A stretch of 64,000 nucleotides of DNA from assembly GCF_048128805.1 (NCBI RefSeq), contig NC_136000.1:13288854-13352853 (forward strand). The letters run 5' to 3'. The notes beneath the pieces are model-generated. The model saw only the letters and a program-made list of their open reading frames with translations. It made no database searches and was not told the origin of the DNA. Positions within the stretch are counted from its first letter, which is position 1. Each line of letters starts with the position of its first letter. This document shows positions 1-64,000 of this stretch, in pieces. The stretch comes from Centroberyx gerrardi. Lineage: Eukaryota > Chordata > Actinopteri > Beryciformes > Berycidae. The position numbers and the translations under genes are program-made.

Positions 1-951
1 GTGGTTAAAACATCAACAATGCAGGCTTCTAAAGAGGAAAGTAACTAAGTGACTATGTAAACTCGGGGCTGGGGTTAGTGTTAGGGCCACTGGGACAGGG
101 ATAATGGGCTTCAGAAAATGGCTCTTGTACAAAACTATATACATGCATTTTTTTTTTTTTACATCATCATTCTTACAGCACTCTTTCCCACAATGCAGCC
201 CTCTTGTTTATTTATTTAAATTATGGAAAATGCACAAAAGCTATTCTGGCAGCCGCTCAGCATTATACATTTAGTGCATCATATAAAGCCACTGAAACAT
301 CTTGTCCTCTTGTCTACCAAACTCTGTCACACCTATATCAGCTATAGCATGCTGTTCTCTCAGTAGCAGGGATGACCAGGCTGGACCAGCGACAACTGCC
401 AGCAATAACGATTTCAGCTGCTGGAGAATGTGTATTTTCAGCCTTACATAAATACCACTTTGGTGTGCCAGCATGCTAAAAACATCCACTCCAGACTCTA
501 ATTTGAGGGGTAATGAGCAGATGTACAAGGTTATTTGAATTATGCAAGGGCGTGTGTTCATGGGGGGAAAAAAAGGAACATTCCCTTGATCTCCCTTGGG
601 TGGGCCCCTCTTGCCGCCCTGCCTTTAAAATCAAGAGTGTGTCTTTCCTCTATAAAAAGCATGGGTTTCTGGGCGCTCCGTATACTTACTGAGGATAAGT
701 ATGGGAGTGGAGCAGCCCAAATGTAAATTAATGGGCGCACTAAAGTTCACCACCACAACAAACTGACTCGATGGACCTTTGAAATGTTCTAATCATATCA
801 TATATTGTAGGTTTTGGGGTCCATCTGTAGACGGCTGAGGGCAGTGAAGGAGGATTTATGCCTCTGGTATGAGGGATGAACACAACCAGGAGCACGCTTC
901 AGTCTGTGCTTTGGTAGAACATGGCAGTGGGGCAAAATTTCTACAGAGGTA
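1..951. other. Presumed cd81 intron 2, left part: no gene recognised
   Basis: I searched both strands for the third CD81 exon (TM2 region) and did not find it. The stretch holds a short T-run near 147-160 and nothing else I can name. It is called intronic only because cd81 exon 2 ends at 2413 with a good donor and its next exon must lie further left. Confidence 0.4.
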
Positions 952-1320
952 CACTACCAGTCAAAGGTTTGGACACACCACATTTTTCTTTATTTTTACT
1001 ATTTTCCACATTTTAGAATAATAGGAAAGAAATCAAACTATGACATAACACAAATGGAATTATGCAGTGACCAAAAAAGTGTTAAATAAATCAAAACTAT
1101 CTTATATTTTAGATTCTTTAAAGTAGCCGCCCTTTGCCTTGATGGAAAGGCAAAGGCTTTGGAAAGAAATTCATACATAGGCATCAACTTCACTATTTAT
1201 ATTTGTCTAAGAAACAAATTTCAAGCATTTAAGCATAAGCCTTTACATCAAAAAGGCTTTAAGATAATGGAAAAACATAGTACATTCAATCAAGTGAGTC
1301 CAAACTTTTGACTGGTAGTG
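952..1320. mobile_element. Tc1/mariner-type non-autonomous element with terminal inverted repeats
   Basis: The left end reads CACTACCAGTCAAAGGTTTG and the right end is its near-perfect inverted complement ending TTTTGACTGGTAGTG. Both sides are flanked by TA (950-951 and 1321-1322), the target duplication of the Tc1/mariner superfamily. The element is 369 bp and carries no transposase frame, so it could only have moved with enzyme supplied in trans. The terminal sequence resembles a Tc1-like family common in salmonids and other fish, from memory only. It lies in the presumed second intron of cd81. Confidence 0.75.
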
Positions 1321-1322
1321 TA

Positions 1323-2412
1323 GATAGAGAACAAGCTGCACTGCATGAACACAAACCTCCCGATAGATCCTGTGAATCAGATGCTTACAGCATGAGGGAC
1401 AGAAGGCACATTATGGCTCTTATTTGTGCACCACGCACACAGACTGTTCGTACACTCACTGCCCACACACACTTACACACACGCCTCTACATCTGTCCAA
1501 AACATCTGGCACTTGCTCTTCAAAGTACATCGATGCGGAGACTTATTAAAGTCGTGGGATCTGGAGGCTATTCTTCAGGACGGGGCATGTGTGTTTATCA
1601 GAGTCTGACCACGTATGCGGTCATCAGTGTCAGCATGACAGCCAAGTAAAACACATCTACTGTGCAATAGCCACTTGCTGAGCCACTCTTAGTCACACTG
1701 CGGATTTACGCAGGTCCTGTTTCCTGTCTTTTCTCAGAGGTCACTCCGCTCCTGCTATTTCTGGAACTTACTCACATGATCCCAACTGAAGATGAAAAGC
1801 GGGCATTTCTGTGAATTAGTTAACTATGGCCGCTCTATTAACAGGGAGCTTCCTGTAGTGTGGAGAACAAAGTGTGGGGAGTGGCATAAACAGACCCAGG
1901 ACTAATCCTGAGAGCAGAAGAGGGAAGGTAACTACTGTGTCAAGGTGAATGCTCGTGATGATGAGCAGCCTGGGACACATGAAAATTACTGGTCAGCATG
2001 TGTCCAAATTGAACCCATCACTGTCAGTGGACAGTTAGCAATGAAGCATGAAATAATGACAAGCAGTCCGGGCTTTCCCAACCTTGGAAAGAGTTAAATG
2101 AAATGAAATGAAAACATTGTCCCTAGAACAATTTGAAGTCCAGCTAAATGATAATGATGATGATAATATCTAATTGTCAAATGAAAATTCACTGCTGATG
2201 GCACTGCACTGCAAAAAAAAAGCCGCTCTGCAGAAGCCTTGCAGTCTCACTAACAAGCACAGTTCAGCTCAGCTTTAGTTCTGTTCCCTTGAGGAATGAA
2301 AGATGTGAAAAAAGATATATATTTTCATTTGATTTAAACACTGGGGTCACAGACATGAACAAGGCAGCGGTTGGGAAGCTCTGAGGTAGTTTACTGATGA
2401 CGGTATACTCAC
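1323..2412. other. Presumed cd81 intron 2, right part: no gene recognised
   Basis: AT-rich sequence with no exon-like frame bounded by splice sites that matches a known family. A short run of ATGATGATG-like repeats lies near 2148-2166. Nothing else is recognised. Confidence 0.4.
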
Positions 2413-2535
2413 TGATGTAGAAGGTGCCTGGTGCCTGGTGGCCTTCAAACTGCAGTATGAGCAGGTTGCTGGTTTGACTGTCGTGACGGAGCCACAGCGC
2501 CACTCCTAAGATCACACCTCCAGCCAGCTGTCCCA

Positions 2536-2588
<53 letters not shown>

Positions 2589-3399
2589 TTTATTACTTTC
2601 TTTCATGTTGCTTTACTTTGGTGATAACCTGTGGTAGATCATAGCCATTCAAAATGTCTGAAATTCAAGAGATATGTTACCATAAATATTAAAATAAACC
2701 TGTAGTTATCAATTTTTAATACTTTTTTTTAAAGAAACATTAAGCTTTTATATGACAGCAGCAGTGTGCGGCCTCACATGTGGAACCACACGCACATTTA
2801 CTCTGTAAGGTCAGATCAGTGTCCGAACCTTTTCTCTAATGTTTCTGTCTCTCAGCTCGGCCTCAAGGGAATGCGCTGTCCAATGCTCTTTAAAAAAAAA
2901 GTTTTGGAAGGACATCTTGGCACCTCAGTACATACCATGTCCTCACAACATGGGTCATTGGTTCAAATCCAACTCAAGAACTTTTTTTGCATCTTATCCC
3001 CTCTCTCAATCCCCCAACTGTACTGTCTCTCTCCTCTATACCGTCCGTATCTAATAAAGCAGAAACCCCCCGATAAAAAAAAGTGATGATAAAAAACGTG
3101 ATGGAGCGTAAAAGCAGAAGGATCACATCCAGCACCAAGTCGTGTAGTTTATTCTTCATATGGTGGGGCCCCTTTTTACTTTATGCCAATGTTTACACCA
3201 AGTTATCAGCACATTTAGGCTCATGCCTGCTTCCCATTGTTCTCCAAGAAACAGGAAGCTGAATCCTCAATGTGAAAAATAGCGAAGCGGGGAAGAGAGG
3301 GCACTCAGAGTTTTGACAATGACAGGCACTCCAGAAAAAACAACAGAGGAAGCACTAAATCAAGTGGAGAGTGTCCAGGATACGCCGACTTTCTGCTTA

Positions 3400-3436
<37 letters not shown>

Positions 3437-4650
3437 CAAAAGTTCTTGTTCACAGAGAACAAAATGAAAGCAAGGGAAATTCACAAATTGAGTGATCGAT
3501 TCTCACTGTGTAAGACCATGAATGAACACATGAATATTAAGGAAGTGCAATTTATATCTGCCTGAGTTCTGATGTGGTGTAATGAAGCTTGAAGGGCAGA
3601 TACAAGGGCAAAAGGGTACGACTACTGTGGTAAGTCCCTTATGACTCAAATAACTACACAGCCTTCCTAGAAAACAAGAGGAAGGAGAATACAATTTGCA
3701 GTGGGAATGTACAGCTACTTGGAAAATTAAAATGCTTCAGCGGTACAGGTCTTTCCTGAGCACTCATGAGCATTCACAGACAGCAAAGGCCACAGACTGA
3801 CGACCAGGTGGGAACAAAGGAAATGTCAGAGGGAAAACAGCTCTCCCCTCCCCCAGAAACTCTGTTGCCCCTGTTCATTCTTCCTGCATGTATGTTTAAT
3901 CTGAGGACAACCACTCTCCTCTCAGCAACAAATCCCCCACTACTCAGTTAACTTCATGTTTTCCGTTCTCCCCAAACTAATGTCAGAGTTCAGACCTTCT
4001 TGCCCAGAGTGGACTGAACATAACTGAATTTCAATAACAAAATGATGCCACTGTTTGAAGTAACTGAACCAGAGCTTATGTGAGAGTCTTAAAAAAAAAA
4101 AAATGAGACATGCTGGAGGGAAAAAGCGGCGTTATCTCGGTCCCTTTTCCGTGAGAACACAGAGGAGCCTGAACCCCACACAGCCTGGAGCGCTCCTCTC
4201 TGCTTCTCTTTCAGCCACCTTGCACTGCTGCTCGGCCAAGCAGAAAATAACTGTTGATCATGGGTAACAGCATTTCTGCTCTGCCTGGCCAAGGCTTTGT
4301 GCCGTGCCTCCTTACTCTATTGATGCTGCCTCCCTCTCTAAGAGCAGCCCCAGACAGAGCAGCATAATTAATAGCAGGACTGGAAACTCACTGCATCTCC
4401 TCCAGGATTCATCATTTATGAATTATGGCATAAACCCATTGGCTACAGACGTGTAAAGCTCTTAGTCCATTCAGTCACAAAGAAGAGGGAAAGTGTAAGG
4501 ACAGTAACAATATGTTAACTAACATCCGAGGTTACATATCCAACAACAACTTTTAGGATACAGAGTAAAACATGGTCAACTCACCCAGAAAATAAAATTA
4601 AAGAAGAATAACATATATTTAATGCATTTCGTGCAGCCCGCCACAGCCAT
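2413..4650 (-). CDS. cd81: CD81-like tetraspanin, 5' part (exons 1-2 of a gene running off the left edge)
   Basis: Tetraspanins are four-pass plasma-membrane proteins that organise partner receptors; CD81 is the B-cell co-receptor and cell-adhesion member. Exon 1 is 4585-4650 and encodes 22 residues beginning MAVAGCTKCIKY and ending FFFNFIFW, followed by GTGAGT. Exon 2 is 2413-2527, after a CAG acceptor, and begins LAGGVILGVALWLRHD, the end of transmembrane segment 1 and the start of the small loop, ending in TFYI with a GTGAGT donor in phase 1. These two peptides match CD81 rather than CD9 by recollection. Later exons (TM2-TM4 and the large loop with its CCG motif) are not seen in 1-2412, so they should lie beyond the edge. 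The gene is head to head with kcnc1. The duplicate letter (cd81a or cd81b) cannot be decided here. Confidence 0.88.
2538..2586. repeat. (AG)n microsatellite
   Basis: An almost uninterrupted AG dinucleotide run begins 11 bp before cd81 exon 2 in the direction of transcription. On the minus strand it reads as CT repeats, so it forms the polypyrimidine tract of the exon 2 splice acceptor. Length change in this run could alter exon 2 splicing; that last point is inference. Confidence 0.9.
2915..3083 (+). mobile_element. Degenerate tRNA-derived SINE-like fragment
   Basis: A polymerase III B-box-like motif, GGTTCAAATCC, sits at 2960-2970. It is followed by a pyrimidine-rich body, an AATAAA at about 3053 and a short A-rich end near 3076-3083. 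The A box is not clear, so the 5' boundary is approximate. It lies in cd81 intron 1. It could instead be a chance B-box match. Confidence 0.4.
3403..3434 (+). repeat. Poly-A tract, 32 bp
   Basis: An uninterrupted run of 32 A in cd81 intron 1, possibly the tail of an old retroposed copy. I could not recognise the sequence upstream of it. Confidence 0.9.
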
Positions 4651-6595
4651 GTTGCCAGTATGATCAGATCCTCTTTTTGACCAAATCAAAAGGTTTGTTG
4701 TGCCAGTCTACTGTCCGGGGATCACAGAGTTTCTGCTAGGCTCAGTTTATTCAGTCACTCGGGGTATAGGCGCTATGCTGCAAACTCCTCCTTATAATCA
4801 AGAGTGAAAACCGAGACGGAGAACTGCCCACCAATTGATGCGGGCAAGCAAGGGCTAAGAAAACGGCAAGCTCTCCATTTGCAAGAGCGAGGAGCGGCAC
4901 AAGTGAACCCTATATTCCTCTGCAATTTAAAATATATTTAGGCCAAATGTAGGCCAAAGCACAAATCATTTCCTGTGAAAAGTCTGCTTGAAAGAAAGAA
5001 AAGAAAAGAAAAGAAAGAAAAAAAGAAAGAAAGAAAGTAGGAAAAAAAATGAAACATATAAAAATAAATAGCGTTTATTTAACCCTTAGCCATTTTTTTC
5101 AACATAGCCTACTATAGGCATGGATGTATTAAACTATAGGTCTACTATACAGGTAATAACTCTGTAGAGCAACAGCGTGCTGGAAGCTGCGGTGAGCGAT
5201 AGCGCCATCTGCTGGCAGCTTTGATACAAGGGGCCTCATTGGATAATTAGACAGACCAAGTGCAGCCCATAGGTGAGCAGAAACGAAATTCTCACAACTC
5301 TTTGTTTTCAAAATGTCAGCACTAACGGTGTCAGCTATCCATGCAGATTTATATGAAAATACTACGCAGATTCCCATTAACTATAACCAAGTGAATACAG
5401 TCTGAACTCTTAAATCAACGAATCATTGCGCCATTGCCTATGAGATCCGACTCTTTATTGCTGGGGGTGGATGCGCGTTCATGGCTGCAGGGTCACACCT
5501 TCTCTGCCCAGTTGTGCATGAAGATCGTCAGTCTGTCTGCTTCAGCCGCGGACTGACCATAACTCTCCAAACGACGAGGGAAAGGTTGGGCGGCAGTGAT
5601 AATTTCATCTAAATGGGAAAACTTGACAGCCTGTTTTAACAAATACAAGGCTCTTTACTGGGCATGCTCCACATGATGTGAGTAGGCTTGAGCTGGGCAG
5701 GGTGTGAAGAAGCTGCGAATAAATAAACAGGCAGTTTGGGTGTTTTTGAGGACGCTCTTTGTTTTTTGTCCATCTCTTGCTTACCACACATTGGTCAGCA
5801 GAGAAGACTCTTTCACAGCAGACGGCGGATCTTTTCTTCTCGGCGCTCACGGGGGAATCAAGCGAACAATGCGTTAAATGAAAACAGAAAGTGTTATCCT
5901 TCCTGGCCAACAGCGCATCTGCCAAGGCTGCAGAGACAAAGAGCTAGATCTACCGGCGGTATCTCCTTAAACGGAGAGAGCGGATTGAGTGTCGGGTGGG
6001 AAGGAGGTGAGCTGGTAGGCAACAGAGGAGGGGACTGAGTCTCCAGGAGAGCTGAACTGAACAGGCGCTGTCCGCTCAGCACCACCGCAGTCACCTTGCT
6101 GTGAAAGTCAAAAACGCACAGACTGATTTGATCTACAGTTTTACCGCATCCCGGGAGTCTAATGCGCTGGATTTATGTTGGCGGAGGGGGGAAAAATTGC
6201 CAGCATTTGCCCTTTTATCTCAACATCTTGGATTTACCGATGATGTGACGTCCATTCTTAATGTGATGCCATTGGCTGCAATCATTTTGGATTTCGATTC
6301 TACACTGTAGTGAGTCTGGCAGCTATAAGCGTTTATGATCTCCAGTAGCCTACATGACAGGTGCGTGCAGAAATACTGAGTCGACCTGATCGGGTATAGA
6401 GGGAATGTAGCCTGATGCGTCTCACGCATCCTTTCTTTCATAGTTGGTAAGAAACGACCGGTTGCTTTGTACGCTGTTATCCTTTTATAATTGTATCTCT
6501 CTCTGTCTAATCATTGCTGTGCATGTGTTGCACGGTGCGCTTAGACTTACCGTTGTGATGAAGGGAACTTATTGGAGAAATGCCTAAGGGACGCA
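4651..6595. other. cd81-kcnc1 intergenic region with divergent start codons
   Basis: The start codons of cd81 (minus, 4650) and kcnc1 (plus, 6596) are 1.95 kb apart and face away from each other, so both promoters and 5' leaders should be here. A purine tract of GAAA/GAAAA repeats lies at about 4989-5037. I see no convincing TATA box for either gene. Open frames in this stretch lack splice sites or recognisable domains. Confidence 0.5.
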
Positions 6596-9500
6596 ATGGG
6601 CCTGAGCGACGACAAGGATCGCATTGTGATAAACGTGGGAGGGATCAGACATCAGACATACCGCAGCACCCTGCGCACTCTACCTGGCACTCGGTTATCC
6701 TGGCTGGCCGAGCCTGATGCACCCAACCACTTTGACTATGATGCCAAGATCGAGGAATTCTTCTTCGACCGCCACCCTGGCGTTTTTGCACATATCCTTA
6801 ATTACTACAGGACAGGTAAATTGCACTGCCCTGCTGATGTCTGTGGACCCCTGTATGAGGAGGAGCTGGCCTTCTGGGGCATTGATGAGACAGACGTGGA
6901 GCCATGCTGCTGGATGACCTATCGTCAGCACCGGGAGGCAGAGGAGGCCCTTGATAGTTTCGGCGGGGGGGCCCTGCTAGACCTGGGGAATGATGATGCG
7001 GAGCCAGAGGCAGAGCATGCCGAAGGGGACGATGTGGATGAAATGACAAGGAGGCTGGCGCAGGGAGACTCTCCTGATGCCAGGCATGGGAGCTTGTGGA
7101 GCCGGTGGCAGAGACGTGTTTGGGCTCTGTTTGAGGACCCTTACTCCTCTAGATATGCAAGGGTGAGTAGCCTTATCTAAGATATTTGCTTATGTCAAGC
7201 CATGGCCGTGGCATTCCTGCTACACTTGATGTTCAGGGAGCTCATTAGGAGCCTCCAGTACAACCACCATGAGCAAATTCTGGAGTAAATATCATCTAAA
7301 TGCTGTAAAAGTGGTCTAATATTTCACTGAGCTGTAACAATCAAAGCTGCATGAACATGATCAAAATTGTGAATTTGTCTGCCCAGATTGCTTGATGGTG
7401 AAAGAAAGATTGATGAAGCCTCCTCAGCTGAGGCTTTCAGAGAGGCTGTTGATGACCTTGAAATTGCTCTCTCCTGGGTTTCCACAGCAGGGATGTTACT
7501 GTACAGAAAGGGAGAAAAATATCGACCAATGACCTCATCATCCGTCAGAATCATTTACATGCAAATCATTACCTCCACCCACTTCTATCTCACAGGAGAG
7601 CATGAGGAACTCATTCTGAGTCCCACAGGTCTTTGAATAGATACTTCCAGGGCAGCAGGATCTCTGGGCAGGCTGGCAGTTTGGTTAAATAGGTCAGCCA
7701 CACATTAGTAAACCAGATCTTTGGCACCACCAGAATTTAATGGCAGACCTCCAGACAAAAACTGGGTTGCTGTTAGAGGTGACATTTTTGGACTTGTTAT
7801 GGGCACTCTTCCATCCAGGCTTAATGCCTCTCATTGGCGATAATGAAATGACTTTACACCTTCTGATATTTTTGCTTTTTCGACCAGTACCCCCTACAAA
7901 GACCGCTGTGTCGCACGCTGTTTTAACAGCTGTAGCATGGTGATTGGTGTAATTAGGTATCAGGCCCCATCCAGCATGTGTAAACTGTATTGACATGTTC
8001 TCACTCTTACAGTAAGCAATAGTGAATGTGGTTTAACTCACACACACGTCTTTCAGAATCGCCTTCTGAATGCGGGAACATTTCTCAAAGTAGAGAACTC
8101 TTCGTAAGTGTCCTACATTTAACACTGAGGGAGACAAAGCAGAGCAGGGATTGACAGAGCTCAACTAAGACTGGCAAGAAGATTAATTAGATCTCAGGGT
8201 CTGAGTTAATTACAGACTGTATTCACAGTGGATACATCAGTAGAAAACCCCTGTCACTGCACATTACTCTGGGCCTGTGGTTTGCGAGCAAGGGTGAGAA
8301 TTAGCCAATAAGGACAAAACACCCTTTGGCCGTCACCTTCCATACCAAGTTGTCCCAAATGTCACAAATACATATAATTTAAGAGGCAATCTTCCTAAGA
8401 TGATGCACTAAATAATGATGGATGGGATGTTTATGGTGCTGTGTCCTGGTGGCAGAGAGCCTGTGTCAGGATACATCAGTGGAATGAGCTTGGTTGACAT
8501 GAAAGTAGCTGATGTGAATGAGGCTTTATCATATTGGACAGTAGGCTACTGGTGGTGTGGTGTGTTTGATCTGTTTTTGATCTCTCTTGCGAATGGATAT
8601 GGATGTACATTTGAAAGATGCACATTTCCAGCTACTGAATGTAAATAAAAAATATATACAAAACAATTAACATATTACAGTGTGGAAATGATCGTTGCAT
8701 TTGAAAAACGATGTTAATATGCAGAAGGTGAACAGTAATGTTGGCTCCATTGAACAAAATGGACAGGCTGCTGACAGAACAGAACTCAGTGTACTATAGA
8801 TACTGCCAACACACAGTTTCCCTCTGGACCATTGGAATAGCTGGATGGGAAACAGACATTCATAAGCAATAGTGATTTCCTCAGCACAATGCGATGAATT
8901 GCCAATGATGGGATGTCATGATGAGTGTCTGTTTTCCATCTCATGTGCCTGCCTTAGCAAGACGTGGTCCATGGACTTGACTGAGCCTGTGTTTCCTTCG
9001 CTCAGTGGAACATAAGCCGCTCCCTCATGCCCCAACATGCCCCACTCCAGCTCACTTCCCTGATGTCGTTCATTAGTCTTCTTGTCTACTTACAATGCTC
9101 CACACTGGCAGAGAAGCACTAAAGGTCTGCACTAGCACTCATTAGGACATCGTCATGCATGAGCAAACTGCTATTGCTCTAACTTGTGAGATTCATAGGA
9201 CGATCAAGTAGATTTCTCCTGCTTGTCTGTTTCTTTGTCTACAAACAGTGACCTACTGACCCTAGATTACAATGAAAATATGCCTGTTTTTTCATATCGC
9301 TACTCCTCGTAACGCCAATCTTGGTAATTTTCATATTTTAAATGGAGTTGAAGGACTACATGCTCCTCCATGGGTTGAGAAAATTCTACACCCCTTCTGT
9401 CTGATGGAAATGTTTCAAACTTCATTGGATAAAAATGAAAGAAAAATGCATGGTGGTCAAGCTGAAAACAAGGCTTTTTTTCTGAGTTTCTGAAAAGTTG

Positions 9501-12500
9501 CCTTTTTTTTGCCGTTTTTACTGCGACGATATTCAAAATAAAATGCATGAATGGTAATATATACTGTAAACCAGCAGGATCGGAGGATGATAACATGGGG
9601 ACAGGGTTGCAATCAATACCCAAGAGAGAATATTATATATCTCTCTATATACCAGTGATGTATACATCAGGCGTACCAGAACCTAAATGCAATGAAATGT
9701 GATCATCTAATCAATACATAATGAAGGCTACGGTACTCTTCTGCCATTAAGGGAAATATAGGTTTCTCATAAAAGGAGTGCAGCATCTGTCCAAACAGCC
9801 TCAGCTCACACTGATTCCCAAGAGTTGATCATCTGGACAGTATGACCTTGTGTAGGGAAGACCTGCTGTAGTAACAGTGCTGAAGAGGAGAACTCCAGCT
9901 AAATTTAGTCGTGTGGGTCGGCACTAATGACCCGCCTGCTGCCGGCTCTTTGTAATTCTGAGTGTAGCACACCCTTGAAACATGCCGTGACCTTGAGATA
10001 CAGCAGAGGGAACAGAGGCCCAAGCAAGAATAGCGGGCTCACATTGATTCTCCCTTTTACAGTGACACTACCGAATTAAGACACACACACATACATACAG
10101 GGAGAGAGTGGAGACAGAGAGAGAGAGAGAGAGTCAGTGCCATTGTTATTGTCAAACCAGACGCCATAGTCTCAGACAATAGATTGAATTGCATTGAGTC
10201 TTGCTATGAATGGTTGCTGGGCCGTTGAGCTTGATTACATTGCATGTATTACTGTGCTCATTCTCCTCTCTGTCCTTCTCCCTCACCCCCCTCCCTTCCC
10301 CCCATTCCTCTCTCCCTCCTCCTGCACCCTACATATTTCCTGCCCAGTGGGTGGCTCTTGCCTCGCTCTTCTTTATTCTGGTGTCCATCACCACCTTCTG
10401 TCTGGAGACCCATGAGGCCTTCAACCCCATCATCAACCGCACCGAGCTGGAGCTGGTGGACAACGTGACGGTGGAGCATGTGTACCCGGAAGTCGAGACC
10501 GTGGCCTACCTCACCTACATTGAAGGCGTTTGTGTGGTGTGGTTCACTTTTGAGTTTCTAATGCGAATAACTTTCTGTCCAAATAAACTTGACTTCATCC
10601 GGAATGCCCTAAACATCATCGACTTCGTGGCCATCCTGCCCTTCTACCTGGAGGTGGGCCTCAGTGGGCTCTCCTCCAAGGCAGCTAAGGACGTGCTGGG
10701 TTTCCTGAGAGTGGTGCGCTTCGTGCGGATCCTGCGTATCTTCAAGCTGACCCGTCACTTTGTGGGGCTGAGGGTGCTGGGCCACACATTGAGGGCCAGC
10801 ACTAACGAGTTCCTGCTTCTCATCATCTTCCTCGCTCTCGGTGTCCTCATCTTTGCCACTATGATCTACTACGCTGAACGAATCGGAGCTAATCCCAACG
10901 ACCCTCGAGCCAGTGACCACACGCACTTCAAGAACATCCCCATTGGATTCTGGTGGGCTGTGGTGACGATGACTACCCTCGGCTACGGAGACATGTACCC
11001 TCAGACGACCTCCGGCATGCTGGTTGGAGCCTTGTGCGCCCTGGCGGGTGTGCTGACCATCGCCATGCCCGTCCCTGTGATTGTCAACAACTTTGGAATG
11101 TATTACTCCCTGGCCATGGCGAAACAGAAACTACCAAAGAAAAAAAATAGGCATATCCCTCGGGCCCCCCAACCAGGTTCTCCAAACTACTGTAAGTCAA
11201 GCATCAGTTCACAACAACCGAGCCCCCTAGCCCATGACGACGTTTTCGAGATAAAGTTTCAAGGTAAGAAACAAAAGAAAACATCCTCATATATAACCAA
11301 TATATGCTGATATATATCATTGCCTCATCACTCCACTGTCCTTATCTCCTGATGCAGTCATAACACTATTCAGCCATTTCATTGTTTATCTGTTCCCACT
11401 TAGTAGTTCAACCAGACGATTCAGGCATGAGATTAAACAAATGAGATTCCCACTGAAGAATCGATAAAATATGTGATGAGAAGCTTATTTGACACTGGAT
11501 GGGAGAATAGAGAGATTGAGGGAGACCATGAGTGATCCTGCTATTGATTTTGCAATTCTTAACTGACTCACCCATCCTTTCTCTTAAGACTAACTGAGAG
11601 TTGGTGTTATTGTCATATATTGTAATGCTAAGAACATGTAAGAAGACATCAGAATCACTTGATTGGTACAAGTACAAGAAATGTACAGGAATTTGTCTTG
11701 GTGGTATTGGTGCGAAGACATATCGACAACTGATATAGTACATGTGATACATATACATATGTGATACAGTACATGCTGACACACATGGCAACAAACAACA
11801 ATTGAGACAAAAATCTTATTACTTAAATTGTGGGGGGAAAAAAAGAAATTCAGCCGGTACTTACAGATGATATAATTAAGAGATTGACATTGTGATTTCT
11901 TGTAATATAGGGATAGTTTTTTCTGTGTGTGTGCATGTTTTTTTGTTTTTGTTTTGTGTTATCGAGGCGATTTAGGAGTAACATACTTCTGTCATGTCAA
12001 TCCCATCCCACACACCTTGCTGAAATACTATCTGTACTACCACTAACTATGTTTCATGGACCCCCAGGTGTCCACAAGTGCGACAGACCAATCCCTCTAG
12101 CTCTGGCATTCTTAGATATTAAACCAGAAGATTTTTTTTGTGTTTCCCATTGTCTTAAGATTCCAAACTGAACGGTGAGGCAGCTAACGCAGCTCTGGCC
12201 AATGAAGATTGCCCTCATATAGACCAGGCCATATCTCCTGAGGAAATCTTCAGCCCCAGTGAGAGAGAGCGGCCCTGCTTCCTGGTCACCACTGCTGAAC
12301 GCCCCAACCACACAGGGGGAAGAGTGAGGAGGGGTACGTACAGTAACAGCCAATCACAGGCCCCCGTAAGACACTGACACCATAGACAACAGACATGCTA
12401 TGTTCTTTTCCTTCTTAACACCTCAATTAATCACAGCCACACACACACACACACAACTACAAACCTCTTACAACCTTCACCCACCTCCACAACAGCCGCT

Positions 12501-13493
12501 TCTCTTCACTCATCCCCTTGGGTATTGTATAAATTCCAAGTCACGATAACATCTGTTAATTAAGCCCAAGCACAATCACCACTATTGTCAGTAATAATTG
12601 TCCACATCTACATAATATATTTTTTGATACCATGCATATTGCATACCCCTATTTATTTACGAGTAAGAAAACTATTTTCAGAGTTTTATATGATCTAGAA
12701 TGTGTTGTCTTAACTGCCTGAGAAAGTATTTACGTGCTATGCGTGTACCATGTATGTATATGTGTTTTAATGATAAATATCATGCGGAATCCTGACTATG
12801 AGTACGTTGGTCTTGAGCATAATGGTGCATGAAGTGTCTTGCTGGTGGGTGTTATCAGTATGGTGAAGGAGCACAACACAAACGGAGGAAGGCTAAAGTC
12901 AAATTGCATTATTATGACGAACCAAATTCCATCATCGATTCTTACATTGAAAACAACAGGGTTGAACATTTTGTTTACTTTGTAATAGTAATGTACAAAA
13001 GATTTTACAAAAAAATCCTCTAAAAAGTTAGTCTCCAGCCTTGGCTCTATGTGCAACAAGCACATCTAGCTGGCATAAAGCTGACAATACATTCCCTGCC
13101 TGAGGTGCCTACCAAGTCTTTTACAGTGTTATACTCCAAACCATTCCAATACCACCCGGTGCATGCTGTTGTACTCCTGATGCACTCAACGCATGGAGAA
13201 TAATGATCTGTCTGAAGTCTGTGTTGACCTGTTTCTTTGGAGACAAAAACAAGAAAGCAACAGGTGTAGCATATCAATGAGGAACACCAAAACATTTTGT
13301 CATGGATTCAGCGCTGCAGTGTACTCAGAACGTTCTCTGTTTTTCAACCGAAGGTTATGAAAAGCCTTGGAGCCTTAACAGCATGTCTGGCATGAGCGGG
13401 GATGCCTCTGGAGTGTCCTCAGTGTCCGCCCTGCCCTGCAGCCCACCCTGTCTAATGCAGCACTCACATTCTCCCATCCCATCCATTATGTAG
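6596..13493 (+). CDS. kcnc1: Voltage-gated potassium channel Kv3.1 (Shaw-type alpha subunit)
   Basis: Four coding exons join in phase: 6596-7162, 10348-11263, 12160-12333 and 13354-13493, giving 598 aa. Kv3 channels are fast high-threshold delayed rectifiers of fast-spiking neurons. Residues about 8-105 form the T1 tetramerisation domain ([20 protein letters not shown]). S1 starts at about 190, S4 at about 310-326 ([14 protein letters not shown]), the selectivity filter GYG at 401-403 and the PVPV gate at 430-433. Two N-glycosylation sequons (NRT 219, NVT 228) lie in the S1-S2 loop, as in mammalian Kv3.1. The start chosen is ATG at 6596 ([16 protein letters not shown]), matching the family's short N-terminus. 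Exon 3 matches the Kv3 C-terminal region ([20 protein letters not shown]). Lack of the proline-rich T1 insert argues against Kv3.2. Exon 4 ends SPIPSIM, resembling the Kv3.2 tail. Confidence 0.95.
7163..10347. other. kcnc1 intron 1 (3.2 kb): nothing further recognised
   Basis: The intron runs from the GTGAGT donor at 7163 to a pyrimidine-rich tract and CCCAG acceptor at 10347. It contains CA and GA simple repeats near 10080-10133. Open frames inside it do not resemble known proteins. Confidence 0.7.
11264..11310 (+). CDS. kcnc1: Alternative kcnc1 C-terminus by retention of intron 2
   Basis: If the donor GTAAGA at 11264 is not used, the frame continues from exon 2 through [15 protein letters not shown] to a TGA ending at 11310. 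Mammalian Kv3.1a is made the same way: a short basic tail read from the intron after the same exon, beginning G-R-K. The position, phase and basic start agree with that pattern. No transcript evidence is available here, and a short read-through is expected by chance after any donor. Confidence 0.4.
12334..13353. other. kcnc1 intron 3, with a short CA repeat
   Basis: Bounded by a GTACGT donor and an AAG acceptor. It includes a run of about nine CA units at roughly 12437-12454 and AT-rich sequence. No other feature is seen. Confidence 0.6.
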
Positions 13494-15997
13494 CATGGTT
13501 GAGTAGCAGACACAATGCCATTGGAAGGCCTGTTCACACTCTTCCTTTTATCTTTCCTGTCAGATTTTGCTTTACACTTGCCTTCGCTCCTGCTTTTTTT
13601 CATTTTTCTTTTCTGGAAAACTGTATCTAAACTGTCAAACTTCCCAAGTGTTCTCCTTGGGTGTGTCATCATATACTAGACTAGAATACATTGGCACATG
13701 CCACTCTGCATGGGTCACCTCAGTTGCAGACAAAGCACTGTTCTACTCTTACCACGGGCTACTCCCCACTCTTTACCTGCGTTTACATCATTGCCTGTTG
13801 CTCTGTTGCTTTTGATCTCTCATACTCTCTGCCAATAACTTTTATCTCATCTGCTTTTTAAAAACTTGTGAAAGAAAACAATTTCATAAGATGTAACCCC
13901 TGCTAATAATATGCTGGACATTCACAATCTATGGCTTTTAAACATATCTAAAAGGTACCATTGCCAGCTGTTAAGGGAACTCTTAAGTGCTTTGTACGTT
14001 GCAAAGTAGAGACGTTATAATTCCGAAAGTGCAACCCAGACAAGACTTAATATTATCTGAGTGGCTATTCAAATTTTTTGAGCATGATGTTCTAATGTCT
14101 GATGCAATATGGAAATGATGACGATTCCTATGATACTAGTGATGAATCTAATGTCAACAGAACTAAAACTGTTTGTTCATTTGCATGAACTGCATGAGAA
14201 ATTATGTTCAACAAGAAGCTAACTGTATCGCAGTACCTGTAAGAAAAATCTTTTTTCTTTCAAAAGCTTCTTCATTTTTATGCATATTGAAACAGCTTTA
14301 CAACAAGAGACTCAGTCATAGCAGAGGTTTTTATGTAGCTGCCATTCTTTGCCTTTCCCCAAATTCATATATTTATTTTCTTGTATTTATTTGACTGGGG
14401 CCTCCCAACTAAAATAGTGTGATTTAACTTGAATTCTTTGTCATAAAGCCAACTAATGCTGTTATGAGCATAAATAATTTTTATACAAATATATTTAGTG
14501 GTAGTTATGAGTTTTTAAACCGCATCAATAGTCTGCAGCAACTTCTGTTATTGCTGTGATGCCTAAATTAAGGCTAGACTCATCTATTATATAACTACGG
14601 TGCCTTCAAACCTGGTGAGGCAAAGTAAAAGTGAGTAATAAATTGACATGAGATAACATAAGTGCTCACATTGTAGCATCAATACACTTAATATCATGCT
14701 CATAACAGTGTAACGAAAGCTTTATTGTATAAGGTGCGCCTCGTACCTGTTGCATTACCATCGTACCCTTAATCACAGTAAAGAATGCTCTCTTGGTTAT
14801 TATAGCTACAATAAAGCAGTGATCATAGGCATCTAGCAGTTATTAGGATTTAAGTTTAGGGGATACACAGCTCCAAGCAAACGACAGCTGAAACTACTGA
14901 ATTAATAGTCCCCAACTTTAGAAAGATTTTGTATGATACAGCACAAAATGTTATTAAAGGGGACAAACTCTGCAACTCTACAGAGCCAAAAATATATCGA
15001 CTTATGGTCTACCAGAGATGTCATGATGACTCCTACAGTATGTATTTAGTATATGTGTATTGATTTAACATATCAATACTGTTACATGTAGTGATATTGT
15101 CCCACTACTTATGCACAAAATTTTCAGGGCACTTTAACAAATTTTAAGTTGACCAATTCAGAAGTGTTAATTTCTAGAAAATATAGGTATAGTAACTCAT
15201 ATACGTTTTTTTTTATTCTATTTGAGCAGAGTTTTACATTTTACATTTCCAGTCATGTCTCTTGCTGTGGTAATTAATGGACACTTAAAAACCCTTGTGA
15301 AGATTTGATGTAAAGAGATGCAGGTGAATTATATGCTCATACTTAATGCAATTCAAGTGAAAAAAAAAGTACAATACGATACAGTATGGGATGTGGGTCT
15401 ACTTGGGGAAAGGTAAATGCATGTATTTTACATTTATGCAACAGAAAAGTATTCAAATAACATATGTAAATAAAAGTCCTTGCATGAAATAAATTTTGTA
15501 CACAATGAGCGTTTAGACTCCGTTTTTATTCAACAGCACATGCATACACATCTTTCCTTTTCCACTAGCTTAAAGCTAGTGCATTCAGCAGCTGTTTGGC
15601 CCTTTATCTACTTGTGTTCGGGTCAAAGAGAGCTTAAAAACGAGGTGACTGTGAGAGCATGATGCAAAGTACACAAACGCATGACAATGACTGAACTACT
15701 GAACATTAACCTGTAAAACAGCATGTTGGGCATGTTGATTAACCTACTCAGAATCCAACCTCTGCACACAGACAGTACATCTTCGTCTGATGCCTTGGCT
15801 AAGCATGGGAAATACATGGTAAACTTGTCGTTTACCATGAGGAACTAACGGAGCACATTTTCTTTACTCTCAAAGCTAGTGTCATTTCATCACCCCCCGC
15901 ACTTCAGAGGTACCTGTCATCGCCATCATTTCCGCCATTATACATACTTTGTGTAATAATTTACTTTTTGTGTTATTGTTTTTTTATATGTTTATAG
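13494..15997 (+). other. kcnc1: kcnc1 3' untranslated region after exon 4, or intron before the alternative last exon
   Basis: Follows the TAG of exon 4. AATAAA polyadenylation hexamers lie at 14637-14642 and 14810-14815 and could end the exon 4 transcript. If exon 3 splices to 15998 instead, this whole stretch is intronic. No independent gene is seen. Confidence 0.45.
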
Positions 15998-16107
15998 AGA
16001 CCCAGCGACAGCACCGGAGCAGACAACCAGCAGAATCAGTTTGTGTTATGAACCATGGTGTACCAACCACTATGTGTATGACCCATAATGGCCCATCCCC
16101 CACCTGA
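15998..16107 (+). CDS. kcnc1: Possible alternative last coding exon of kcnc1
   Basis: A TTTATAG acceptor preceded by a T-rich tract precedes an open frame that, joined in phase 1 to exon 3 (ending 12333), reads ETQRQHRSRQPAESV and ends MTHNGPSPT before TGA at 16105-16107. Kv3 genes commonly swap C-terminal exons after the shared exon 3 position, and these tails steer the channel to axon or dendrite. A second frame through the same exon is also open for 17 codons, which weakens the call. It is followed by about 1.5 kb that ends in a good polyadenylation signal. Confidence 0.45.
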
Positions 16108-17605
16108 TAGTCCTGTAGCTTTGTTGTGTGTATTACTTAGTATTTTTGAATGGGTGTGACAGTGACAACCTGTACATCACAAACTCAGCATAGATGTAGC
16201 ACTGAGGAAGTTTTGTTGTCAAGCCTTATGTAGCTCAGTATCTGTGACTGGTTACTGTGTTGTAATTTGTGTGCCTATTTTTGGTGTGTGCCAGTGCTGT
16301 AAATACGCTTTTGTGTGCTCAAGTTGTGTATACCAATGTTTTTTGAGTGATCATCAAATATCTGTGTGCTTCTGTTGAAAAAAAAATGTTGCTCCGATTT
16401 TATCACTCCCAGCAAAAACTTGTCACTTGTCATGTCAGCAAACTAAACAGATGAAAACAAGTCGTTAACTTTGCACTGTCATGGTCACATCTGAATAGCC
16501 TTTTGCACTGTTTTGCACCAGTGAACTTTAACATTCTTTTGATATGTTTTCAGGCATCCAAAAGAGATAACGTCCACAAAAAAGAAAGAAGTTCATACTT
16601 CAAAAACACCACTCTTACCTTATACCTGTATTAATGAGGCATTAAAATGGCTACGTTTGCTGTTATGAATTGGTAAACAAATCTCGGTTAAGCAAATCCT
16701 ATTTGGGGCTTATTCAGAGAATATTTGATATTCAACATTATTTTAATGTTGATATATCTACAAATGTATCTGTACTTTGAATAACTGATAGCTCAAGTTA
16801 CATTATCTCATATCATAGCTCAGATATCATAGCTCAGATACTGGAATTATTCTGCGGTACATTTTCAACTGACAATCATATGGAATTGACATATTCTTCT
16901 TTTTCTGCACTTTTTCTGCAAATTGGTAATACTAACCAATGCCAAACTTTATACACATCACACTGGACAAGTGCCTCTGTTATACAAATCCCTTATACCA
17001 TTCCAGTAATATAGTTTAATCAACATGGTGAGCTAATGTAATTTTCATTTTAAGTAGTAATCAGTCACATAACCATTGAAAGGAGCCATGATCATATCAT
17101 GAGATATTCAAAAAGCACAGACCCCCAAATGCATCAGTATCTGAAGGCAAGCAATGGGCATGCCTGATCAAAAACTAAAAGGACAGCCATTGGTTACAAA
17201 GTACAACTTCATATTTTGTGCAGAAAAAGTTACTCCAGTGGAAAGGGACCAACTTTTTATCAAACCACTGCAAACACACTGCCAACAACCTGTTGAGATC
17301 TGCGTGCAGCCAGGTACAGCAGATCTGGCTCTGCCAATGGAACTGAGCACAAATGGGGGAACTCTGTGCTGGTCATTGTCCAACATGGAAATAAACAGCA
17401 GCTATTATCATTACTGGAATCAATAACTTAACAGTTAGGCGACTGTGTGCCGTTTAGTGAGACTTCAGAGTGTGTGTTTTGAACACCATGCATTTTGTGG
17501 TTAGTTATCTCAATAAGGTGTTCAGTGATCATTTTGATTGGTTTGTTGTTTAGGGATTTTTTTTGTGTCTTTTCTGACCAATACAGTTCAGGCTTGTACA
17601 ATAAA
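16108..17605 (+). terminator. kcnc1: kcnc1 distal 3' untranslated region and polyadenylation signal
   Basis: AATAAA at 17600-17605 lies in TGTACAATAAATAG, about 1.5 kb after the alternative stop codon, with a second hexamer about 10 bp later and T-rich sequence beyond. This is a plausible transcript end on the plus strand before the convergent sergef gene. A 90-codon frame at 17154-17426 has no recognisable domain and is treated as untranslated. Confidence 0.5.
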
Positions 17606-18129
17606 TAGTGATAAATAAAAAAAACACAGAAATGATCATTTTTCAGTGAGTGTTGATTTATTTTTTCAAACTAATCTAGCTAAAAAGAATGCCTTAATTT
17701 AATTTTCAAAAGCATAATTTATGTGACATTGATGTTATCCATAAACAATTTGCATAAATTTTATATAATAAAATCTAACTTTTATATAAAAAAGCATAAC
17801 ATAGTTCAATGCAAAAATAACATCAATGAGCCATTCTGAATCCTAACATTGCTTCTTACCCTCATGTGCACATATGACAATATGACAACCTCATAGAATA
17901 TGAAATAGCATGCAAGAATATAAATATGTGATGGACAGTAGGCAAAGATAAATACTGCACTTAATTCTTAAGTGGTGAATCATTAGATGACCGTGACAAT
18001 TTCAGTATCAAGTATGGATCCTTCAGAGATTGAGTGCCTCCTGACGCTCAAGATCACAGCAATAAAACCCCTGACATGGGAAGATGGAGCTATAGCACCA
18101 GTCTAGCCCATCTTTCACACAATCCATAA

Positions 18130-18135
18130 CGGCTT
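18130..18135 (-). terminator. sergef: Candidate sergef polyadenylation signal
   Basis: The minus strand reads CTGAATAAAGCC here, about 480 bp past the sergef stop codon at 18611. It is the only clear AATAAA I see on this strand downstream of sergef, so it is the likely transcript end. sergef and kcnc1 converge, with about 0.5 kb between the two predicted ends. Confidence 0.45.
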
Positions 18136-18610
18136 TATTCAGTGGGAAGACAAGCATGGCAGGTGGACAGGCGGCCATAGGCATGGCCATGTCCTGCAAA
18201 GCCGCCCCCCAAATCATGTCCATCAAACTGACGGGCTGGTCAGGGAAATGATGGCCTCTGTCCACATGAACCATAACTCAACCTGTATCCAAACCCCAGA
18301 ACAATATTTATGACCATTACAGTTTGAACACAGTGCTGCTCAAGGAGCTCAGATAGCTTATCAGAAGGTGAGAGTTATATTCAAAGGCACTTAAAACCTT
18401 AGATTAACCTTAGAGTTCATGTGGAGCATGTGGGTTTTGCTAAGTGCAATGACAAGCTTTAAATCGTTCAGAAATGTATTCATTCACACATTTCTCACAA
18501 AGTCTTTCCTTCTCAAAATAAACTTCTCATCTCTCTGACAGTCACATGTTTAATAAATGCTTGCTCTCCTGCTCCAAAGTTACTGGAGTGTTTGCTGCAG
18601 AGTTTTGTCT

Positions 18611-21600
18611 TCAATCAGCCTTCACTGCACACACTGCCACAGAGTGACCGGCTCCACAGCCGATGAGAAGAGGTCTGAGACCTGAAATGAGCTGCGGCTG
18701 GACGACATCGGCCTGTGAACCATCTCCACACATGCCATGTTCGTTCCAGCCCCACGAGAAGAGACAACCCCCTGAAAAAGAGAGACATTGGTCAGTGGAG
18801 CTTACAGTATAGAGAATACAGTATGCAGTATATCTGCAGCATTGTACCGTGTCGGCTAAAATAGCAGCCTATAGAAAAAAGGTAGGGTGCAAAAAAAACA
18901 ACCAAAAAACCTCTAAACAGGCTGCACGCAATCACACATACAGCCTCTCTGTTCCTAACACTGACTCTCAGCCAGCAACAAAGCTTCCCTGCTCTTCACA
19001 GCTGGTGAGCTTGTTGGTGGGTGTGGTCAGGTCTGCATCACCGAGGAGACACGTGCCATGGCAACACAGTTACCTAATAGGTTCCATTGCCATGGCAACA
19101 GAAGCGAGCTTGCTTTCTCAAGGGTAACACATCTTCAAGCTATCCCCATCCCACAGTTGTGTTTCTTTTATGCCATCTTTTCATTTATTTCATCGAGGGA
19201 TTTCATTCTCTTTCTTCTTTCTAGCTCCTCTCTGAAATCAGCGGTATCAAAAGCTTTGGGTTCGCCAACAGACACATATGCTTTCGCCACTTACCAGACC
19301 AAGATGTCACGCCAGCAGCTTATGTCGGTGTGACATTCTGCCAGCCGTGGCTTATGCATTACATGCACACACACAGGCCCAGTCTTTACAAAAACACCTT
19401 ACATGTATTTGGAATTGGAATGTAATGCCTTTATGAAAATAATTCAATAAACATCCTGGTTCCCATTGGTAAATGAACTTTATGTACTGAAGTCTTTTGT
19501 CTGTGAAAAAAAAAGCCTTGTTTTGGTGCTGAGCTTAATTCATGGACACACTGACTGGTATACAGCACATCAGTGTTTCCATGGAAACAAAGTGCCTGCA
19601 CAATATTCTGTACAACAAAGGGATGAAAATCAAGACACTCACACCAAAAGCCATTTCCTTGTAAACAAAACCACTCTCTGGGTTCTACATTCGACAGTTT
19701 AAAATTTCACGCCTGATTAACAATAATAGAGCGGCATAATTTGCAGGAGGTGCCGTTTCACACGTGTCCCCTGACTTACACCATGCCTCCAGTACAGGTG
19801 GAATAAGATCTGATCTAAGACCTTTCCCATTATAACAATGTCCGACGAGCTCACATTCACACTGAAAAAGAACTTTCTCAAGGTTGGATGGCCAGTTGAA
19901 TTTCATACGTGAGCAGAACTTCCTCAGGTGTAAATGAGCAAGGGCTGAGCAGGCAGCAGCAACAGATATCTTCCCACAAGCAGCGTGCAATGCTCTCCGT
20001 TCCTTTCCGCCTGACCTACTTCAGCACCCGAAATAGCAGCACTCAGGTCTCTGCTTCCAATCCTGTTTTGCTATTTCATTGCTCCTGCCACCATGCTCAA
20101 GACAGGAGGAGAGGAGGAGGAGAGCATGGCAGAGGAGCAAGGTGCAGGAGGTTCACATGAGCGCTGCCTTTACTGGTTCTGTTTCCTCATCCCTTAACAG
20201 AGTGAGAGGAAAGCACAGCGCCTCGTGAGAATTGTCATTGTGAGGGACAGAGTCTGCATCGGTAATTTCCCAAATGTAATGGCATACTCAGTAAATTGGT
20301 TAAATTGGTCAGGACACTGGAAGTGGATGGCCAGTTGCTTGTAGCAATCTCCAGCAACTCCACTCTAATGGGACCCCATGCTCCTCAAAACATGTTCCAA
20401 TCTTCTTCTGCGCTATTCATACAGACGCTGATGTTGAAAACTGGGTCAGCGTTCAAAATTTAATGCAAGAGATTTTACTTCCAAAATGTTTTTAGAGTGC
20501 TAGCTGGTGACTATGGCAAACCAGGAGAAGAAAAGGACTTTTGGCAAGCCTAGAGAGCAAATAGAGCAATCTGATCTCTTTGGAAATCTGAACAACAATC
20601 ACAAATACTCAAACATGTCAGTGTTTGTTTAATATTATTTTACAGGTGTGTGTGACCGTGTTGGCTGTGTTCTGTTCTTATAGGGATAAAGGAAGACTGT
20701 TCTCCAAACACTCAACTGGAAAAACATGCCTATAAATGTGTGTGTGGTCAATTCAGCTCTTTTACAGGCCTGTTCGGGTAATTGCTTCTGTCAATGATAC
20801 CCATCTAACTGTGCTGTAATTACTTCCTGAAGCAAAGGCCACAGAGCAATGAGCTGACCTCAGAAATCCTCATAAGCATCACCAGAAGGATTAATATTTC
20901 ACACTGATGTTAAACTGTAAAGTAGTAGACAGGTCCCTTGCTAAACCTATGGTATAGTGAGGAGGGTCACGTAAAATAGTTTGTCCTGACATCTGTGTAT
21001 TCCCAAGCCATTTAGGTACTCAGGACCAGAGTCATGCGGGGCCAAAAATGGTGTCTCTTGTTTCAGTCACTTCCACTTACTGAAACCAATAGGCTCTCAA
21101 TGTTTCTGCTCCATTTCCCAGAAACCTCTCCCTCTCTATGTAGCTTTCCAATGCTGTTATATTACGTTGTCAGACTTTATTTCCTCCGCCTTTTTTCTCC
21201 CAACATCATAGATTTGTGGTAGTGGACATATAAAAAAACACATACAGAAGCAAACGGAGTAGAAAAAGATAAGAAAAAGTACACAAGGAGGTTTTTAGAA
21301 AGGAAAAACCTATACACTCACCTACAATGGCAAGGTTATGTTCAGATCCACAAGCAATCTGGAAACAAAATGAAATTGAATAAAGGTGTTAACAAATGTA
21401 TGCTGAAATCAGACAGCCGAGTTAAAGAATTACTAACACATAACACAGATAACATGATACCGATTACCCCTCAATCTGCCCTGCTCTCAAACTGAAATAT
21501 AAAGTGACATGTGGCTGGATGTAGTCATCCAGCTTTTATCCAACTGCTATTAGTCACACGAGTGCAGCAAGCGCAAACTATATTGACGATGTTTTCATAT

Positions 21601-24600
21601 CTAATCATCTTAGTCACCCTCAATACACCATCCCTCGCTATATACTGCATCATCAAAAAGCGCAGCAGAAAACTGTAGGAGAAACGCCGGCTCCATCACG
21701 AAGGCTAAAGCACCCTGCTGGGCTGTCCTGAGGAGTTAATGCAACTATCTCAGCATGGCTGCGTGTGCCCTGCCTTTGCTGACCAAACCCTTTTACAATT
21801 TAATGCTTTTTTCAGTGGACCGTTTTTTTTTTTTTTTTTCAGCAACTGCTAAGGAAAAGCCAACATTATTGGAGGTCAAATTTAAATGCTGATCCTGAAA
21901 TCTCTTAAGCTCAAACAAGAGTAAAAACACTGAGACACACTTCTCTAGATGACGCTCTAGATTGCTATAGCTTTCTTACCAGCAATAAAAGTCATTGGAT
22001 TTTATATAGCCTAGCTAATATAGCCTATAGCTAATATGGACCAGACTGTTCATTCCTCCCTTCATAACTTTGATATAGCAGGCAGCTGTGGCAAGCCATG
22101 AATAGATAAAGACCCATCGATTTCTGAACCACTGGCAGGTCATAATTTATTACGGCAACAATCTTCATAGGCCTCATAAAAATGTGACAGTTTACTAAAT
22201 ATTGACTCTGTGGGTGAGTCTGTGTGTGCATGTTAGGAGAACTAACATGGTGGGGAGGGCTGAGAGATTCATAGTCCACTCAGCTAATCCATCTTGCCTT
22301 TCGCTTTACGTGCACAAGGTGACTATGCCTTTATATACGCCAGCGCTGCCGCAATGATCTGTATTCGGTGGAAGAATGATCCAGTGCTCGCCCTTGCCTG
22401 TCCCTGACATCTGCTTTATTGGCAAGGATCTCCTACCTCCCAGCTGCTATTTAGACTACAGGTTAACTGCAGCAATCCCGTGCTACTCACTCATAATTGC
22501 TCCAATGGGAGAAGAGACCTCTGCCTTGACTAAATGCAAGTGGTTCTCTCTCTAGGGGAAGATAATGGCAGGGCGTATGTGCTTTACACACTAGATATAG
22601 CGATGCAAATCATTAAGAGCCCACTCTGGATAAGCCTGGCTCTCATTCAGCGGCACTGTCTGCTTCTCCTCGCATAAAACAGCCTTCAGCTACAGTTTTA
22701 AGTGTTTTGCAGTTGTAGGTGTCTGCTTCCCCCTGCTGGACTGAGGCAGAACTGTTCTGCTAAAAATGAGGAGGACAGCTATAGTGGTGAAGAGGTGAGA
22801 GTGCCAAAATACAGTAAAGGAGAAGGAGAAATCCCCATCATTGTACTTTCTACTCACACAATACATCTAATTGTATATTCATATATTTGTGCCAATATAA
22901 TACAATATAATCAATACATTGTCAGCCCATAACAGTAAATTATGCCAGTTAAATAAATCTTATATAAAATAAACAATACGTTAACAACATGTTTTGTGGG
23001 CTTGAAGTTATTCAATCTGCAGAACTGTGAAACACTGAAAGTCTTACCTGTGTTGCTCCACAAAGAACCTTAACCTCAGCAGGGAGACAAGCCTCCCGCC
23101 TGCCAGCTTCTACCAATGGACCAGCCGACTGTTGCTCTGGGTTTTGGCTGGTTGCTGCTGTTCTGCCCAGCTGCCCGTAATTCTCTCTGCCCCATGTGAA
23201 AACTCTCCCACTCTCTGAAATGGATAATCTTGTTCAGCATCTGTCCTATGAATCCTGTTTAATTAATTGCTCAGCATAACTCAGCAACATAATGTGCATT
23301 ATTATGTCGCACCTGTTTTGGCAACAATGTGTGTCCAGCCACTCCACACATGCGTGACTCTCTCTCCATCCAGGAGTGAGCGCTTGAGAAGAGTGGGAGA
23401 CGGGGAGAAGGACTCTGTGGCGGTCAGCTGGCCGTGCTTATTGCTTCCCCACAGAAACAAATCACCCCCTCCTGCACATACAATACCACAAGAGCAACAT
23501 TACTCTTTGTCCAGCAGTAGCAGCAGAAGAAAGGTAGAGCAATTATAGAGTGGTACCGGTCAAGTAGTTACAAGGCACAAAGGAGGCCAGACATGATGTA
23601 TGACCGTGCCTAATGCTGCGTTCACGCCACATTGGAAGAAGTGGAAGAACAGGATGACATCAAGTTTATGTGTTGAACTTGTTGGAACGCTCACAACCAA
23701 AATCATTTATATCTATGAATGTAAAATCAACCAGAAATGAACTGCAGAAGATACTGCTCACGTTTTGTAAGTAGTTGATTGCATTAGTGTAAATATAACT
23801 GATAAGTTTAATTTTTATTGCCTTGTACTGCCGGCATCAGTGGCAGTCCAAGGTAATCACCATGTTTGCAGCCTATGTTGACAGACTTGTGTGACGCAAA
23901 TGTGACGTCGGAGCCTACAAACAATTTTCACATGTCCTACTGGCACTTACCATTAGCAGGCTGAGGTGAATGTTTTTTCTGTTATGTTTTTTTCTCAGTT
24001 GGCAGCTCATATTTACGGTAAAGTTGATATGATGTGAACGCAGCATAATGACTGTCATAACTGATGATGTCATACCTGTAAGGCACACACAGTGTAAGGA
24101 GCCTGCAGCTACTATGCGTGATGTCACATGATCCAGACCTGCAACATGGGCACAGTTTTTTGGCCACATTCATCAGTACATGTACAGTGAGTTAGCATAA
24201 ATGTCCCTAAGGCCTATAAAATTTAGCTTTCAATGAAACATCTTGCTGCACAGTGTTGGTGGGAGTTTGAGTTACCTGGTACCAGAGAGGGAACCTTTGA
24301 GCTGAGGTGTGCAGGGACGGGGAGTGGACTGAGCGCTCTCTTGGCGTGACTGGCGAGACCTGTACCCCACTGGTACACACAGCCTGAGTCTTCAGCCACA
24401 ACAGAAAAAAAGGTTTTGTGGTTTGACTGCCCAGTGAAAACAGACTGAGGATGGTTTACAATGCAAACTTACCAGTGACAGCTAGTGAGTGTCTAAGTCC
24501 AGCTGCTACACTGACCACTCGCTCCTTCAGACTCTGAGGAGGAAAGACGGCACAATGACATCTGCTTCAAAGACACCAATCATGTCAAGAAGTAGTGTGG

Positions 24601-26676
24601 TTTGAGGTAGTTTCGATCACTCATGATTGATTAGATAAAAGGTATTATTACACACATTCCAGAGGCGAATCATCAAAATCACACCTATATTGTATTGCAT
24701 TCCTTAAAAACTTAACAGAGTACCCTGCACTCACCTCAACAACCAGTAGATCTGTAGTGTGTGTGATTGTCTGTCCCACACCCAGCTGTCCAAAGGCATT
24801 GGAGCCACATGCCAGTACTTGACCACAATCTGTCAGTGTGGAAAACAATTCAAGTCAAAACACAAACCATTTGTGACCACATAATATTCATCTAAATCCT
24901 TCAGCAATTGACTATCAACCTTTTTTAATTAAATGAATATTATGCCCTGTTCTGTCCATTTGCAGTTCTAAAATTTTATTTAAATCAGGGTGGTGATAAC
25001 CCACTTTTTCCACACTTAATAACTTAAAAAATAACTTTGGTAATCTAGTAACTTGCCGTGTCAGCGATATGCGATATCAAAACTTAAAAGCAGCTTGCAA
25101 CTCAACAATTATATGAAAGTATTGTTGTCTTACAAACTCAAATATGCTGCTCAACTGAGGAGAAACGTGGCTTTCCCAATGCTGCTTTCTGATTCAAAAG
25201 TGAAACAAGCAAAAGCATTCCACCAAGCAAAGTGCTGTCATTACTTACGTCTATCACACACCTGTGATAAAGCAAAATATGCATCTTATTTTTTGAGAAT
25301 TACTGATACATTTTTACCAACTCGGACAAATCACATTGGGCATCTCACTGTGTAAATGAGTCTTGGAAGCTGTGTGTCAGTGAGGTGAACAGAAGACTTA
25401 CAATATCGAACATGACTTTCCACCATCAAACTTCTGATCCACTGGAAGATCAGAAATATTTCTGGACATAATATGGCAGCCCTAGTAAACGCTGAACCAT
25501 TTCCTAGCGTTAGCTGCTCACCAGTGAGAAGAAGAGTGAAGTCCCAACCACAGGAAACATTTGTGACCCTCTGACTCAGGTGAGGACAGAGGTGAAGCGT
25601 AGAGACGTCTGCGGTGTGGCCAAGTCCCAGCTGTCCTCTGTGATTCTGTCCACACACAAACACCTCTCCATTCTCTGTGCAGTACAAAACCCACCACATA
25701 AATCACACAAATCATCAACCAGGGGTGGAAAAAATACCAACAAAATTCTATTCAAGTAGAAGTAGTTGCTTTGCTGACATTTTACTTAAGTAAAGGTAAA
25801 ATCACTAGTGTAAAAATCTACTTAAGTAAAAGTAAATAGTAGCTTTTCTTAAAATGTACTCTGAGTGAAAGTAACAGAGTTACTTTTTACAAAGGAAAAC
25901 ATTGTTATATGTGATCCATACAATTCTAAAAGGCCTAGTTGGGGGGGGGGGGATACAGAATAACGTAAAGCCACATTACTCTGCTCTTCTGACTCCACAT
26001 TTGGCCAAATTACGGCTGGCCAGTTTCTGATGCAATGCTTATGTAGAGCCTAGAAAGTTTGTACTCTGGATATGATTTAAAATGTAGCAATAATTAATTC
26101 ACCCAGGAGGGGGAGTCCAGTCTCTCTACCAGACTTTATGACTTGGTTTCCATTATTGAACACAGTTACCACAGACAGAGACAGACATTTTTTATAGTAA
26201 CAGTGATAAAGTGAAAGTGCAGCATGGGAACCTACAGTACCGGTGACAGCCACGGAATGCCCTCCGCCTCCACTGACAACCCGGACCGCTGTGTCATGAA
26301 GAGCCGCGGTGTCCGACAGCCCGGGCACCGACAGGTCCTCCACATGTCCCTGTCCCAGCTGGCCGTAGCTGTTGGCTCCCTGTATGTTCACAAATATGCA
26401 TGTACAGGCTAACACTGCTAATGTTCAGTTTGCTAATGTTAACGGAAGTTTGTTGTCGCTGCACTGTTTATGCTAGTTTGCTCGCTGGCTAGCAAAACGC
26501 TAAGTTAAAGTTAACGTTCGCACGTGAACTGTCACTCTTCTGGTGGTGAGTATCTGAGATTATTATTATTATGTATTAAACTACACGCATAAGCTAATAA
26601 CACATTAAGTTATCATGTTATGTAGTAAACTTACCCACGCGTGTAAACAAAACTCTGTCCGGGGACTCGTTTCCAT
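18611..26676 (-). CDS. sergef: Secretion-regulating guanine nucleotide exchange factor (RCC1-repeat protein)
   Basis: Eleven exons join in phase to 394 aa: 26635-26676, 26241-26379, 25522-25674, 24735-24829, 24473-24533, 24276-24383, 24076-24138, 23313-23471, 23048-23214, 21322-21358 and 18611-18771. The family (also DelGEF) is an RCC1-like beta-propeller reported to bind the exocyst subunit Sec5 and to affect secretion. RCC1 signatures recur: GANSYGQLGQGH at 15, CGQNHRGQLGLGH at 68, CGSNAFGQLGVG at 119, WGTGLASH at 169, WGSNKHGQL at 228, WGRENYGQLG at 281 and WGWNEHGMCGDG at 348. The start METSPRTEFCLHAW is inferred from a 14-codon first exon with a perfect GTAAGT donor; exon 2 starts GANSYGQ as in human. 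Human SERGEF is 458 aa; the shorter length here is mainly a short C-tail after the last repeat. Confidence 0.94.
18772..21321. other. sergef intron 10 (2.55 kb): nothing further recognised
   Basis: Lies between exon 11 (acceptor CAG at 18772) and the short 37-nt exon 10. Frames in this interval lack domain matches. A palindromic CCATGGCAAC motif appears at about 19056 and 19090 on opposite sides of a short spacer. Confidence 0.6.
21359..23047. other. sergef intron 9: nothing further recognised
   Basis: Between exons 9 and 10. A T-run of about 17 at 21823-21839 is the only low-complexity feature of note. No coding or transposon signature is recognised. Confidence 0.6.
23614..24045. mobile_element. 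PIF/Harbinger-like short inverted-repeat element in sergef intron 7
   Basis: The left end TGCTGCGTTCAC (23614) is repeated as its exact inverted complement GTGAACGCAGCA at the right end (24034-24045). Both ends are flanked by TAA (23611-23613 and 24046-24048), the three-base target duplication typical of PIF/Harbinger elements. The 432-bp body has no transposase frame, so it would be non-autonomous. It ends 31 bp from sergef exon 7. The superfamily is inferred from the target duplication only. Confidence 0.65.
24900..25521. other. sergef intron 3: nothing recognised
   Basis: AT-rich intronic sequence between exons 3 and 4 with no repeat family or coding signature that I can name. Confidence 0.55.
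25720..25920 (+). mobile_element. hAT-like terminal fragment in sergef intron 2
   Basis: Starts CAGGGGTGGAAAAAATACC and continues with several ACTTAAGTAAAAGTA-type units, a pattern I associate with the ends of widespread fish hAT transposons. The opposite end was not found; a run of G at about 25938-25952 follows. A related sequence in opposite orientation lies at about 36.93-37.66 kb. Confidence 0.5.
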
Positions 26677-26764
26677 GGATTACCTCGCCTGGTAGCCACT
26701 ACTAGCCAATACGCTTTACGACAGTGTCGTGAAGCAGTTGCTCCCTCTGACCAGAAGGTTGTTT

Positions 26765-26960
26765 TCGCCCCCTGTAGGCTAGTTTGTCAGCAGGATGTCT
26801 CAAAAACTTAGGAGCGGATTCCCATGAAATTTGGTGGAAAGATAGGACTTGGGCCAAGAAGCAATTGATTAGGTTTTGATGTTGAACCGGTGTCTTTCTA
26901 CAGCGTTGAGTGAGGTTATTTCAAGCCATTTTAAATAGAGTTTTTGATTAAGTAGTCTTG
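26765..26960. repeat. Dispersed fish repeat fragment upstream of sergef
   Basis: The stretch reading TCAAAAACTTAGGAGCGGAT and TTTGGTGGAAAGATAGGACT resembles an abundant unclassified repeat of acanthopterygian genomes, from memory. It is non-coding and lies about 90 bp upstream of the sergef start codon. Confidence 0.4.
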
Positions 26961-27246
26961 GTAAGGTGACGTGGCTCTCAGGCCCTTGGGGATAATTATT
27001 CATTCAACATTCAGAGTAAAGTTGAGATGAGACAGAACTGTCACCTTAATATAATCATCATCATCATGGTCGTCATATCATCACCATTCCTATTATTATT
27101 ATCATCATCAGCAGCAGCAGCAGCATCATCCTGATTCCAACCTCAGTTTCCATAACCAAACCACCGCTATAAGGATAGGAAACGGTAATAATACAATAGA
27201 TACTTAGACCAGACCATAAGACACATAGTGAAACCACAATGCACAT

Positions 27247-27257
27247 TTTATTTTATT
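27247..27257 (-). terminator. tph1: Candidate tph1 polyadenylation signal
   Basis: The minus strand reads two overlapping AATAAA hexamers (AATAAAATAAAATG) about 790 bp beyond the tph1 stop codon at 28041. The sequence 27258-28040 has no coding features and fits a 3' untranslated region. Confidence 0.5.
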
Positions 27258-28040
27258 TTTTTTTATAATTCGATACATAGTCTACTCATAGTCTACATTT
27301 CTTTACAGTAGAAAAATAATGTTTTGTTGTGTTTTTAGGAGTACTACAATTATATTTCACTTCAAGAGGAGGTATTTTTGAACATCACTGTAAAATGAAA
27401 CAGGGTACATGTACCAATTCTGTCACAATCAGTCATGAAAACATTCTCACAATACCAATATTCACCTTCATAAACTCCAGCAACAGTGCACAAAAAGGAA
27501 CATGATACATACACCAGATGAATACAAACAAGGTACATTTCATACTGAAGTGTGGAGAATTAAACAGGAAGAATAATAACGATGAAATGAATTACAAAAA
27601 ACTTTCACATGATCATATACAACAGTAGCTTTAACAATATGGGGACGGAGCACTTCAGAGTTTGTAATAGCTGGGGATATTTTACCATGGACAGTTAACC
27701 ACGGCTGTTACGTACCCTGAAAGCGCACAATCTGCTTGATGCAATATAGAAGCCAATTCAGCCAAGTATAATTGAAGCAAAGCAGTGTCTCGGGTTAAAC
27801 AGTCCCTTGGGTTTGTTCAGTTTACTAATATCGATGGCTAAACCCAACGTGTCTCAGTAAATTGTACAAAGCCTACATACTGTACAGTGGGAACAATGGG
27901 GCGTTTTGCCAAAAGCAATGCACATTCATAGTACTGACGAAGGGCAAGCTACAAGCAGTATCTCTACAGCAGTGCTGGGGGATGGACATGGCAAGCTTTG
28001 ACGGACTGTAAGTGGATAACTGGAGCTGGATCTCGGGCAG

Positions 28041-33745
<5,705 letters not shown>

Positions 33746-33857
33746 GTTGAAGTGCTGTTTTCTGCCTATTTATGTAGCTACTTCTTCTGGGTGGATTATC
33801 TAAATAACCACAGCTATGTAAAGTGGGCTGTCTATCCCCGAGAAGCTGCGCGCTTTG

Positions 33858-33959
33858 CTATTTAACCACACAGAGGAAATAGGAGGGGGCACAGGGGAGC
33901 AATAATCTCACCCACAACAGCAAATGGAAAAAGAGCAGCAACGCTCACGTCATTGGGGG
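33858..33959 (-). promoter_or_regulatory. tph1: Candidate tph1 promoter: TATA-like box with adjacent CCAAT and CRE-like sites
   Basis: On the minus strand GGTTAAATAG (33858-33867) is a TATA-like element about 115 bp before the tph1 start codon. Upstream, CCCCCAATGACGTGAG (about 33944-33959) carries a CCAAT box overlapping TGACGTGA, a near-match to the cAMP response element. Mammalian TPH1 promoters are known to use an NF-Y-bound inverted CCAAT box and to respond to cAMP in pineal cells. The arrangement fits that, but no transcription start has been shown here. Confidence 0.5.
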
Positions 33960-36920
33960 AAAAGGCTGCCTTTTATTTTAACTAAAGGCCTGAAACACTG
34001 GGAATCTTTAATGAGATCAAAGCACAAAGTTCTGTTTGCTGAGAGAATAAATTAGATTGGTAGCTTTTGTTATTAGACACCTCAATATATTTGAAAAAGT
34101 CCTAAAAGCGTAGCCTTTGTTGAAAAAGAAGATATGGGTAAAATGGATATTTTATTAAGTAGACTTATTTGCTGCTATTGCCAAGTGAATACACAATTGA
34201 AATTAAATTGTGAAAAATGTCCTGAGATAAAACGTTTAATACAGACTGATCAGTCACTATGGACACAGGCTTTCCTCACAATATACTGGCACAAGTAACT
34301 GAATTCTTCTTCTTTGTTTTCCAGTGTTTGTTGACACCTTGAGACCCAGAAGAGGTCAAGGCTTAAGAGGATTCAATCTTAGCCCACTTCATTGGCCTTC
34401 ATTGTTCACCGCCCCCCTTTCACAATCCATCCCTTTGCACTGTAAGCACCCATGGGTTCACGTGCACACGACATGAATAATCTGGATGTTTTGCTTTCTT
34501 CAACACTGCAAGCCTGTTGAATGAGATCAGGAAAATAACTGTAAAAGGGCTCAGAGGACTCAGCTGAAGCAGAGTGGAGACGAAGGAGCGCTAAAGCCTC
34601 AAGTCTTAGTCACCTACTACTTTACAAACGTGACAGGTAAGACATATTTTTCGGCTAAAGAAAATAACTGTATAATGAGATAGTCTGCCTTTATACTTTT
34701 AGCTCCACACAACTGTAGGGCAGTGATACACATGGCTGATGCGCATGATGTTTCTCTCAGGTGGTCTCTGGCCTGTGTCACTCGTGACACGGACACAAGC
34801 TTTACACAACCGAGGAGGCGGTGAAGGGCACTTCCTCTTCTCAGGGACTGAGGCGAGTGAAGGGAAACAGGGGCTGGTCTGCTCTCTGATGTTACAGCAG
34901 TGTTGCAGCAGGACCAGCTTTTATCATCCAGCCATGATACAGAATGGCCAGCCCCCTGTAAAAAGACTGCGAGTATCTTTACATGTTTTCTTATGTAAGG
35001 GTGAGAAAAAGGGGTGGGGTATGGGATAAAGACTAGAAGCGCATGAGGGAATTTTATTGCCATGGTATTTCATTGCAATACCATCATAAAGTTGAAGTTT
35101 ATGATTCTGCCCATTGATGATCGAAGCCCAAACTCTGAAGTGGCCCTCTGCGATCCAGGAATCAAGCACCACAACCAAGTCTGCTTATAATTAAATAGCC
35201 ACAGACATCACTTTTATGCTGCAGATGCTGTGGCCAAGTCTTTGATCTTCTCATGCCTGGACCACATCTCCTTCATTTTATGTCTTATATAAGAGGCAGG
35301 TGCTAACTGGATTTCTTGCTGCATCCAGTTTACAAATCTATGGAATATTTCTTTTAAAAATGCACTTTCAATTCTACTGGCTGACTGACATTTTCTGCAG
35401 TAAATATGACTCCAGTGACTATAATGTTACCTAATCCTTTTATTCCCCTAGGCTGTATTCAAGTATGAAAAAAAAAAACAGTTAGTCCTGACTCATGTAT
35501 AAATGAATGTGATGTGGCGCATGCCGTCCAGCACATCTCTGGTCTGCCATTCAGAGGGTAATTGACACAGGTGCTACGAGATGCTTCAAGCCTCTGAGCA
35601 GTTCGATGAGGTCGGAGAACGCAGCATGAATAAGACGCCTCATTGTCGCCGGCTCTCCTGGTGACACGTCTGTCTTTGTGTATCTGGACAGAGGTCTTTG
35701 GATAATTAGTGCACGGTGCTTCAGGGGGAGAAATGTGCTGCAAGAATTCACTCATGAATGAACATTGTCCAGGCAGAAGATTTAGGTCGTTCTCACCACC
35801 GCTAGTCCATCTATGCTATGAATTGAAAAGTTCTACCTCCTCATATTTTACAATTTGTGCACAAAATCCTTTCCTATCACACACTCATTGCATTCAAAAT
35901 GTGCAGTGTAATTTTGTGCTTCATTAATTAATTCATTTACTCTGTTTTCATTAAAAATATATGTAAACTGTACTGTAAACTGTACTGTAGAGGCTAGTTA
36001 TAGCTGAGTCTGCATATGCACACATTTAAACACAATTGGACTTGATGTTGATTAGCGGTCTACAGAAGTGGGCAGCAGGCTTTTACTTTGCCTTTGTTGT
36101 GGCTCCTGATGAGGCTCTTCTGCTTCACTGGAGTGAGACGGGGTGAGAGTGCTCATTACAGTCACCCATCTCATTACCAAACCGCAAACTCCTGCTAAGG
36201 AAACCGGGCCACGGAAGAGTCACACATCTATCGCCTTTAATACCCAAATGTCATTTCTCACCTAAAAAACATTGCCTGTTTATTATTCTGACAAGCTCTC
36301 ATCTCTGATCTCTGACAGTGGCAGAGATCTTCTCCAGTAGTGAAGGGGAGATACTGCCCAAAGTAGCACAAATGTATAGATGTTATGGATGAGTCTGGGT
36401 GTGAGAGCTGCACTGTGGGGAGTCTGTCCCAATTCTGTTCACTTCAATCAGACGGATTTACTGTTCAGACACTGAGTGTCTGAACATGGAGCTGCGAGAG
36501 CTCCTTCTGGCTAATCTCACTTATGGTACTGTCTGAGAAACTGCCCAACATGCATCACGCATCAGAACGTGTAACTGCACTAACCTCACCAAGCATCTAT
36601 CATATTGTTATTATTATTAGTAGAAGTAGTAGCAATAGTATCATCGACGTAATGTGATACTCTATTGATACCCATAGGCAAATTCTGACCAGAGGGGGGT
36701 CAGAGGTCACAGCACTTGCCGACACAGGGGTTTGAACTCATTCACCCATTCCCAGTCTTCACCACCACAACTCACAGTATAGCAACAGTGTAACACTACT
36801 GCTGCACTTATTCTAACAGTCTGTAGGCCTATCACTCCCTCTGCTGTTCTAACATTTTTGGTTTGTGTTTGACTGCTTTTTTATGTAGCAGTTACCCATT
36901 AAAGTTTAGAATCACCTCAT
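33960..36920. other. Intergenic tph1-saal1, part 1: no gene recognised
   Basis: No frame in this stretch is bounded by good splice sites or resembles a known family, including a 148-codon minus-strand frame at 34617-35063. Distal tph1 regulatory sequence could lie here but nothing can be singled out. Confidence 0.55.
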
Positions 36921-36929
36921 GTTTGTTTA

Positions 36930-37655
36930 TAATCAAGTGCTGAAGTAATTCATTACATTTACACTTGTTACTGTAATTGAGTATCTTTTTTGTGGACTTG
37001 TACTTTTGTTTTTAATGTTAGTCAGTAAATTTACTTTTACCTAAGTATATTTTGACTGAAGTATTTTACTTGACTACATTATAAATCCCATCCATTGCAG
37101 AGTACACATTTTGTAGACTCTCGCTAAGCAAAAATTGTAATTGTAAAATTGTAAATTCTGTCTGCATAAAACCTGCCAAGCCCATGGAGGAAAAGTTAAC
37201 TAACTGTAACATTAAAAAATCTATCTAAATTTATCCATGACAGCAGCTTAGTTCACATCCATCCAGCTGCAGTTTTATTGGTTTGTGTTTTCCTGGTTGT
37301 TGTATAACTAGTTTGCTAGGCTTGCTAGCTAGGTTGGAGAGCTAATAGCAAATGAAACATCAGTGTCATAACGTTACTGAATAATAGGGAAAAGCATTTT
37401 CATTTTTTAAAATCACAAATCTAATAATGACATGAATTTCATAATCTTATTTTATAATGGTCAACAGTCTGTAACATGTGCAATATAACATATTGAACTG
37501 TCCTCTCATCCTTTGTAAATTACATGGGAAAGATCATATGGAACCTTGTGTATTTTTAAGTATTTCTGAGTACATTTTATTTCCTCTTCAGTCAAATTTC
37601 AGCAAACAGTTCTTCTGCTTGAGTAGGATGTTTGGGCACTCTTTCCACCCCTGAT
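36930..37655 (-). mobile_element. hAT-like transposon remnant
   Basis: The plus strand ends GGGCACTCTTTCCACCCCTG at about 37655, the inverted form of the CAGGGGTGGAAA terminus seen at 25720. Its left part carries many AAGTA/TACTT units such as TTTACTTTTACCTAAGTATA. The left terminus is decayed and no transposase frame survives. The superfamily is inferred from terminal sequence. Confidence 0.5.
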
Positions 37656-40600
37656 TGTAATGCCTGTGTTATTTGAATTTCCATAAAGAATCCAAGGTCT
37701 TACAATAGCACTTCATCAATAGAATTCCAGTCTTTCACCTGATACTGAACGTTGTTTGAACAACTAACCCATCGGAGCGGCGAATGGTTTCCTGCTTGCG
37801 TCTACTTCCTGAAGGAGGCCTCGGTCTCTTTAATTAGCTCCAATTCTTTCATTGCAGAACAAACAGCAGCATATGCCACTTGGTGACAGGCGTCAGTGTA
37901 CACAAGGACAGAGCAGGATGGAGCTGCACCCATAAACACCTGCCACATTCAAAACAGAGAGGGGCAATACATTAAAAAAAAATGCAAAGGTGACACAGAA
38001 GTGATACAGTTGTGCATCACTTTTTAGGGGGAAAAGGTTATTAAAAGTATAGTGTAGTTAAACTCCGCATTTAATCCACACGTCTTTTTTTTATGGGTTT
38101 TAATTATTCATTCAGGTAGTTTACCAGATCAATTAAGGGAACATTTGCATCTTCTGTTCCAGCGGTAGCATTCCAGTACATGTTTTATCCCCAAATAACA
38201 CATTAATTATTCAATACAATAAATGAAAAACACAACCCAAAAATAAAGGCAAGGATGTTTGAATGCTTACTTTGCACAGCACCTCACTTTGAGAAATAAA
38301 TTGAAATGAAACTTGTGTCACACTGCTTAGACACTGTAGCAGTTCTCCATTTGTGCAGGTCAAAATGAACTGCATCACCCTTGCCTTTATCTTGGGATGT
38401 GTAACCTATCATATGGAATTACCATTTTTTTTCTCACCAAGCACTCCTCATGGAAGACGACCCTTGATGACGCACACTCTTTCTATTTGTTGTTAGTGAC
38501 GGACAACAGCTGATGGAAATAAACCTGCACAGTCATTAACAAAGGTTGTGCACTGTTTAGCATCCTTGCTGTCTAGTTTGTTATCATTACAATGATGTAA
38601 CAAAAAGGCTAGTTAGAGAAACAGAACTACATGTAAACGGCTGCGGGGGAGAAACGGGCAAATGAAAGCATCAACGTCACCGGTACAGGAAACGTCAGTG
38701 TCTTTGATATTTAGGCAACACGGAGGGGAAAGTTTCATTGTGATTCTGTTGACATGAGATAGAAAGCCAGGGAACTCAGGAAATGAGCTGAAGGGGCTTT
38801 GATTGCACCCAGTAGCATCATGTTTCTTTATTAACACGGCCTGCCCAGGTGGTTGTGAATAGGCTGGGCCTTGGAATCAAAGGAGAGGGAACGTGACACA
38901 CTGCACATGCATTCTTTATCCCTTCATTATCCTTCGTGCTCTCCCAGCAACAGGTACTCTACCAGTACGTGACAACGCCATTTTCCACATATAGGTCTGC
39001 TCAATTCAAGAGAAAATCCAGCCTTCACAAAATTATAAAGTTTACATCATTTCGTCATCGTTTTAATTTCATCATCTTGGACAGCTCAGGGGCAAATGGG
39101 CAAATCTCAATCCTATGACTTTAAATGAAAAAGAAAATTGTTATAGACATTTGGGAGCTGTCTTCGATCATGAATGGGCAGTTCAAGTCAGTCTCCTAGA
39201 AAATGCCACTTGATCCCAGATTTGAACCTTCATTTTCTGATTTCTAATTTTAGAGGATCCGTTAATTTCTCCAAGAATCACTCAGTGAACATTATTAAAA
39301 TGTTCAACAGTGAAATAACGCTCAGCTTCACTGGTATGTCGTGTGAATTCTCTTTGATGGTAGTTTTATATCTTTAAAATTCATGGCCGGTGATTTAAGG
39401 ACTTCGATCAAATATGATATGAATGTTCATACATGTGTGTGAGACAAAAATAGAGCAGATTTCACTGTCAGGCAAAATGTCAGGTCACTTAAAAGAACAG
39501 CAGGCTGTGTGGGCGGAGGTAAACAGAAAAAGAAATAACTGACATGCAGCATCAACATCACACAACCCTGACATCTCTCTCTGCCATTAGTCTCTGGCAA
39601 GCACCAGGCTCTACATAAGGCGAGGCCCACTATACCGTGAGCATGGAGTCAGATCATATCTGCCTCTGTGAAGACTGGCAGGTTGACAATGGAGTTTGGC
39701 AGGGCAGCAGGAAACATCTGGGCTTCAGCCTGATCTCTGTGACATGACACGACTGGGAGCGAGTCCTGAAGACAGAGCACCGTGCAAAGTGCAAGTCACT
39801 GGCCACAGGCAATCTGGAAAGGCCAAGCATGATTACATCTACATCAGTACAGCGCTTTACAGCACAAACAGGGACTCAACTCTGCAGATCAAGGCAATAT
39901 TTCTGCACATTGGCCATCTATGTGCATCACGCACCTAGTCATCGCTCAGATCCTGCTCAGAGCGGGATTAAAAGACAATTTTTTTGCCATAGGGTGATCT
40001 CCGTCCCGAATACACTCTAACCAACTCTGGATTTCCATTAGAAAGAGTGTTCTACATATCAATCCAGCCTTTAATTAAAAAGCTGCTATATTCACAGAGC
40101 CTTCGTAAGCTTGCTGGAAATGCGCAGGTTGTCCTGCTCTCCTCCCATGAGTGGGCGAAATGCTGCATTTGGAAACCAAATGAGTTCATTGTTAACAGGC
40201 TCAGGCCTTTCATCTAATTTTATTGTCCTTACCGAGTGACTGTCACCCTCTGGTAAACACTTGATGTTGTCATCAGCATGTCCATTACTCATATGCTTGG
40301 AAAGGATGACTCAATACTCACTGAATGCGGTTTCCTCTTATAGATAAATTTACATTTTCAAAAACATTTATTGTGAAATGAGAGGGAATTCATAAAAATA
40401 TACAGTGGTGGAGGTATTTAACATATAAAAAAAATGGAAAGAATTTTGTTCATTTTTGGAAAACCTTTGGCCATGTTGTGTGAAGCTACAGAGAAGTTGC
40501 ATTAGGTGCAGTACATCCCTCTGGAGAGGAGAGCCGCAAACTGAAACTGCATTTTCAGGAGACACACTCGCCTCCACAGGGCAAAGCCGCATTCTGTGAG

Positions 40601-40809
40601 GAGACTTTTCATGAACAAACTTCATTACTGATCTCTCTCAATTCATGTTGACATTTTAGAGAAGAAACTACAGCTTTAAAAACAGTATAATTATCAACAG
40701 GTTTGCATTTAAACAAAAATAGCCAATGAGAGATATGTTCACAATTATAAAAAAAAAGGTGCACTCCATTGATCAAAATCATCACCTCAAATCTTCATTG
40801 CACTAATTT
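37656..40809. other. Intergenic tph1-saal1, part 2: no gene recognised
   Basis: I see no coding exon, RNA gene or named repeat in this stretch. Confidence 0.5.
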
Positions 40810-40815
40810 TTTATT
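40810..40815 (-). terminator. saal1: Candidate saal1 polyadenylation signal
   Basis: The minus strand reads GAATAAAAAATTAG about 560 bp past the saal1 stop codon at 41372. A weaker ATTAAA lies closer, at 41073-41078. Either could end the transcript; 40816-41371 is then 3' untranslated region. Confidence 0.4.
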
Positions 40816-41371
40816 CACTGATCAATAGAGTGGCGCTTTTTCCTTCTTTCAAGGGACTGTTATCTTGTTCCTCCATTTGCTTGAGGCAGAGCAGCCAGCA
40901 AAGAACTCTGGGATGCCTACTTGTCTTTCCTCTTGATTTAAAAGAAAAAAATGTATTGGTATAGCAGGGATGTGACGGTTATGATTGGTCAGTAAAAGGC
41001 TCTAAACACATACAAGTCCAACTAATTTCTACACAGAAAATCCATCCTCCATTTTTGGAGGGAAAAAATGTTTTTAATAAAAAGGCAAAGGCAATACAAA
41101 AATAGCATTCTCAAAACAACAAACGCAACTGTAATTCAGAGAATTAAGTAAAGCTTAGCTCATGATATGAATAACAACTTTTCTAACACCATCCATTGTC
41201 TCTGTCACACTGTCAGGCAGTTGTGACGATGAGACAACCTCATGTCTCGAGTCTTTACAGTGGAAATCCCAACAGTCCGACTGAAGTGAGGTCTTTGGAG
41301 GGGAAAAAAGACGACACTATAAAGGGCAGTTGCCGCAGTCTGGAGAGCTGAGCGCAGATCTGCTGGGCGCC

Positions 41372-44300
41372 TCAGACAGGAAACCGTTTCCTCACCATGT
41401 CTGCCAACTGGGGATCAGCCTCTGACAGCACGGACTCCAGGTGCTGAAACTACACAAGAGGAGGAAGGGTGGAGTGGAAAACACAATGTTTATTTTCCAC
41501 AGGAGCCGGGGGCATAAAGCAGCAGTCCATCACAGGTCTAAACTTGACACAAGCCTAGAATAAATCCCGACCGACAATGGCCTCATGCACGTAAACATGC
41601 CGCGGGTGAACTATACATCCAGTACACATAACAATTACATAACTCATGATGAATGTCATGTGAACAAGGTGAAAGTCTATAAAGAAGGCACATATGGAGG
41701 CTGTGAGAATACAAATAAAGTATGCTCTGTTTTGAGATGAAGAGTGTAAGAGAGTAGGCGTGGGAATTGGCAAGGATCTCACAATTAAATTTCAATTCTT
41801 GTGGACTGATTCCATTAATTCCACTAATCTGAGCATTGGGAAATTGTGATTCAAGTCAATTAAATTTTTTCCCACCTGTCCGCAGTAAACAACTGAATAC
41901 CTCAAACAACAGTTTCCCCACCTCTTTGTGATAGTTACTGCTATTGCTTCTTGAAAAGGGAATTAAATCATCTTCAAGGAGTTCAAGGCTCCAACATACT
42001 ATCTAACACATTGGAACCTGGTTTTATTACACCTCATTTGACACCTTGGGGTCTGAAAATCATTCCTAGAGGTCACAGTAAGCTGAGAAAGACAATGTGG
42101 CTTCGGCAAGAATAGGTGAATATGTAAAAATAAAATGGATGAAGGATCAATTTCATGAGCTCCACTGACAGCTCTGATCACCTGACAAGTATTAAGTATT
42201 CTCAAATTTAAGATGGGAAATCTATCTTTCCAATGACTCCATGATTGAGTGAAATGCATGTTTTTGTATCATATTTATTTAAGCAATTTTTACATCCACC
42301 AAGCCTCTCCCACCCTACAGAGAGAGAGCACTTACTGCAGACTTGAACCGGGGAAGTAAACTGCCCACTGCTGAGAGACACGTCTTCTCTGTCAGGTAGC
42401 CTTTCTTCACCAACTCTGCCACTGCATCCTACACACAACAAATAAGACACAGATTAATAGCCTTTATCAGAGAAAAGAAAATTCTGGTGCATCTTTTCCT
42501 TAACCCTTGCATACCTGCTCAGGGAGGGAAAGCTCTACATTTGAGCATCTTATGCAACAATCTGATCCAATAGGATGTGAGCAAAGCATTCCTTTGGCAT
42601 TACCTTGGGGATCTGAAAGCAGATGTCGGCTAGGAACTCAGATGTGGTCTCTACCAGGGCCTGGAGCTGCTCGTCTTTACTCTCTTCTTTCTGGCTGTCT
42701 CCTTTGCTGGAACAGTCCTCCGCCTTATTCTCCTGGTACTCACTGTGGTACTGCAGCACCCGCAAAACAGATCCAATAAGGGGCAGACCTAGAGACAAAA
42801 GACAAAGATATTTGGACAAAACACATCTAATTATTACCAAGAACTAGGCGCGTTAAAAATTAAAATGCCGTCTATTATGAAAAACAGCAAACATACACTT
42901 AATATTGCACCATAATCAATGAACCCAATGTTTCTGATTGTTTCCAAACACTAGAATGTTTTCTGTACTATGGGACAGTACGTCAAACCAGGAAACAACC
43001 ATCTTTATACACCTGGTTCATTTAGAAGGAGCTGTTAGAAGTCTTACATGTGTCAGTTGTGCTATGCCACTGATCCCGGCATCTATAAAGAGCCGACAGC
43101 ACAGCGAAAGCCTGGACCAAAAGGACCTTCTGCTCCTGTAAGACAAGCGGGGGATCGTCTGGCTGGCAGAGGTCCTCACACACAACATCGCACAGAAAGT
43201 CCCACACTGCTTTGCCTGGCCCATCGGGGGCAGCTGGAAGAAACAAGTGGAATGATGCCCTTTCTGTTAAGAGTGTATTTTGTTATAGTGTTATATTTTA
43301 TTTAGATATGTAAACAACTTTGGTAAACACCTTTAAGTACAGAAACCATTCAACAACCGCTGAACATAATTGTGTTAAGTTCATGTGTCTCACCTAAAGT
43401 CTGAATCCCCTCGTCTATGGTAGTGAGGAGTTGGAGCGCATGCAGGTACACCTCTAAACCATCTGGACTCTCTGATCTGCAAAAAACAATATAATGTTCT
43501 TAAATGTTCATGGTCATCTGCAACATCAGATTCACAAATAGCATATATTTAGTTTGAATCGTGCTGCATCAGCACTAAAGGCAAAATATTTCCAAAATAA
43601 TACTGATTAGCTGGCTCAATAGCTAGAATAAATGTCACGTCACCAAAACAAACACACAGAATGAAGAATTCAGTCAGTGCATGGTTGCTGCCTTGACTTT
43701 TAAAACTTCTTCGCCGAGCTGAAAGTGCAAAACTACTCCAAATATTGAGAAAGTTCCTGCAAACTGCACATTGTTTGTTTTCAACACCTTAGAGCACAAC
43801 TGGCATTCAAATTCACAAATTCCTAATTGTTTATAAAATCTCTAATCTGTGTTAATTGACTAAACTGATTAATTGGCTGACCTCTAATTTGAAGCAATTT
43901 CTTCATAAAACACTTTTCCATTGTTGAGAAAAAAAAACATCAAAATTTAAGCATTTAACCCTCCCAATTCTAAAGCATTTGAAAGAATGTAAATGGCTCT
44001 TGCAAACAGATTCTCACCTAAGCTGCTTGGCAGCTTCAAGAAGGGATGAGGCCACATCTGGACGGCTCTCACCATCATCCTCCTCACTCGGCTGAGCTGT
44101 GATCCAATTCTTCATCAGCTCCTCATCCAGGTCAAACAACTTGTCAATCAGTTCTCCAACCTTCACAAGCAGGTCCACTGGAGAAAACATACACAAAAAC
44201 TATTTATATCAACCAGTTTAAAAAGCATACAAAAAGGTTACAAATAGTGAAGATGCAGAAGATTAAGCAGCTTGCAGGGACTACATATTATTGTACACCA

Positions 44301-47300
44301 TCATGATACCGTATACATAAATGACACTTTGGCAGCTAATTATATAGAAGGTGAGGAGTGAAAGCAGAGTACTGTTGGTAGAACTGCACATGATGAAACA
44401 GAGGTTGGAGCACACAGAGGGCTGCTGTCGTATTCGTTGAAGCCACAGGGAGCAGACATCTTTCTGAGAGACACAGGTAAGCAGCAATCTGCAAACATCA
44501 TAAAGAAAACATAAATATCTGTCTCTCTCAGTCTCGCTCTCTCTCTCAAACACACGCATTCACTGAAAACGCAGATGTCACCTGCTCGTCTCCAAAATAG
44601 TAGGAGGATCAGTGTCTCCAAGGAGAAGCAACAGCACAGCACTGTGGACACAAAAGGAGTTGCATTAAAGAGATGTGAATCAATATATTTTACTACAAGG
44701 TCTGTTTCAGGAAAATTATAAATTGGTGCCTCTTACCCACCCTAGGTCTTCATTTTGGCTGAGAGTCAGACAGGTATCAGGGAAACAAGCGATGTTCCCG
44801 AGGATTCCTACACAAATCTCCTGGAGAAGGGGGAAAGCAAAAGAGAAATCTATGAACTGCCATGGGAATTCTCAAAGCCCAGAAATACAGCATAGCATAA
44901 AAGGTAACAAGTAAATTTGCAAGGAGTACATTTTGACGCAGAATGCATAAACTGAAAACAGTTCACTCACTGTGAGACGTGGACAGCGAGATTTGGCTAT
45001 CACTCCAAGAAGGATATCTGCAGCTTTGAATTCCTGTAGGAAACCAGCCACATCCTGCACACAGTTGGTAAATAAAAATCCATCCATGCACCACAGAAAC
45101 CTATTCATCCAGAAAAAGCTGCTTAAACTGATACATGGTTCACTGGTAACTGCCACACATGGTTTGGTTCTCTGGTAATGCTATATGAATGGCAGACACA
45201 AAGGCAACCAGCAACTTGTTTCATAATTCTCAGTTACATCTCCTTGGTTATGTCCAAAAACTGCACTCACACAATTTACATGCTGCACTCAGCAGTTATC
45301 TACTGAGCACTAAGCATGCTGCATTAACTCAGTGCACTGCTTATATACCCAGAACATTAACATTAATTAACTTTAACAGTGAATTCAAAAGCTGAAGCCC
45401 AAACGCCAATCCATGTCAGCCATCAAACTATTGTTTTGACTGGTTGACTGGTTAGTTTTACCATGATGCAAGTCACACAGCAGTTTTGCCTGCCTTACTA
45501 TAGTACTCCCTGGATAGTGCTAAAAGTATAGCATTTTAATATACTGAGGTTGAAGAACATTCTGCCAACTAAATCATTGAAATTTTTTTAATTCTGGAAA
45601 AAAAAAAAGCCTCAACAACAACAATTTGATTTATGCTGAACATCCTGGTGAGTTTTCCCAGGTAGATATCTTCTACTTTCCTGAAGAAAATCAATTTTGG
45701 GCTCCCTTCTTGTTGTGGTTTTTGTTTATATTATTTGGCTGTAAATATTTCTCATATATACAATTTTGTACATGCTAGTTTACAAAAATGGGAATAATTA
45801 TTCACCAAATGTACAGTTTCTGTTTATATTTCAAAAGCTCTCTTGTACATCACTGGATGTACTTGGTTGCAGTCCAATGCAATTGACAACCAAGTGCCTC
45901 CCACACAACCTCTGCTGTGTGGATTCTCTTTTTTTTACTTTTTTTTTTTTTTGAAGACCAAGGCCAGAACATGAAGTACTATTCAGGCCCTCTTACTTTT
46001 TGTATACTAATGAAAAGAGGTTATGTGCTAAATAAGGATTTTGACCAAACTTTGAAATGGGTTGTAGCTACCTTTATGAATACCATTTAGTGGGAACTAC
46101 ATTTTGCATGACAATTACCAGAAACGCAATAATACATTCTAATCTCACTTGTTTGTTAAGACTACTCTAACACCAAAAGGATCCATCTGAACCTCACATG
46201 AAATAATGAAATAACGAGGATAGAAAAGCAGAAAGGTATGGCAAACCAAAGATAGCCTAATCTTAAAAAGGTATGAGACGGAGAGAAAATACTCCACCTT
46301 ATCCATTGCCATATCCCAAACTCTACACAGATCTTCCTCCTCGTCTTCAGGGAGCTGCATCTGACCATCAGAGTCCTCTTCTGCATGCTCTGTCACCATC
46401 TGGAAGACATGCCAATTTTTTTAAAAGATTATGACATTCCAGCTGTATTGGACAGTTGGACAGTGGAGAGCGACAGGTCAAATAGCTGGTAGGGCTGGTA
46501 GGGGATAACTTGTGACACAGGTCATGGGTCAAACTCATGACATTGTAGATGTATGGTATGCAACTTGCCCAGATCACCCCCATTATGATCATAATTATGT
46601 ATTATCATATATTTCAAGACTCAGCCTAGTAATCTCAAGCTGTAACATCATTCAGACTCAAACTCATAGTTGTTAAGTATACAGGGAAGAGCCACAGATA
46701 GTGTTGGTTATTGATGGACATTGGTTTCTGAAATAAAATGACATTGTTTGTCATCATTTGTACATACCATTAGCTTTTCTAAATAGGTTCACAATATGTT
46801 AGGCTGATGTTTTCCAATGAAATACAACTATTCCACACGAGATCCCAATGTCATTTTGTTTGTATTCACCCTCTGAAAAAGCCCCCGAGTGCATTGTATC
46901 CTTAGATGCGGAGAAAGCGTTTGACCGAGTCGAATGGAAGAACTTATTTACAGTTTTGGAAAAATTTGGATTAGGGTCGTCGTTTATAGCTTGGACTAAA
47001 TTATTATATGCATCTCCCACCGCAACAGTTCAAACTAACAGTACATTTTCTCAGCCTTTGTTCACTTTTTATGGCTCAATATTGACATCAGCAACGAAAA
47101 TCAGTGCAACACCCTCCCGACGCCACAGTACCTGGATGAGTCGGGTCAGAGTGCTGAAAAGCCAGTGTTTGCTGTAAACAGTTTCTCCAATGGCGTCCAG
47201 ATCCTCGTCCTCCTGTCCATCGGCTGTGTCTGGAGGTGGTGAGGGGTTACGATCCATCACAGGAGAGTGTTTCCCTGCAGACAAGGAGCTATCATCCTCC

Positions 47301-47877
47301 ACTTCCTCAGCACCATCAACACTGTGGTCTGGCAAACAAAACAGATGGATGAAGTGGCTTGGCAAGTCGTTTTGGGGGATAGTTAGCATTCATTGCTGTT
47401 GCTGATATTAATAATGGACAAATTACATAAATTCAACTGGCAACCGCTTTCTTTTGCTTTGGTGAAATATGGTAGTTTAGCAAGTTGACCAGTAGTTAGG
47501 GTATTTAGGTTATTTGCTATACAGAAGAGTCAAACAATACGTCTGACAGCCCCCATTAGCATCATCCGTTATGCATGGGCATCAGTAATAATCAACAAGT
47601 GAAGGCAGAATAAAACAGTGGACTATCCAGCCGATACCACCACTGCTAAAGAAAATGTAAAGTTTAAAATAATTCGTTACGTTACATTTCCTCCAAACCT
47701 ATGTTACATGTTTTATCTCATGCGATGCTCCTAAGTTAGCCCGTCCGATGTAGCCAACAAATTTAGCTAGCCGCCGAGCGTTTGGCTAACGTTAGCTTGT
47801 TTATTGTGAAACTGACACAAAGATTACGTTTGCTAATAACGCGTAATGATCAAACTCTTGCAGATCAACTCACCCAT
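41372..47877 (-). CDS. saal1: Serum amyloid A-like 1 (armadillo-like repeat protein)
   Basis: Thirteen exons join in phase to 475 aa (human is 474): 47874-47877, 47132-47328, 46298-46399, 44971-45054, 44741-44820, 44582-44641, 44373-44488, 44018-44177, 43394-43476, 43048-43233, 42604-42788, 42336-42428 and 41372-41449. Matches to human SAAL1 run throughout: [89 protein letters not shown] and [11 protein letters not shown]. The family is a predicted helical-repeat protein linked to synovial fibroblast proliferation; its molecular role is not settled. Exon 1 contributes only ATG plus one base, giving an N-terminus MDHSVDG; a second in-frame ATG in exon 2 (MDRNPSPPP) equals the human start. The exon 5 donor is GTGGGT at 44740, not the stronger GTAAGA 4 bp on, because only it keeps frame. 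Intron 2 carries a foreign 197-bp insert. Confidence 0.94.
45055..46297. other. saal1 intron 3 (1.2 kb): nothing recognised
   Basis: A T-rich stretch near 45928-45952 and otherwise unremarkable intronic sequence. Confidence 0.6.
46861..47057 (+). mobile_element. 197-bp internal L1 reverse-transcriptase fragment in saal1 intron 2
   Basis: Base-for-base identical, in inverted orientation, to 52461-52657 inside the L1 element at 50.36-55.62 kb. It encodes the RT block containing [14 protein letters not shown]. Both its ends are internal to the element, so it is not a normal 5'-truncated insertion: there is no 3' tail or A-rich end. TTGTT occurs immediately on both sides (46856-46860 and 47058-47062). 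It ends 74 bp before the splice donor of saal1 exon 2. Confidence 0.95.
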
Positions 47878-48007
47878 GGTGATCGCCCTGGATAAATGTA
47901 ATTAGCTAGTAGGAAACGATAACGGCAGTGTCATGGCATGAACTTGTCTCAATGAAGTTCCCAGACAAGATTTCAAACGACCTCCTGAATGCAGAACTGT
48001 AAGCAGT

Positions 48008-48160
48008 CTTCTTCTTCGTGAGGTTTAAAGGCGGTTGGTATCCGACTCTGTGGTGCATTACCGCCATCTTCTGAATCATGGTGCGACCAGAGATTCTAGC
48101 CTGGCTACAACCTATGCACTGCACCAGTTTCACTTAAAAAAAAAAAAAAAAAAAAAAAAA
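48008..48160 (+). mobile_element. Short retroposon-like fragment with a 25-bp A tail near the saal1 start
   Basis: The sequence TTCTTCTTCGTGAGG followed by GGCGGTTGGTATCC and GTGCATTACCGCCATCTTCT resembles a dispersed fish retroposon module from memory. It is followed at 48136-48160 by an uninterrupted run of 25 A on the plus strand. It lies about 130 bp upstream of the saal1 start codon in the opposite orientation, so it may overlap saal1's 5' leader or promoter. Confidence 0.5.
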
Positions 48161-48991
48161 TTTGCATCAGTAAAATAGAATATTCCTTTTAATCCATGCC
48201 AACCTGTCTCTCAATCTGTAACCATCAATTCCCTTTCTCTGAAATCTAGTAGGCCTATGTTCTACGGACTCCTTGACAATATTCGCATTAGCCTGTTGGA
48301 TGTTTCGAGATGATGTACAAAGTTTTATTTAATCTATTATGTCCTATCCTTAACCTTGATATGATAATCTCTTCATTTGTGTTTCTGTTCCCTACTCCTC
48401 CTTTTACCAACTATTAATGTAGTATCAGATTTAAGTGCAAAGTAGTTCAAAATAACATATAAAAAATCATTTAGAAGAAAGCTAAAAAAAAAAAAAAAAG
48501 TGCAAGCAGTCTCAGAGTTAAAGTACATATAGTTTGTAGAACTGGAGTGCATTAAATGGCTACTTTTATGGCTCCAGCTTATAATCATTGTCTATTTAAC
48601 TGAGTGATGGCTGAAAGGATGAATGAGTTTCTAGTTCTATTTCTTTTAGTCTGTGGACATCTGAACCTGCGCCCAGGTGGGAGAACCTCAAACTCTTGGT
48701 TATTGAGTGGGAAATGTCTGTAGCTGTCTTGTCTGCCATTTCGTTCAGTCTGGTGGAGTATAGGTGAGCTAGATTTCTCTGCTGCTCTATGGTATGGTGC
48801 CTTTTGTCATCAATCTATACTGTATATAAATTTCAGCTTTGGGGGCACTACAGCAGCTGAATGAGTATATAGGAAATCAGTCACATATTTTCACATATTT
48901 CCTGTCCACTTACAGGCATATGTGCTGCTGTGTGAAAGTATGTGTATTCAGACACACTCCTGTCTTGAAGCCACCGAGTGACAGTCATTTT
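48161..48991. other. saal1-mucin spacer, first part: no gene recognised
   Basis: AT-rich, with a run of 16 A near 48485-48500. Nothing else is recognised. Confidence 0.55.
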
Positions 48992-49501
48992 AATCTAGTT
49001 TAATTGGACTTGATAACAAGTGTTTGATGGTAAATAGGCTAATGTCAATTTAGATTAATAGTCCTGTCCCTAATCAAAACTACATACGCCTATCTCACAG
49101 TAATTTGGCTTGGCTGTCATCCTCCCTGAACAGTGTGTGCTGTCAGATAAGAATAGGTAGGCTATACGGACACTTCTCGAAAATGCAGCCATCTAACTAT
49201 GGAAGGGGTCCAAGAATCTGTTTGCCCTTGGAGGGGCTCCCACTCTGCGTAGCTATTTGATAACATGCAAAATGACTGTATTACGCTTTGGTTTCCAAGG
49301 CAGAACCACAGTTCCGACTTATGACAAGTTTTTCCTGAAAGGCTAAACATGCATGATGTCAGATCTGATTTCCCCTACCAGTTGGAGAGATTAATAACCT
49401 CCTGTGTTGTATAACTGTGACTATTTGCAGAAGTGAGTTCACTATTCAAGCACCTGTTGACCAACAGTCAGAGGCATGTAAATAACCACTGAGTGATGTT
49501 G
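48992..49501 (+). repeat. Local duplication, copy 1 (left part)
   Basis: Aligns in the same orientation with 58481-58999. Shared blocks include CTAACTATGGAAGGGGTCCA, ATCTGTTTGCCCTTGGAGG, ACATGCAAAATGACTGTAT, GATTTCCCCTACCAGTTGG and ACTATTCAAGCACCTGTTGA. Divergence is moderate, with several small insertions and deletions. Copy 1 resumes at 56271 after about 6.8 kb of inserted transposon DNA. I do not recognise the unit as coding or as a named repeat. Confidence 0.8.
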
Positions 49502-49884
49502 GAGTAAAACTGTGACTTGAAATTTCCTGGGTCTTCAAAGGATACCACTTTTTTTTTTTTTTTTGCACAATACTGTTGTCAAAGATCTGTTATTATTTGT
49601 GTTTATCTAATTAAAATACACATTGCAGCAGTATTATAAAGAATTTGTGATGGAAATTTGTTGTTGCAAATCAACAATGAATATTATCATGGTGCAACAA
49701 TCTTCACCCACCCTCCCCATCTATTTATATTATAATTACTTATAATACTTATTTTGAGTTACCATACGCATAATACTTATTTTGAGTTACGCAGTTAACG
49801 TAGTTTAAAAGCACAGAAATGTCACTTGATATGTACCAATACCGAATTAAGTTGATATAATCAAGCAAGTATCCACTTTTATAG
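49502..49884. other. Sequence between duplication copy 1 and the L2 element: unassigned
   Basis: Includes a run of 16 T near 49549-49564 and a short tandem repeat of TAATACTTATTTTGAGTTAC at 49746-49790. Absent from duplication copy 2, so probably inserted, but I cannot name it. Confidence 0.4.
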
Positions 49885-49971
49885 GTTTTAGAGAAGGTGG
49901 TTTCAACTCAACGTATATGTTATATGAATCAGAACAAGATCTTTGAACAATTCCAGTCTGGTTTTAGAGCG
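49885..49971 (+). mobile_element. L2-clade LINE fragment, part 1 (reverse transcriptase)
   Basis: The plus strand encodes VLEKVVSTQRICYMNQNKIF and EQFQSGFRALHS, the RT block that precedes the catalytic aspartates in CR1/L2-clade elements. It is cut by the hAT-like element at 49980 and resumes after the L1 at 55639. Confidence 0.7.
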
Positions 49972-49979
49972 TTACATAG

Positions 49980-50332
49980 TAGGGATGGGACGATATGCTT
50001 ATCTCATGACACGATTCAATACACAATATGGGGTTCACGATATAACCACGATACGATGTAATAAATAAAAGTTCATGTTCAAAAGTTTGACTGCAGAATT
50101 ATGTTTATTTATGAGCCACAGATCTTTCTAGCAATGGCATTGGCTTGCCAGAATGTAAACAATCAAAAATGTCATTACAAAGTGCAAATAATATAATTTC
50201 AACGGAGAGCTTGTGAAATTGTGATGGGCAAAATGTAGCTAATGTCGCGATTCATTTTTTCTGCCCCACGATATGTATTGTCACATTTTTGTATTGCGAT
50301 ATATTGAATTTTGATATATTGTCCTATCCCTA
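49980..50332. mobile_element. hAT-like non-autonomous element inserted in the L2
   Basis: 353 bp with terminal inverted repeats: left TAGGGATGGGAC, right GTCCTATCCCTA (one mismatch). Flanks are TTACATAG (49972-49979) and CTACATAG (50333-50340), matching at seven of eight positions, consistent with an 8-bp hAT target duplication. The body is rich in CGATA/ATATCG-like motifs and has no transposase frame. Confidence 0.7.
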
Positions 50333-50340
50333 CTACATAG

Positions 50341-50354
50341 AGGCTGCCATTTTC
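50341..50354. repeat. Target-site duplication of the L1, copy at the L1 3' end
   Basis: AGGCTGCCATTTTC occurs here and identically at 55625-55638, immediately outside the two ends of the L1 element. The bases beyond differ on both sides, so the duplication is 14 bp. Confidence 0.92.
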
Positions 50355-53300
50355 TTTTCTTTTCAAAATCTTTTTATTGAGATTTTCAACAAAAGTTTCC
50401 AGGGTTGGGCAGGCATATTCCACATTGTTATAAAATATACACCAATGTAGTATCATATAAAAATAAAAACAGTGACAATAGTGACAGTAATAAAGTAAGA
50501 CGTCCCTACCCTCCCACCCCCTTGATTACCTAGAATAGGTACGAGGCACAGAATCTAGAAATAAAGAAATAAAACTAAAGATGTAGCTATTTTCATGAAG
50601 TCAGATGTTATTTTCGTGTCAAGGGCAGGGCTAGAATGCATGTCACACTATGTCGTTTGGGTATTATGAAAGTATGTCAAAAAGGGTCCCCAGATCTTAT
50701 AGAATTTCTCCCCAGAGCCACTGATTGAGAAGCGTATCATCTCCAATTTAAGGCAGGACATTATGTCTCGAAGCCACTGACTAAGTGTGGGCGGGGAAGC
50801 ATCTTTCCATTTGAGCAAGACTGCGCGTCTAGCCAAGAGTGAGGCAAAGGCAACCATGCGGCGCTCTGCAAATGTCAGATGAGGATCGTTTTCATCAGTA
50901 ATGCCAAACAGAGCTACCAGAGGGTCCGGGTCTAGATTCCACTTTAAGATGTTGGATAGGGTGTGAAAGACGTCTTTCCAGAAGTTTTGTAATTGAGGGC
51001 ACAGCCAGTACATGTGGATAAGGGTAGCATCATTGTTTTTGCATTTGTCGCAAGTGGGGGTGATATCAGGGTAGATGCTAGACAATTTAACCTTGGGCAT
51101 GTGGTGCCCTATGAACTACCTTAAATTGCACTAGGCAGTGTCTTGCACAGAGTGAGGATTTGTGTATTGATGTGAAGATGGAATCCCATTGGTCAGCAGA
51201 TAGTGTATGCCCCAAATCATGTTCCCAAGCTGTTTTAATCCTGTCCAGAGGTGGACATGTCAGCATGGAAATTTTTCTGTACAACGTTGACAATGCACCT
51301 TTAGATAGTGGGTCGAATGAAAGAAATGTGTCAACAGGGTTAGTATCAGGTTCTTCAGGAAAGCACGGTAGGACAGAGCGCACATAGTGTCTGACCTGTA
51401 AATATCGAAAGAAATGTGTTTTGGGTAAGTCGTATTTCTCTGACAGTTGGTTGAAAGAGATAAAACAGTTATCTTTGAACATGTCTTTAAACCATCTGAT
51501 GCCTTTCCTGTGCCAGTTTGAGTCGTGTCGAGATGGGGTGAAAAGATGTTTGGAAGCAACAGGGCTCAAAAGAGAGAAGTCTCTGTAGCCAAAGGTCCTC
51601 CTGAACAGGGCCCACACTCTCAGGGTATGGCACACAACTGGGTTGTCTATTGATGTAGTCAGAGAGTGGCTAAGCGGTGAACCGAGGAGTGCTGGAAGCG
51701 AAATATCCTGGCATGATTTTAGCTCCAGAGATGTCCATTCTGGGCTGTTGGGCTGAAGGTAGAAGTGGTTCCAAAAGGCAAGACAACGAATGTTAGCAGC
51801 CCAGTAATAGTGGCAGATATCAGGGAGCCCCATGCCCCCGTCTCGTTTGAGTCTCTGAAGTAGGATCTTGCTTACTCGCGGCTTCTTATTTTGCCATATA
51901 TAAGAGGAGATAGTCGAATCTAGTGAAACAAGAATGATTTTGGGATAAACACTGGCACACACTGAAATAAATATGTACATTTTGGGAGTATATTCATTTT
52001 TATAGAGTTTATTCGACCGGCAAGGGACAATGCAAGAGGGGACCACTGCAGTAGCGATGTTTTAACCTGATTTAGTAGAGTCAAGAAATTTTCTTTAAAA
52101 AGATTTTTGAATTTCCGTGTGACTGCTACTCCCAAGTAAGTGAATTGTTTTTCTTCAGTTTGAAATGGTATGTCATTGTAGTCTAGGTCAGATGCTTCCT
52201 TATTAATTTATAATAATAATTTATCTTGTATCCCGATAGGGATCCAAACTGGTTAAGCAGAGAGAGTGCTGCTGGTAGAGAGGTTGTTGGGTCTGAGACG
52301 TATAACATGCATATAAAGACACTTTGTGCTCCATACCCCCCCTCCAAATGCCGGCAATGTCTACGCTGTTACGAAGAGCAATCGCAAGCGGTTCGATAGC
52401 TAGATCAAAGAGGAATGGACTTAGTGGGCACCCTTGGCCGGTTCCACGGCCTAGGGCAAGAGGCTGAGAAAATGTACTGTTAGTTTGAACTGTTGCGGTG
52501 GGAGATGCATATAATAATTTAGTCCAAGCTATAAACGACGACCCTAATCCAAATTTTTCCAAAACTGTAAATAAGTTCTTCCATTCGACTCGGTCAAACG
52601 CTTTCTCCGCATCTAAGGATACAATGCACTCGGGGGCTTTTTCAGAGGGTGAATACAGTATGTCAAAAAGACGTCGGACATTAAAAAAGGAGTGACAATT
52701 TTTAATGAAGCCTGTCTGATCAGTTGCTATTATTTGGGGGAGGACTTCCAGCCTGTGTGCCAAAACCTTCGCTAGAATCTTAGCATCTGTGTTCAGTAGC
52801 GAGATTGGCCTGTACGAAGCACACTCTGCAGGGTCCTTCCCCTTCTTGGCTATGAGAATTATACATGCCTCATTTAGAGATGGAGGGAGTGAGCCCAGCC
52901 GAAGGGATTCAGACAGAACGGTTGTTAGTTGCCGGGAGAGGAGCGCAGAAAACCTCTTAAAGAATTCGGCTGGAAATCCATCCGGCCCTGGTGATTTTCC
53001 AGATTGCATTGATGATACGGCTAGGGCTATTTCTGCTTGCGTTAGAGGCGCTTCTAGTTTCTCCACCAAGTCTGGGGGAATAGTTGGGATGGGCAGAGGA
53101 TCAAGAAAGGCTTTGATTGTCATCTCATCTCCATCAAATTGGGAGTATAGTTGGGAGGAGTATAGTTGGGAGCAGAAATCTTTAAATGTATTATTGATTT
53201 TAATGGGATCTGAAGTGACATCTCCACTTTCTGTATGAATACTTGTTATAAGTTGCTTAGCCCTCCGTCCTTTTAGTTGATTAGCTAACAGTTTCCCTGT

Positions 53301-55624
53301 CTTTTCACCATGTTCATAAAATGTACTTCTGCTTTTTAATAAAAGATTTTGCGTTTGGTGAGTAGTAAGGAGGTCAAATTTTGTTTTGAGTTCTAGTCTT
53401 TAGTTATATAGTTCTGGGGTTTGGGTCAGTGCATATTGCTTATCGATATCTAGGATTTTAGATGACAGATCCAATCGTTCCTTTTGAGAATGTATTTTCT
53501 TGTTTGCAGTGAATCATATAATTTGCCCCCTTAGATAGGCTTTGAGTGCATCCCAGACCATAAGACCAGAGACATCTGGAGTATTATTGGTTTCAAGAAA
53601 AAAAGGATTTGTTCCTCTATATACTTTACAAACTCATTGTCGGAAAGCAGGGTTGAGTTAAAACGCCAGTGCCTAATGGGCCGTGGAATACCAGGAAGTG
53701 ACAGTGACATCACAACAGGGGCATGGTCAGATATAACAATACTTTGGTATGTACAGGAACGGACTTGGGGGATTAACCTGTTGTCAATAAAAATATAATC
53801 TATTCTGGAGTACGTGTGGTGAACATGGGAGAAAAAAGAATACTGTCTCTCTTTAGGGTGGTGGAACTGCCATATATCTGAAATTCCATACTCAGAGAGA
53901 AAAGACTGAATGTGTGAAGCAGATTTACTCACTACACCAGGTTTGGTGGAAGAGCGGTCCAGCACTGGGTCCAACCAACAGTTGAAGTCCCCCCCCGAGT
54001 ATTAAGTAGTGGGAGCCCAGGTCAGGGAAATGAGAAAACAGGCGATCGAGGAAGCGGACATCATCTATGTTTGGGGCATATACGTTGGCCAAGACAACAT
54101 TTGTGTTGAATAGTTTCCCTGAGACAATTATAAATCTGCCGTTCCCATCGGCTGTGATTTTGGTTGGTTCGAAGAGTACGTTATTAGCTACAAGGATAGA
54201 GACCCCTCTTGCCTTCGCCTGGAAAGTAGAGTGGAAGTGCTGCCCCGCCCAGCCTGCCAGAAATCTGGAGTTGTCTGAGGAACGCAGGTTTGTTTCCTGT
54301 AAAAGGGAATATCTGTGTTAAACTGCTTAAGATGGGTGAATACTTTCTTCCTTTTAACTGGGTGATTCAACCCCTTGACATTCCAACTCACAATATTAAG
54401 ATAGCTACCGATTATATTTTGTAAAGAATGCGTGTTGAAGAGTAACAGTGTGGTGTAGACTCCATGTAGTAGCATTAAAAGGGAAATAGACAATGCATAG
54501 CATACATTCCAAACCAGACCCCCTGCAACATTTACAGAAAGAACCTAATTGAGTGCCAATGTTAAAGCAAAACTGTCCCTTCCCTACCCCCCAGCCCCAG
54601 AAAGCTTCCAAGGAACATGAAAGCACAATAAAAACTACCCATATAACCATATCCCAGATAGTAACTGTGTTGAACAGTCGCAAGCTCTTAACTCTTACCA
54701 ATCCGTACATACCCTTCCCGGCAGTTTTAGGCCTCGATCCCGTATTGGTACAAGTGCCTCAGAATAAAGAACAGTCTTCGAGATAAATAAAGTAATAATA
54801 ATAATAATATTCATTAATAATTAAATAAAAATAAGGGTTGGGTTAGGGTTAGATAAATTAACAAGTGAATAAGACATCCAGTCGAAAGGGTGACAGGCCA
54901 ACCATTACTAAGCATTGCATTAGTAAAACAAGGTGATAAAACACTAAGTATAGTTCAGTTAGAGTTCTCTATGAAAGCAGCATGTGTAAGAGAATTGCAA
55001 ACATAAGAAATGGAACTTTGCATTTATGGTCTTTCAGGTCTAGTAGTTCGACAACCGCAATTGTGTTATGCGCACATCAGTCACTGTATCACAGAAGCGC
55101 AGCCCCATGATAAGAATGTCCATATGTAGTGCTCAGTCTTATGTGAGGTAGTTCGTCCAAACCCGTAATGACAAGGACTGGGTACAGGAGCGATGGTTTA
55201 AACCCCCGTTGGTAGAGCGCCGACATCACCTCCCGGTACGCCTCCCTCGTCTCCATTTTGTCACTGAGCTGGTTCGCGTTAGCTTCGAGGGAAGTCAGGC
55301 GGTGTCCGTGGTCTGTGACCGTTGTCTGGACATAGTCCAATTTCGCTTCAAGTGATGTTATGGCCTATTTAAATTCCATGGAGAGGGCTGCTCTATGCTC
55401 CTCCAGTAGCTTAGTCAGGGCGGCCATGTTCGCAACGGAGGTGGTGGGAGCGAACGTCTTTTTTGGTCGATTGTTTTAGCAAAAAAGTATGTAAAAAAGA
55501 AAAAACTATAAAATTTCACTTTGCTGTGTGCAGAAATGAGGCTTTAAAGTTGAGTTGTCTATAAAATGTAGCGGGAGCCTGAGGGACACGCGTCTACTCC
55601 ATTCGCCACACGGAAGTCCTCCCC
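50355..55624 (-). mobile_element. L1-clade LINE with intact ends but defective ORFs
   Basis: 5.27 kb, minus orientation, bounded by the 14-bp duplication. The 3' end (50355) is A-rich with AATAAAAAG on the minus strand; the 5' end (55624) begins GGGGAGGACTTCCG. ORF1 (start 55427) has an N-terminal coiled-coil-like part (AALTKLLEEHRAALS), an in-frame TAG, and then joins abruptly to its C-terminal part (VMSALYQRGFKPSLL), so the middle is deleted. ORF2 shows an endonuclease start (LNIVSWNVKGLNHPVKRKK, about 54390), endonuclease end (SDHAPVVM, about 53720), RT blocks ([46 protein letters not shown]; 53123-52330) and a cysteine-bearing C-terminus (CDKCKNNDATLIHMYWLCP). Several frameshifts and stops break it, and the two aspartates of the catalytic YADD motif are missing near 52305. 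It cannot move itself. Confidence 0.9.
52461..52657 (-). repeat. Segment of the L1 RT region copied into saal1 intron 2
   Basis: The exact inverted counterpart of 46861-47057. Outside these 197 bp the two loci share nothing: the next base differs at each boundary. Confidence 0.95.
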
Positions 55625-55638
55625 AGGCTGCCATTTTC
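55625..55638. repeat. Target-site duplication of the L1, copy at the L1 5' end
   Basis: AGGCTGCCATTTTC, the second copy of the 14-bp duplication. It continues directly into the L2 reading frame (AAIFKVTNYLLLGADVGESS), which shows that the L1 landed inside the L2. Confidence 0.92.
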
Positions 55639-56270
55639 AAAGTAACCAATTACCTTCTTTTAGGAGCGGATGTGGGGGAAAGTTCTGTTTTAATCCTTTT
55701 AGATCATAGTGCAGCATTTGACACCACTGACCGCCAAATTTTAATTGACCACCATATTTTTTAAAATTGGTTCAGCTCATACCTATCACATACAACATTC
55801 TTCTTGTTCATCAGCACCCAAAAATACTCCATATTCCATTCTTACACCTATTCATCCAACTGAGAACCATCTCTAAAATCCAACCTTTTTTGTCATTCAA
55901 TAATCTGGAAGCAGTCATTCATGCCTTAATCACCTCTTGTCTACATTACTGTAATTCTCTTTATTCTGGTATCAGTCAAAAGTCTCTTCCTCGTCTCAAG
56001 CTTGTACAAAACACAGCTTCTTGGATTTTAACTGGAGCCAATGGTGACATTTTATTTTGATTGTCCACTGTTGATGATCAACAGACTTCATCACCTGAGT
56101 ATCTGTCAGCTAGGGAGAAACACATTCCTACATATGAAACTGTTTCATGAGTCAATTTCTGTCCTATAACAATAACTTTAACCAGTTTTTTATGTGACTA
56201 AACTAAATCTAACCTTTTTGTCACGTGGAAGTTGAGTATCAACATTGCACTATACAAATAAAGTGTTACC
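55639..56270 (+). mobile_element. L2-clade LINE fragment, part 2 (reverse transcriptase and 3' tail)
   Basis: Encodes VLILLDHSAAFDTTDRQIL, the first catalytic RT block, then after a gap FLSFNNLEAVIHALITSCLH, YCNSLYSGISQKSLPRLKLV and QNTASWILTG, the conserved L2/Rex1-type C-terminal block. It ends with a GCACTATACAAATAAAG tail typical of this group. Stops and frameshifts make it a fossil. Together with 49885-49971 it is one element split by two later insertions. Confidence 0.75.
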
Positions 56271-56353
56271 TGTTTAAACAATTCTTGCTGACAGTCCGCT
56301 GATGCATCGTTGAATATATATTAATTTCATAGTTGAGAGTCAACAGTGGGCTA
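56271..56353 (+). repeat. Local duplication, copy 1 (right part)
   Basis: Resumes homology with the uninterrupted copy 2: GTTTAAACAATTCTTGCTGACAG here against GTTAAAACAATTATTGTCGACAG at 59013, and both end in CAACAGTGGGCTA or TAACAGTGGGCTA. About 80 bp long, moderately diverged. Confidence 0.65.
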
Positions 56354-56439
56354 AGGGGTAACCTGTTCGAGGAGCTTAGACTAACAGAATCAGTATCATC
56401 TTTTAAATTACTTATTATATATACATACAGTATATACAT

Positions 56440-56655
56440 ATACATATCTCTATAGACTTGCTTTTATGTGACATTACATAAATTACTTTGTTTTACCCTT
56501 TTTTTTTTTAAAAAATCTTGTGTTCTTTTATCCTATGGACCTTTTACTTTGTTTTAATCTCCTCTATTGAAAATGTTTTCTGTATTTACTGACAATTAAG
56601 AACTTTGTAAACTCTTTTTTAGAAAAATGTTATACAAATAAAGTTTATTGTTACT
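56440..56655 (+). mobile_element. Second L2-type 3' tail fragment
   Basis: TTTTACTTTGTTTTAATCTC, then AACTTTGTAAACTC and GTTATACAAATAAAGTTTAT, the familiar T-rich 3' untranslated end and tail of fish L2 elements. No coding part remains. Confidence 0.55.
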
Positions 56656-56659
56656 AAAT

Positions 56660-58480
56660 ATTATTAAGTAATATTGTTGTTTCAATGTGTTTGTCTGTCC
56701 GTTCTGTGGTATGGTCCAATGTTCAATAAGCTCTTCAGTGTTGTCTTTCTCAACACACCCTTCAGTAAACTGCAAGAGACACTGCACAAGAGGACAAGTC
56801 TTATCAAGTGTGTACCAGCTCATTACACTGGTGCCATCCTGTGCAATTCATGATCCAGATGCCCAATGCAGTATATTCTCCTACCGCTTAAAAGCAAACA
56901 TTAACATTAACATTAAGAGTTGAAGATAAGAGTTCTGCACATTTCTGCTCGTCGTCTACTCACCAGTTGTAAGGATCTTTTTATAATTAATTTATTTTAC
57001 CTGCTGGCCAGTCCTTTTCACCCCACTTCCACTGGTCCAACCACATTAAATGGAAGTCTGTCCAGTAGGCCTATTTGGATACACGTATGGGCCTATTGAG
57101 TGAAAATTAAGGGTTTTTTTAACAGATGCAAATTTCCAATTCCTGGATAGTGAAAACTTGCAATTGTACACTCTGTTAGATCAATTTAATCTGCATGGGA
57201 ACATAAACAACTGCAACTTATGCATTTATGCATGTGGAAATCAATTGCCAGGCTGCTGCTGTTGCCTTATTAATCACTGCAGTGTTTCCCTTTTTGGCAA
57301 TTATATGTTTATACTTCTCATAAAACTCCCATTATGAGTCGCTGCTCCATGGCTGTGAAGGATCTTATTCTCTGCCAAACGTTTCACTCTCTACTCTCCA
57401 CTACTTGGCCTGCTTTTAAGCAGCAGGGGCGCACATGTCACCTTATTGCCCAAACCATACTTCAGTTACCTTAATTGAGGGAGGCGCAAGATGCCTTCGT
57501 GAAACAGAATTAAGCCAGACTAGAATGTAGAGTTTACTGAAGTGAGGCTTCACCTCCCAGGATAGAGCCTCTCTAAAAAGGGGGAAACAAGAAACCCACA
57601 TCAGAATTCAAAATTATTTGTAAAGATCCTATCAGTATGTCCAAACAGTTAATGATATACATTGGAGAAATTCCATAGAAAGCATTACAATTTAGACAAA
57701 ACATTGAAAACCCAGTTGCTCATTCATAACCTGGGAATGTAACATTTTCAAAAAACTATATCCATTTGCATTCCTCTCTCAATAACAATATGTCTACACC
57801 CATCCTCTCCTTGGCCATCTGATTTGTTTGATCACAGAGAAGGATAAATCTGAGAACATGACCATATTCAGAGAAATGCCTTGCAATGGACGACTTATCA
57901 TCATTACATCTTATAGCGCTCTGATGCTCAATAATGCGTGTCTTGACTTGCCTTCTAATTTTACCAACATATTAAAGACCACAGGTACATTGCAACAGGT
58001 AAATAACATTTATAAAGTTGCAAGTGACAAAATAATTTATCTTATATTGTCTCTTGGTCACACTTCTTAATGTCGTCTAACCGGCCTCTGGTGTCAAGAG
58101 GGATGTGATAGTCAACTGTCACTTGGAATAATTACACCTGAGCTGCGCAAAGCACAAGCGGGTTGTGTGTCCGACAACCGACAGGATGGGCTACCCTAGT
58201 CTTAGCCACATTTATACAGGTAGTAACCTATGATACATGTTCCTATAGGCATGTAGTTTAGTACACTACAAAACCTTTCACAGACTTGCACTATAATCAC
58301 AATATACAGGTCAGACTCAATCAGCCCCTTTCCAGTTTTTAAAACATGACTGCCATGTTGACACCTTCCTTCATGACTCATAAATTACATTAATATGCAA
58401 GCAGCACGGGTGTAATTTTTATTGGAATTTACGCAGTCAAGCATTGATGGACTCTAGTTGGTACACAGTCTCTATTGAGC
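56660..58480. other. saal1-mucin spacer, middle part: no gene recognised
   Basis: Both strands were examined. No exon-like frame or named repeat is recognised in this 1.8-kb stretch. Confidence 0.5.
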
Positions 58481-59095
58481 AATCTAGTTTAGTGGGAAAT
58501 GATGACAATTGTTTGATGTTAAATAGGCTAAGACTACAAATGCCTATCTCACGTAATTTAACCCTCTAGGCTAACATCCTCCCTGAACCAACAGAGTGTG
58601 TGCTGTTAGATAAGAATAGGTACAGACACTTCTCAAAATGCAGCTGTCTAACTATGGAAGGGGTCCAAAAATCTGTTTGCCCTTGGAGGAGCTCCCACTC
58701 TGTGTAGCTGTTTGACAACATGCAAAATGACTGTATAGTTAACCACAATTTAGCCAGCAGTATTTCCTGAATGGCTAAACATGCCTGATGGGACGTTCTG
58801 TAAGGCTAAACATGCATGATGGCAGATCTGATTTCCCCTACCAGTTGGTGAGATTAGTAACCTTCTATGTTGTATAATTATTATTAATTATAACTATTTG
58901 CAGAAGTGAGTACACTATTCAAGCACCTGTTGATCTTAATGATGATGTCCCAACAGTCAGAGATTATCTTGGCATGAAAATAACCGCTGAGTGATGTTGA
59001 TGTCTGATGTCTGTTAAAACAATTATTGTCGACAGTTAGGTGATACACTGTTGATGACACTGAATAACTATTGTTGACAGTTAACAGTGGGCTAT
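58481..59095 (+). repeat. Local duplication, copy 2 (uninterrupted)
   Basis: Direct-orientation partner of 48992-49501 plus 56271-56353, about 9.5 kb away. It keeps both parts contiguous, with only about 14 bp between them, and so represents the empty site for the 6.8-kb block in copy 1. Confidence 0.75.
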
Positions 59096-59854
59096 CAAAA
59101 TAAAGTGATGCAGAGCAAATAAATGGAATTATATCACTCCAATCCTTGCATCCTTGCACTGGTTCCCCAGAGTCCAGGCTCAAGACTAAAGATCTTAACA
59201 CACCAAGAATTACGCAAATAAACGACACGAAATTGCAAATAATTTGCAGGCAAATTTGACGCACCATTTACATTCACACCAAATGCAATGCAATTTTGCG
59301 ATTAAATTATATAGGTTCTTTAGAAAAAGTCCACACCGTCAGCAGAACCAAAACAAAGCAGATGCTCTGCTTCAAGCTCTGGAAAGTAGCACGGTAATAG
59401 GGCCCTGACTGAGAGTCAAACTGCTTTGTTTGGTATTGCATGTGTGGTTGCTACCACTAGGGTAATTCTGCCAATGGGGCTGCATTCAGTATAATCATTT
59501 GGACGTTTTGATGATGATATGTTTATGGGTTTGCCCTTTTTGTTTGTTTGCTATTCTGAATATTTGGAGCTTCCTTTTTTTTAAAAATAATTATTGTTTT
59601 TTGTGTGTGTGCCTGAAGGCTACTAGTTCAAGTGCCTCAATATCAAACGCATATAAAAATAGCCTACAGGCCAGTAGGAGCAGCATAACGCCATGAGTGC
59701 TTTATTTTGCTACATTTATTACTCGGTTGGTATAAAATATTATATCCCCAACTATCAAGCTCCATACCATCGTTAGTAACAATAATTCAGTTCTCCATTC
59801 GGTTTCCTACCATAAGATGGATTTAGCTATTAGCTATTTCGCAACAATATTCAT
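59096..59854. other. saal1-mucin spacer: no gene recognised
   Basis: No coding or transposon signature that I can name in this 0.75-kb stretch. Confidence 0.45.
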
Positions 59855-60600
59855 ATGCCATCAATCAATGCTGAAGAAAAAAGGAAAACAGAGGGAGAGA
59901 TAACAGTGGATGAAATCAATACAGTTATCCATCAAATGGCCCCAGGAAAATCACCTGGCCTTGATGGCCTTCCACAAACATTCTATTCAATGTTTCACAG
60001 TAAACTTACCCCTTTATTACTGGCACACTATAACAAGGTTTTTCGAAAAGGTTTTTTCCCTACATCCTCGAATACAGCATCAATAACTCTACTTATCAAG
60101 AAAGATAAAGACCCCTTGCTATGTGGGAACCAGCGTTCCCTTTCAATCTTGAATTGTGATGTCAAGATATTGACTAAGGTGTTAGCAAATAGGCTGAAAC
60201 AGGAAGTAACTAAACTGGTACATCTTGACTAAGTTGGCTTCATACGTCAACGACATAGCTCAGACAGCATCAGATGTTTAGTAAATCCCCCACTCCTACT
60301 TTAGCATTGTCCCTGGATGCTGAAAAAGCCTTTGACAGGGTGGAGTGGGAGTACCTGTTTAAGACTCTGGAGACATATGGTTTTGGCCCCCATTTCATCA
60401 GGTGTGTTAGAAGTCTATACTCTGGTGCCTGTGCCCCAGTCATTACTAATGGCAGGGCCTCCCGCAATTTTGAGCTCCATAGGGGGACCAGACAGGGGTG
60501 CCCTCTCTCTCCCTTGCTATTCATTCTGGCCCTCGAACCACTCGCTATAGCAATACTAGAGAACTCTGAAGAACTGGTCCCCACTGACTTCAGTTGTTTT
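59855..60600 (+). mobile_element. Second L1-clade LINE fragment (reverse transcriptase, degenerate)
   Basis: Encodes ITVDEINTVIHQMAPGKSPG, SILNCDVKILTKVLANRLKQ and, after a stop at about 60230 and a frameshift, [20 protein letters not shown] and HRGTRQGCPLSPLLFILALE. The protein differs widely from the element at 50.36-55.62 kb, so it is another family. Both ends are truncated and no target duplication was found. Confidence 0.8.
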
Positions 60601-60670
60601 AGAGAAGGCTGCTATGGAGTTGTGCTGACAACCTCCCTGTGTTATATGGACAAACCTCACCTGTGTTTCA

Positions 60671-60731
60671 ACTGGCATGAGGGTGAGTAGATGACGACAG
60701 AATTTTCATTTTGGGTGAACTATTCCTTTAA
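60671..60731. repeat. Terminal fragment of a common fish DNA element
   Basis: ACTGGCATGAGGGTGAGTAG followed by GACAGAATTTTCATTTTGGG and TGAACTATTCCTTTAA resembles the end of an abundant teleost non-autonomous DNA transposon, from memory. The other end was not found. Confidence 0.5.
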
Positions 60732-62403
60732 CACTAATGCAGCAGTCAAGAAAGATCATACGCCACCTACTGGCCCAGATAAATTGCATCCTGCAACATC
60801 CAGGCAGCATACAGTGATACTGCTGTGGTGTCTTGGCCTCAACACTGAACACAAATAATAAAGTAAGTATTTGCAAGCTAGCTAGCTAATTTTCTCTAGC
60901 TAGCTTATAATCAATCTCGTATTTTATTGGTGGTTTTGGTAAGCTATTGATAGATAGCTTTGAAGTTTAAATGAGACATCTAGCTTGAGTTGAAGCTAAT
61001 GTTACGGTAAATAAGTGCCAGCTAGCTAGTAGCTATAGGCCTATAATTTCCCTTTAGCTAGCTATCAATATCTATGTATATACCTGATGATACCTTTTGT
61101 GAACCAATCTCATAATAATATTGTTTTTGGCTAGTGTGAATTCTACTGTCCATTAAGGGGGACATCAGCGGTGATCACACAGAAGTCATTAACATTTTCA
61201 AAAACGCATCCTCCTACTGACTGCAAGTCAATTGACTGTAAATGAATAGGAGGATTTTGCTGTGAATCCAGTTTGATATAGGAAACTATGGAGTATTTTG
61301 AGACCGTTTTCCCCCTCTGTTTTCCTCAAAAAAAAAACGGTGGAATCTTTCTAAATAAATGGTAAACATAATTCTCTTATTATTCCTGATGACAATTTAC
61401 TTTAGAATCATAAGTAAAACATTAATCCGAGTATAAGAGTTGATATCCAAGTTTTTATTTTAGTCATCCCTGTTATTATAACCTATTCACTGGTGTTTAT
61501 GTGATGTATTAGGGTTAACCTGGAAAGGAGGGAGGGTTTTTTGGGGTTTTTTTGCCCCTGCCCCTTAGAGAGTCTGTGCACGCCACTATGATGGTAGTAT
61601 CAGAAGTGCTTTTCAGTTAGCCAATATCATGATCCTTTGGTCTTCAGGCTTTTATTTATGAAACCAGAACAGAAAGTTGGTTGGCAAACACATTAAACAC
61701 TGTAGGATGTAGTTGTTCAGGATTGTTAATGATCCACCTGCCTGTCAGATGTAAAGCAGATGGCAGATACTCGAAGGTGACGCAGACCTGTCATTGATGC
61801 ATAGCTTTGGCACAGACAGTCAATAGTTTTGAGATGATTGTCGGCTGACACATGCATTATGGACATACTGTCCCCACCACCAATGAAATGTCTACAGTTT
61901 CAACATTGATAATAGTTAATAATAGGCCATGTCATCTTGTGAAAATATATGAATATATTAAAGACACTATGACTACAAAATATAGCCTAACATATATTTT
62001 TTTAGCTTTTTGTCTAGGCTATTTTGAGTTGAAAAAGTAAGCCACTTAAATGCTGTCATTTTTGTTTTGATAACATATACCTCTACTTTGGAAATTTTAT
62101 CCAAATGCAACCATTTTTGCTAGACTGCATGCATGTCATATTAAAGTTTATAAAAGAATACACCTACAACAGAGGAGCAGACTGTAAAAAACATAACTTT
62201 ACTGTTATCCATTCCTCTAGAACTGAAAAGGCCTAATTCAACTGCAAACACTTTTGCCAATTAAGAGGTCAGAAAAATGTAGGAAATAGAAAAGGGGAGT
62301 AATGAAAGGTGTCAGACCTTCTTTCTGAACATGTTTACATGTCTTGGCAATAAATGTTAAGGTCCTGCCCAAAAGGGTGTGAGCAAAAATTGAGCAATCC
62401 CAA
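60732..62403. other. Spacer before the mucin gene: AGCTAGC-rich stretch, otherwise unassigned
   Basis: Between 60870 and 61075 the motif AGCTAGC and its variants recur many times, as often seen near fish genes. The rest has no recognised coding or repeat content. Confidence 0.5.
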
Positions 62404-62410
62404 TATAAAG
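62404..62410 (+). promoter_or_regulatory. TATA box of the mucin gene
   Basis: TATAAAG, 63 bp before the T of the mucin start codon, in CCCAATATAAAGGAC. Spacing would put the transcription start near 62434 with a leader of about 40 bases. A strong TATA box suits a tissue-restricted secretory gene. Confidence 0.6.
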
Positions 62411-62472
62411 GACTGTCAAGGAATGGTCAGACTATTACCTGCTTTGGTGACGGCAAGCTCACAGTGGTAACT

Positions 62473-63355
62473 ATGAGGTGGAGCTGTCTGTGGTTGTGCT
62501 CCCTGGCTCTGTCAGTTACCAGCCTCATCAATGTCCAGGCCAGAAAGGGTAAGACCAGGGTCGTTTTGGATTCTCTGGGATCATTTTCAGGACTGGGTCA
62601 ATGAGTTATTCTGCTTTATACATATGAATGTTTAATGTACAGCATTGTAGTCGGTATTTGTCAACTTACTACACTTATTAATAATGTTTATGGACTAGGT
62701 TGTAACAAGGAGGTTTCGGAGCCAGTGAGATTTCTCTAGCTTTGATAGAACACTTACAGATTTGTTTTAAGAGAATACTGTTGTCCAAATATTCTAATGA
62801 AGAAATGTTGAGAACACTGCTAATAACTTTCTCTCATATTTTGCCTCCACAGCTCGCAACCATGTCAACAGCATCTGCAGCACATGGGGCAGAGAGCACT
62901 TCAAGACCTTTGATGGGGATGTGTACCAGTTCCCCGGCCTGTGTGAGTACAACCTGGCCTCAGACTGCCACGAGTCTCTCCAAGAGTTCTCAGTGCACAT
63001 GAAGAGGAGAGAGGCTGGTGGAAACCCTACAGTCAGCTATGTAGTGGTCACCATCAATGACCTTTCATTCCACCTGACTAAGACAATCGTCACTGTGAAC
63101 AACGATCCGTAAGTACTAACCAAACTCCATACAGATTTCTTTGATCCGTAACTGTACTTCTCTTTTCTTGTAAATTGATGCATTATAATCAAGATAACAT
63201 ATACACACATATACTGTATTTATATATATCTCTCTCCCAGCATCGATATGCCATACTATAACGCAGGAGTTCAACTGGAACGAAACACAGTTTACATCAA
63301 GCTCCAATCCAAAGTCGGCATCGTTGTCATGTGGAACGGTGATGATGCAGTCATG
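62473..63355 (+). CDS. Gel-forming mucin, N-terminal part (signal peptide and first VWD domain); gene continues past the right edge
   Basis: Three exons join in phase: 62473-62548, 62853-63108 and 63241-63355. Exon 1 encodes a signal peptide, MRWSCLWLCSLALSVTSLI, then NVQARKG. Exons 2-3 encode the start of a von Willebrand factor D domain: SICSTWGREHFKTFDGDVYQ, FPGLCEYNLASDCHESLQ, then YYNAGVQLERNTVYIKLQ and GIVVMWNGDDAVM. This is the N-terminal D1 domain of MUC2/MUC5AC/MUC5B-type secreted mucins, which drive disulfide-linked polymer assembly in the Golgi. The next expected block (LCGDFNG-type) is not in the remaining 645 bp. Related VWD proteins such as otogelin and VWF are possible, but the CSTWG...FKTFDGDV pattern and the short leader favour MUC5/MUC2. 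The exact paralog cannot be set. Confidence 0.87.
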
Positions 63356-64000
63356 GTAAAAACAAAACAAATGTTTCAATCTGCTATATTGCTGTTTCCT
63401 AACAATGAATTGAGATATGACAAAAAAAAACAGATTACTGTATCATCATGCTTAGAGCATTACATTAATGTTGTCGGATAAATCATTGATGGTATCCTGA
63501 GTCAGGCAGAACAATATCTTGGCAGCACTCCTTTAAGTGTATTGTATGAGGCATCATAAGCAAGGGCGGATATTTCATTTCACTGTTGGGGGGGACAATA
63601 AACAGAAAAATTTCTCAAGAGCAATTCCTGAAGGGGACACCAAAGGTGCCGCCAAAAGTACTGTTGTATTAAATGTATATAGAGGTCCATTATGAAACAT
63701 TTCCATAAGCACTTCATTCCTTTCTTATGAAGATTTTATCAAATTGCCTTTGATATTACTGGGGTCTTTCTACTTGGCGTTTCGGTGCACTGAAAAATGA
63801 TCGGATGTCTGTTTTTCTTTTCTCTGCCATTTTAACTGACCTGGCTGGCTGACAAATAGACACACACACACACACACACACAGCATGCAGGTTATTTACA
63901 GTAGTAGATGAGATGCAACACCCATTAACTGAACTAAAGCTAATATATGCCTAATTAGATTAAGTTTTCCCGAAAAAGCAGATCTCTAATGTTTTGCTGT
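63356..64000. other. Mucin intron 3 (incomplete), with a CA repeat
   Basis: Starts with a GTAAAA donor. A CA dinucleotide run lies at about 63860-63882, and TTGGGGGGGACA near 63585 belongs to a sequence often seen in fish repeats. No further exon is visible. Confidence 0.6.

Follow-up and report, generated by a model that had tools for sequence, protein, structure and literature searches.

The 64-kb stretch of DNA analysed in our study (the window) comes from what appears to be a fish genome, judging by its size, the saal1-like exons and the large number of L1 families, and contains a minus-strand gene that we take to be saal1, following an earlier note on this DNA. One of its exons has a coding part at 47132..47257 (minus strand, 42 amino acids), with an apparent start codon at 47257, and its frame has no Pfam match; the next coding exon lies at 46298..46399 (minus strand), with limits set by eye from AG and GT. 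The intron that follows the first of these exons holds a 197-bp internal fragment of L1 ORF2 (reverse transcriptase, RT) at 46861..47057, which runs in L1 sense on the plus strand and is antisense to saal1. The earlier note had reported an exact inverted match with sharp ends for this segment, and our window comparison reproduces it: 197/197 bases of 46861-47057 are identical to the reverse complement of 52461-52657, the RT peptide is the same, and similarity is at background level immediately beyond both edges. The distance of 74 bp from the end of the insert to the splice donor was also borne out, as the exon ends at 47132 and its GT follows from 47131. The earlier numbering of this intron as intron 2 would require a 5' UTR exon, since the adjoining exon carries an apparent start codon.

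The motif TTGTT directly adjoins both edges of the insert, as previously noted, at 46856..46860 and 47058..47062 (plus strand), and these two copies form a direct repeat that is a putative target-site duplication. The chance of such a 5-bp edge match is 0.0014 when estimated from random window positions and 0.0036 when estimated from the intron's own sequence. Neither edge has a poly(A) or other A or T tract or a splice trace marking an RNA origin, and neither AATAAA nor ATTAAA occurs in the insert on either strand. If the TTGTT repeat is taken as the duplication, the nick site on the bottom strand, read by eye, would be ACAA/AATG, which differs from TTTT/A. Uninterrupted microhomology with the continuation of the donor is absent from both junctions; at the right one, inspection by eye shows CAA/TTG in common with the donor once a single base is passed over. 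The insert and its source are arranged as inverted arms separated by 5403 bp. In a scan of the window for exact matches of at least 22 bp on both strands, with low-complexity words excluded, the 197-bp match is the longest exact repeat and only two others were found (26 and 22 bp); a blastn comparison of the window with itself (E<=1e-10) yielded one further pair, of 74.6% identity, and these 64 kb, rather than a genome-wide rate, are the background for local exact inverted copies used here. When the 779-Mb assembly was searched with the left flank (361 bp) and the right flank (74 bp), each had a single match, to itself; consequently, the surroundings of the insert do not belong to a repeat, and the search gave no sign of a second haplotype.

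The segment to which the insert corresponds (52461..52657, minus strand) belongs to a decayed L1 at 50355..55624 (minus strand), in which both ends are present and 5270 bp lie between 14-bp target-site duplications at 55625..55638 (5' copy) and 50341..50354 (3' copy). Its RT frame matches RVT_1 (5.3e-25), and the segment falls within that match, in agreement with the earlier statement that both ends of the insert are internal to the L1 coding region. An upstream frame reaches 24.1 bits for an endonuclease family, just below the curated cut-off of 24.5. The closest relative of this L1 among the assembly matches listed is a copy on contig C11 (C11:31973853-31983288), which carries ~440 bp and ~3.1 kb of extra sequence inside an otherwise continuous L1, both probably later insertions. 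Relative to this copy, the L1 of the window lacks ~392 and ~311 bp of its ORF1 region, where the C11 ORF1-like frames are open across the whole of the first stretch and at least part of the second, and it also has a deletion of a few bases at what we take to be the RT catalytic box. These findings uphold the earlier view that the neighbouring L1 has lost ORF1 and RT function, and such losses make self-mobilisation unlikely. Two other features were observed around this element: a pair of direct repeats (49076-49501 and 58530-58999, 74.6% identical) that brackets it, and a second L1-type RT remnant at 59834-60690 on the plus strand, which is distant from it (55% amino acid identity over 80 residues).

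The source of the insert was sought in the whole assembly (779 Mb, 278 contigs), where only the best candidates were scored, so that all counts are lower bounds. The full 197 bp matched at least three places, two of them in the window at 100% and the third in the C11 copy at 93%, while the remaining four of the seven matches listed cover 77-111 bp at 75-79%. The neighbouring L1 is therefore the only 100% match besides the insert itself among the matches listed. In this stretch it differs from the C11 copy by six amino acids, a 5-base gap, and silent and neighbouring changes. The six amino acid sites alone were polarised, with 12 other L1 loci, obtained after merging overlapping loci and excluding the family's own copies; some of these 12 loci are closely related to each other. 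At four sites (A/T, W/C, V/D and F/C) the C11 state occurs in 0/12 of these loci. The other two carry states private to the donor: an N that none of the 12 loci has (Y in 11/12, H in 1/12, and Y in C11), and a T that is likewise found in 0/12 (I in 9/12, V in 3/12, and I in C11). The insert carries both of these missense substitutions (Y to N; I to T), and it follows that its template was most likely the neighbouring L1 copy after decay had begun. An alternative template could be a sister copy that had the two private changes and has since been lost or is missing from the assembly, but the position of the insert 5.4 kb from the neighbouring L1 would then be a coincidence, given that a donor drawn at random from the genome would lie within ~5.6 kb with a probability of ~1.4e-5. 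Identity, proximity and shared private changes support the earlier proposal that the L1 nearby served as template. For templated insertions it is frequently difficult to say which locus was the donor; in this case, the decay marks private to the dead L1 indicate both the donor and its distance of 5.4 kb.

The whole donor L1 was also searched against the assembly in four pieces. Its 3'-end piece (a 1500-bp query) returned at least 15 rows, ten of them at 92% identity or more: one is the donor, and the other nine belong to eight further loci; the two C11 rows were counted as one interrupted element, whose 3' end row lies ~3.1 kb further on. All eight of these other family loci (8/8) reach the family 3' end, at query positions 1485-1493 of 1500, and the other five listed rows (65-73%) stop short of it. 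Reaching a common 3' end is the pattern of ordinary 5'-truncated copies, unlike that of the insert. An internal part of the donor L1 also matched 40 bp at C6:9040772-9040811 (93%), where either another small fragment could have been captured or the sequence could simply be conserved.

Regarding age, the absence of differences over 197 bp limits the divergence between the two copies to 1.5% or less (upper 95% bound). If the insert were as old as the L1, the probability of observing no differences would be 0.058 according to the donor-private substitutions (9/1249 columns) and 0.011 according to the divergence between the donor and the C11 copy. These low values suggest that the insert is probably, but not certainly, younger than the donor L1, and the private decay marks point to a history in which the L1 inserted first, then started decaying, and was copied after that. 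With a neutral rate of ~4e-9 per site per year, the insert would be at most roughly two million years old, a bound that later conversion keeping both copies alike could loosen.

We consider it very likely that the insert arose by repair-templated copying at the locus in some form, be it end joining, template switch or reverse transcription. Our preferred reading, which seems moderately probable, is that a staggered break was closed by end joining with a fragment made locally, giving an inverted templated insertion of local origin. The saal1 intron would have been opened at TTGTT by a double-strand break in the germline that left short staggered ends, at a site that would previously have read CATTTTGTTCAC, with one TTGTT; a strand of ~197 nt, for which the dead L1 at a distance of 5.4 kb on that chromosome was the template, would have closed the gap, joined in inverted orientation, most likely via end joining of a short DNA fragment made nearby; fill-in of the overhangs would have left the 5-bp repeat, and the donor L1 would have remained in place. 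In this course of events we infer the break with its overhangs, the pathway of joining and an intermediate of DNA (not RNA). It is important to consider that the 5-bp repeat may be older than the insert or due to chance, and that junctions without uninterrupted microhomology count against end joining, although PMC11724301, on yeast insertions, describes a large fraction of the events in one Cas9 data set as being without it. The L1 identity of the insert is probably incidental: with 5.3 kb of L1 next to the break, L1 sequence was likely to be what got copied.

Among known insertion types, the insert is a templated insertion in the general sense, a kind already known, because its sequence is copied from another locus and the donor is kept; it matches no single sub-class. 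The templated insertions (TSI/TSIP) described in PMC5110952 measure 73-414 bp in experiments, with a median of 191, and include partial L1s among their templates in people. The insert resembles them in being a short copy from elsewhere (197 bp, near that median) with an intact donor, whereas the donors in that description are distant and here the donor lies 5.4 kb away on the same chromosome. As presented there, class 1 has a target-site duplication of at least 5 bp, a non-templated poly(A) after a polyadenylation signal and a preference for TTTT/A, and class 2 has no duplication, poly(A) or TTTT/A and shows microhomology, microdeletion or added bases. Compared with the first, the insert has TTGTT as a putative 5-bp duplication, but neither poly(A) nor TTTT/A; compared with the second, it has a 5-bp repeat and no microhomology. 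With a repeat but no poly(A) or TTTT/A, it consequently fits neither class cleanly. Breakage-replication/fusion (PMC12807874) is described with 126 short insertions (median 184 bp), which are added to either strand, whose origins lie within 10 kb of the inferred broken ends in 113/126 cases, and whose junctions often have more than 2 bp of microhomology or added bases. The insert is similar in length, and its origin lies 5.4 kb from the insertion point; in contrast, those insertions come from an experimental chromothripsis clone and 111/126 form part of chains at large rearrangements, while here a single clean insert is found in a reference assembly, with rearrangement judged within the window only. 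Telomeric-repeat insertions in the horse (PMC7215372) would share with our case a repair insertion with duplicated target bases, staggered-break target duplication being described at 3/66 loci, and at two more with other changes, but their material is telomeric and here it is a local copy. No fish case of this kind was found in a limited literature search at the level of titles and abstracts.

The first alternative, which we regard as fairly unlikely, is a replication template switch (MMBIR or fork switching), in which a 3' end would jump 5.4 kb to the inverted donor, copy 197 nt and return. Inverted orientation and a nearby template are the signature of this process as described in PMC8421209, where the resulting insertions (MMB-TI) are known as germline variants, and the CAA/TTG of the right junction, available after a one-base skip, is of the interrupted kind of match allowed there. 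Two observations set the insert apart from the MMB-TI of that report. First, the junctions: neither edge shows uninterrupted microhomology, as against at least 1 bp at 138/155 and 135/148 of its resolvable germline junctions. Second, the distance: the tool presented there seeks templates within 100 bp only, and here 5403 bp separate the arms. In addition, a simple return would leave no 5-bp repeat, which the staggered-break reading accounts for by fill-in.

Reverse transcription is also unlikely in our view. By this route, an L1 or other RT would have extended a broken end by copying RNA of the dead L1, such as a read-through transcript of local origin, in the manner of endonuclease-independent insertion or RNA-derived templated insertion. 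It has been reported that templated insertions in human cells are tied to RNA and enriched for transcribed sequence, that RT inhibitors reduce them more than three-fold (PMC5110952), and that L1 insertions are found at Cas9 breaks (PMC9237045). In our case, the sequence carries no RNA marks (neither poly(A) nor splicing), the RT of the donor looks broken, so that an outside enzyme would be needed, and a preference for a target as near as 5.4 kb would be expected of nascent RNA alone, not of RNA acting in trans. A narrower version, in which nascent RNA of the dead L1 was reverse transcribed in cis to mend a germline break, with a short target duplication and no tail, seems quite improbable to us, but, if true, would mean that an immobile retroelement still seeds its own fragment nearby.

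Short inverted chimaeras arise in some libraries, and an assembly or library artefact could therefore produce such an arrangement; this is very improbable, given that a clean 5-bp edge repeat would not be expected, that the window contains no N and that both 197-bp copies sit on one 37-Mb contig. Ordinary target-primed L1 retrotransposition, truncated at both ends, would account for L1 sequence with a direct repeat, but we reject it as extremely improbable because the insert stops inside ORF2 and lacks both the 3' end and a tail, the target differs from TTTT/A, the direct repeat measures 5 bp as against 14 bp at the donor, and no independent copies with the same internal ends were found among the best-scoring assembly matches. 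Gene conversion, suggested earlier as a very recent local event, was rejected as the origin, as there is no L1 sequence outside the 197 bp beside the insert to convert. A repeat family with fixed ends, which the earlier note had named as the finding that would overturn its reading, was rejected as well: our search for other copies with the same two end points found none among the best-scoring assembly matches.

The insert illustrates how a defective retroelement can place part of its sequence in a neighbouring gene without transposing. The share of local donors, if countable genome-wide, would be of use in telling in-cis DNA repair and trans-RNA models apart.

Our study also considered the splice-like sites of the insert by means of a crude count of consensus letters, a score too crude for a conclusion but compatible with the earlier suggestion that the insert could affect saal1 splicing. 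The top 3'-site-like score lies in the insert, at 46901 (12/15 pyrimidines), with 11 at most outside it, and position 46869, also in the insert, has one of the two top 5'-site-like scores (5/7). Outside the insert, 5'-site-like sites likewise reach 5, and the true saal1 splice donor scores just 4.
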